A stretch of DNA of 40,888 nucleotides, taken from contig CAJXEJ010000018.1 of assembly GCA_913052475.1 (NCBI GenBank), forward strand, positions 1-40,888, read 5' to 3'. A model generated the notes under the pieces. It was not told where the DNA came from, ran no database searches, and worked only from the letters and a program-made list of their open reading frames with translations. How positions within the stretch are numbered: position 1 is the first letter of the stretch; every line of letters begins with the position of its first letter. The translations under genes and the position numbers were made by a program. This document shows positions 1 to 40,888 of this stretch, one piece after another. The DNA is from an uncultured Dehalococcoidia bacterium (lineage in GTDB: Bacteria; Chloroflexota; Dehalococcoidia; Lucifugimonadales; Lucifugimonadaceae).

Positions 1-54
1 CACGCCTCCCTGTCAAGGAGGAGATCGGCAGTTCGAATCTGCTCGGGATCGCCA
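1..54 (+). tRNA. tRNA-Asp(GTC), 3' part
   Basis: The window opens inside a tRNA. The anticodon arm is complete: stem CCTCC (5-9) pairs with GGAGG (17-21) around a seven-base loop whose anticodon GTC lies at 12-14. The T arm has a five-pair stem and the loop TTCGAAT. The acceptor strand ends with discriminator G at 51, as expected for tRNA-Asp, and CCA is encoded at 52-54. The acceptor 5' strand and D arm lie outside the window. Confidence 0.93.
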
Positions 55-66
55 TATAGACAATTC

Positions 67-94
67 CCATCGCCCTGGCGAACCAGGGCGATGG
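67..94 (+). terminator. Strong hairpin after the tRNA
   Basis: A perfect 12-bp inverted repeat (67-78 with 83-94) closes a CGAA tetraloop 12 bases after the tRNA CCA end. There is no clean T-run after it (cattta follows), so it is either a transcript-end hairpin or a processing structure for the tRNA transcript. The hairpin itself is read directly from the sequence. Its role is inferred. Confidence 0.55.
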
Positions 95-158
95 CATTTA
101 AGAACGAGTGTGCGGATTGTGCCTGGACTGTTTATTAGTTGCTAGGCCACCACACCAA

Positions 159-518
159 CTAAGATCGTTTGATTCGATTCAGTGCTTCGATGATGAAGTT
201 TTTATCTGCGTCGGGGAGCGTGCCAATATCACATGCAATCTCTTGATCTTCTGATCGCCCCCGAACCGATGTCCAAAGAATAGTCCTGCTGCACCTAGAA
301 CGCCCAAACGAGTTTGTAAATCTGCTCAACCTTGCTAACGCTCCGGCGTTTAGTCTCCCACCCATTCAGCCGTTCGATCAACTTCAAGAAGTTCAGCTAA
401 GTGATTCTGGCTCCACCCTCGCTGTATTCGCATCTGCCGAATCAAATCATCGGTTGAAATTCTGCGAACCAATCCTTCCAGTTTCGTTTGCTGGTCGTAA
501 AAGTGTTGGCGCTGGCAT
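159..518 (-). pseudogene. Frameshifted XRE-family HTH regulator
   Basis: The ATG at 518 has an excellent ribosome site (GGAGG). The protein can only be read by moving through frames on the minus strand. The first frame gives a helix-turn-helix (RGWSQNHLAELLEVD). A second gives its recognition-helix end (GWETKRRSVSKVEQIYKL). A third gives an acidic tail (DIGTLPDADKNFIIEALNRI) ending at 159. Together these match the usual XRE layout of HTH domain followed by a short helical tail. At least three shifts are needed, so the gene is decayed or badly mis-sequenced. It would have been a cytoplasmic DNA-binding regulator, target unknown. Confidence 0.6.
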
Positions 519-812
519 GTTCGCCTCCTGACTCACCAGGCACAATCCACACACTCGCTTAATCAGCATTAATTCATTTACATAATTACCAGCCAGTTTT
601 ATGCCGTGAAGGTCTGGCCATGTGAGGGTTATGTGGGTGAGTAGCAACCCTAGCCGAAGCCGTGGGGTGGAATACCCGGTAAAGGCGCTCTAGCGAACAG
701 GCGGTCTCGTACGCAACTTGATCGCTATATCCATGATCGGGTCATTCCGGTATGTTGCAACTGAACTGAGAATCTTCACTCCAAACATGCCAATTAGCCA
801 TTTGCGCCAATA
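519..812. other. Intergenic, no gene seen
   Basis: This 294-base gap separates the divergent broken XRE gene and the MBL-fold gene. Short minus-strand frames enter it but only as antisense of the MBL gene. It must carry the promoter of the MBL gene, but I see no convincing -35/-10 pair. Confidence 0.4.
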
Positions 813-1673
813 ATGTCGATCAACACACTCCAAATAGGCGACGTTCAAATAACTGGTCTCACCGATGGCAGTGTTTCGTTCGATCCACGGATACTGTTTC
901 CTGATGAATCGCTCGATGTCTGGGCGCCCTATTATGACCGGTTCCCGGAGTACTTCAGCGGGCAGTTTTTCAAGAATAACCTCGGCTCGTTCGTGTTTTC
1001 TTCGGACGGCCAACGAGTTCTGGTGGATTCGGGATTCGGTCCGCACGGCGATATGCTCGGTCATCCTGCACCCGGCGAACTAATCACCGACTTCGAACGA
1101 AACGGCATCGCACTCGATTCGATCGATACAGTGTTTCTCACCCACCTACACGGCGATCATGTGGGCTGGAACCTGCGAGAAGACCTCCCGGAGCGACCTC
1201 TCAGCTTCCCAAACGCCCGCTACCGGGTTCATGAAGCCGATTGGAACCACTTCACTACTGCTGAAATGCTCGACGATGAAGACAGTGGCGCGGCGACGAA
1301 TAGAAGCGTGCTGCCGCTCGAAGAGCAAGGCGTGCTCGATCTGATGGATGGTGAGACCGAACTTGCGCCCGGCATTACGGCGTTTCCGACACCTGGGCAC
1401 ACTCCGGGACACATGAGCCTGTTGATCGCTTCTGGCAACGAACGCGCTCTACTTATTGGCGACATGCTTGGCTCGCCGATGCAGGCGACCGAAACTGAAC
1501 TCCGCTACTCACCCGACTGGGACGGGCCGATGGGAGTCAGAGCCCGCAACGACATTCTCGATCGCGCAGAGAACGAAGAAGCTGTGGTGATCGGAAGCCA
1601 CTTGAGCTATCCGGGCTGGGGCACGATGATTCGATGGGAAGGCCGTCGATACTGGAAAGCACTTCAAGAATAG
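813..1673 (+). CDS. MBL-fold metallo-hydrolase
   Basis: A cytoplasmic metallo-beta-lactamase-fold hydrolase of 286 residues, a normal length. The zinc motif HLHGDH is at residues 111-116 (H111, H113, D115, H116). The other ligands are H196 in TPGHTPGH, D217 in LLIGD and H263 in IGSHL, so both metal sites look complete. The substrate cannot be named. The N-terminal half resembles the quorum-quenching lactonase/AttM-like and general MBL hydrolase group rather than glyoxalase II. There is no signal peptide. It is followed after 13 bases by a broken cupin gene and then by an amidohydrolase, suggesting a small degradative unit. The Shine-Dalgarno sequence is weak, so the start could lie slightly downstream. 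Confidence 0.88.
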   Translation: MSINTLQIGDVQITGLTDGSVSFDPRILFPDESLDVWAPYYDRFPEYFSGQFFKNNLGSFVFSSDGQRVLVDSGFGPHGDMLGHPAPGELITDFERNGIALDSIDTVFLTHLHGDHVGWNLREDLPERPLSFPNARYRVHEADWNHFTTAEMLDDEDSGAATNRSVLPLEEQGVLDLMDGETELAPGITAFPTPGHTPGHMSLLIASGNERALLIGDMLGSPMQATETELRYSPDWDGPMGVRARNDILDRAENEEAVVIGSHLSYPGWGTMIRWEGRRYWKALQE

Positions 1674-1686
1674 GAACGGGCTAATC

Positions 1687-2081
1687 ATGGCTGAGCAGGA
1701 CAACAACACTAGCAAGAACGTCTACAACTCGATTGACACAAGTTCGATCGAGTGGGATATCAGTCACAATCCGAAGCTCGGTGTCGATCTTGCACGCCTG
1801 ATGCTTCACAAAGATCCTGGTACCGGGGCGAAGATTCGCATGATCCGCTATCCGAAGGGCGTACTAAACCCCGAGCACACACGCCCGTACGGACACGGTA
1901 TTTTCGTGCTGGAAGGCAAACTTCAAACTCACTAGGGTGTGTACGCCCGGGTACATGGGTTTGGTTTCCACAGGGAGAGACAATGGAGCACGGCGCCACA
2001 AACGAAGGCGATATGGTAGTGGATTTCATCACCTATGGCGCTTTCGAAATCTACTACCACGACGAAAACAATAACGCGTAA
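1687..2081 (+). pseudogene. Cupin-domain protein with stop and frameshift
   Basis: Two overlapping frames make one small single-domain cupin of about 131 residues. The first (from ATG 1687) carries the first cupin motif half with HTRPYGHGIFVLEG and hits TAG at 1933-1935. The second frame resumes at PGTWVWFPQGE, followed by MEHGATNEGD, and ends at TAA 2081. The total length is 395 bases, one short of a whole codon number. The simplest explanation is both a nonsense codon (TAG) and loss of one C in the CCC run near 1950. Two lesions argue against a single sequencing error. The intact protein would have been a cytosolic metal-binding cupin. Its role is unknown. Confidence 0.7.
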
Positions 2082-2164
2082 GCTAGCCAACAGTCACCGC
2101 TGGCGGCAACGACCGCGGTCGGGTACGAGCGATACGAACTAGAAAGGCTTCGAGCAACACTTTC

Positions 2165-3424
2165 ATGACGACAAAGAGCATTTTCAAAGCAAAGCGAGTG
2201 GCGAACTCGGATGTTTCCGGTTGGCTTAAAGACCATGCTGTGATCGTTGAAAACGGCGTGATTACGTCGATCGAATCTTCTGTAAACGTGTCGTCACCCG
2301 GCGATTCGTACGACGTCCACGATCTCGGTGATGTGTCGCTACTTCCAGGCCTGATCGATGCTCACTCGCACATGCACTGCAGTGCCACTCACGATGCTCA
2401 AGCTCTAGCCCTTAGCGAAAACGATCAGCAGCTCACGATCCGCGCCACCAGCAACATGCGAAAAGCAGTCCTCGCCGGAACTACTACGGTCCGTGATCTG
2501 GGTTCACGTAACGAAGTCGCCTTTGCCGTCCGCCAGATGATCGAAGGTGGACACGTACCCGGCCCGCGACTGCTTCTTGCTGGAACTCCGATCACAATTA
2601 CGGCAGGACACTGCTGGTTCTTTGGTACTGAAGCCGACACCGAAGCTGAAGTGCGAACCGCTGTACGGAACCAGCGCAAACTGGGTGCGAACGTGATCAA
2701 GATGATGGCAACAGGCGGGATGTTCACTCCCACAGCAAATCCCCGCAAGCCGCAATACTCTGTAAAAGTGCTGAAAGCCGCCGTCGAAGAGGCGCACAGG
2801 ATGAACGTACCGATCGTCACTCACACGCTTTCTGCCCAGGGAACGCGAAACGTCGTTGAAGCTGGAGTCGACCACCTAATTCATTCTCGCTGGTACCACT
2901 CTGATCCCACCAAGGGCCTAGATTTCACACCCGACACGGTGAAGCAGATGGCAGATCAGGGCCAGTGGGTCGACCCCACGCTCGGTCACGTACTACTTGG
3001 TGTTGAAGCCAAGGCACGTGGCGAGATAGGTCCAATGGATCCGCACTGGGCAGTCTCGTTCAAAGTAGTTGGTGCCGACCAACACGTTGAAACGCTCAAC
3101 AAAATGCACGATGCCGGAGTCAGGTTCACCACGGGACTCGACATGGGTATGGCGTACGGAACACACGATCGCTCGGCTGCAAACGCCTGGGCACTGGTGG
3201 AAATGCTTGGATGGTCGAACTGGAAAGCGATCAACGCATCGACAGCTGGTACGGCTGAAGCGCTTGACCTCAACAAACAAATAGGCAGCCTTCAGGTGGG
3301 TATGATCGCCGATCTAGCTGCCTTTGGCGGAGATCCCGCACAGAACATTCGTGACATGGATAGGGCGTCGACCGTGGTTCAATCGGGACGCATGCTGAAG
3401 TTGAACGATACTGTTCTGGTTTAG
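2165..3424 (+). CDS. Amidohydrolase (imidazolonepropionase/prolidase-like)
   Basis: A metal-dependent amidohydrolase of the imidazolonepropionase-like/Xaa-Pro dipeptidase group (419 residues). It has an N-terminal beta-sandwich followed by a TIM barrel. The metal motif is AHSHMH with H67 and H69. K179 in NVIKMMATGG is the likely carbamylated lysine. H220 (VTH), H240 (LIH) and D326 (TTGLD) complete a binuclear site. The C-terminus returns to the sandwich with IGSLQVGMIADLAAFGGDP, typical of the family. No signal peptide is visible, so it should act in the cytoplasm on a cyclic amide, dipeptide or similar. The exact substrate is unknown. It lies 83 bases after the broken cupin gene and is probably co-transcribed with the MBL-fold gene. 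Confidence 0.9.
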   Translation: MTTKSIFKAKRVANSDVSGWLKDHAVIVENGVITSIESSVNVSSPGDSYDVHDLGDVSLLPGLIDAHSHMHCSATHDAQALALSENDQQLTIRATSNMRKAVLAGTTTVRDLGSRNEVAFAVRQMIEGGHVPGPRLLLAGTPITITAGHCWFFGTEADTEAEVRTAVRNQRKLGANVIKMMATGGMFTPTANPRKPQYSVKVLKAAVEEAHRMNVPIVTHTLSAQGTRNVVEAGVDHLIHSRWYHSDPTKGLDFTPDTVKQMADQGQWVDPTLGHVLLGVEAKARGEIGPMDPHWAVSFKVVGADQHVETLNKMHDAGVRFTTGLDMGMAYGTHDRSAANAWALVEMLGWSNWKAINASTAGTAEALDLNKQIGSLQVGMIADLAAFGGDPAQNIRDMDRASTVVQSGRMLKLNDTVLV

Positions 3425-3651
3425 CCCAGCACCGGATTGACTCGCGTCAACCGGCTTGGCCAGCCGATCAAACCCGGAATGCCAGTCTGCGCTGCAGCAG
3501 GATCGCCGGAAACAGCGGCTTGAACAATCGTGAGGGTCACACGAGCGCACGCGGCCAGTACAACAGTTACCGTGACGGCAAATACACCGCGTTGGCCATG
3601 CTTCGCGCTTAGTGCTGATGGAATTACTTTGCGAGATGTGCGTACTGACAT
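3421..3651 (-). CDS. Possible small membrane protein
   Basis: A 76-residue minus-strand frame, not recognised. In its favour, the ATG at 3651 follows a good ribosome site (AGAGAGG, five bases away) and residues 24-47 form a plausible single transmembrane segment after a basic N-terminus, consistent with N-in topology. It converges with the amidohydrolase, overlapping its stop by four bases. Against it, the frame has no homologue I know and could be chance. Treat it as hypothetical. Confidence 0.3.
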   Translation of the reverse strand: MSVRTSRKVIPSALSAKHGQRGVFAVTVTVVLAACARVTLTIVQAAVSGDPAAAQTGIPGLIGWPSRLTRVNPVLG

Positions 3652-4091
3652 TTAGGCCTCTCTTATCGATATGCAGTTGGACTCGGGGGCTTGAGCCGAA
3701 CTCACCCATGGATACCTGTTCACAACCGGTGTAGCGGATGCCGCTGCCTCAAGATGGCAGTAAACATCGATCGCTTAGTAGGTTGAATCGCCTAAAGCTA
3801 TTGCGGAAACGCACAAATCCTCAGTTTATTTGAACTTGCACGACTGAACTGCGCCCAATTCAGATTGTCATCAGGATTCTCTCAGTCCCAATAATAAAAG
3901 CCGGATTGTTGATAGCCACAATGTCTTCACGGTTATCACCTAGTGTGTTCAACGCATTGACCAGAACTCTGGCTGCGTCGAATCAACTCAAGCGAGAGCT
4001 ACAACCGCGGCGTGGTCGACGTATTGCAGCCTTACCCGGTGCAAATTAAACGCCCGGCAAACAGCGGCCCGCTGGTAAGTGAGTGATAGGG
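3652..4091. other. Intergenic, nothing recognised
   Basis: About 440 bases with stops in all frames and no RNA gene, repeat copy or terminator that I can defend. Confidence 0.4.
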
Positions 4092-4208
4092 ATGGGAATT
4101 CAAATGTTGAACTTCCAGTCATGCCCGAAATGCACCGCCGACACCATCGAACAAAATTCCGATGCCCATGGCAACTATATCCAGTGCCTCAATTGTGTAT
4201 TCATGTGA
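4092..4208 (+). CDS. Small zinc-ribbon protein
   Basis: A 38-codon frame with two CxxC knuckles: CPKC (residues 11-14) and CLNC (32-35), separated by 17 residues, with an aromatic/hydrophobic end (VFM). This is the layout of a one-finger zinc ribbon. A second in-frame ATG at 4104 gives a 34-residue version starting MLNFQSCPKC. The GGGA upstream of 4104 slightly favours that start. The protein would be cytoplasmic and probably structural or nucleic-acid binding. It may be truncated, because related zinc ribbons usually continue with Gly-Phe after the second CxxC. It lies 250 bases upstream of the two-component genes on the same strand. Confidence 0.5.
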   Translation: MGIQMLNFQSCPKCTADTIEQNSDAHGNYIQCLNCVFM

Positions 4209-4458
4209 GATCTGCCCCAGATTGTGTCGGAGGTGGTTTTAATCACTACTCACGACACCCCAGAGAACTCCATGCCGCCGAATTGGAGTCAACAAACGTA
4301 ATCGCTTGATACTTAAAGTGGTTCCTCATGTGATCATCACGTTTTCTAGGCATGGGATACACAGCCTTATTTATTTCATCACGATCCATTCGCACCATTT
4401 ATCGGCTCCGTGAAATAACATTCAATGCATTCTTAAATCTCAATCTGGATCTTGATCT

Positions 4459-6210
4459 TTGACAGAACGACCAATCTCGCTTCGCAGGGCAGCAGAAATA
4501 ATCGGCGTCCACCACTCAACGCTTGCTCGAGCGGTCGCGCGCGGCGATATCCAGCCCGTCACCGCTACTCCCGGCGGCTGGAATCGGTTCTCAAGACGCG
4601 ATATCGATCTCTACGCCCAAGCACTTGAAGTGTCAAAGGCTGCACGTATCCAGATCGACGCACCAGTTCTCGACCGCGCACTCGGTGATATTCCGAAGCT
4701 CGCTCGAGAACTGACAGGTGCCGAATTCGCAGCCGTTACGGTTCAAGAACCTGACGGTCGACCACTACGCATCTACCACGACGGCCTAGCAGCCGATACC
4801 GACTGGAAATCTCAGGAGCTTCCGCGTGGTCGTGGTGTCTTAGGCAAGCTTGGTAAAGCCGACTCTCCCTTGAGGCTGGACGATCTTTCCAAGCACCCTG
4901 ATTCCTACGGCTTCCCACCGTGGCACCCTCCGATGGGGGCACTACTCGGAGTTCAGGTTGCCAACAGGTCCGGTCTGAAGGCCAATCTATATCTCGCTAA
5001 TTCTCCGGGTAAACGAAAGTTCACGCTGGACGACGAGCATCAACTCACTCAGCTCACTCATTTCGCTCAACTGGCACTTGATTCGGCGAACCTGTACGAA
5101 AAAGAGCGCGAAAACCGCGTACTCGCTGAGTCGGCCGAGCGTCGACTCCAAGCCGTCATCGAAGAATCGACGGTGGGTGTTGTGATCGTTGAAGCGGGTA
5201 CGCGGTCCCTGCTTGGGTCCAGCCAGGAAGCAAGACGCCTGTTTGATCACTCGCTCGATTTTGGCATGTCGCTCGACGAACTGAACCAACTCGCCACCCT
5301 CTACAACAGCGATGGCAAATTAGTGACCCATGATGAGCTGCCTCTCGAAATGGCTCTCACCAATAGAAAGCAGTTCCGGCCGCAGGATATGTTGTTCGAA
5401 CGCACCAATGGATCGAGAGTGCCAGTAGTTGTGACCGCAGCTCCGATTGGAGCCGATGATGGCGGACTCGATTCTGCAGTGCAGATTTTCCAGGACGTCA
5501 CGCAGATTCATGAAATCGATGACGCTAAGAGTGAGTTTTTATCGATGATCACTCACGACCTTCGATCACCTCTGGCGACCATCAAAGGAATGACCGGTTC
5601 GCTCAAGGTGACCTCTCGATCTGAGAGCGAAGTTTCACAGGGGCTGGATGCGATCGACGAGGAAGTCGACCACATGACGGAACTCGTCTCCAACATCCTC
5701 GATATGTCGCGTATAGAATCTGGGACCCGTGGAGTTGAACAAGAAATCTGCCACATGGCCGATATTGTTCAGGACGCCGTTCGGCGAACGATGAGTTCTC
5801 GCCACGGTATAGATCGAACAGTCAACACCACTGTGCCGATCGGATTCCCGGAAATGTACGCCGACCCGGGCCAGTTAGGACGTGTGCTGGACAATCTACT
5901 CAGCAATGCGATGAAATATGCACCTGGAAATGTGGAGATCGTAAATTCGTACAATGCCATCACTGACACTGTTCGTACTGAAGTGATCGACCAGGGTGAA
6001 GGCATCCCCACGTCGCAGCGCGAAGAGATTTTCGACAAATTCTATCGCCTCCGAGAAGGGCGAACACGAGGACGTGAAGGTTCAGGGCTTGGGCTCGCAA
6101 TTTGTAAATCCGTAGTTGGAGCGCACGGCGGCAAGATCGGCGTCTCCAACAATTCTGAGGGTGGCGCCACTTTCTGGTTTGAAATACCAAGAGACCCCGT
6201 CCAAGCATGA
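4459..6210 (+). CDS. HTH-GAF-PAS sensor histidine kinase
   Basis: A soluble sensor kinase of 583 residues with no membrane segment. Domain order: an excisionase/MerR-like helix-turn-helix (about 5-56, SLRRAAEIIGVHHSTLARAV then WNRFSRRDIDLYA), GAF (about 65-212), PAS (about 228-350), HisKA with phospho-acceptor H366 in ITHDLRSPL, and HATPase with N-box N479/N483, G1 DQGEGIP (511-517) and G2 GSGLGLA (541-547). All catalytic boxes are intact. The start is TTG; no upstream ATG fits. Its TGA overlaps the ATG of the response regulator, so the two are translationally coupled and are surely partners. The N-terminal HTH on a kinase is unusual and could let it bind DNA directly. The signal is unknown, presumably a small cytoplasmic molecule bound by GAF or PAS. 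Confidence 0.92.
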   Translation: MTERPISLRRAAEIIGVHHSTLARAVARGDIQPVTATPGGWNRFSRRDIDLYAQALEVSKAARIQIDAPVLDRALGDIPKLARELTGAEFAAVTVQEPDGRPLRIYHDGLAADTDWKSQELPRGRGVLGKLGKADSPLRLDDLSKHPDSYGFPPWHPPMGALLGVQVANRSGLKANLYLANSPGKRKFTLDDEHQLTQLTHFAQLALDSANLYEKERENRVLAESAERRLQAVIEESTVGVVIVEAGTRSLLGSSQEARRLFDHSLDFGMSLDELNQLATLYNSDGKLVTHDELPLEMALTNRKQFRPQDMLFERTNGSRVPVVVTAAPIGADDGGLDSAVQIFQDVTQIHEIDDAKSEFLSMITHDLRSPLATIKGMTGSLKVTSRSESEVSQGLDAIDEEVDHMTELVSNILDMSRIESGTRGVEQEICHMADIVQDAVRRTMSSRHGIDRTVNTTVPIGFPEMYADPGQLGRVLDNLLSNAMKYAPGNVEIVNSYNAITDTVRTEVIDQGEGIPTSQREEIFDKFYRLREGRTRGREGSGLGLAICKSVVGAHGGKIGVSNNSEGGATFWFEIPRDPVQA

Positions 6211-6245
6211 TGCACAACAACCCACAGCGAGAGGGCGGAGCAGAT

Positions 6246-6965
6246 ATGACATCCGCGAATCACCGACTTGAAAACCTAGGCGTGCTCGTGGTCGATGACG
6301 ACCCTAAAATCCGACGACTCGTCGCAACCCACCTCGGACAGTCGGGTTTCGAGATATTTCTCGCAGCCAACGGCGAGGAAGCCATTTATCAGGCTTCCCT
6401 TCACCAGCCCGGTGTTGTTGTGCTTGATCTGGATATGCCAGGTATCGATGGCTTCGAGACGCTGTCTCGACTCCGTGAGTGGTACACCGACCCGGTAATC
6501 ATCCTTTCGGCGACCGATCAAGAGCAGGAAAAAGTTCGTGCCCTCGATATCGGTGCCGACGACTACATCACGAAGCCATTCGGAACAGAAGAGCTTGCCG
6601 CCAGAATTCGTGCCGCCAGTAGGCGTGCCGAGCGTCTGGAGAGCGCAGCCAACACTGCCGATCCGATCGTGCAGGCAGGTTCGTTCAAGATCGATCTTCC
6701 CGCACGGATCGTCTATCGCGAGGGTGAGGAAGTTCGCCTCACCCGGACCGAGTACGACCTACTACGGTCGCTCGCCGTGAACGCAGGAAAGGTAATGACT
6801 CACCGGCAGCTGCTGCAATCGGTCTGGGGGCCTGAATACGGTGAAGAGACCGAGTATCTTCGGACGTTCGTAAAACAGCTTCGGCGAAAACTCGAAGAAG
6901 ATCCCTCACGGCCCAAGCAGATCCTCACCGAACCCGGCGTCGGCTACCGGCTGTTTATTAATTAG
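6246..6965 (+). CDS. OmpR/KdpE-family response regulator
   Basis: A two-component response regulator. The receiver domain has an acidic pocket (VVDDDP), phospho-acceptor Asp in VVLDLDMPG (D74 counting from the upstream ATG at 6207), Ser/Thr switch in ILSAT and Lys in ITKPFG. The C-terminal winged helix is complete (LTRTEYDLLRSLAVNAGKV through EPGVGYRLF), so it acts as a DNA-binding transcription factor. I chose the ATG at 6246 because GGAG lies six bases upstream. The ATG at 6207, which overlaps the kinase stop, adds 13 residues and cannot be excluded. The receiver is closest in feel to KdpE, but no kdp transport genes are in the window. Target genes are unknown. Confidence 0.92.
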   Translation: MTSANHRLENLGVLVVDDDPKIRRLVATHLGQSGFEIFLAANGEEAIYQASLHQPGVVVLDLDMPGIDGFETLSRLREWYTDPVIILSATDQEQEKVRALDIGADDYITKPFGTEELAARIRAASRRAERLESAANTADPIVQAGSFKIDLPARIVYREGEEVRLTRTEYDLLRSLAVNAGKVMTHRQLLQSVWGPEYGEETEYLRTFVKQLRRKLEEDPSRPKQILTEPGVGYRLFIN

Positions 6966-7001
6966 CGGATCGATCGGCAATCCGGTCATCTGGGCACGTC
7001 A

Positions 7002-7050
7002 GACTTCCCGATCGCAGCACAGCGTAGTGGAGAGATCTCGCGTAGCCCAA
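7002..7050 (+). repeat. Dispersed repeat type A, copy 1
   Basis: A diverged copy of the intergenic element whose core reads CGACCGAAGC followed by AAGTGGAGAGACC and TTCGG. Here the core is CGATCGCAGC, then GTAGTGGAGAGATC. The same element occurs near 19371, 24351, 31591, 37601 and 40040. Confidence 0.55.
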
Positions 7051-7085
7051 CGCTCAATTCAGGCGAACTCGCCAGTGCAAGTCGA

Positions 7086-7205
7086 CTAAATCGAATCTTC
7101 GCGTACCAGCATCGCCTATTTGCGCTCTACGTCCCATCGGTAACCGGCGAGGCCGTCATCGGCACGCAATGCCCGGTGGCACGATACGAACACGACGTTC
7201 TCGCG
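7086..7205 (-). pseudogene. Remnant of methylated-DNA-cysteine methyltransferase C-terminus
   Basis: A minus-strand frame ending at TAG 7088 reads ENVVFVSCHRALRADDGL then AGYRWDVERK, an internal TAG (7116-7118) and AMLVRE. This matches the active-site end of Ogt/Ada-type O6-alkylguanine methyltransferases, where PCHRVVRADGGLGGY is followed by ERK and a helix. The acceptor Cys is still encoded but Pro is replaced by Ser, a stop splits the last helix and another stop lies just upstream. Only the C-terminal 40 residues are detectable. Confidence 0.6.
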
Positions 7206-7458
7206 TTTTCACGGCGAACACGAACTCGCCATCAAATGCAGCGTTTCGTTAGCAAATCAAGTTCCAACACAATTGGCCCGTCTCAGGCGTGATTGTTTGT
7301 ATCGTCAATTGCCTCCACTCCGTTTCCTTGCACAGATACAAAGAATAGTTACCTTACGCGAAACGCACTACCGGTTCTTTCGGTCAAATTCTCAGCAGAT
7401 ATTCAAGGTGGTGGGATTTCGAAGAATCCGATGACTTCACGAAGGACTCGTAAACCTA
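7206..7458. other. Intergenic, possible further decay
   Basis: This 253-base stretch lies between the methyltransferase remnant and the end of the xylonate dehydratase gene. Any N-terminal part of the methyltransferase would lie here, but I cannot recognise it. No terminator with a T-run is visible for the dehydratase gene. Confidence 0.35.
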
Positions 7459-9480
7459 TCACCGGCCCAATGCCTTCTTGCCGGCATCGAGCGTTTCCAC
7501 GATCAAGTCGACGTCGAAGACACAGCCACCCCACGTTCCGCCTGATGCCGACTGTAGTGACGCCCACAAACGAGAATCATCCGGTAACTGAGGATGCGGT
7601 GCGAGGTCGCCGGGTTCGCCGCGCTTCTCAAGCTCGGCAGTGCCCCAATCTACGCCCTTTACTTCGCCATCGATACCGACCAGATTCAGCGAACCCGAAA
7701 GATTCTTGCGATCGACAACAATCTCGATCAAGTCGCCATCCTCGACCCGACCGATCGGACCACCAGCAAGCGCTTCGGGCCCAACGTGCCCGATACACGC
7801 CCCTGTCGAAACACCCGAGAAGCGAGCATCGGTTATCAGCGCAATCTGCTTGCCGTACGAAAGATGTGTTAGGGCAGCCGTGAGTTGGTAGACCTCTTCC
7901 ATGCCGGTGCCGAGAGGACCACCACACGTGACGACCATGATGTCGCCAGCTTTGATCTTGTGATCGTCGTCGCGTGACTTGATAGCACCCATGGCGGCTA
8001 GTTCCGAACGGAACACTCGAGCCGGACCCTTGTTGCGATATACATTGTCATCATCAACAACCGAGGGATCGATCGCAGTGCTCTTGATCACTGAGCCCTC
8101 CGGGGCGATATTGCCCATCGGGAACGTAACCGTACTCGTGAGATTCTTTTTACTCGCACGATCTGGCGACATGATCACGTCATCCGGATCAATACCATCA
8201 ACATCACGCAGGTACTTGCGTACATCATACCGACGCTCGGAATCTTCCCACCAGCACAAATTCTCTTCGAGCGTTTGCCCAGTAGCGGTTTGCACACTTG
8301 TGTCGATGAGACCGAGCGTGCGCAGGTGCAACATCACCTCTGGTACACCGCCCGCAGCGTAAAGCTGGGTGGTCGGGTAGCCGACCGGCCCGTTAGGAAG
8401 CACGTCGACCAAACGAGGAACGTTCAAGTTCACCCGATTCCAATCGTCAACGCCCATGCGTGTTCGTCCCGCAGCGTGTGCAATCGCCGGCATATGCAGC
8501 ATCAAGTTCGTCGAACCGCCGCACGCTGCGTGAACTGCCATCGCGTTCTCGAACGCGGCATCCACCAAAATATCCTGCGAAATAACGCCTCTTCGCTCCA
8601 TCATCACTAACGCCCGTGCCGAACGTCGTGCAATGTCGAACCAGGACGGCGTTCCACTCGGGGAGAGGGCAGCATGGGTAATAGCGAGTCCGAGGGCCTC
8701 AGAGACGACCTGAGACGTGCCTGCCGTGCCGAGGAACTGACAACCACCGCCCGGTGAGGCACACGAGCGACAGCCAACATCCTGAGCGTACTCAAGCGTC
8801 ACCTCGCCCTGAGCAAATCGTGCGCCAATCGACTGAATCTGACCGGTATCTTCGCCAACGTGCGGCTTGAGCGTCGTGCCACCCGGAACAATAACGCCAG
8901 GTTGATTGTGAAGACCCGCCAAAGCCATCATCATCGCTGGCAACCCTTTGTCGCAGGAAGCAACGCCGAGCACTCCGCGAACCGTAGGCAGTGAACGGAC
9001 AATTCGGCGGAAAACTTGAGCTGCGTCGTTGCGGTACGGCAGCGAATCGAGCATTCCGGTCGTGCCTTGAGTTCGACCGTCGCAAGGATCGGAACAGAAT
9101 GCAGCAAATGGAACCGACTTCAGTTCTTTTAGCTCTTCGGCAGCGGCTGCGACCATGTCACGTAGTTCGAAGTGGCCGGTGTGAAGCCCGAGTGCGACTG
9201 GAGAGCCATCATCATTCTTCACGCCTCCGACGGTGGAAAGAATGATGAACTGCTTGCGCATTAGCTCCGAAGGATTCCATCCCATACCGGCGTTCTGCGT
9301 CATGCCGAAGTGGTTACCACTCGGTTCATCGATCAGGAATTCGGCTGTAAACGGAACCGTGCCCTTGGGGCCGTCGGCGTGAGTTTGAATCTCACGACTT
9401 GCCGGATTGGCTCCGGTTCCAAGTACGTCAGCAATAGAAACTTCTGATGTGTCGTTGTCGGGGTAGACACGTGAGGTCAT
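7459..9480 (-). CDS. yjhG: D-xylonate dehydratase, YjhG/YagF family
   Basis: An iron-sulfur dehydratase of the IlvD/Edd superfamily that should remove water from D-xylonate or a related aldonate to give 2-keto-3-deoxy acid in the cytoplasm. At 673 residues it is much longer than IlvD, and it has the YjhG/YagF signature blocks from end to end: THADGPKGTVPFTAEFLI, FGMTQNAGMGW, SDPCDGRTQGTTGM, LTSTVTFPMGNIAPEGS and ITDARFSGVSTGACIGHVGP. Cluster ligands are likely C133 (PCDGR), C176 (ASCDKG) and C247 (GGGCQFLGT). The ATG at 9480 has GGAA six bases before it. It is transcribed away from enolase paralogue 1. A decayed beta-hydroxyacid dehydrogenase lies upstream on the same strand, suggesting a former sugar-acid operon. 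The substrate is inferred from family. Confidence 0.9.
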   Translation of the reverse strand: MTSRVYPDNDTSEVSIADVLGTGANPASREIQTHADGPKGTVPFTAEFLIDEPSGNHFGMTQNAGMGWNPSELMRKQFIILSTVGGVKNDDGSPVALGLHTGHFELRDMVAAAAEELKELKSVPFAAFCSDPCDGRTQGTTGMLDSLPYRNDAAQVFRRIVRSLPTVRGVLGVASCDKGLPAMMMALAGLHNQPGVIVPGGTTLKPHVGEDTGQIQSIGARFAQGEVTLEYAQDVGCRSCASPGGGCQFLGTAGTSQVVSEALGLAITHAALSPSGTPSWFDIARRSARALVMMERRGVISQDILVDAAFENAMAVHAACGGSTNLMLHMPAIAHAAGRTRMGVDDWNRVNLNVPRLVDVLPNGPVGYPTTQLYAAGGVPEVMLHLRTLGLIDTSVQTATGQTLEENLCWWEDSERRYDVRKYLRDVDGIDPDDVIMSPDRASKKNLTSTVTFPMGNIAPEGSVIKSTAIDPSVVDDDNVYRNKGPARVFRSELAAMGAIKSRDDDHKIKAGDIMVVTCGGPLGTGMEEVYQLTAALTHLSYGKQIALITDARFSGVSTGACIGHVGPEALAGGPIGRVEDGDLIEIVVDRKNLSGSLNLVGIDGEVKGVDWGTAELEKRGEPGDLAPHPQLPDDSRLWASLQSASGGTWGGCVFDVDLIVETLDAGKKALGR

Positions 9481-9516
9481 TGAATGTTCCAGTCGAGTGT
9501 TTTTAAATAAGAGCGA

Positions 9517-9793
9517 TCACATAGATTCTGCGACAAGACTGTTCACAGAGGATGCCAATGGCATTGGCTCGTGAATAATACCGCTAAACGCGACCATTTT
9601 TAGCAGTACAGTGCTCAAGAGCGCGGTCTCGATAAAGGCAGAATCTACGGGATCGTTGAGGCAGATCGGGGGACCGTTCGATTTCGTTCCGGCAACCGGC
9701 GACGATCGCACTGACGAGGACTTGTTCGCCCAACTCCCTCCGGAGGCCTTCTCTATCCACGGCGGCCAAGCGGATCACTAGCAACCTCGTCAC
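9517..9793 (-). pseudogene. Remnant of 3-hydroxyisobutyrate dehydrogenase-type enzyme
   Basis: Two minus-strand frames together resemble the C-terminal helical domain of the beta-hydroxyacid dehydrogenase family. One gives RLAAVDREGLRRELGEQV then RNEIERSPDLPQR. The other gives SAFIETALLSTVLLKMVAF and EPMPLASSVNSLVAESM before TGA at 9517. In intact enzymes this region reads as an EGLALGE helix, an FALDLMLKD-type block containing the catalytic Lys, then a VPMPLA turn. The order and spacing agree, but several frameshifts are needed and the NAD-binding domain is not seen. Position just upstream of the xylonate dehydratase makes a tartronate-semialdehyde or similar reductase plausible as the ancestor. 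Confidence 0.5.
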
Positions 9794-9864
9794 TCAGCTC
9801 ACCAGCATCGGCGCGTTGGCTTCTCGCACTGCTCATCAAATCCTGTTCATAATCCGTTCGAAAG

Positions 9865-10005
9865 TCACCTGCCTTCCAACTCGTCTACAATCCGCCACAG
9901 TGAAGATAGCAAGTCCTCCTTCCCTGCTGGAAAGGAGTTAGAGGAAAGGTGAAATGCGACACGGAGCCGAGTGGCCATGTTAGGAGCGCGAGTAGCGAAA
10001 ATACG
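9865..10005 (-). pseudogene. Possible remnant of class V aminotransferase C-terminus
   Basis: A minus-strand frame ending with TGA at 9865 reads RIFATRAPNMATRLRVAFHL then SSNSFPAGKEDLLSSLWRIV. This resembles the last strand and helix of class V PLP enzymes, where an IRVS-H..N..ED pattern precedes a final helix. No PLP-binding part is visible. The assignment is weak. The frame enters the start of enolase paralogue 1 only as antisense. Confidence 0.3.
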
Positions 10006-10051
10006 ACGCGCGGCCAAGTCACGCCAGTGACGCCCGGAGCATAAAGCCAGC

Positions 10052-11266
10052 ATGAAAATCACCGACATCAAATCCTACGTTGTTATGCCGATACCAGGCC
10101 TTGCCTGGCTGTTCGTCGAGGTCGAGACCGACGAAGGTATCACCGGGCTCGGTGAGTGCACCGATTACGCCGTAAATAGTCACCTCGTACGAGGACTCGA
10201 AGCGATCAAACCGCTCGTGATCGGATCCGATCCCAAGAACATCGAAGAAATCTGGCAGCGCATTTTCCACGTGAACTCCGACCTCAACGGCCGTGGCTAC
10301 ATCTCACACCTGATCAGCGCGATCGATATTGCACTCTGGGACATCAAGGGCAAGGTTCTGGGAGCGCCCATTTACGACCTGCTCGGCGGTCCTGTTCGCA
10401 ACAGCGTTCCCCTCTACACCCACGTTCGAGACATAAGTGCCGGGCAGGGAATCGACACTTTGATCGAGGAAGCGAAACTCACGGTCGCAGCCGGGTATCA
10501 AGCGATCAAGACCGATCCATTCCCGAGCAGGCGAACGATGGGCGAAGTTCACTACGGCGCAAACATGGTCGAACGCATGGAGCCGAAAGCGATTGCCGAA
10601 GCTGTCGAGTGGATGGAAGCGTTACGAGAAACGGTTGGTCCCGACTACGAAATTTTGGTTGACGCCCACGCTCGTATGGATGTCGCATCTGCGATCAAGG
10701 CTGCCAACGCTATCGAGCACATTAATCTGGTCTGGTTCGAAGAGCCAACCCACGTCGAAAACCACAACTCGCTACGACAAATCCGAGAGAACACCAACGT
10801 TCCGCTGTGTGTTGGCGAAAGGCATTTCACTCGCTGGGACTACGACGAAATCCTCCGTGACCGACTGGTCGATTACATCATGCCCGACATCGCATGGTGC
10901 GGAGGAATCAGCGAGCTACGTCGCATCGCGTCGATGGCTGAGACCCAGTACATTAGGGTCAGCCCGCACGATGCTTTGGGGCCGGTCGCCATCGCAGCTT
11001 CATTCCAGGCTTCGATCACCATTCCGAATCTCTACCGAGAGGAGTGCCTGCATACGTGGTTTGAGACGTTCGAGAAGATCATCACCCCGATGTTCGATAT
11101 TCGAGATGGCGCGATATTCCCGAACGGCAATCCGGGCCTTGGTATCGAACTGATCCCGGAGGCGATGGAAGAATTCGCCATCGATGTCGACTCACCCGAA
11201 GCGCAACCCGGCTGGTGGAATAAGGCAAACGAATCAACTGGAGCGTGGGCAACCAAAGACGGGTAG
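10052..11266 (+). CDS. Enolase-superfamily sugar-acid dehydratase, paralogue 1
   Basis: A mandelate racemase/muconate lactonizing enzyme family protein of 404 residues, resembling galactonate/mannonate dehydratase relatives. The capping domain (1-125) has WDIKGKVLGAPIYDLLGG. The barrel carries metal ligands D204 (VDAHARMD), E230 (WFEEPTH) and E256 (VGERHF). H306 in SPHDALGP is the expected general acid/base, and K153 in AIKTDPF is at the position of the first-strand Lys. All three metal ligands are present, so it should be an active dehydratase on an aldonate or aldarate. Its divergent neighbour is a xylonate dehydratase. The nearest GGAG is 13 bases from the ATG, so translation initiation may be modest. 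Confidence 0.92.
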   Translation: MKITDIKSYVVMPIPGLAWLFVEVETDEGITGLGECTDYAVNSHLVRGLEAIKPLVIGSDPKNIEEIWQRIFHVNSDLNGRGYISHLISAIDIALWDIKGKVLGAPIYDLLGGPVRNSVPLYTHVRDISAGQGIDTLIEEAKLTVAAGYQAIKTDPFPSRRTMGEVHYGANMVERMEPKAIAEAVEWMEALRETVGPDYEILVDAHARMDVASAIKAANAIEHINLVWFEEPTHVENHNSLRQIRENTNVPLCVGERHFTRWDYDEILRDRLVDYIMPDIAWCGGISELRRIASMAETQYIRVSPHDALGPVAIAASFQASITIPNLYREECLHTWFETFEKIITPMFDIRDGAIFPNGNPGLGIELIPEAMEEFAIDVDSPEAQPGWWNKANESTGAWATKDG

Positions 11267-11576
11267 TTGCCATTGGCACGTATTCTGCGATGTCGGTTGG
11301 AGATGGTTGATTCGACAAGTACGTTGCGCTAAATATTTTGGAGATCTCCCAGATTGTCAATACGAGGAGCCTGCCCTGAGGTGGGCTTCCTCTGCATGAC
11401 AACCCCATCGTTCAGCGTAGCGGCTAAATCCGCCCGCCATGATTCTGCCTCATACCAAGCCTCACGACGATTTCACAGCATCTGGCACTCAAACAACATA
11501 AACTCCTTAGCAGTTTTACTCTCGCGCCGAGCAATTTCATTCAGTTTGACGCGCTGACTAGTGATCGGAGAACGAA
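11267..11576. other. Intergenic with a palindromic repeat
   Basis: The gap between paralogue 1 and the TrpB2 gene holds the repeat at 11341-11405 and then about 170 bases without a recognisable gene. The TrpB2 promoter should lie in the second half. Confidence 0.45.
11341..11405. repeat. Palindromic intergenic element GAGGAGCC/GGCTTCCTC
   Basis: The sequence contains GAGGAGCCTGCCC, then GTGGGCTTCCTC, an imperfect inverted repeat able to fold into a hairpin, framed by GAGATCTCCCAGATTGTCA and TGCATGACAA. The style is that of the short GTCATTGCGAGGAGCC-type elements common between bacterial genes. I see one copy here. Confidence 0.5.
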
Positions 11577-12938
11577 GTGGCTGACCAGAAAAAATTCCTG
11601 CTTTCAGAGAACGACATCCCAAAACAGTGGTACAACGTGCAGGCCGACCTGCCGAAACCAATCGACCCCGCGCTTCATCCCGGAACAGGCCAACCAGCCG
11701 GACCGGAAGATTTCGCACCGTTGTTCCCGATGGAACTCATCATGCAGGAAGTCAGTCAGGATCGTTGGATCGACATTCCTGAACCAGTCCGCGAAATGTA
11801 CCGAATGTGGCGGCCCACACCGCTAATTCGGGCAACAGGCCTCGAAAAAACACTCGGAACCCCCGCAAAAATCTTCTATAAGTACGAAGGCGTCAGCCCC
11901 GTCGGTAGCCACAAGCCCAACACGGCGATCGCCCAGGCGTACTACAACAAGGTCGAAGGTACGAAGCGAATCGTCACCGAAACCGGTGCAGGTCAATGGG
12001 GCAGCGCACTCGCATTTGCCTGCCAACAGTTCGGACTCGAAGCCAAGGTCTACATGGTGAAGGCAAGCTTCGATCAGAAGCCCTACCGCAAGTCGATGAT
12101 GCAGACGTTCGGCGGCACAGTCACCGCAAGCCCAAGCCCTGAGACCAACGCTGGTCGAACTATCCTCGAACAGGACTCGAACTCACCAGGCTCCCTCGGT
12201 ATCGCTATTTCCGAGGCCGTTGAAGTTGCAGCAGGCGACGATGAGTCGAAATACTCACTCGGCTCCGTGCTGAACCACGTTCTCATGCACCAGACCGTTA
12301 TCGGCCAGGAAGCAATCATGCAGATGGAAATGGCAGACGCATATCCAGACGTTGTTATCGGTTGCGCAGGTGGCGGATCGAACCTCGCTGGTATCTCGTT
12401 CCCGTTCATCGCCGACAAACTCGCCGGTAAGTCGAATACCCGATTTATCGCAGTCGAACCAGAAGCATCACCTTCACTTACAAAGGGTGAATTCGCATAC
12501 GACTTCGGTGATGCCATCGGCATGACCCCGTTGCTCAAGATGCACACACTCGGCCACACGTTCGTGCCGAACCCGATTCACGCCGGTGGTCTTCGCTACC
12601 ACGGTATGGCCCCGCTCATCAGTGCCCTGTTCGACGCAGGCGTTTACGAAGCTAAGGCGTACCACCAGAACGCTTGCTTCGAGGCAGCTGTTCTGTTTGC
12701 GAGCACCGAGGGAATTATTCCGGCTCCTGAGCCAACCCACGCCCTGAAAGCAGCTATTGACGAAGCGCTTGAGGCCAAGGAAACCGGCGAAGAGAAGAAC
12801 ATCCTGTTCCACCTCTGTGGCCACGGCCACCTCGACCTCTCGGCATACGACAGCTACTTCTCAGGAAACATGATCGACTACACATTGCCGTCAGAAGCAA
12901 TCGCAGAGGCGATGAAGTCCGTTCCGCAGTTGGGCTAA
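11577..12938 (+). CDS. trpB: Tryptophan synthase beta chain, TrpB2 type
   Basis: A PLP enzyme of the TrpB2 (TrpB-related) group, 453 residues, which joins serine and indole to give tryptophan. PLP lysine K113 sits in [12 protein letters not shown]135 in [11 protein letters not shown] is the catalytic Glu, and GGGSN at 265-269 binds the phosphate. The long N-terminus and length exceed classical TrpB (about 400) and match the TrpB2 subgroup, which often acts without TrpA or salvages indole. No trpA or other trp gene is nearby. The start is GTG with a very good ribosome site (CGGAGAA, five bases away). A terminator follows 33 bases after the stop, so it is a single-gene unit. Confidence 0.95.
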
Positions 12939-12971
12939 CAGCTCTAAAACAGCGTTCTGAAGCTGAATACG

Positions 12972-13010
12972 AAAAGGGGGGCGACAATTCTCTACCCCCT
13001 TTTTGTTTGT
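12972..13010 (+). terminator. Rho-independent terminator of trpB
   Basis: AAAAGGGGG (12972-12980) pairs perfectly with CCCCCTTTT (12995-13003) around a 14-base loop, followed by a T-rich tail (TGTTTGTT). It is the clearest intrinsic terminator in the window. With A-runs on one side and T-runs on the other it may also work on the minus strand. Confidence 0.88.
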
Positions 13011-13031
13011 TCGCTAGCCCACTTCGAACAA

Positions 13032-13057
13032 TGTCATGCTGAATTCAATTCAGTATC
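13032..13057. repeat. Short palindromic repeat type C, copy 1
   Basis: TGTCATGCTGAATTCAATTC followed by AGTATC. It contains the inverted repeat of the type GATGCTGAA...TTCAGCATGAC found again near 22263, 26673 and 26776. Confidence 0.65.
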
Positions 13058-13118
13058 AAACGTCCGCGCGCAAACACTGCCAATATCGGCCAGCGAACGA
13101 AAGCACTACCCCACCCAA

Positions 13119-13153
13119 GGTCCCTCGACTCCGAAGACTCCGCTCGGGACGCG
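13119..13153. repeat. Short repeat type E, copy 1
   Basis: TCCCTCGACTCCGAAGACTC then CGCTCGGGA, an imperfect palindrome. A shorter version lies at 24509-24537 (TCCCTCGACCGCTGCTCGGG). Confidence 0.5.
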
Positions 13154-13178
13154 TGATATGAGATCGTGCCAATACCGA

Positions 13179-13562
13179 CTACGCGTTAAGCGCCCCGATA
13201 ATTACACCACTCAAGGTGATCGCCACACCCGTGTTGAAGGCGTTCATGAGCCCCAAACACCTTGTTTGTTGAGCGAATGAATAATGGGAATGGCGTTGGT
13301 AGCCGCGATACGAACCAAAGTACAGCATCAACTACGAAATCTTCCTCAAAACCACCGTCGATACTGTTGACCACGAACACAATGAAGATGTTCGTGATCA
13401 CCAGTAGCACGATCATCGAGATGTAGGTCAGCGAAAGGTTGCCTTCACGAAGCTTCTCTTCGTTCATCCCAACATCTTCCATCCACATGCTGCCTTAGCA
13501 CGCTTGTTGTACCAGATCATCCCAAACGCCATGTTCGCAAGAAGAACGACGCCCGAGCGAAT
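13179..13562 (-). pseudogene. Frameshifted DUF1761-family membrane protein
   Basis: Four pieces in changing minus-strand frames line up with the DUF1761 layout. They are VVLLANMAFGMIWYNKRAKA (first helix and WY), GMNEEKLREGNLSLTYISMI with the second helix (MIVLLVITNIFIVFVVNSI), then AVLWF and IAATNAIPIIHSLNKQGVWG, and finally LMNAFNTGVAITLSGVIIGA ending at TAG 13179. The family has four membrane helices with WY after the first and a Gly-rich last helix, as here. At least three frameshifts are required, so it is a pseudogene. It lies divergently from nudC. Confidence 0.65.
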
Positions 13563-13642
13563 GTCGTCGACCGCGTGTACGTGTCACCACTGATACAGTG
13601 GCGTGCTGCTGACAACAACCAACTTCTTCGAGAGCAACCAAC

Positions 13643-14572
13643 TTGTCGTACACCCACATCTTTGCCGGAAATCCACTCGATCGAGGCGACCAGGCCCGTC
13701 GTGACGAAGACCTGCTCAAAGCGATGATGCGACAGGACAACACAAAGCTCCTGCCCTTCCACAAGCTCAAACCGCTTGTACAACGCGGCTCGCAAGCTGC
13801 GCTGGCGTGGATCGGTCACGAGTTTCTCGGCGACCTTCCCGAGGAGGCGGGCGGTCCCAAATTTCTCGGATTTGATATTGACCAAAATCCACACTTTGCG
13901 GTCGATATTTCCGTAGTCGAGGATCCATCCCACATCGCTGCCCTCGTTCCCGGAGCCGAATTCGAAGACGGGCGTGCAGCAGCCACCGATATCCCGTCAG
14001 AGCAATCGGGAGTTCTGGCTCAGGCTCGTTCGAACTTGAACTGGCATGCCCAGCACCGGTTCTGTTCTGTTTGCGGTTCCGAATCGCAAAGCCAGCGCGG
14101 TGGGCTCATGCGAGAGTGCCCGAAGTGCAAATCTCAGCATTTTCCTCGAACCGATCCTGTGGCGATCATGCTCGTCTATAAGGGCGACAGATGCGTCATG
14201 GGTCAAACTCTCGCACGCCAGAATTCAACGTTCTACTCGTGCCTCGCCGGATTCATGGACCAGGGCGAAGCGATCGAAGAAGGCGTACGTCGAGAAGTGA
14301 TGGAAGAGGCTGGAATCAAAGTCGGCAAGGTCACGTATCACTCGTCCCAGCCGTGGCCATTCCCGGCTTCTCTGATGATCGGCTGCCACGCCGAGGCGAA
14401 CTCCGACGAAATCGTTATCGATGACGGCGAGATGTCAGACGTTCGCTGGTTCACTAGAGACGAAGTCAAACTGGCACTTGAAGACAAACTCGAAGGCGTA
14501 AACATCCCCGGCCCAATTGCAATCGCCCACCACCTGATCAAGGCGTGGGTGTACGGCACTGCGAATATCTAG
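13643..14572 (+). CDS. nudC: NADH pyrophosphatase NudC
   Basis: A Nudix hydrolase that cleaves NADH to NMNH and AMP and can also remove NAD caps from RNA 5' ends; it acts in the cytoplasm. The 309-residue protein has the NudC domain order: N-terminal domain, zinc ribbon with C141, C144, C159 and C162, then Nudix box from G203 (GFMDQGEAIEEGVRREVMEE) and the NADH-specific SQPWPFPAS motif at 235-243. All key residues are present. The start is TTG, supported by the N-terminal match HIFAGNPLDR seen in many NudC proteins. The gene is followed directly by a broken acetyltransferase whose ATG touches the stop codon. Confidence 0.95.
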   Translation: MSYTHIFAGNPLDRGDQARRDEDLLKAMMRQDNTKLLPFHKLKPLVQRGSQAALAWIGHEFLGDLPEEAGGPKFLGFDIDQNPHFAVDISVVEDPSHIAALVPGAEFEDGRAAATDIPSEQSGVLAQARSNLNWHAQHRFCSVCGSESQSQRGGLMRECPKCKSQHFPRTDPVAIMLVYKGDRCVMGQTLARQNSTFYSCLAGFMDQGEAIEEGVRREVMEEAGIKVGKVTYHSSQPWPFPASLMIGCHAEANSDEIVIDDGEMSDVRWFTRDEVKLALEDKLEGVNIPGPIAIAHHLIKAWVYGTANI

Positions 14573-14826
14573 ATGGATGTCAGAACCGCCCACGCCGCGA
14601 AGAAACAAAAGTCGCCGAACTGGCTCACGACCTGATTATGGAACTAGGCGGACCTCCGCTAACAATAGTCGATGCAGCCGCAACCGTTGCACCATTTATC
14701 GATGAAGTGACCCCGGAAGCAGTGATCCTTGCAGCTGACGGCGCCCGAATTGTCGGCGTTTGCACGCTCACCTGTTCGAACCATAATAATTAACTTGCCC
14801 GGTACATACCTGAGCTTGAGAAAACG
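14573..14826 (+). pseudogene. Truncated, frameshifted GNAT acetyltransferase
   Basis: The ATG at 14573 directly abuts the nudC stop and begins MDVRTAHA, a typical GNAT first strand, then runs out of frame. The next frame gives VAELAHDLIMELGG, VDAAATVAPFIDEVTPEAVI and LAADGARIVGVCTLT, the helix 1/2 and strands 2-3 of GNAT enzymes, and stops at TAA 14793. A last trace, ARYIPELE, may be strand 4. The acetyl-CoA loop is absent. The direct junction with nudC suggests former co-transcription. Confidence 0.55.
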
Positions 14827-14834
14827 TGACAGGG

Positions 14835-15842
14835 TCACCCTGGAAGCACGTCCCGAAACAGCCTTAGCATGTTTCCGCCGGCGATCTTTTCAATCTCGGC
14901 TGCTGTAAATCCAGCGCCAACAAGCGGATCCCACAAGTTCGACAACTCAGAAGAATCTTTAAGACCCTTCGCCCACGTGAGGCCTTTCTGATTCGTGTTG
15001 CGTAAGTACGGCTCGTCGCGTGCAGGATCGCCAAGCACCCAGTCGGGCCCCAGCCCGACAACGTCGATCCCTCCGACATCGGCGACGTATCGAACCTGCT
15101 TCACGACATCGGCGATTTCCGCCTGAACGCCGTTTGCACCAAGCACCAGTCGGGAGCAAAAATGAATGCCAATCACACCGCCGTTATCCGCCATCGCACG
15201 TATCTGGTCGTCGAACAGATTCTGCGGTTTATCGGCGATCGAGCGCCCACCTGAGTGCGAGTTCAAAATCGGCTTCGAGGTTACTTCCAACGCATCGAGG
15301 ATCGTCTGCGGTGCCGAGTGCGAAACGTCAACGATCATCCCGCGATCGTTCATGTTCTCGATCGTAATCCTCCCAAACTCGGTAAGGCCCGGTTGCGTCG
15401 GATCGTTCTCCTGATCCTGCGAAGCTCCAAGCTTGTTAGGCATCGCCCAATTGAACTGCACATGACGAAGTCCCAACTGGAACCAAGTATCAAGTAGATC
15501 CGGATCCGATCCTAGAATCTTGCCGCCCTCGTTCCCTGCAATCACAGCAAACTGACCCGAATGCTGGGCAGTTTCCAGGTCTCGAAATTCACGTACAACC
15601 CGAACATTATTGGCAGGACCACCAGCAACTACGTGCAGGTTCGCAAGCGCGCCGAGCCCACGATCCCGAAAGCCATCGTAGCTGTCGTAAGCGTGGTCGT
15701 ACTCATCCTGCGTGGGAGCATCGATCCACGAGTCGACGGTCAGGTGAACGATCTTGCCGCTAACACCCCCAACGAAATCTTGGGCAAAATCCTCCGCCCG
15801 CTGCATGTGATCGTGCGCAAGATAAACCGGAAAGCTGGGCAA
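14835..15842 (-). CDS. Peptidase M19-like (membrane dipeptidase family)
   Basis: A zinc dipeptidase-family TIM barrel protein (335 residues) without signal peptide. E105 in GNEGG, H175 in IVDVSHSAP and H196 in LNSHSGGRS match the bridging Glu and the two barrel histidines. VVGLGPDW and GGNMLRLFRD are the usual C-terminal blocks. The first motif is H10-D-H12 where M19 enzymes have HxD, so the first metal site may differ. TTG is the only possible start, because TAG is the preceding in-frame codon; GAGGA lies eight bases upstream. The gene begins four bases after the end of the AstE/AspA-like gene, so the two form an operon, probably for dipeptide or N-acyl amino acid use. Confidence 0.85.
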   Translation of the reverse strand: MPSFPVYLAHDHMQRAEDFAQDFVGGVSGKIVHLTVDSWIDAPTQDEYDHAYDSYDGFRDRGLGALANLHVVAGGPANNVRVVREFRDLETAQHSGQFAVIAGNEGGKILGSDPDLLDTWFQLGLRHVQFNWAMPNKLGASQDQENDPTQPGLTEFGRITIENMNDRGMIVDVSHSAPQTILDALEVTSKPILNSHSGGRSIADKPQNLFDDQIRAMADNGGVIGIHFCSRLVLGANGVQAEIADVVKQVRYVADVGGIDVVGLGPDWVLGDPARDEPYLRNTNQKGLTWAKGLKDSSELSNLWDPLVGAGFTAAEIEKIAGGNMLRLFRDVLPG

Positions 15843-15846
15843 CTAA

Positions 15847-16857
15847 TTAATCCTCGAGATCTAACAGGCTTACAAGGCCGTTGTGCCAGTCGTAGCCGTG
15901 GGGTCGACGCTCGGCGTTAATCGCCGGGTTAGACCAGTAATACAGCACAAGTGAACGTGTTGGCGAGTGGAATTCCTCCAACGTATTGCCGAAATAGTCG
16001 GTCAGTTGGCCCAGATACTGGCCCGCCTCGACAATATCGGCCTCTTTCACCGCAGGATGCCATACGCCCGACTGTTTGGAATTGACCTGCGAACGAGTGC
16101 CCTTGAGCAGTTTTTGCCGCGGCCGGGCAGCGTCGCCAGCGAGCATTTTCATTGTTTGGAGAGCCGCTATGTAACCGTCGAAATGAGTGGCAGTGTCTTG
16201 TTCGGTCGGCACGCCGTTCTTACCGCACTCGACCCATATATTTGCAATGCCCGCATTCAGCAACGCCACGCTGAACGGCGGAATGGACGGCAGATCGTAT
16301 CGCGGCTCGACGTATTCGACTGCGAAGCCACGTGCTAGATCAAGAGACTGGCTACTCAATTCGTTTGCACCTCGCATCGGCACCGGCACCCACGCCATTA
16401 GCGACTGAGCCATTTCACCAGCGTGCGAGTCAATCAGGTAGTCAGAGTCCTTCACCACCTCGAACAACGTGTCGATCAACATGTCGCTGTAGGTGCCTTC
16501 GGGGATACCGGGTCGAATGAAGTGAACTTCCTTCTGATCGACCGGATTCAGCTGCATATTGCGTTCCATGAACGCCCGCGTAGAAATCACAGGGATCACG
16601 ATCAACGTCCCCGACAGCTCCTCGGCCTTCACGCCTGTAATGAGTTTTTGAGCAGCAAGAATCCCCGAATATTCGCCTGCGTGCATGCCCGACATCACGG
16701 TCATTTGAGGTCCGGGTTGGGTTCCTAAAATACGCGCTACCGGTATCTCGATCTTCTCACCTGATGAGTGAGTACGCGTCACGATCAATTCTTCCAGCCC
16801 CGGTTCACTCGACCAAGACCTTGCCAACTGCTCGATATCGACTGTTCTCAGTCCCAT
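15847..16857 (-). CDS. AstE/AspA-family deacylase (M14-like zinc hydrolase)
   Basis: A succinylglutamate desuccinylase/aspartoacylase-family zinc hydrolase. Zinc ligands H59 and E62 lie in MSGMHAGEYSG, H145 in DSHAGE, and E210 in WVECGKNG is the catalytic Glu. A C-terminal beta domain follows (SGVWHPAVKEADIVEAGQYL). It should cleave an N-acyl amino acid or a related amide in the cytoplasm. The open frame extends to 16977, but I place the start at ATG 16857 (337 residues). AGGAA lies nine bases upstream, and the longer form would overlap the start of the divergent enolase gene and has no family match. It is the first gene of an operon with the M19 gene. Confidence 0.87.
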   Translation of the reverse strand: MGLRTVDIEQLARSWSSEPGLEELIVTRTHSSGEKIEIPVARILGTQPGPQMTVMSGMHAGEYSGILAAQKLITGVKAEELSGTLIVIPVISTRAFMERNMQLNPVDQKEVHFIRPGIPEGTYSDMLIDTLFEVVKDSDYLIDSHAGEMAQSLMAWVPVPMRGANELSSQSLDLARGFAVEYVEPRYDLPSIPPFSVALLNAGIANIWVECGKNGVPTEQDTATHFDGYIAALQTMKMLAGDAARPRQKLLKGTRSQVNSKQSGVWHPAVKEADIVEAGQYLGQLTDYFGNTLEEFHSPTRSLVLYYWSNPAINAERRPHGYDWHNGLVSLLDLED

Positions 16858-16977
16858 TCGTGCCGGTTCCTTTATTTTCACGACCGTTGCTAAACTTGCG
16901 CCGCCACAAGCATAAGTTGTTCCGTGCGCAAGTGCATCTGTACGAACCGCAACCACCCCGCAGCCACGAGTAGCCAT
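16858..16977. promoter_or_regulatory. Divergent promoter region
   Basis: These 120 bases separate the chosen starts of two divergent units: the deacylase/dipeptidase operon (-) and the enolase 2/3 operon (+). Promoters for both must lie here or inside the 5' ends. I do not see convincing -35/-10 hexamers. The assignment rests on gene layout. Confidence 0.4.
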
Positions 16978-18153
16978 TTGAAGATCAAGTCCATCAAAGC
17001 CGTGAAGGTCCGATTGCGAGAACAGACAGGCTCCTCAAAATCTCGACGTCCGAACTGGAACAATTTCTCGCCACGCGCGATGCCCGTAAATTTCTACTCT
17101 GAATTCTCGAACAAACCCGGCGGCATGCCCGGCGGTGGACTCGAACCAGTCTGGGTTCAGGTAATTGCCGAAGACGGAACGTGGGGACTCGGGCAGTGCG
17201 CCTTCGGTAGCCCAGTCGCTTCGTTTGTGAACGAGGTGATCGCTCCAATTCTTATTGGTCGGAACTGCCTTGCAATCGAGCACTTGTACGATTTAATCCT
17301 TCGGGTATCACAACGATTTGGCACGTCTGGAACTGCCTCGACCGCTATGGGTGGTGTTGATCTTGCCTTGTGGGATTTGAAAGGCAAGATTCTTGACCAG
17401 CCTGTGTATGCGTTACTTGGCGGTCCCGTTCGGGAATCGATCACCTGCTACGTGACCGGCGACGATCTCGACTGGGCGCAGGAACTCGGATTTACAAAAT
17501 TCAAAATCACAAATCCTGCACACTACACCGATGCTGTAGAAGGGATCAAAGCGGTTGTCGCCCACGTTGCTCAGGCTCGAGAACAAGTAGGGTCCGATCA
17601 CGATCTGATGATTAATCCGGTGATGTCGTACAACGTCGATTTCGCACAACGGCTCCTCGAAGAACTCCGCCCCTACACCCTGCGTTGGCTTGAAGAGCCG
17701 CTTGTGCCTACCGACACTGCCGGTCTCGCTCGCCTTCGCCAATCAGCACCATGGGTAGCGATTGCAACCGGCGAAGATCATCACGGGCGGCACGCCTTCC
17801 TCGATCTCGTCGAGCGGCGTGCTGCCGACATTCTTCAACCCGATCTCAAGTGGGGCGGTGGACTCACCGAAGCGATGAAGGTTCATACCATTGGCGAAAT
17901 GGCAGGCATTGCCACGATTCCGCACGGCGGAGCCAACGATCCATTCGGGCAGCATTTCGCAATGGCAGCCACCGAATCGCCGATGGCCGAGTACTGGATG
18001 GGTACTGATCCCGGCATTCCGCTCGAAGCCACCGTGACTATTCCCGGAACCGCAACTCCCGTGAACGGGCAGGTCAAACCTACTGATGCTCCCGGATTTG
18101 GCTTGGAGTTCGAGACGGGTGATATTAGCGACTGGACAGGAGGGAACGCCTGA
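16978..18153 (+). CDS. Enolase-superfamily protein, RhmD-like, paralogue 2
   Basis: An MR/MLE family protein related to L-rhamnonate dehydratase. The capping domain has WDLKGKILDQPVYALLGG. On the barrel strands E239 (RWLEEPL) and E266 (ATGEDHHG) are metal ligands and H316 (IPHGGAN) is the catalytic His. The first metal position reads MINPVMSYN with N213 where RhmD has Asp, a substitution shared with the next gene. The frame is open from 16924, but I choose TTG 16978 (392 residues) because MKIKSIKAVKV then aligns with MKIKSVRAVQI of the following gene. Its stop is one base before the next ATG, so they are one operon. It is probably a sugar-acid dehydratase or a diverged relative. Confidence 0.87.
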   Translation: MKIKSIKAVKVRLREQTGSSKSRRPNWNNFSPRAMPVNFYSEFSNKPGGMPGGGLEPVWVQVIAEDGTWGLGQCAFGSPVASFVNEVIAPILIGRNCLAIEHLYDLILRVSQRFGTSGTASTAMGGVDLALWDLKGKILDQPVYALLGGPVRESITCYVTGDDLDWAQELGFTKFKITNPAHYTDAVEGIKAVVAHVAQAREQVGSDHDLMINPVMSYNVDFAQRLLEELRPYTLRWLEEPLVPTDTAGLARLRQSAPWVAIATGEDHHGRHAFLDLVERRAADILQPDLKWGGGLTEAMKVHTIGEMAGIATIPHGGANDPFGQHFAMAATESPMAEYWMGTDPGIPLEATVTIPGTATPVNGQVKPTDAPGFGLEFETGDISDWTGGNA

Positions 18154-18154
18154 T

Positions 18155-19351
18155 ATGAAGATCAAAAGCGTTCGCGCCGTTCAAATCAACGCTCCTTCAC
18201 CGCCAGTTCGAACTAAAACGAAGCCCGGCTGGAACAAGGTTTCGCCTAGATCGCACCCGATAGCACGCTACTCCGAATACGCACGCATTGATGGCAACAA
18301 GCCGGGTCAATCCGGAAAGGCGTGGGTACAGATCACTGCGGAAGATGGAACGTTCGGGCTTGGTTCGTTCGCTGTCGGTGTGGCGGGAGCCGCGGTGGTC
18401 GACTATCTGATCGCGCCATTGATCGAAGGTAAGGACGCCCTCGCAACCGAGCTGATCAACGATCAAATCTGGCGGATGAACGAAGGATTTCAGGGCGGAA
18501 TCGCGACCGCAGCTCAAAGCGGTATCGATCTGGCGCTGTGGGACCTCAAGGGCAAGCTTCTCGGTCGACCCGTATACGAGCTCATCGGTGGTCCTTCCCG
18601 CGACCATGTCGAACTATACGCAACAGGCGACGATATCGAGTGGATGCACGAAATCGGATTCACCCGGTTCAAGATCAGCAACCCTTTCTTTTACGAAGAG
18701 GGCTCAGAAGGACTCGCTAGACTCGAAGATCATGTCGCGAGCCAGCGCGAGATCGCCGGTGATGATGCCGAACTCACGTTCAATCCAACCATGTCGTACA
18801 ACGCCGATCTCGCCCTCAGAGTCGCCGAACGGTTACGACCCTACAAGCTGCGATGGTTCGAAGAGCCGCTACCACCGTGGGATCTCGAAGGTTATAAGGA
18901 ACTCAAACGTGCGATGACGTGGACCGCCCTCGCAACCGGTGAGCATCACTACGGACGCAAAGCATTTCAACAGCTCATCGCGGCGCGTGCGGTTGATATC
19001 GTTCAACCCGACATCGAATGGGTAGGCGGGCTGTCGGAAGTGCTCAAGATCTACACCTACGCGGAAGCCGCCGGAATTGAAACAATTACGCACACGGGAG
19101 CCAACACCGCGTGGGGGCAGCACTTCGCCTATGCCATGCCAGAAACAACACAGGCCGAGTGGTTCATGAACACCGATGTCGGCCAGCCGATCAGCGACAA
19201 GCTATTGCCTGGTATTCCGGCAGCAGTCGATGGAAAACTAGTGCCATCAAACGCCCCAGGATTCGGGCTAAAAATCCCCGAAGACTGGATCGTTCCGTGG
19301 GACTACGCCGGTCAAAAAAGAGCCGTCTACGATCCTGGATCTGTGAGATAA
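18155..19351 (+). CDS. Enolase-superfamily protein, RhmD-like, paralogue 3
   Basis: A 398-residue MR/MLE family protein and the closest relative of paralogue 2 in the window; the two probably arose by tandem duplication. It has WDLKGKLLGRPVYELIGG in the cap. Barrel ligands are N210 (TFNPTMSYN, Asp in RhmD), E236 (RWFEEPLPP) and E263 (ATGEHHYG), with H313 in ITHTGAN replacing the usual PHG. The ATG at 18155 has AGGAGGG ten bases upstream, better than any earlier start in the open frame. It is coupled to paralogue 2 (one-base gap). It may form a heteromeric or substrate-divided pair with it. The reaction is uncertain because of the Asn. Confidence 0.9.
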   Translation: MKIKSVRAVQINAPSPPVRTKTKPGWNKVSPRSHPIARYSEYARIDGNKPGQSGKAWVQITAEDGTFGLGSFAVGVAGAAVVDYLIAPLIEGKDALATELINDQIWRMNEGFQGGIATAAQSGIDLALWDLKGKLLGRPVYELIGGPSRDHVELYATGDDIEWMHEIGFTRFKISNPFFYEEGSEGLARLEDHVASQREIAGDDAELTFNPTMSYNADLALRVAERLRPYKLRWFEEPLPPWDLEGYKELKRAMTWTALATGEHHYGRKAFQQLIAARAVDIVQPDIEWVGGLSEVLKIYTYAEAAGIETITHTGANTAWGQHFAYAMPETTQAEWFMNTDVGQPISDKLLPGIPAAVDGKLVPSNAPGFGLKIPEDWIVPWDYAGQKRAVYDPGSVR

Positions 19352-19370
19352 CCGGCAACTCTAGCCCCCC

Positions 19371-19412
19371 CGTCCCGACCAAAGCAAAACGAAGTGGAGG
19401 GACCTCGCGCGT
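19371..19412 (+). repeat. Dispersed repeat type A, copy 2
   Basis: CGTCCCGACCAAAGCAAAAC followed by GAAGTGGAGGGACCTCGCGCG. Same element as at 7002, 24351, 31591, 37601 and 40040. Confidence 0.7.
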
Positions 19413-19595
19413 GCAAATGGCAGTTAAACAGAAGAAGCAGTTGCCTCCTATTCCTTCCCCCATTTGGAGAGGACAAAAACCAAACAATTCAACTGAAAAG
19501 CCACACCCACTTGCATCATGCCCAAACTGCACTAAACTCCCCGGCAGTTCGAAGATCGTTTAGCGTGATGACTCAGCTCAAGGCGCAAATCAACA

Positions 19596-19625
19596 GTGTC
19601 TTCTGAGGCACTCGAAGGAGACAGG
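19596..19625. repeat. Short palindromic repeat type D, copy 1
   Basis: GTGTCTTCTGAGGCACTCGA then AGGAGACAGG. Nearly identical to 28181-28210 (GTCATCTTGAGGCACTCAAA, GGATGACGGG). Both pair end to end (GTC...GAC). Confidence 0.65.
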
Positions 19626-19651
19626 TCGACCAAACCTGCAACAACCACCCC

Positions 19652-20842
19652 ATGAGAATCACAGCCATAGACACATTCGTAGTCGACGCCGGGTGGCGAC
19701 CCTGGCAATACGTTGCCGTTCGCACCGACGAAGGACTCACCGGATACGGCGAAATGTCGGACGGTCGCAACCCGTACGGGATCATCGGAACTGTCAGCGA
19801 CTTCCTGCCGATTCTTGAGGGCCAGGATCCACTCGCAGTCGAAATGCGCTACTGGGACATGTACCGCATGGCTCGTCAGTCTCCCGGCGGCATCGCTGCT
19901 AAGGCTATCGCTGGAATTGAACTCGCCCTTTGGGACATTAAAGGCAAGGCACTCGGCGTACCCGTTTACTCGTTGTTCGGTGGGCCAACTCGCCAGAGCC
20001 AGCAGGTTTACTGGTCACACTGCGGCTCTTCTCGAGTCCGCAATCACGAACTCATCGAAGTGCCACCGATCGATTCGTTCGAAGCTGTTACCGAACTTGG
20101 TGCAGAAGTCCGAGAGAAAGGCTTCAAGGCTCTCAAGACCAACATCAACTACCCCGGACCCAACGCCCACGGTTACGTCGGCGGCTTTGGCGGTGGCGTC
20201 GGATCAACAGACCAGAACGTCACACGGCAGACGCTCGATCACCTCGAAAAATACATCGGAGCGTTCGAAGAAGGTACGAAGGGTGAAGTGCAGATCGCTC
20301 TCGACCTCAACTTCCACTTCAAGCCGCTCGCCGCACGACAAATCTGCAACGTGATGGAGCAGTTCAACACGATGTGGGTCGAGGTAGACATGTACGAACC
20401 AAAAGGACTCGCCGAAGTGAAGGCCGGAACGATGGTGCCAATCACATCAGGTGAAAACCTTTTCGGCATCCGTGATTACCGACCCTACTTCGAGAATCGC
20501 TCGATGGACAACGTGATGATCGACGTGCCGTGGAACGGTTTCGCACGCTCCCGTGACGTCGCTATGCTCGCTGAGAGCTACGAACTCAACATCGCACCCC
20601 ACAACTACTACTCGCACCTCTCCACTATGCACTCGATCAACCTGTGCGCAACCGTGCCAAACGTTCGAATCATGGAAGCCGACATCGACGATGTGCCGTG
20701 GAAAGACGAAATCACGGGCGGTGCTCTCGACTACACCGGCGGTGAGCTACAAATCCCAACCAAACCCGGCTGGGGAGTAGACCTAGACGAAGACGTAGCC
20801 CGCAAACACGCCTGGAACCCCGGTCGAGGCCCGGGATTTTAA
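19652..20842 (+). CDS. Enolase-superfamily sugar-acid dehydratase, paralogue 4
   Basis: An MR/MLE family protein of 396 residues. The cap has WDIKGKALGVPVYSLFGG. Barrel metal ligands are D218 (ALDLNFHF), E244 (MWVEVDMY, only a single Glu) and E268 (TSGENLFG), and H317 lies in IAPHNYYSH. K162 in ALKTNIN is at the first-strand Lys position. The metal site is complete, unlike the two genes before it, and a Gly-rich insertion at 175-184 is distinctive. It probably dehydrates an aldonate or aldarate in the cytoplasm. There is no Shine-Dalgarno sequence before the ATG, which follows a type D repeat. The gene is 300 bases downstream of paralogue 3 and may be a separate unit. Confidence 0.9.
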   Translation: MRITAIDTFVVDAGWRPWQYVAVRTDEGLTGYGEMSDGRNPYGIIGTVSDFLPILEGQDPLAVEMRYWDMYRMARQSPGGIAAKAIAGIELALWDIKGKALGVPVYSLFGGPTRQSQQVYWSHCGSSRVRNHELIEVPPIDSFEAVTELGAEVREKGFKALKTNINYPGPNAHGYVGGFGGGVGSTDQNVTRQTLDHLEKYIGAFEEGTKGEVQIALDLNFHFKPLAARQICNVMEQFNTMWVEVDMYEPKGLAEVKAGTMVPITSGENLFGIRDYRPYFENRSMDNVMIDVPWNGFARSRDVAMLAESYELNIAPHNYYSHLSTMHSINLCATVPNVRIMEADIDDVPWKDEITGGALDYTGGELQIPTKPGWGVDLDEDVARKHAWNPGRGPGF

Positions 20843-20874
20843 GATTTTCAGAAGTACTTGAATCGGAGTTTAAA

Positions 20875-21045
20875 TTGCCTCAACCGAAATACGTTAAGCC
20901 ATATTTTGTGGAGTGGCTAAATCAACATGATGACGAGATGCGTTCCAAGAGAGCTGAGTGGATGCTGTGGCAGTCTCAATTGATCGACACCGAACACTAT
21001 CGTGGCTTCGGAGGCGGTGAATTAGCCGTAAACCTCTTCGAATAA
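20875..21045 (+). CDS. Small conserved-looking protein of unknown function
   Basis: A 56-codon frame starting at TTG with GGAG six bases upstream, beginning MPQPKYVKPYFVEWLNQHDD and ending with YRGFGGGELAVNLFE before TAA. The composition (many W, Y, E and R residues, alternating helix pattern EMRSKRAEWMLWQSQL) looks like real protein rather than noise. There is no membrane segment or signal. It follows paralogue 4 by 32 bases and is probably co-transcribed with it. I do not recognise the family. Confidence 0.5.
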   Translation: MPQPKYVKPYFVEWLNQHDDEMRSKRAEWMLWQSQLIDTEHYRGFGGGELAVNLFE

Positions 21046-21413
21046 TCACGGTACTGTTTTTCTTATAGCCAGTTCATTGCATCAATCATCGTCAGAATGG
21101 GTTTTATTGCGAGAACACTCGCCAGTGTATCTACGCACGACAGCTAACAAATAATGATCGGCTTGGAATACGTCAGCTTTGTGATCTGGCAGTCGAAAAC
21201 GGCGTGATCACCGATGACATGTTTGCCGAGATTTAGGAATCTGCACGAAAGCGAAAGCGATTAATACACTTCACCCAACCATTAGGTGCCAGAACGATCG
21301 AAGCTCAAGTTATTCGCGATAACCACCGCCCCCCAGACATATTCGAGGTAGACGCTAAATATGTGCTCGAAACAAGCATGAGAGTATTTGGCCATATTGC
21401 TTGTTAGGCAACC
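21046..21413. other. Intergenic with a possible gene fragment
   Basis: A plus-strand frame without a good start runs from 21069 to TAG 21236 and ends LGIRQLCDLAVENGVITDDM then FAEI, which looks protein-like. The rest of the gap holds nothing I can name. Confidence 0.35.
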
Positions 21414-22238
21414 ATGAACATCATCGACGCACACCCGCATATCTACTCTGACGATCTCGAGAAGTATCCGACCATTGATGATCCGTGGCAGCCGGGTGAA
21501 CCGGCTACTGCTGAAGACCTGAAGTCGAAGATGGACGATGCGGGTGTCGGGCGAGCTGTATTCATCCAGACCAGCACGTTCTACGGCTGGGACAACCGGT
21601 ATGTGATGAATTCGACCCGCAAATACTCGGAATGGGCGACCGGTGTCATAACGCTCAGTCCCGATGATCCGCAGAACCTCGAAGTGCTTGAAGATGCGGC
21701 CAAAAACTACTCGGCACGAGGACTCCGGGGTACGTCCGATCAAAACAATCAGATCGGCTCCCCGAACGTAAGACGCCTCTGGTCGAAAGCACGCGATCTT
21801 GGGATGGTCGTCAACTGCATGGTGCTAGACGATCTTGAACGTCTATATGAAATTGAACTCATGGCACGGCAGTTAGACGATCTGAATATCGTGATCTACC
21901 ACTGCTTCATGCTCAACACTGTGCGGAAGACCGAAGAAACTATCAAAGCACTCCAGCGGTTGGCACCACTACCAAACGTTCACGCCAAGCTCACCAGCGG
22001 AACGCACGGATCGGCACGCGTCTACCCGCACGAAGATATGCACGACCCTCTAAAACGAGTGATCGAATCGTTTACGCCCGATCGCTGCGCGTGGGGATCG
22101 AATTTTCCGAACGCGTTGTGGTCGAAGGGTACGAGCTACGCCCAAAATCTTTCTCTCTTCACTGAAGAGTTAGGACTATCGCAATCCGACCAAGAAGCAA
22201 TTCTAGGCGGGACTGCCGTGCGACTCTGGTTTTCTTAG
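21414..22238 (+). CDS. Amidohydrolase_2 family protein, lactonase-like
   Basis: A 274-residue TIM-barrel hydrolase of the amidohydrolase_2 family, which includes sugar-lactone and 2-pyrone-4,6-dicarboxylate lactonases. It starts directly with the metal motif IDAHPHIYS (H7, H9). A second-site His is in IVIYHCF. The C-terminal motif is CAWGSNFPNALW where many relatives have GSDWP, so the last Asp position is Asn. No signal peptide is present. The ATG has TTAGG six bases upstream. Given enolase-type dehydratases on both sides, hydrolysis of an aldonolactone to the free acid is the best guess, but this is inference from context. Confidence 0.82.
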   Translation: MNIIDAHPHIYSDDLEKYPTIDDPWQPGEPATAEDLKSKMDDAGVGRAVFIQTSTFYGWDNRYVMNSTRKYSEWATGVITLSPDDPQNLEVLEDAAKNYSARGLRGTSDQNNQIGSPNVRRLWSKARDLGMVVNCMVLDDLERLYEIELMARQLDDLNIVIYHCFMLNTVRKTEETIKALQRLAPLPNVHAKLTSGTHGSARVYPHEDMHDPLKRVIESFTPDRCAWGSNFPNALWSKGTSYAQNLSLFTEELGLSQSDQEAILGGTAVRLWFS

Positions 22239-22262
22239 AGACAGCACGCGAATCATCTCAGC

Positions 22263-22290
22263 TGTCACCCTGAATTCATTTTCAGAGTCA
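22263..22290. repeat. Short palindromic repeat type C, copy 2
   Basis: TGTCACCCTGAATTCATTTT then CAGAGTCA. A diverged copy of the element at 13032 and 26776. Confidence 0.5.
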
Positions 22291-22396
22291 AATGGTCACT
22301 CCCACATAGCTCCCAATCACGGCCACACGCTCTCGCCAAAAACCTACCTGCGTATAATCGCCAGCTTTTCCAATTACTGAAGAGTGAGATGAACCC

Positions 22397-22871
22397 ATGG
22401 ACATCGAAATATTCCTGTTCAACACGTCTAGGAATTGGAAATGCTCGCCCGAATTGCTTTCGCCGCACTCGTAGGTGGAATCATTGGATTTGAGCGCCGG
22501 AGGGCTGTTCGCCCCGCTGGCATCCGCACTTTGGCACTCGTAGCGATGGGCGCGGCAGCCTTCACGGTCGTTTCAATCTTCGGATTCAAAGATGATACCA
22601 ACGGAGTTCAACAACTTCGTGACCCTGCCCGAATAGCCGCTCAAGTCGCCACCGGCGTCGGATTTATAGGTGCCGGAACGATGATTCGATTTGGAGGGGT
22701 TGTCCGAGGACTCACCACCGCCGCTGGCATATGGATGTCTGCCGCACTCGGCGTTGCTGCTGGTGCAGGGATGTATATCTTTGCGATTGCGGTGCAGCAA
22801 TCGCAAAGATGATCCTCTCGGGGCTCCCTCGCAAACCCGAACCCGAGGAGCACGATGTTGTAACCGATTAG
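22397..22871 (+). pseudogene. MgtC/SapB-family membrane protein, frameshifted at both ends
   Basis: The core frame (from TTG 22435 or ATG 22441, with AGGA upstream) encodes the MgtC N-terminal membrane domain: ARIAFAALVGGIIGFERRR, PAGIRTLALVAMGAAAFTVV, RIAAQVATGVGFIGAGTMIR and GLTTAAGIWMSAALGVAAGAG. It stops early at TGA 22812. Another frame continues naturally with AAIAKMILSGLPRKPEPEEH to TAG 22871, so a shift lies near 22795. Upstream, ATG 22397 encodes MDIEIFLFNT, the usual MgtC N-terminus, separated by an apparent extra 8 bases. The family sits in the inner membrane and is linked to low-magnesium survival. The core with ATG 22441 might still be made as a short protein. Confidence 0.7.
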
Positions 22872-22912
22872 GACAACCACGAGTCATTCTTCGCAAGTAA
22901 CATCGATACTTC

Positions 22913-24274
22913 ATGACTACGACTCAGCCCCAACAACGGCCACCACTGAAACGCCCGCTCGCCGTTCACGTAATGGCGAAACCAAGTGGCGCCATCTGCA
23001 ACATCGACTGCACCTACTGCTTCTATCTTGAGAAGGAAAAGCTGTACCCGGATAAGGCTCGTGGTTCTTGGAGAATGGGCGATGAAGAGCTTGAGTCGTA
23101 CGTAAAGCAGTACATCGAAGCCAACGATATTCCAGTCGTGAACTTTGCCTGGCAGGGCGGCGAGCCGACCCTGTTGGGTCTCGATTTCTACAAAAAAGCC
23201 GTGGCTCTTCAACAGAAGTACGCGGGTCAGAAGCAGATCACAAACGCTTTTCAGACCAACGGCATTCTCATAGATGACGACTGGGCTGAGTTTCTCGCTA
23301 AAGAGAAATTCCTCGTTGGCGTTTCGATCGACGGACCGGAAGATATTCACAACAGATACCGCGTCAGCCGAGGTGGTGAGCCTTCGTGGGGCAAAGTGAT
23401 GGAGGGGATCGAAGTGCTCAAGAAGCACAACGTCGAATTCAACACTCTCACAGTACTGCACAAACACAACGCCGATCATCCAAAAGAGGTCTACGAGTTC
23501 CTGTCGCAAGAAGTCGGCAGCCAATTCCTGCAGTTCATTCCGATTGTCGAACGCGTTGCCGACAAGCTTCCCGCACATATGCTGCAACTGGTCGGACCTG
23601 AATTCCGAGATGGAGCAACCATTACCGAATGGTCAGTGGGATCTGAACAGTATGGTCGGTTCCTCAACGGTGTTTTCGATCAATGGGTGCGAAAAGACAT
23701 CGGGCAGGTATTCGTCCAAATATTCGACACGACGCTTGCTGGATGGATGGGTCAAAATCCGGGACTGTGCATCTTCGCCGAGACATGCGGCGATGCGATG
23801 ATTATTGAGCACAACGGAGATGTGTATTCGTGCGACCACTTCGTATATCCGGAGTACAACATCGGTAATGTTGCCGACACCACGATCCGTGAAATGGCCG
23901 AAAGTCCTGCGCAGCGCAAGTTCGGAGCCGACAAACGAGACACGCTTCCCGAGTACTGCAGAACGTGCGAATTCCGGTTCGCCTGCAACGGTGGATGCCC
24001 GAAGCAACGGTTCGTTAAGGCTCCCGATGGTGAGGACGGTATGAACTATCTATGCAAAGGCTACAAAACGTTCTTCGGGCACACCGAACAGTACATGAAG
24101 GCGATGGTCGGCGAACTTCGCAGCGGTCAACCCGCAGCCAACATCATGGCAAAAACGAGCCAGATGCCGGAGTCGTCCGGCTCCGAAGATCCCTACGCCG
24201 GAGTAGGCCGCAACGACCTCTGCCCCTGCGATTCAGGTAAAAAGTTCAAGCGCTGCCACGGGGCTGCTGGATAG
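22913..24274 (+). CDS. Anaerobic sulfatase maturase (radical SAM) with SEC-C tail
   Basis: A radical SAM/SPASM enzyme that oxidises an active-site Cys or Ser of sulfatases to formylglycine in the cytoplasm before export. The SAM cluster motif is CNIDCTYC (C29, C33, C36). GGEPTLLG and the SIDGPEDIHNRYR stretch are typical of anSME. SPASM cysteines lie in CIFAETCGDA, YSCDHFVYPEY and YCRTCEFRFACNGGCPK. The last 20 residues form a SEC-C zinc motif (C437, C439, C448, H449), which is also found at the end of SecA. The length is 453. No sulfatase gene is in the window, so its client must be encoded elsewhere. No Shine-Dalgarno sequence is evident. The gene lies 42 bases after the MgtC gene. Confidence 0.93.
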   Translation: MTTTQPQQRPPLKRPLAVHVMAKPSGAICNIDCTYCFYLEKEKLYPDKARGSWRMGDEELESYVKQYIEANDIPVVNFAWQGGEPTLLGLDFYKKAVALQQKYAGQKQITNAFQTNGILIDDDWAEFLAKEKFLVGVSIDGPEDIHNRYRVSRGGEPSWGKVMEGIEVLKKHNVEFNTLTVLHKHNADHPKEVYEFLSQEVGSQFLQFIPIVERVADKLPAHMLQLVGPEFRDGATITEWSVGSEQYGRFLNGVFDQWVRKDIGQVFVQIFDTTLAGWMGQNPGLCIFAETCGDAMIIEHNGDVYSCDHFVYPEYNIGNVADTTIREMAESPAQRKFGADKRDTLPEYCRTCEFRFACNGGCPKQRFVKAPDGEDGMNYLCKGYKTFFGHTEQYMKAMVGELRSGQPAANIMAKTSQMPESSGSEDPYAGVGRNDLCPCDSGKKFKRCHGAAG

Positions 24275-24350
24275 CCGACCACCTCGTTTTGACCCTGCCG
24301 GAGGGGCCCGAGACGTGCGGATTACCTACATCAGTAAATCATCACTCAAC

Positions 24351-24400
24351 AATTTCTCGACCGTAGCAACAGCGAAGTGGAGGGCCTTCGGCGGGATTGC
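24351..24400 (+). repeat. Dispersed repeat type A, copy 3
   Basis: AATTTCTCGACCGTAGCAAC then AGCGAAGTGGAGGGCCTTCG and GCGGGATTGC. One of the better preserved copies. Confidence 0.75.
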
Positions 24401-24508
24401 AGTGAAGCGTGCCCAAAACCCAACGATGATCGACAGGACACGGTACACCCACCTCTACGACCACTGTATCTTCGAACGCCCGTGTCACCTATGCCCCAAC
24501 CCCTCCAC

Positions 24509-24537
24509 AGATCCCTCGACCGCTGCTCGGGATGCGT
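24509..24537. repeat. Short repeat type E, copy 2
   Basis: AGATCCCTCGACCGCTGCTC then GGGATGCG. Compare 13119-13153. Confidence 0.45.
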
Positions 24538-24641
24538 GTGCGTGCTCTCCCCTCCAACCCCGAACACCCACATAGCGGGTAGAATTCCACGGGTTAATTC
24601 GATAAGCCCGTTTATTTCTCATCACATTTGGAGTGACTTCA

Positions 24642-25397
24642 GTGGAACTCAGGATCAACCACGCCAAGCAGAAGCTCGCCAACGGCGAGATCGTAACCAT
24701 CGTCAGCGGTATCACCCACCCCGACGACATCGACGCAGTTGGTCCGATCGGTTTCGACGGCATCTGGCTCGAAGGTGAGCACGGTGCGACCGACGCCTCC
24801 GACCTCGGCAATCTGACACGGGCGTGCGACCTCTGGGGCATGACCTCGGTCGCGCGTATCAACCTGAACGAACAGGGCCTCATCTACCGAACGCTCGATC
24901 GCGGCGCCCAAGCGATCGTCGTTCCACACGTGAACAACGCCGCTGAAGCACGAAATGTTGTCGATGGCGGTAAATTCACACCCCGAGGTAAACGCGGCAT
25001 GTTCACCAGCCGACAGGGCCTCGGCGTACCTAACTACTTCGACCAAGCCGACGACGAATCGATGCTAATCGTGCTAATCGAAGACATCGTTGCCTGGGAG
25101 AATCTCGATGAGATCATCGCAGTCGATGACATCGATGTTTTCTTCGTCGCCCCTTCCGATTTCGCAGCTTCCATGGGGCACATGGGCGATCTTCAACACC
25201 CCGACGTGCAGGAGAAAATCAACGATTCGCTATCTCGAATCATTGCAGCGGGCCGCAACGCAGGCGCTCTTGCGACAAACGAAAACGTCTCTACCTACGT
25301 AGAAATGGGTGTCAGGTTCTTCATGACAGGAGCCGGACCGTGGATTGCAAGCGGCTTCAACCAGTTCGTAGCCAACGCAAACTCTGGAAAAAAGTAG
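24642..25397 (+). CDS. HpcH/HpaI-family aldolase
   Basis: A class II (metal-dependent) aldolase of the HpcH/HpaI/GarL family that splits 2-keto-3-deoxy sugar acids or 4-hydroxy-2-oxo acids into pyruvate and an aldehyde. Counting from GTG 24642 (251 residues), H48 in EGEHG is the catalytic His, R72 in VARIN binds the substrate carboxylate, and metal ligands are E147 (IED) and D173 (APSDFA). All are intact. An earlier GTG at 24633 lies inside the GGAG ribosome site, so 24642 is preferred. This aldolase fits as the step after the enolase-family dehydratases and the xylonate dehydratase. Confidence 0.91.
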   Translation: MELRINHAKQKLANGEIVTIVSGITHPDDIDAVGPIGFDGIWLEGEHGATDASDLGNLTRACDLWGMTSVARINLNEQGLIYRTLDRGAQAIVVPHVNNAAEARNVVDGGKFTPRGKRGMFTSRQGLGVPNYFDQADDESMLIVLIEDIVAWENLDEIIAVDDIDVFFVAPSDFAASMGHMGDLQHPDVQEKINDSLSRIIAAGRNAGALATNENVSTYVEMGVRFFMTGAGPWIASGFNQFVANANSGKK

Positions 25398-25473
25398 ACA
25401 ATTAGACGTTCGTCTTTTGCGAAGTGCACCGGCGAACGTTCAATATCCGGATCGAAAACGGGGATTCTTCGAA

Positions 25474-26499
25474 TTGAAAAGCGTGATATCCAAGCGAATG
25501 TTGATTGTTGCGGGAATGCTCGTCTTAATCGTGCTGGCCGCGTGTCAGGCGGCTGGCAAGAATCCCGACAATATCGAAATCCCGGTGATTCAACCGACGA
25601 CCGACGCTTCGTTGTGCCAGAACGATATCTACCCGCAAGGATCGCCAGTTTTTGAAGAAATTTCTCGAGACCAACTTGCCGGCGATCCTGCAGGTGTAAA
25701 AATTTTCGATCGCGTAGTGGGCAGCGGTGAATCGCCAACACTCGCCGACATGGTTACCGTGAAGTACACCGGCTGGCTCAACGATGGATGCATTTTCGAC
25801 TCGTCGCACGCTCGTGGAGTGGATGCGGAGCTGCTGCTGGTGGCCCTGATCCCCGGCTGGCGAGAGGGCATGCTAACTATGGCTCCCGGTGGAATACGCC
25901 GAGTAGAAATCCCGCCAGCACTCGCATATCGAGATCTCGGAGCACCTCCGGTCATCCCGCCGAACGCTACTCTAACTTTTGAAATTGAACTGGTAAGCAT
26001 TTTGACGCCCGAGCAGGCTATCGCCACGGCTACGGTCGTCGCTGCCAATGCAACCGCGACTCCAGTTCCTACAGGAACACCCGAAAAAGGGCCCATAATG
26101 TCTTGCGATAACCCCGGCTACCCGGATTCCGCTCCCCAATACGGTGACGTAACCGACGACCAGTACAGCGATGAGCCTTCAGGTATTCGAGTCTTCGATA
26201 TCAAGGTCGGCGATGGTGCTACTCCAAACCAGAGCGACACAGTCGATGTTCACTACACCGGTTGGCTCGTTTCCGACGGTTGCGTGTTCGATTCTTCCTA
26301 TTCACGTGGTCAATCGATTTCATTCCCGGTCGGCAACGTAATTCCTGGATTCCGTGACGCAATTCTAGGAATGAAAGTCGGCGGACAGCGCAGAGTCTAC
26401 ATTCCGTCCGAACAGGGCTACGGAGCACAGGGCGCAGGCGGAGCAATACCACCAAACGCCGATCTCGTATTCGACATCGTCCTCGACAACGCTCGCTAG
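25474..26499 (+). CDS. Tandem FKBP-type prolyl isomerase lipoprotein
   Basis: An exported lipoprotein with two FKBP domains that should catalyse cis-trans isomerisation of prolyl bonds outside the membrane. Starting at TTG 25474 (341 residues, GGGGAT upstream), a basic N-terminus is followed by MLIVAGMLVLIVLAAC, a lipobox ending at C24. Each domain of about 130 residues starts with a Cys (LCQNDIYP; SCDNPGYP) and contains YTGWL, DGCxFDSS, IPGW/IPGF, GGxRRVxIP and IPPNAxLxF. The matching Cys in each N-terminal segment and in DGC suggests one disulfide per domain. A Thr/Ala/Pro-rich linker separates the domains. A short intrinsic terminator overlaps the stop codon. Confidence 0.92.
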   Translation: MKSVISKRMLIVAGMLVLIVLAACQAAGKNPDNIEIPVIQPTTDASLCQNDIYPQGSPVFEEISRDQLAGDPAGVKIFDRVVGSGESPTLADMVTVKYTGWLNDGCIFDSSHARGVDAELLLVALIPGWREGMLTMAPGGIRRVEIPPALAYRDLGAPPVIPPNATLTFEIELVSILTPEQAIATATVVAANATATPVPTGTPEKGPIMSCDNPGYPDSAPQYGDVTDDQYSDEPSGIRVFDIKVGDGATPNQSDTVDVHYTGWLVSDGCVFDSSYSRGQSISFPVGNVIPGFRDAILGMKVGGQRRVYIPSEQGYGAQGAGGAIPPNADLVFDIVLDNAR

Positions 26500-26516
26500 T
26501 GCCTTAAGCACTTTTT
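26498..26516 (+). terminator. Compact intrinsic terminator
   Basis: AGTGC (26498-26502) pairs with GCACT (26508-26512) around CTTAA, followed by TTTTTCTCC. The stem begins inside the stop codon of the FKBP gene. The five-pair stem is short. Confidence 0.55.
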
Positions 26517-26672
26517 CTCCGGCAGGCATGGTGTTGACTGGTTCGTGGATATTCAGCCGTGGTTCGCACGCGTGCTGCTCCAGAAAACCCTCTACTTCTG
26601 GGAGAGAGCTGGGGGAGGGGGGGGCGTCTCTCGACAACATCTACTTCTCTAACACCCGTCACAACGCAACCA

Positions 26673-26699
26673 TGTAATTCTGAACTAGATTCAGAATCA
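26673..26699. repeat. Short palindromic repeat type C, copy 3
   Basis: TGTAATTCTGAACTAGATTC then AGAATCA. GATTCTGAA pairs with TTCAGAATC across the centre. Confidence 0.65.
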
Positions 26700-26775
26700 C
26701 GTTCGTTCGACTTGATCGACTCTACGAGCAGACACCGACCACAGGCTGGCGCCGACGATTCCTGCCATCACCAGA

Positions 26776-26800
26776 GATGCTGAATCAAGTTCAGCATGAC
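26776..26800. repeat. Short palindromic repeat type C, copy 4
   Basis: GATGCTGAATCAAGTTCAGC then ATGAC, the best palindrome of the type: ATGCTGAA pairs with TTCAGCAT around a five-base loop. Confidence 0.75.
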
Positions 26801-26898
26801 AGTTTGAGCATTCGTTTCCGTCGCCAGGAAATGTGGAGTAAAGTGCCCCCAAACGTCCTGAAGCTCCGGCTACCCGATTCAGCCAACCAAATCCGATC

Positions 26899-26921
26899 TC
26901 TCAGAAAAAGTGGCTAGCCAC
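26899..26921 (-). terminator. Palindrome with T-run facing the minus strand
   Basis: GTGGCTAGCCAC (26910-26921) is a perfect palindrome. On the minus strand it is followed by TTTTTCTGAGA, the layout of an intrinsic terminator for leftward transcription. It ends one base before the TTG start of paralogue 5, where a ribosome site would be expected, so it could also affect translation of that gene. Confidence 0.45.
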
Positions 26922-26922
26922 C

Positions 26923-28158
26923 TTGCAAATTACTAAAGTTGAAACAATCCGCGTTGACGAGTTCTGGCAGATGTGCTGGGTTCGCATTCACACCAACTCC
27001 GGCGAAATCGGACTCGGCGAAACCTGGTATCTGCCTAAATCGGTCGCAGCAGTCGTTCACGAAATCTTCGGACCAAGGCTAATCGGCCGGGACCCGATGG
27101 ACCGTGAAGGCATCTGGGACGAACTGTTCAAACTCGCCGGTATCTTCACCTACTCAGGAGCCGAACTGCGCGCCCTCTCGGCAATCGACATCGCTCTTTG
27201 GGACGTTGCCGGGCAGGCACTCGATCAGCCAATCTACAACCTGCTCGGTGGCAAATCCCGCGACAAGATCCGCATCTACAACACCATCGGCAGCTATGGT
27301 GACTGGCAGGACAACGAGTTCGAACAGCGCGATCCGGTCGGCTTACTCCAAAGCCTTATCGACGAAGGAATCACGGCAGTCAAGGCGTACTACATGGCTC
27401 CGTACGCCGCAGAATCGGGCGGCAACTTCGTCTCGGCAAAGCAGATCAAAGAGGGGCTGGCTCCGCTCGCTCAACAGCGCAAAGCGCTCGGCGATCAGAT
27501 CGAAATCGCTCACGACGGCGGCGGACAGTGGGCGTTGGCTCCGGCAATTCGCATCACACAGGCGATGGACGAGTACGACTTGCTATGGCAGGAAGAGATG
27601 ATTCATCCGGTGAACGTCGAAACGCATCTAAAGCTCGCGCAAGAAACAAAGGCGCCAATTTGCGCAGCCGAGCGACTCATGACCCGATACGAGTTCCGCG
27701 AATACATCGAAAAAGGCGCCGCCGAAATCGTGATGCCTGACCTGATCTGGACTGGCGGTATTGGAGAAACAAAAAAAATCGCCACGCTCGCTGATACTTA
27801 TCAAACTCCGGTCGCTCCGCACGACTGGACGGGTCCGATAAATGTCTTCGCCTGCGCCCATATATCGATGAACTGCCAGAACGTGATGATTCAAGAAACC
27901 AACCGAGCCTACTATCGGGGCTGGTACGACAAGTTCATCGAGCCGAATATTGTAATCAAAGACGGCTACCTGCTAGCACCCGAAGGACCCGGACTTGGAA
28001 CCCGTCTGAAAGCCGACGTCTTCGATCGTTCCGACGTACATGTTGAAGAAACTACGGAAGCTGCCTTCTGGGATGCCGTCGGCTTCACCGACCCCGGTCA
28101 ACGTGTAAGCCACTTCTTCTCCCCAAACGTCCCCGAAGGACAAGGGGAGGATGAATAG
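26923..28158 (+). CDS. Enolase-superfamily sugar-acid dehydratase, paralogue 5
   Basis: An MR/MLE family protein of 411 residues. The cap has WDVAGQALDQPIYNLLGG. Metal ligands are D198 (IAHDGGGQW), E224 (WQEEMIHP) and E250 (CAAERLMTR), with H300 in VAPHDWTGP as acid/base. K154 in AVKAYYMAP lies on the first barrel strand. The complete site suggests an active dehydratase of a galactonate/altronate-like acid; the substrate is unknown. The start is TTG, giving MQITKVETIRV as in other family members. No Shine-Dalgarno sequence is seen, and a 12-base palindrome sits immediately upstream. It is the only enolase gene here far from the others. Confidence 0.9.
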   Translation: MQITKVETIRVDEFWQMCWVRIHTNSGEIGLGETWYLPKSVAAVVHEIFGPRLIGRDPMDREGIWDELFKLAGIFTYSGAELRALSAIDIALWDVAGQALDQPIYNLLGGKSRDKIRIYNTIGSYGDWQDNEFEQRDPVGLLQSLIDEGITAVKAYYMAPYAAESGGNFVSAKQIKEGLAPLAQQRKALGDQIEIAHDGGGQWALAPAIRITQAMDEYDLLWQEEMIHPVNVETHLKLAQETKAPICAAERLMTRYEFREYIEKGAAEIVMPDLIWTGGIGETKKIATLADTYQTPVAPHDWTGPINVFACAHISMNCQNVMIQETNRAYYRGWYDKFIEPNIVIKDGYLLAPEGPGLGTRLKADVFDRSDVHVEETTEAAFWDAVGFTDPGQRVSHFFSPNVPEGQGEDE

Positions 28159-28180
28159 TGGCGCAAGACAATCAATAAGC

Positions 28181-28210
28181 GTCATCTTGAGGCACTCAAA
28201 GGATGACGGG
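28181..28210. repeat. Short palindromic repeat type D, copy 2
   Basis: GTCATCTTGAGGCACTCAAA then GGATGACGGG. Nearly the same as 19596-19625. Confidence 0.65.
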
Positions 28211-28249
28211 GGGGCGTGACAGTCAAATAAGCCCACCAAGATCCATAGC

Positions 28250-28287
28250 TCATCCCGACCGCCAGCGGAGGAATCTGAGACGTTGAC
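28250..28287 (+). repeat. Dispersed repeat type B, copy 1
   Basis: CATCCCGACCGCCAGCGGAG then GAATCTGAGACGTTGAC. Shares GATCTGAGACGTTGAC with 31489-31563 and GGATCTAGGACG with 39989-40028. Confidence 0.65.
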
Positions 28288-28534
28288 AATGCCGAGAGCT
28301 ATCGAACGCCAACAACCCCAGTTCGTTTGTATATGAAAAACCTACCTGATGTCCTCGAATCAGGTCTCGCCATTCCGCTCTGCTTCGGTTGAGACGACGA
28401 TGTTTGAAATTGAAGCTAACCAACTCCATTGCCCAAAAGCTCCTCATGCCTACGCGCTCTTCGGCTTCACAAAAAACGTCGCCTGCAAATTCTCGTGGTC
28501 GACTAAGTAGCCATCCGCTCGATAGACTCTCTGG

Positions 28535-29998
28535 ATGCCCACTCACTACCTAGCCATCGACATTGGGTCTTCGTCGGTTACGGCTCTGATTGTCGACATC
28601 GACTCGAAGTCGGTTGTCGGATCGTCGACCACAGCTAACACCACCGAAATCACGTCTAAGCATGACAAGAAGATCGGCCGCTCCGAGTGGGACCTCGAGC
28701 GCATGACCGATCTTGCGGTCACCAACGCTGCGAATTTGATCGAGCGAACCCAAGTGCAGCCGGCAGCCATCGGCATCACGGGCCAGCAGCAAGGTCTTCA
28801 ACTCCTCGATAGCGATCTCAACACGATTGGCAAATACATCTCCTGGCAGGATCAGCGTTCGAAAGATCAGATCCCTGGCGAAAATCGCACGTATCTCGAC
28901 GCGATGGGCGAACTTGGCGGCGCAGTCGTAGAAAAAAACGGGCTTCCGGCCTTCGAAAATACCGGCTGTCCGATCGTTACCGGATACACGACACCAAATC
29001 TCTACTGGCTAAAAGCCAACAACGAACTTCCAGCCAGCCTCTCGAACATTCATGGAGCCACCGCGCCCGAATTCGTCGTTTCGCGCCTGACTGGCACCCG
29101 ACCCGTAACCGATCCGACCGACGCAGTTAGCTGGGGTGTTTACGATCTTTCAAAAATGGACTGGAATTACGATCTCATCGACTCGCTCGGGCTTGACCGC
29201 GAGCTATTCTCAAATCTCGCTCAATCCTGCACCACCGCTGGTCAACTCACTAACGCCAAGGCGGCGAAACTCGGCGCTCAAGCCGGCATTCCTGTTTCGG
29301 TCGCATCGGGCGATCACCAGTGCAGCTTCGCAGGAACAGTTTCCGACTATGAAAACACGGTTGCAATAAACATCGGAACCGGCGGGCAAGCGTCGATTTA
29401 TGTCGATGACCCAACACCACGAGGCTGGCTCGAACTGCGACCCTACATCCAAAGCGGTTATCTTCTTGCCGGAGTCGGTGTGGTCGGTGGTCGCACGTTC
29501 CGCACGTTGAGAGATTTCTTCAACAACGCCAGTCGAGTCATCGTCGGATCCGAGCTCGATCCCGACGTGCTCTACGATCGACTAGTCGAATTAGCGGCCG
29601 AAGTGCCCACCGGCGCGGAAGGCGTGGTGGTAGACCCACTGTTCACCGGCTCCCGCAGCAACCCTCTGGCGAAAGCAGCGATACGAGAACTTACGCCGGG
29701 TACGTTCACACCTGGTCACATAGCACGAGCACTCTTTGAGGCGATGGCGGTGCAACTGGCCGATTCCTATCGAGAAGCGGTGAAAGTTGGTGCAGGTGAG
29801 CGTCCACAGCTGGTCGGTTCCGGCAACGGCCTAAAATTAAATCCCGTTCTACGCGAGTCCATCGAAGCTGAGTTCGGCATGCCGCTCCAACTCGGACGCA
29901 ACAACGAAGAAGCCGCTATCGGAGCAGCACTGTGCGCGGCCGTCGCCGATGGATCGTTCAAGTCGATCAACGAAGCCAGCGCTTCGTTCGTTGGCTAG
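28535..29998 (+). CDS. FGGY-family carbohydrate kinase, sedoheptulokinase-like
   Basis: A sugar kinase of 487 residues with the actin-like fold. The N-terminal phosphate motif is AIDIGSSSVTALIVD. ITGQQQGLQLL and WQDQR form the sugar side. D260 in VASGDHQCSFAG is the catalytic base. INIGTGGQAS and the late GSGNGLKLNPVL bind ATP. The GDHQCS block and Thr/Gly-rich motif recall sedoheptulokinase more than xylulokinase, so the substrate is probably a ketose or related polyol, phosphorylated in the cytoplasm. It begins about 375 bases after paralogue 5, separated by repeats, and is probably its own unit. Confidence 0.88.
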   Translation: MPTHYLAIDIGSSSVTALIVDIDSKSVVGSSTTANTTEITSKHDKKIGRSEWDLERMTDLAVTNAANLIERTQVQPAAIGITGQQQGLQLLDSDLNTIGKYISWQDQRSKDQIPGENRTYLDAMGELGGAVVEKNGLPAFENTGCPIVTGYTTPNLYWLKANNELPASLSNIHGATAPEFVVSRLTGTRPVTDPTDAVSWGVYDLSKMDWNYDLIDSLGLDRELFSNLAQSCTTAGQLTNAKAAKLGAQAGIPVSVASGDHQCSFAGTVSDYENTVAINIGTGGQASIYVDDPTPRGWLELRPYIQSGYLLAGVGVVGGRTFRTLRDFFNNASRVIVGSELDPDVLYDRLVELAAEVPTGAEGVVVDPLFTGSRSNPLAKAAIRELTPGTFTPGHIARALFEAMAVQLADSYREAVKVGAGERPQLVGSGNGLKLNPVLRESIEAEFGMPLQLGRNNEEAAIGAALCAAVADGSFKSINEASASFVG

Positions 29999-30350
29999 CC
30001 AACTCCGTCTTCCACAATCTGAGTGCAGCTCTTCGAGCGGGCTAGGGGACAATAACTCTCGCAATGCCCATTCCACCAGCACCAACACCCGCACACTTCG
30101 ATCAAGTCGCAACGGCGATTGATCGAGACGCTACTGTTGTGTCATACAAGTCGCTGGCAGGCAGAGCATCATGTTGCATGGATGTGCTGGATATTGAGGA
30201 AACGGCTCGAGCCTAAGCGTAGTGGTCCGGTGTGGCGCTTTCGAGTACCTAAGGATGGCATTGCTGTGCGCCCACAAGGCTTTTCAGAATTGAAGTGTGG
30301 TAGATGCCCGGAAGCACAGCTCCACCGATTCAGCCATCACTGCCCCTGTC
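29999..30350. other. Intergenic, mostly unassigned
   Basis: The region between the kinase and the convergent MDR gene. Only one weak open frame (30064-30216) and a minus-strand terminator at its right end can be pointed out. Confidence 0.4.
30064..30216 (+). CDS. Possible small protein
   Basis: A 50-codon frame from ATG 30064 to TAA, MPIPPAPTPAHFDQVATAID through VVSYKSLAGRASCCMDVLDI. The sequence looks protein-like, but the ribosome site is poor (GGGGAC, 13 bases away) and I know no homologue. It may be the front of a decayed gene, since another frame after it (VWRFRVPKDGIAVRPQGFSE) also looks protein-like. Confidence 0.25.
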   Translation: MPIPPAPTPAHFDQVATAIDRDATVVSYKSLAGRASCCMDVLDIEETARA

Positions 30351-30371
30351 TCAGAAAAAGTGACTCCTCAC
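30351..30371 (-). terminator. Hairpin and T-run at the end of the MDR gene
   Basis: On the minus strand GTGAGGAGTCAC is followed by TTTTTCTGAGA. The stem is only four pairs, but the T-run is good and the hairpin overlaps the TGA stop. The tail TTTTTCTGAGA is the same as in the palindrome at 26899-26921. Confidence 0.45.
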
Positions 30372-31369
30372 CCGTAAGGCTTGATGACGAACTTCACGCC
30401 TTTACCTTCGCCCGAATCAACGATAGCTTGTGGCACATCTTGCAGTTCGTAACGACCTGAAATAACCTCATCGAGATTCAACGTGTCGATAACCGCAGGA
30501 GTCCGAGCGAACACATCTCCTCGACCAAACGCACCCCTCAATGTAATCTCACGATAGTGCAGATCGTACATATCGACCGGCAGGGCAGCACCTTCGGGAT
30601 TCACACCAATCATCAGCACTTGACCCCGTGGGCGCACCACCTCTACGCACTTGGCAACCAGCTTAGGAAATCCGACCGCTTCGACAGCAACATTCGCGCC
30701 ATAGCCGCCATTGTGATCCTTGATGAATTCAGTCAAGTCACCGCCTGCAGGATCGTGAAGCAGATCAGCACCAAACTGTGTTGCCATCTCACGACGAGAG
30801 GCTACTGGTTCCGACATGATCATCCGCTCAACACCGCGACGTTTTAAGAACGCCAATGTGAACAGACCCATAATTCCGCCACCGATCACGACACCGATAC
30901 CGCTGTCGTCGATCCGAATCATCTCAGCGCCCGAAAGACAACACGACGCAGGTTCGCTCAAAGCCGCCTGCTCGAGATCGAGACTATCGGGGATTTTCAC
31001 TGCCGCCTGCGAGGGAGCCGTGGCATATTCAGCGAACATGCCCGATGTCTGGTCGGCGTTTTCGCAACGAGATTCCGACCACGTGGTACAGGCAGAACAA
31101 ACTCCGCAATGACTCGTCGTGTTCATCACAACACGATCACCTATACGGCTTTTGTCGACTCCCTCGCCAACATCAACAATCACACCTGAGCCTTCATGCC
31201 CGAGCACCTTTGGCGGGGTAGATGGAAACAATCCCTGGGTGATGTGCACGTCAGTGCCGCAAACGCCAATGGTGTCGACCTTCACGACTACCCGCCCCGG
31301 CCGGGCTTCGGGATCGGGAACCTGATCGAGCGTGAACTTGTCGCCACCGTGCCAGGTCATCAATCGCAT
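30368..31369 (-). CDS. Zinc-dependent MDR alcohol/polyol dehydrogenase
   Basis: A medium-chain dehydrogenase of the threonine/L-iditol dehydrogenase group, about 333 residues, oxidising a secondary alcohol with NAD(P). Counting from the TTG one codon upstream of the ATG, catalytic zinc ligands are C38 (GVCGTD) and H59/E60 (LGHEGSG). Structural zinc cysteines C89, C92, C95 and C103 are all present. The Rossmann motif reads VVIGGGIMGLF, and an acidic residue after it (MSEPVASRR) favours NAD. I use ATG 31369; TTG at 31372 is equally possible. It is probably part of sugar or polyol oxidation with the nearby dehydratases. A terminator overlaps its stop. Confidence 0.92.
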   Translation of the reverse strand: MRLMTWHGGDKFTLDQVPDPEARPGRVVVKVDTIGVCGTDVHITQGLFPSTPPKVLGHEGSGVIVDVGEGVDKSRIGDRVVMNTTSHCGVCSACTTWSESRCENADQTSGMFAEYATAPSQAAVKIPDSLDLEQAALSEPASCCLSGAEMIRIDDSGIGVVIGGGIMGLFTLAFLKRRGVERMIMSEPVASRREMATQFGADLLHDPAGGDLTEFIKDHNGGYGANVAVEAVGFPKLVAKCVEVVRPRGQVLMIGVNPEGAALPVDMYDLHYREITLRGAFGRGDVFARTPAVIDTLNLDEVISGRYELQDVPQAIVDSGEGKGVKFVIKPYG

Positions 31370-31488
31370 CAAGAGGCTTGCCTCGTTTCATCTTGCCGAT
31401 TTATCAAGGAGTACCAAGCGGATTTTAGGCGAGTGTCATCGTCTGTTCAACGAGCTTTCTCCAAAATTTCCGTGACAATAAGTAAACC

Positions 31489-31563
31489 TCCCTCGTCCCG
31501 ACTCCCGATTTCCATCGGGATAGGCTGCGCGATAGCGGAGCAGAGGGATCTGAGACGTTGACA
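31489..31563 (+). repeat. Dispersed repeat type B, copy 2, with inner hairpin
   Basis: CCCTCGTCCCGACT, an inner hairpin TCCCGAT (31503-31509) with ATCGGGA (31514-31520), then GCGGAGCAGAGGGATCTGAG and ACGTTGAC. Longer than copies 1 and 3 because of the insert carrying the hairpin. Confidence 0.7.
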
Positions 31564-31590
31564 CAAGCACACCACAACCATGAAGCCCAC

Positions 31591-31645
31591 AACGATTTCT
31601 CGACCGGAGCGACACGGAGCGGAGAGCCTTCGGTGGGGTGACGCG
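31591..31645 (+). repeat. Dispersed repeat type A, copy 4
   Basis: AACGATTTCTCGACCGGAGC, then GACACGGAGCGGAGAGCCTT and CGGTGGGGTGACG. Close to the copy at 40040-40095. Confidence 0.8.
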
Positions 31646-31656
31646 GGTGAGTGCAG

Positions 31657-32832
31657 CTACGTCCCCACACCGCAAGACTGCAGCGCAGCGAGGATTTCGT
31701 CTGAAATCTCGGCAAGATCACCCGAGCTTGTCGCGATCACCGCGTTGGCAAGTGCTGCCGGATCGAGCTCGTTCGAAAGGCAGGTGAGTTGCTCGATAGT
31801 CAGTTCGCTGGCAGGAATAGGTGTTGCAGTAGGCTCTTCCGCCGGTTCCACAGGAATCGGACCTGCGCCATCGCCGATACCGCCATCCGGCTCGACTGGA
31901 ATAACGAACTCTCCGCTGCCACATTGTGCAAAGGCTTCTTGAAGTTCGGCAGGCGGTTGACCACCCTGGCCTCGAAGTAGAGTAGATGCATCGTCGCCGA
32001 GTGCCTCGGCCATACACTCCCGGAAATCGTCGCCCAGAGTTATTCCATCACCACGTCCGCCTCGACCGCCGCCGAAGATGCCATCATCTCCTCCGGGTCT
32101 CTCGCCATCACCAAAACGGAATCCGCCACCGATCCCTCCAAAGTCCAAGCCGCACTTCTCGAATGCGGCAAGTGACTCTTCTTCAAGACCCAGTCCGCTA
32201 CCCTGCCCAAGCTGGCCTATGCGATTTTCGCCGAGTTCTTCGGTCAGACATTCGCGAATCTCCGGATCGGCAAAACCGCCACCCGCGAGTCCGCCGCCTA
32301 AGGCTCCTCCGGGTCGAATGCCCTGCTCAACACCGCATGCCTCAAACGCAGCGGCTACGTCCGTTGGATCAGTAGACCGTAAAATCTCTCGATCAAACTC
32401 TCCTGATTCGCCCACAACGTCAATCCCAAGTTCGCCCGCGAGACACTCTTGTAGTTCAGGATCCGAGAAATCGGCCCTGGCTGGTGCAACGCCTCGGGTC
32501 GCTCCATCTGCGTCGACGCCACACGATTCGAGCATCGCTAATTCCTCAGCCCCAAGCCTGCCGAACAATTCAGGACCAACCGCGCCCGAATCAGGATCGA
32601 AGGCACCCCCCAGTTGCTCTGACAGGCACTCCAACACTTCGGGATCAGCGAGGGCTTCCCGTACGCTCAAACTAGATCCAGTATCGACGACCTGAGTCGC
32701 GACAGTAGGAATCGGAGTAGGTGGTTCGGCTGTGGGCTTTTCCGCGGCTGATTCGCACGCGATAGCAACCAGAGCGATCACGCTCGTTGCCGCGATAAGC
32801 AGCACGCCACGACCAATGGGAATTTTAGGCAT
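31657..32832 (-). CDS. Lipoprotein with five paired-cysteine repeats
   Basis: An exported protein of 391 residues and unknown function. Residues 1-26 are a lipoprotein signal (basic start, hydrophobic core, lipobox ending VAIAC with C26), followed by a Pro/Thr/Glu linker. The rest is five repeats of 50-80 residues. Each opens with an ECL-xx-ELG helix (DPEVLECLSEQLG; DPELQECLAGELG; DPEIRECLTEELG; DDFRECMAEALG; IEQLTCLSNELD) and closes with a helix ending in CG (LESCGVD; FEACGVE; FEKCGLD; FAQCGSG; LQSCGVG). That gives two cysteines per repeat, likely one disulfide each. A Gly-rich spacer sits between repeats 3 and 4. The protein is strongly acidic. The neighbouring lipoprotein carries the same kind of repeat. 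I know no name for this family. Confidence 0.88.
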   Translation of the reverse strand: MPKIPIGRGVLLIAATSVIALVAIACESAAEKPTAEPPTPIPTVATQVVDTGSSLSVREALADPEVLECLSEQLGGAFDPDSGAVGPELFGRLGAEELAMLESCGVDADGATRGVAPARADFSDPELQECLAGELGIDVVGESGEFDREILRSTDPTDVAAAFEACGVEQGIRPGGALGGGLAGGGFADPEIRECLTEELGENRIGQLGQGSGLGLEEESLAAFEKCGLDFGGIGGGFRFGDGERPGGDDGIFGGGRGGRGDGITLGDDFRECMAEALGDDASTLLRGQGGQPPAELQEAFAQCGSGEFVIPVEPDGGIGDGAGPIPVEPAEEPTATPIPASELTIEQLTCLSNELDPAALANAVIATSSGDLAEISDEILAALQSCGVGT

Positions 32833-32987
32833 ATGAAAGATCAGGCTCCCGAACTAGAAATCGATCCTTCAGGCACGTCCCGTGCAGACGTCCGTGCAAG
32901 CATTTGGCTGCCTGATACAGATCGAATGGATACATCATATTCAGTATGTTTTCAGGAAATATGAAGATTCCGAGAAGCCCGCTTGGC
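32833..32987. other. Short gap between the two lipoprotein genes
   Basis: 155 bases with no gene. It should hold the promoter of the downstream lipoprotein gene if it is not co-transcribed. TGCACGG-type inverted bits near 32873-32900 (GCACGTCCCGTGC) form a small palindrome. Confidence 0.4.
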
Positions 32988-34169
32988 TTATTGCACGACA
33001 GTAAGCAGATCGGCACACGCCTTGAGCGATCCGAGCGTGTCTTTGCCCTGGCACATCAGAACCATGTTCCCGGCAACCACATAGTCGAAGTACTTTGGGA
33101 ACCCGCACCGACCCACGTGGTGACCACCGCTCGAGTCGCACCGTCTTCGCTGTGCTAGCCCTTCCTTCCACCGCTGATCATCCTCGTACAGCGATGCGGC
33201 GGCACCAGATGCTTCGTTGGCGAAGTCAACCCCGACAGATTTAGCTGCTTCATGTGAAAAGTAGAACCGTGCTTCGTACTCAAGCCGTTTGTAAGGATCG
33301 ATCCCGTAGAACCCGTAGTGAGCCGAGCTCGCCTCTTCCAGCCCTTTTACATCGTAGGACTTTGACAGCTTGAACCCAATCGCCTCGAAATCAGCGACCG
33401 TGTATTTCCGCTCGGTGTCTTCAAGCCGAGAAATCAAACCTTCTGCGGAGAAATCGATTCCGCATGATTCAATTGCGTCTGTGAAGCCCAGAAGAAGGTC
33501 GCCACCGAGTAACTCGCCGTAACCATCGGCAAACGATTGACCCAGTTCGCCAACCATGCACAGTTCGTCTTTTGACGACGGACGACCGCTGGATCCGCTG
33601 CCACCGCCAGCATCCTCGCCTGCATTCACCCTCGCCAACGCCGCAAGTTCGTCGTTTGTCAGGCAGAGCGTGAACTCCTGAATAGCGATCTGGACGGGTT
33701 CACTCGGATCGTCGCCATCGCCCAAAACCAGTTCGGTCAGAATGCCCGTCGGAATGTCGGCAAGAAGCGACGCAACGCACGCCATCGAAGATCCGCTGAA
33801 CGTTCCCAGTTCATTCCGAATCTGGCCAGCTAGGAACCCGGCCACGAATTCGTTGGAAAAGCATCCAGTCAGTATGTCGTTCTCTTTTTCGCTCAACTCC
33901 GTTGTACCGGTGGCGAGTTCTTTCAGTCGGCTTTCACCCAACTCGGCCATGATGCACGCAACATCAGCCTCGGGCATCTGGCCGATAAACGTATCGAAGT
34001 CCTGCTCCGGTGACATTGTGATCACCGAGATAGCCGGAGTTGCTGTAGGAGCGGGTGTAGGAGTCGGGGTCGGAGGGGCGGGAGTGGGTTCGGCCGCAGT
34101 GCTTCCGCACGCAACAAACACGACGGCAAAGATCAGTACAAGCGATATCAGCATCGAGCTGCGGTTCAT
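32988..34169 (-). CDS. Lipoprotein with paired-cysteine repeats and a C-terminal domain
   Basis: A second exported lipoprotein (393 residues), upstream of the first on the same strand. The signal ends VVFVAC with lipobox C21, followed by a Pro/Thr linker (about 25-46). Three repeats of the neighbour's type follow: DVACIMAELGESRLKELATG to ILTGCFSNEF, SMACVASLLADIPTGILTEL to FTLCLTNDEL, and ELCMVGELGQSFADGYGELL to AIESCGID. Residues from about 250 form a different domain with four or five further cysteines (RRRCDSSGG, VGRCGFPK, VLMCQGK, LKACADLL), ending close to the C-terminus. The ATG has TGAGA six bases upstream. The function is unknown; it could be a surface binding or sensing protein paired with the neighbour. 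Confidence 0.87.
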   Translation of the reverse strand: MNRSSMLISLVLIFAVVFVACGSTAAEPTPAPPTPTPTPAPTATPAISVITMSPEQDFDTFIGQMPEADVACIMAELGESRLKELATGTTELSEKENDILTGCFSNEFVAGFLAGQIRNELGTFSGSSMACVASLLADIPTGILTELVLGDGDDPSEPVQIAIQEFTLCLTNDELAALARVNAGEDAGGGSGSSGRPSSKDELCMVGELGQSFADGYGELLGGDLLLGFTDAIESCGIDFSAEGLISRLEDTERKYTVADFEAIGFKLSKSYDVKGLEEASSAHYGFYGIDPYKRLEYEARFYFSHEAAKSVGVDFANEASGAAASLYEDDQRWKEGLAQRRRCDSSGGHHVGRCGFPKYFDYVVAGNMVLMCQGKDTLGSLKACADLLTVVQ

Positions 34170-34262
34170 AAAATTCTCAACAGGCGAACATTCAGCCCAA
34201 ATGTATAGAGCAGGCTCAGAATTCTACAGCCGGTGGTTCTCGAAAATCAGAATTAATCCCGA

Positions 34263-34949
34263 CTAATCGTTCGATTCGTTCCACTTCGAAATCGCAGCCC
34301 GAATAGAGTCGGGCACGCCGCCTCTAGGCACGTTCTCAGCGTCTGGTTCGGGCGTACCGAGCACGGTTTGGATCGAAATCACGCCTGCCCAGAAATCGGT
34401 TTCAAGATCTTCCGGCTCATCACCGGGTCCACCGGCACGGGTTTTCACCGAGGTTTCTTCAATCTCCATCCGAATCACCGACGTCTGAACGAATTCCGAG
34501 TCGTTTGGCTTGCGCGCCTCTTCCCACCGGCCGGGGGTGATGTGCTCAACGAGCAGCTCCATACCTCGCAATTTGGCTACGACATCAGAAATCTCGGTGC
34601 ACCGACCGAATACTACGGCTGATCGGTAGTTGATCGAGTGATGAAAGTGCGACCTCGCAGCAACGATTCCGTCGAGATGTGTAACTTCTACCGTTAACGG
34701 ATTTCCGGCGCGCACCGCACGCGTCATCCCGGCACCGGTCGAGCCGTGCAGGATGATCGAATCGCCGTCTCGAACGTAAAGCGTCGGAACTACAACGATG
34801 CCGTGATCGCTTTCGAAACCGACATGGCAGACATAGCCAGCATCGAGAACTGCGTTGACCGATTCACGGTCGTACGAGCCACGTTCCGTAACACGCCTTA
34901 CTCGAGAGCGATCACTACGTGGTTCGCTGTCTGGAGTAGACGCACTCAA
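34263..34949 (-). CDS. PNPOx-like flavin-binding protein
   Basis: A pyridoxamine 5'-phosphate oxidase-like split-barrel protein of 228 residues, of the group often annotated as flavin-nucleotide-binding. It has GYVCHVGFESDHGIVVVPTL, then DSIILHGSTGAGMTRAV, VTHLDGIVAARSHFHHSINY and RSAVVFGRC, the usual order of FMN-contact blocks. It may bind FMN or a deazaflavin and act as a small-molecule reductase or oxidase; the substrate is not known. The start is TTG, and its TTGA overlaps the leuS stop codon, so it is translated by coupling from the leuS transcript. Confidence 0.87.
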   Translation of the reverse strand: MSASTPDSEPRSDRSRVRRVTERGSYDRESVNAVLDAGYVCHVGFESDHGIVVVPTLYVRDGDSIILHGSTGAGMTRAVRAGNPLTVEVTHLDGIVAARSHFHHSINYRSAVVFGRCTEISDVVAKLRGMELLVEHITPGRWEEARKPNDSEFVQTSVIRMEIEETSVKTRAGGPGDEPEDLETDFWAGVISIQTVLGTPEPDAENVPRGGVPDSIRAAISKWNESND

Positions 34950-37453
34950 TTCGCTGGCCTTACCACGATGTTCACGAGTCGACCTGGTACGTAGATTTCT
35001 TTGACAATCGCCATGCCTTCAAGATGACGAGCAACGTTCTCAGCTTTCTTCGCAGCAGCAATGGCATCATCCTGATCAATGCCAGCGGCAACCTCGATCT
35101 GGTCCCGCAACTTGCCTTGCACCTGTACTGCGAGCGTGATCCTGTCGGTTGTAGTGAACGCTTCGTCGAATTCAGGATTGAGTTCGAGATGAATCGATCC
35201 GGTGTGACCGGCCCGGTGCCAGAGTTCTTCCGTGATGTGAGGAGCCAGTGGAGCGGCGTGCAGCAGGAGTCGGTCAACCCCGTTTCGCCACGACGATGCC
35301 GAAATGGTTCCAGCGTCGAAACTCCTGATGAGCGCCGTTGTCAACTCCATCAGCGCGGCAATCGACGTGTTGAACTTGAACGCATCCATATCGCTCAGCA
35401 CACGCTGGGTGGTCGAGTGCGAAATCCTCGCAAGCTCTCGTTCAGCACTTTCCTCACCACTGTCACCAAGTACAGATTCGTCACGCTGCGCCACGTCCCA
35501 GATACGCGAAAGCCAGCGAGTTATGCCATTGATACCTGAGTCCGACCAGTCACCACCCTGGTCCCACGGGCCAAGGAACATGAGATAAGACCGCAATGTG
35601 TCGGCACCGTAGCGCTTAACCACGGGGTCGGGCGCGAGTGGATTCGACCGCTTCGACATCTTCTTACCGTCTCTTTGGAGCATGCCTTGGTTGGTGAGCT
35701 TCGAGTACGGCTCATCGAAGTCGACATATCCTAGGTCTCGCAACGCCTTGTTGAAGAAACGAGAGTAGAGCAGGTGCATCACAGCATGCTCGGCTCCACC
35801 TTGATATGCAGTAACCGGGACCCACGCCCTAACCTGCTCGGCATCCAGCGGATCCTCAGCGGGATTCGGGCTAGCAAAGCGAAGGTGATACCAGGACGAG
35901 CACACGAACGTGTCGAGCGTGTCGGTTTCACGCTTAGCCGCCTTGCCGCAATCGGGGCAGGTCGTATTCAGGAAGCTCGAGTCTTTTGTGAGCGGTGATT
36001 TTCCGTCAGCATCGAAGGTCACACTGTCGGGCAGCAGAACAGGCAAGTCCTGCTCTGGCACCGGCACAGTTCCACAATCGTCGCAGTAGATAATCGGAAT
36101 CGGTGTGCCCCAGTAGCGCTGGCGCGATATCAGCCAGTCTCGCAGGTGGAACGTAATCGTCCGCTTACCCCAGCCATTGGCTTCAATCTTGTCGGCGATG
36201 GTTTCAATGCCTTCTGCGCTCGACATTCCGTCGAATTCGCCCGAGTTGACCTGTGTACCGACTGAAAGCCACGCCTCTTCGAGTTCGTGGCCATCCCAGT
36301 TCGGTGGTGAAACGACGACTCTTATTTCGAGGTTGTATTTTTTTGCAAATATAAAGTCACGTGCATCGTGCGCCGGAACGCCCATCACGGCTCCAGTACC
36401 GTAGGTCGCCAACACGTAGTCACCGATCAAAACCGGAATTCGCTCGCCGTTCAACGGGTTAATGCAGTACGCACCGGTCTCGACACCGGTCTTCTCGCGT
36501 TCGGTAGACGTACGCTCGATCTCAGTTTCACGGGATGCGTTTTCGACGTACGCCCCAACTGCCGCTTTCTGCGCGGGCTGTGTCAGCTTCTCGACAAGCG
36601 GATGCTCGGGAGCCAGCACCACGAACGTAACTCCGTAAACAGTGTCGATTCGTGTGGTGAAGGTTTCGATCTTTTCGCCCGGCGCGAACTCACTGACGTC
36701 GAAACCGATCGTCGTTCCTGTCGATCGACCGATCCAGTTCCGCTGCATGATCTTAATCTTCTCGGGCCAATCGAGATCGTCCATCTCGAGAAGTTCATCG
36801 GCATATTTTGTGATCGCAAAGAACCACTGCGGAAGCGCTCGCTTGACCACGGTAGTGCCACATCGCTCACAGGCACCGTCCTTCACCTGCTCATTGGCAA
36901 GTGTAGTCTGGTCGGTCGGGCACCAGTTCGCCTGTCCCTTCTCCCGATACGCGAGCCCGTTCTTGTAGAACTGCAGGAAGAAATACTGGTTCCACTTGTA
37001 GTACTCGGGATCGGACGTGACCAACTCTCGTGACCAATCGTAAGACGCGCCCATTTCACGGAACTGTCGCCTTGAGTTATCGATATTCGAGTACGTCCAC
37101 TCACGGGGATCGGCACCGCGTTCGATAGCTGCGTTTTCAGCGGGAAGCCCGAACGAATCAAAACCCTGTGGGTGCAATACGTTGAAGCCTTGCATACGTT
37201 TGAACCGTGCATAGGCGTCTGAACCGGTGTATTGAAACCAGTGACCCATGTGAAGATCGCCCGACGGGTACGGGAACATGGCTAGCGAGAAATAGTTTTC
37301 TTTGCCTTCAACGTGGTCGGCGGTCTCGTAAATGCCGTCAGCCTCCCATTTCCGTTGCCACTTATTCTCGATGTCAGCAGGCACGTAGCGATCGAGCTGA
37401 CCACCCGATTTTCCACTCTCAGAACCTGATCGACTTTTACCCGTTGTAGTCAA
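34946..37453 (-). CDS. leuS: Leucyl-tRNA synthetase
   Basis: A class I aminoacyl-tRNA synthetase of 835 residues that charges tRNA-Leu in the cytoplasm. The HIGH motif reads HMGH (68-71, in YPSGDLHMGHW). A CP1 editing domain follows, with TTRIDTVYGVTFVVLAPEHP and GTGAVMGVPAHDARD (editing Asp present). Two CxxC pairs (YCDDCG; CPDCGK) belong to the zinc-type insert. KMSKR is in DGKKMSKRSNP. The anticodon-binding domain and C-terminal LeuS domain are complete. The start is TTG with GGAT upstream; a 20-residue Ser/Gly/Lys-rich stretch precedes the conserved part, so a later start is conceivable. It is co-transcribed with the overlapping PNPOx-like gene. Confidence 0.97.
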   Translation of the reverse strand: MTTTGKSRSGSESGKSGGQLDRYVPADIENKWQRKWEADGIYETADHVEGKENYFSLAMFPYPSGDLHMGHWFQYTGSDAYARFKRMQGFNVLHPQGFDSFGLPAENAAIERGADPREWTYSNIDNSRRQFREMGASYDWSRELVTSDPEYYKWNQYFFLQFYKNGLAYREKGQANWCPTDQTTLANEQVKDGACERCGTTVVKRALPQWFFAITKYADELLEMDDLDWPEKIKIMQRNWIGRSTGTTIGFDVSEFAPGEKIETFTTRIDTVYGVTFVVLAPEHPLVEKLTQPAQKAAVGAYVENASRETEIERTSTEREKTGVETGAYCINPLNGERIPVLIGDYVLATYGTGAVMGVPAHDARDFIFAKKYNLEIRVVVSPPNWDGHELEEAWLSVGTQVNSGEFDGMSSAEGIETIADKIEANGWGKRTITFHLRDWLISRQRYWGTPIPIIYCDDCGTVPVPEQDLPVLLPDSVTFDADGKSPLTKDSSFLNTTCPDCGKAAKRETDTLDTFVCSSWYHLRFASPNPAEDPLDAEQVRAWVPVTAYQGGAEHAVMHLLYSRFFNKALRDLGYVDFDEPYSKLTNQGMLQRDGKKMSKRSNPLAPDPVVKRYGADTLRSYLMFLGPWDQGGDWSDSGINGITRWLSRIWDVAQRDESVLGDSGEESAERELARISHSTTQRVLSDMDAFKFNTSIAALMELTTALIRSFDAGTISASSWRNGVDRLLLHAAPLAPHITEELWHRAGHTGSIHLELNPEFDEAFTTTDRITLAVQVQGKLRDQIEVAAGIDQDDAIAAAKKAENVARHLEGMAIVKEIYVPGRLVNIVVRPAN

Positions 37454-37694
37454 AATTCGTATCCGGACTTGCTTGTGATCGCTGCGAAAACAGATGCGAT
37501 CAAACCAACTTAGCGCGCTAACGCGTGCGCGTCACACGAAGCGAGTGGCGAATTTTATCAATCGTCACACTCAGTCGCATTGCTGCATCGTAGATATCCG
37601 ACGTCCCGACCGTAGCAATAGCGGAGCGGAGAGGCCTTCGCGGTGCAGAGGGATCGGCTGTCGCCTGATACGCGAGAATATGCCAGTGAACCTG
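37454..37694. other. Intergenic upstream of leuS, with repeat
   Basis: 241 bases: promoter side of leuS, a GC-rich palindromic stretch (GCGCGCTAACGCGTGCGCG near 37512-37530) and a type A repeat. There is no gene and no recognisable T-box. Confidence 0.4.
37601..37645 (+). repeat. Dispersed repeat type A, copy 5
   Basis: ACGTCCCGACCGTAGCAATA then GCGGAGCGGAGAGGCCTTCG and CGGTG. AGAGGGATCGG follows, a fragment of the type B end. Confidence 0.7.
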
Positions 37695-38051
37695 CTAACT
37701 CGTCGAACTAACAAGTGCCCACTTCCAGCGCACGTAGACGAGTGTGACGATAATCAGTGCGCCCCACGGCATACCGAATGTCGCAAGGGCCACGGGAATT
37801 AGCGGAAGCATGCAGATCACAAAAATGACCAGCGCCGTTTTTTTTACTCGAGAGGATGATCGCCCAATCAACTCGGTAAACCGCGTCAGCACAATTCCTG
37901 CCAGCGTTGCAATCAGCGCAAATCCGCCAACACGCAAAGTTGTTACCATACCCTCGCCTTTGAACGACGGATGAAATATGACGACTCCGACGGTAGTGAC
38001 GAAAATAATTGCCCATCCGGTGATGATCAGATCGCGAATGCTAGTGCTCAT
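37695..38051 (-). CDS. Small four-helix membrane protein, unknown
   Basis: A 118-residue integral membrane protein not assigned to a family. Hydrophobic segments lie at about 8-28 (LIITGWAIIFVTTVGVVIF), 37-57, 72-90 and 92-108, separated by short basic loops (TRFTELIGRSSSRVKK), consistent with four membrane helices. The ATG at 38051 lies 11 bases after the MOSC gene stop, so it is probably the second gene of that operon. No conserved motif is visible. Confidence 0.7.
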   Translation of the reverse strand: MSTSIRDLIITGWAIIFVTTVGVVIFHPSFKGEGMVTTLRVGGFALIATLAGIVLTRFTELIGRSSSRVKKTALVIFVICMLPLIPVALATFGMPWGALIIVTLVYVRWKWALVSSTS

Positions 38052-38062
38052 GGCAGATCAGG

Positions 38063-38848
38063 CTATCCGACCGTCACCGAATCGCCAACACGAATAACCG
38101 ATTTCGATTCCACCGGTTTGAGCAATACTGCGAACGTCGGTACTTCCCGTCCGTTCGCGCTCGTCAACGCCCTCATTACGTCGAGATCACGTTCGCCATT
38201 CACAGGATTTGCGTGGGTTGCCAGGCATCTCGGAACAAGCTTGCTTGCTTCGTATTCGGTTCCACCAATCGAGATGCGGCCTGTCCACGAAAGCTCTTCC
38301 CATGCTTCAACGCCTTCTACTACGACGTTCGTTCGGAACCTGCGACCATCTATCCTGATCCCCATGTGAGATGTCAGTGCGTTCACCGATTCCACGCTGT
38401 GAAGGGTCACACCGCCTTCCTCAAAATCATGGAATAGCCCCTGCCGGCCGTCTCCGATCAGGTTCAGCGGAAGCCGTTCGGGATGACCAACGAGTGGGTT
38501 TACGCTGAGTGACGATACGAATTCAGCTACTGCCTCGCTCAATTCGACTCGATCTTCTTCTGAATCGACCGATCCTTCTGCAAAAAACGCGCCCCTGTAG
38601 TTCAGCGTAAGAACGTGCGATTCATCATCATATTCAAGTTCAATTCGTGGAATCCCCGGCGAGTTCGAAAGCACTACATAGTTGTGCTTACGCCGCCACG
38701 ACCAGTCGTCGGGGGCACCCTGATCGGCGAACCGGAATCCCAGCACACGATCACCTCGAACTTTGCCACCGACCACTTGCAGCTCATCGAGTCGTTCAGC
38801 AGTAAACGACTTCACCGGGTGTCTGTAAAGCTCAACGACTTTTGTCAT
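38063..38848 (-). CDS. MOSC-domain protein
   Basis: A 261-residue MOSC protein, related to the C-terminal part of molybdenum cofactor sulfurase and to mARC/YcbX-type proteins, likely involved in molybdenum-cofactor-dependent chemistry or sulfur carrying in the cytoplasm. The N-terminal beta-barrel begins VVELYRHPVKSFTAERLDEL. The MOSC core has RIDGRRFRTNVVVEGVEAWE and the conserved Cys in LVPRCLATHANPVNGERDLD. The RC...T..NP..GE.D pattern is complete. There is no ferredoxin domain. It is probably co-transcribed with the small membrane protein downstream. The promoter lies in the short gap to the SDR gene. Confidence 0.9.
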   Translation of the reverse strand: MTKVVELYRHPVKSFTAERLDELQVVGGKVRGDRVLGFRFADQGAPDDWSWRRKHNYVVLSNSPGIPRIELEYDDESHVLTLNYRGAFFAEGSVDSEEDRVELSEAVAEFVSSLSVNPLVGHPERLPLNLIGDGRQGLFHDFEEGGVTLHSVESVNALTSHMGIRIDGRRFRTNVVVEGVEAWEELSWTGRISIGGTEYEASKLVPRCLATHANPVNGERDLDVMRALTSANGREVPTFAVLLKPVESKSVIRVGDSVTVG

Positions 38849-38926
38849 GCCAGAAGATTACCCGACGATCTCATCCAGCGAATTAGGAAATTGTCATCAA
38901 TCCCAGAAAAAAACGTGCCGCGGCGC

Positions 38927-39862
38927 CTAGAAGCGAGATGAACCTCTACCAAGGTCGAAATGCGTTTTTAGCTCTGGATTCGCAACGATGTAGTCCTTCG
39001 AATCCATCACTAGGTTTTCCTGGAGCTGAATTGTCAGGCCACCATCGACGGCAAGGACCTGGCCCGTAATGAACGATGCCTCGTTTGAACACAGGAATCC
39101 GACCGCATTGGCGATATCTTCCGGTTCACCAGTTCGGCGCACCGGGTAGTGCAGTTCAAAAAGCCTGAATCCGGCGTCGTCACCAATCTCGTTCCACATC
39201 GCGTTCCCTCGCTCGGTCACGATGTGACCCGGGGCGATTGCGTTCACCGTGATGCCGAGTGGCCCAAAATCGATAGCCATCTGCTTCGTAAGCCCAATCA
39301 CGGCCGCTTTACCTGCGTTGTAAATCAACGAACGAGGCGCCTGATGCAATCCGTGGACCGAAGACATATTCACGATTCGTCCAATATTCCGTGCCGGCGG
39401 ATTACCGTGTCGTCGACCCGCGCCGTTCCACGGAGCTGGCTCGTAGTTCGGATCGGTGCCCGACTCTTCCATCGCAGGCACGGCGTACTTGGCACCCAGA
39501 TACAGTGCACCTACGAGCAGGCCCATACCGTTGTGCCAGTTTTCGGGCTCAACCTCGACTGCACTCCCCGAATTATCGGCACCGGCATAGGCGTTTTGAA
39601 CGAGTAGATCGAGACGCCCAAACGACGAAACGGCCGTTTCGACCATCGCTTCCGCGGTCGATCGCTGGGAGACGTCTCCAGCCATGAATTCAGCCTTGCC
39701 GCCATATGCCCGAATCTCGTTGACGGTGTTGGCCCCGGCTTCCTCGTTTACATCGACGATCAGCACGTTTCCGCCATCGGCCGCTATCCGACGTGCGCAC
39801 CCGGCGCCAATGCCGAGCGCACCACCAGTAACAATCGCGCCCCGGTCATCAAATCTGCCCAT
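38927..39862 (-). CDS. Short-chain dehydrogenase/reductase
   Basis: A classical SDR of 311 residues. The NAD-binding motif is TGGALGIG (12-19), D37 in VDVNEE favours NAD(H), N90 is in QNAYAG, and the catalytic S167, Y181 and K185 are in MSSVHG and YNAGK. It is longer than the usual 250 residues because of an insertion at about 133-158 (Pro/Asn/Gly-rich) and a C-terminal extension after DGGLTIQLQ. Its substrate is unknown; a sugar or hydroxy acid would suit the neighbourhood. The ATG has GAGG seven to eight bases upstream. It is monocistronic, 78 bases before the MOSC gene. Confidence 0.92.
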   Translation of the reverse strand: MGRFDDRGAIVTGGALGIGAGCARRIAADGGNVLIVDVNEEAGANTVNEIRAYGGKAEFMAGDVSQRSTAEAMVETAVSSFGRLDLLVQNAYAGADNSGSAVEVEPENWHNGMGLLVGALYLGAKYAVPAMEESGTDPNYEPAPWNGAGRRHGNPPARNIGRIVNMSSVHGLHQAPRSLIYNAGKAAVIGLTKQMAIDFGPLGITVNAIAPGHIVTERGNAMWNEIGDDAGFRLFELHYPVRRTGEPEDIANAVGFLCSNEASFITGQVLAVDGGLTIQLQENLVMDSKDYIVANPELKTHFDLGRGSSRF

Positions 39863-39988
39863 TAATTCGCCTCTGTTTGCTGTGTGATAACTAACTTCAA
39901 GTGAATCGCGCCATTGTTCCAGACTTGTAGAAGCTCTGTCGCATCGATTTCACAATGTCGCCCATCTTAGCTGAGCACTCTCAGTCAC

Positions 39989-40028
39989 ACCCTCGTTCCG
40001 ACCAGAACGGAGGGATCTAGGACGCTGC
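39989..40028 (+). repeat. Dispersed repeat type B, copy 3
   Basis: ACCCTCGTTCCGACCAGAAC then GGAGGGATCTAGGACGCTGC. Compare 28250 and 31489. Confidence 0.7.
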
Positions 40029-40039
40029 CGTAGCTAACA

Positions 40040-40095
40040 ACGATTTCTCGACCGAAGCAAAGTGAAGTGGAGAGACCTTCGGTAGGGTTGGCGTT
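40040..40095 (+). repeat. Dispersed repeat type A, copy 6
   Basis: ACGATTTCTCGACCGAAGCA then AAGTGAAGTGGAGAGACCTT and CGGTAGGGTTGGCG. Best preserved copy: CGACCGAAG pairs with CTTCGGT, showing that the element is an imperfect palindrome. Confidence 0.85.
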
Positions 40096-40333
40096 GGCGA
40101 TTGACTATCGCGAACACCTGAGTCATCGATGGCAAGCAAGTTGCACGCCGATTCGGCGAAAGCCAAGCTTCGGCGGTGATCCCTCCACCACGTCGGTATG
40201 AAGACAAGTTGGACAATCCCAACACTCGACCAATGCCCAATCACAGCGTAATCTGCGTCCGATCGTTTCAAATGGTGGCTGCACTGTTGCATCACCGGCG
40301 AAATCTTTGATCGCGCAGAGCAGGAGAAACCAC

Positions 40334-40888
40334 TTGGCATTCGATGTAGTCATTCGCGGCGGAACGGTAGTCGATGGAACAGGCGCACCACCGATCAAAG
40401 CCGACATCGGCATCACCGGCGAGCGAATCACGGCAGTCGGCGACATCCCCGAAACCACCAGCGAATCCAGCAGGCTGGTCGATGCTACAGGCCTCCACAT
40501 TTCACCTGGGTTCATAGATGTTCACTCCCACGCCGACGCTGCCCTTCTCAACGACGGTCAACACGCCAGCGGCATTCGCCAGGGCATCACGACCGAGATT
40601 ATTTCTCCCGACGGTCTAACCCTCGCCCCGCTTTCGCCAAAGAATTACGAGATGTATCGCTGGTATCTGTCTGGAATCCTAGGATGGGCTCCCAAAGGTC
40701 TCGATATGTCATCGATCGCGGCGTCTCGAACGAACTACCACCACAAAACATCGTGCAACGTTGCGACGTTCGCCGGTCATGGCCCGATCCGACTCGAAGC
40801 AGCTGGCATGAACGATGTGCCACTCACTGGCGACAAACTCGAAGCTGCCAAAAAAATTGCTTCAAGAGTCGCTCGAACAGGGTGCGGC
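40334..40888 (+). CDS. N-acyl-D-amino-acid deacylase-like amidohydrolase, 5' part
   Basis: An open frame from TTG 40334 (AGGAG six bases upstream) that runs off the end of the window after 185 codons. It starts FDVVIRGGTVVDGTGAPP, the N-terminal sandwich of D-aminoacylase/dihydroorotase-like enzymes. It continues with GLHISPGFIDVHSHADAALL, where HSHAD is the first metal motif, and GIRQGITTEIISPDG. Relatives remove acyl groups from N-acyl-D-amino acids or act on similar amides, using zinc in the cytoplasm. The catalytic Cys and later histidines lie beyond the window. No upstream ATG is in frame after the last stop. Confidence 0.88.
   Translation, partial: MAFDVVIRGGTVVDGTGAPPIKADIGITGERITAVGDIPETTSESSRLVDATGLHISPGFIDVHSHADAALLNDGQHASGIRQGITTEIISPDGLTLAPLSPKNYEMYRWYLSGILGWAPKGLDMSSIAASRTNYHHKTSCNVATFAGHGPIRLEAAGMNDVPLTGDKLEAAKKIASRVARTGCG

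What the first reader, a model, noticed from the sequence alone, without database searches (positions are those of the whole stretch)
31657..34169. Two adjacent lipoproteins built from a repeated paired-cysteine helical unit
Both proteins have a lipobox and a Pro/Thr linker, then repeated units opening with CL/CM/CI-xx-ELG and closing with a helix carrying a second Cys (usually CG). I count five units in one and three in the other, about 50-80 residues each. The second protein adds a separate Cys-containing C-terminal domain. Each unit looks like a small two-helix module pinned by one disulfide, repeated on a surface anchor. I cannot place it in a named family. It might be a lineage-specific surface scaffold, binder or sensor. 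The repeats are read directly; disulfides and role are inference.
Basis: partly seen in the sequence, partly recalled or inferred. Interest (0 to 1): 0.72.

Follow-up and report, generated by a model that had tools for sequence, protein, structure and literature searches.

The report
Disulfide-stapled helical hairpin stalk lipoproteins
Two neighbouring surface lipoproteins of an ocean bacterium (SAR202 group I, Chloroflexota) are built from a small paired-cysteine helical repeat that has no entry in Pfam or NCBIfam and that recurs in several classes of the phylum, often between the membrane anchor and a sensing, binding or enzyme domain, so it is probably a disulfide-stiffened stalk.

Summary
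The repeats are real. Protein A (31657-32832, minus) has five paired-cysteine units. Protein B (32988-34169, minus) has three, followed by a known Pfam domain, DUF6810. The host is genus Lucifugimonas (SAR202 group I, Chloroflexota). The B-A pair lies between leuS and an alcohol dehydrogenase gene in many relatives, where unit number varies and either gene can be lost. The unit has no Pfam or NCBIfam model and no PDB match. It is not confined to this lineage. A three-hairpin (six-cysteine) profile finds relatives across SAR202, in other Dehalococcoidia, and in other Chloroflexota classes. Some are fused to PQQ propellers, periplasmic ligand-binding proteins, LRRs, PPC domains, FKBP or a subtilase. 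In 71 of 77 sampled lipoproteins of this kind the cysteines after the lipobox are even in number, as expected if all are disulfide-paired. AlphaFold gives separate helical units in A, joined by disordered linkers. Best explanation: an exported, disulfide-stapled helical hairpin that works as a stalk or spacer, lifting heads from the membrane of these peptidoglycan-less cells. A is a head-less, beads-on-a-string version. The disulfides and the stalk role are inferred; Cys-Cys distances were not measured.

The parts
31657..32832 (-). Protein A, 391 aa lipoprotein with five paired-Cys helical units and no head
32755..32832 (-). A: signal peptide and lipobox (lipid-carrying Cys26)
   Evidence: sequence; conserved in 12 orthologues
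32653..32754 (-). A: Pro/Thr-rich linker
   Evidence: sequence; pLDDT under 50 over residues 1-54
32512..32646 (-). A unit 1 (C69-C104); aligned in only some orthologues
32323..32463 (-). A unit 2 (C130-C166)
32140..32268 (-). A unit 3 (C195-C227)
31909..32028 (-). A unit 4 (C273-C304)
31855..31899 (-). A: conserved linker motif PVEPDGGIGDGAGPI before the last unit
   Evidence: 73% mean identity over the linker, residues 308-343
31663..31800 (-). A unit 5 (C351-C387), the most conserved unit
   Evidence: 77% mean identity
32988..34169 (-). Protein B, 393 aa lipoprotein: three hairpins plus DUF6810 head
34107..34169 (-). B: signal peptide and lipobox (lipid-carrying Cys21)
   Evidence: sequence
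34020..34106 (-). B: Pro/Thr-rich linker
   Evidence: sequence; pLDDT under 50 over residues 1-45
33852..33998 (-). B hairpin 1 (C72-C103)
33645..33800 (-). B hairpin 2 (C131-C169)
33450..33572 (-). B hairpin 3 (C204-C236)
32997..33401 (-). B: DUF6810 head (PF20650)
   Evidence: E 2.8e-41; 78% mean identity among orthologues

Best explanation
The repeat is an exported helical hairpin of about 40-50 residues: the first helix carries one Cys, and the last helix ends with the second. The two cysteines most likely form an intra-unit disulfide (inferred). Hairpins occur singly on flexible Gly-rich linkers (A), as a three-hairpin six-Cys block (B and many relatives), or as long close-packed arrays with a 56-60 residue period. 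They mostly sit right after the lipobox and Pro/Thr linker, and before a head domain when there is one. The most likely job is a rigid or semi-rigid stalk (spacer) that carries heads away from the cytoplasmic membrane, through the surface coat of cells that lack peptidoglycan. In B the head is DUF6810. A is a head-less, beads-on-a-string relative whose partner is unknown. Shown: the repeats, conserved cysteines, even cysteine counts, domain fusions, change in unit number. Inferred: disulfides, stalk role, surface display.
For: Invariant unit cysteines. Even cysteine count after the lipobox in 71 of 77 sampled lipoproteins and in all 29 A, B and C orthologues counted. In A orthologues whole units come and go with both cysteines (8 or 10 in all), and G012 carries a duplicated unit 3 (sequence). 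AF2 gives the A units block-mean pLDDT of about 60-92 and the linkers mostly under 50, with the two cysteines in the same helix positions in all eight units. Repeat period of 56-60 residues in a long array (L194). Fusions to PQQ propeller, Peripla_BP_6, LRR, PPC, FKBP and subtilase. In B the head is more conserved (78%) than the hairpins (54-62%). VKOR, a disulfide-forming enzyme, is found in 14 of 19 genomes of the genus. The cultivated genus members encode no peptidoglycan synthesis and show an S-layer-like layer (PMC10444878).
Against: No measured structure and no Cys-Cys distance. A, C and about half of the 86 ORFs read have no head, so a pure spacer role is incomplete. In the FKBP and thioredoxin-like proteins the hairpins are C-terminal to the other domain. 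AF2 models rest on shallow alignments (12 and 9 sequences), and the B model is poor outside hairpins 1 and 2. Even counts among orthologues are not independent observations.
Confidence: 0.55

Rival explanations
1. The hairpins are themselves the binding module (for glycans, peptides or the surface coat), and the attached heads are accessory.
For: Many members consist of hairpins only (A, C, and about half of the 86 ORFs, which have 20 or fewer residues after the last unit). Unit 5 of A is the most conserved part of A.
Against: No conserved motif beyond Cys, Leu and the LG turn is shared between units. B's hairpin block is only 17-25% identical to distant members, more like a structural than a binding constraint. 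In B the head is better conserved than the hairpins.
Confidence: 0.2
2. Envelope-coat component: hairpin lipoproteins tether or build the S-layer-like coat of peptidoglycan-less Chloroflexota.
For: The cultivated SAR202 strains encode no peptidoglycan synthesis and show a layer outside the membrane (PMC10444878). Head-less arrays on lipid anchors with disordered linkers fit a tether.
Against: A and B can be lost singly or together within the genus, and the module was not found in most sampled Chloroflexota genomes. No proteomic evidence was available.
Confidence: 0.15
3. Redox or metal module: the paired cysteines cycle between thiol and disulfide, or bind metal or haem.
For: The Cys pair is the only invariant feature of the unit. 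One relative has a thioredoxin-like N-terminal domain by reading, without a Pfam hit (L209). VKOR genes lie next to DUF6810 genes.
Against: The paired cysteines are 31-38 residues apart in A and B, with no CXXC or CXXCH motif, unlike known redox or haem sites. The pattern fits static staples.
Confidence: 0.08

Closest known systems
DUF6810 (Pfam PF20650)
   Same: The C-terminal 135 residues of B are a member (141 bits, cut-off 25).
   Different: Most DUF6810 proteins of the genus are small stand-alone lipoproteins, about 18-21 matches per genome; B adds a three-hairpin stalk. The function of DUF6810 is unknown.
Stalk-plus-head surface proteins, such as Ig-like repeat stalks of Gram-positive adhesins (from general knowledge)
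   Same: Tandem small repeats of variable number between a cell anchor and a variable head.
   Different: All-helical and paired-cysteine, lipid-anchored, in Chloroflexota; no sequence relation was tested.
Twin-CX9C (CHCH) and alpha-hairpinin helical hairpins (from general knowledge)
   Same: A helical hairpin stapled by cysteines.
   Different: Those have two cysteines per helix in CX9C or CX3C spacing and two disulfides; here there is one Cys per helix and one possible disulfide.
Chloroflexota lipoproteins with PPC, LRR, PQQ or Peripla_BP_6 domains (L163, L164, L192, L198, L205)
   Same: Same hairpin module in the N-terminal part.
   Different: Different heads; the module carries no name in Pfam or NCBIfam.

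Membership tests
DUF6810 (PF20650) | Profile match above Pfam's gathering score over the whole domain | tested here: met
   B residues 257-391, profile 1-138 of 141, 141 bits against a cut-off of 25
Bacterial lipoprotein | N-terminal hydrophobic signal ending in a lipobox Cys | tested here: met
   By sequence, A ..LVAIAC26 and B ..VFVAC21, conserved in the aligned orthologues; no signal-peptide predictor was available
Three-hairpin six-Cys module defined here | Match to a profile built without the window's rows | tested here: met
   B 70.5 bits, E 2.4e-20 over residues 59-238; A 33 bits in total over five units; best of 4000 shuffles 9.9
Any Pfam or NCBIfam family, for the hairpin unit | Match over the curated cut-off | tested here: not met
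   No family over its cut-off on the hairpins of A, B, C or distant members
CHCH / alpha-hairpinin | Two cysteines per helix in CX9C or CX3C spacing | tested here: not met
   Intervals between successive unit cysteines in A and B are 26-47 residues
Known helical fold in the PDB | Significant structural match of the model | tested here: inconclusive
   Foldseek on A: best E 8.6. VIA-align: best Z 2.7 for B and 3.0 for A, all weak. No sequence-profile hit in the PDB
Disulfide-stapled hairpin | Intra-unit S-S bond by distance or chemical mapping | not testable with these tools
   Model coordinates not available; cysteine parity and whole-unit gain or loss only

The most novel reading that the evidence does not exclude
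A phylum-level, undescribed all-helical, disulfide-stapled stalk domain of Chloroflexota surface lipoproteins, the helical counterpart of Ig-like stalks. It would form rods or beads-on-a-string tethers that present sensing, binding and enzyme heads on cells that lack a peptidoglycan wall, and grow or shrink by whole-hairpin duplication.
Probability: 0.45. Interest if true: 0.68.

Novelty: new variant of a known kind. Interest (0 to 1): 0.55.

Why it matters
SAR202 bacteria are common in the ocean, and little is known of the proteins on their surface. A single unnamed repeat links many of their lipoproteins with recognisable heads, and gives a handle (profile, cysteine parity rule, domain boundaries) to annotate a large set of hypothetical proteins across Chloroflexota. 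Strains of the genus have been cultivated, so the idea can be tested.

Tried and rejected
A single-sequence scan of genome contigs with A found nothing. Foldseek and VIA-align against the PDB gave only weak matches for the two models; two mosquito D7 proteins appear at Z 2.2-2.7 and were not followed as meaningful. hmmsearch of A, C, module and DUF6810 profiles against PDB sequences gave no significant hit. A suspected likeness of DUF6810 to mycobacterial PknH-type sensor domains (from memory) got no support. A haem or metal site was set aside because there is no CXXC or CXXCH. An assembly-artefact reading was set aside because orthologues in independent assemblies, including a complete chromosome, keep the genes. 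Promoter and terminator scans were at chance level. Papers on DUF6810 or on such repeats in Chloroflexota were not found in the held library. Plasmid records hold no relative of one distant array. The module outside Chloroflexota was not tested by a genome-wide search.

Full report
Observation. Two minus-strand genes, B (32988-34169, 393 aa) and A (31657-32832, 391 aa), encode lipoproteins with a lipobox and a Pro/Thr linker. A carries five cysteine pairs, and B three pairs plus a four-cysteine C-terminal domain. Unit profiles built without the window's own sequences hit A and B far above composition-preserving shuffles. Substitutions concentrate at third codon positions.

Where it comes from. 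Orthologues with record titles include the complete chromosome of Candidatus Lucifugimonas marina JH1073, which falls in the same genus as the window's genome (G013). So the window is from SAR202 group I, class Dehalococcoidia. The paper on the cultivated strains says that peptidoglycan synthesis is not encoded and that electron microscopy shows an S-layer-like layer outside the membrane (PMC10444878).

Locus. In eight relatives B and A lie between leuS and a zinc alcohol dehydrogenase gene, in the same order; a ninth, on a short contig, has B, A and the dehydrogenase gene. Orthologues of A have four or five units, always with both cysteines of a unit. Which unit is missing differs: most four-unit forms lack unit 1, while G004 keeps a unit-1-like and lacks a unit-2-like one. 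G012 carries two copies of the unit-3 type (sequence). A is kept without B in G001 and G010, and in G005 B is truncated and A is missing. So A and B are neighbours but not obligate partners.

A wider family. A unit profile found a third lipoprotein family, C, with five hairpins, in most of the genus. The C profile matches 126 of 247 genomes of the order; weak matches in that list may rest on the signal and Pro/Thr linker alone. A stricter three-hairpin, six-cysteine profile matches 30 of 294 genomes sampled from the class and 17 of 400 from the phylum, including families outside the class. I extracted 86 such ORFs, chosen from those hits and not at random. Pfam finds other domains on several: FKBP (L155, L156), PQQ propeller (L160, L192, L205, L230, L236, L239), Peripla_BP_6 (L163, L164), LRR (L163, L192, L200), PPC (L198, L200, L204, L256), subtilase (L197). 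No Pfam or NCBIfam family covers the hairpins themselves above its cut-off.

Cysteine logic. Of 77 ORFs with a lipobox-like Cys before the module, 71 have an even number of cysteines after it; all 29 A, B and C orthologues do. The lipobox was called by a simple rule. Shared ancestry means the counts are not independent, but the sample spans several families and classes. A's units are separated by linkers predicted disordered, and the last unit stands alone behind a 35-residue linker, so pairing within the unit is the simplest reading. In the long array L194 cysteines alternate at about 33 and 23-27 residues, a period of 56-60; there the pairing partner cannot be told from sequence.

Structure. 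AF2 on shallow alignments gives A separate helical units (block-mean pLDDT about 60-92), with linkers mostly below 50; hairpins 1 and 2 of B are mostly near 80 and the rest is poor. In all eight units the first Cys lies within the first helix and the second at or just after the end of the last helix. Foldseek and VIA-align gave only weak matches, which does not show that the fold is new.

Mechanism. I favour a disulfide-stapled stalk or spacer. The module usually follows the lipid anchor, repeat number varies, heads are diverse, and in B the head (78% identity) is more conserved than the hairpins (54-62%). VKOR, a disulfide-forming enzyme, is found in 14 of 19 genomes of the genus. Against it: about half of the members read lack a head, and in the FKBP and thioredoxin-like proteins the hairpins lie C-terminal. 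Rivals are a ligand-binding hairpin, a coat-building tether, and a redox or metal module.

Novelty. DUF6810 is known. The hairpin repeat is unnamed in the libraries searched, and no paper was found in the held library. As a kind (repeat stalk on a surface protein) it is familiar; as an all-helical family of Chloroflexota lipoproteins with one cysteine pair per hairpin it looks new. Whether it occurs outside Chloroflexota was not tested.

Noticed in passing
L219 3942-5085 (G000:C5), and similar places in about nine more genomes: A VKOR gene lies beside, and convergent with, a stand-alone DUF6810 lipoprotein gene in most Lucifugimonas genomes.
   Followed up: partly
L117 1-4557: A protein of about 1500 aa has FtsX-like permease parts with ankyrin repeats and two DUF6810 domains between them; similarly long frames with DUF6810 exist in three other genomes.
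   Followed up: partly
whole genome G000 and relatives: DUF6810 is expanded to about 18-21 matches per genome in the genus but is found in only 7 of 118 sampled genomes of the order.
   Followed up: partly
31855-31899: The linker motif PVEPDGGIGDGAGPI of A recurs in an unrelated frame of another genus (L016).
   Followed up: no
L155, L156, L157: FKBP-type isomerase lipoproteins with a C-terminal hairpin array.
   Followed up: partly
L217 2786-5402, L218 2108-4696: The head-less hairpin lipoprotein C lies next to a cinA-like gene in two genomes, by reading.
   Followed up: no
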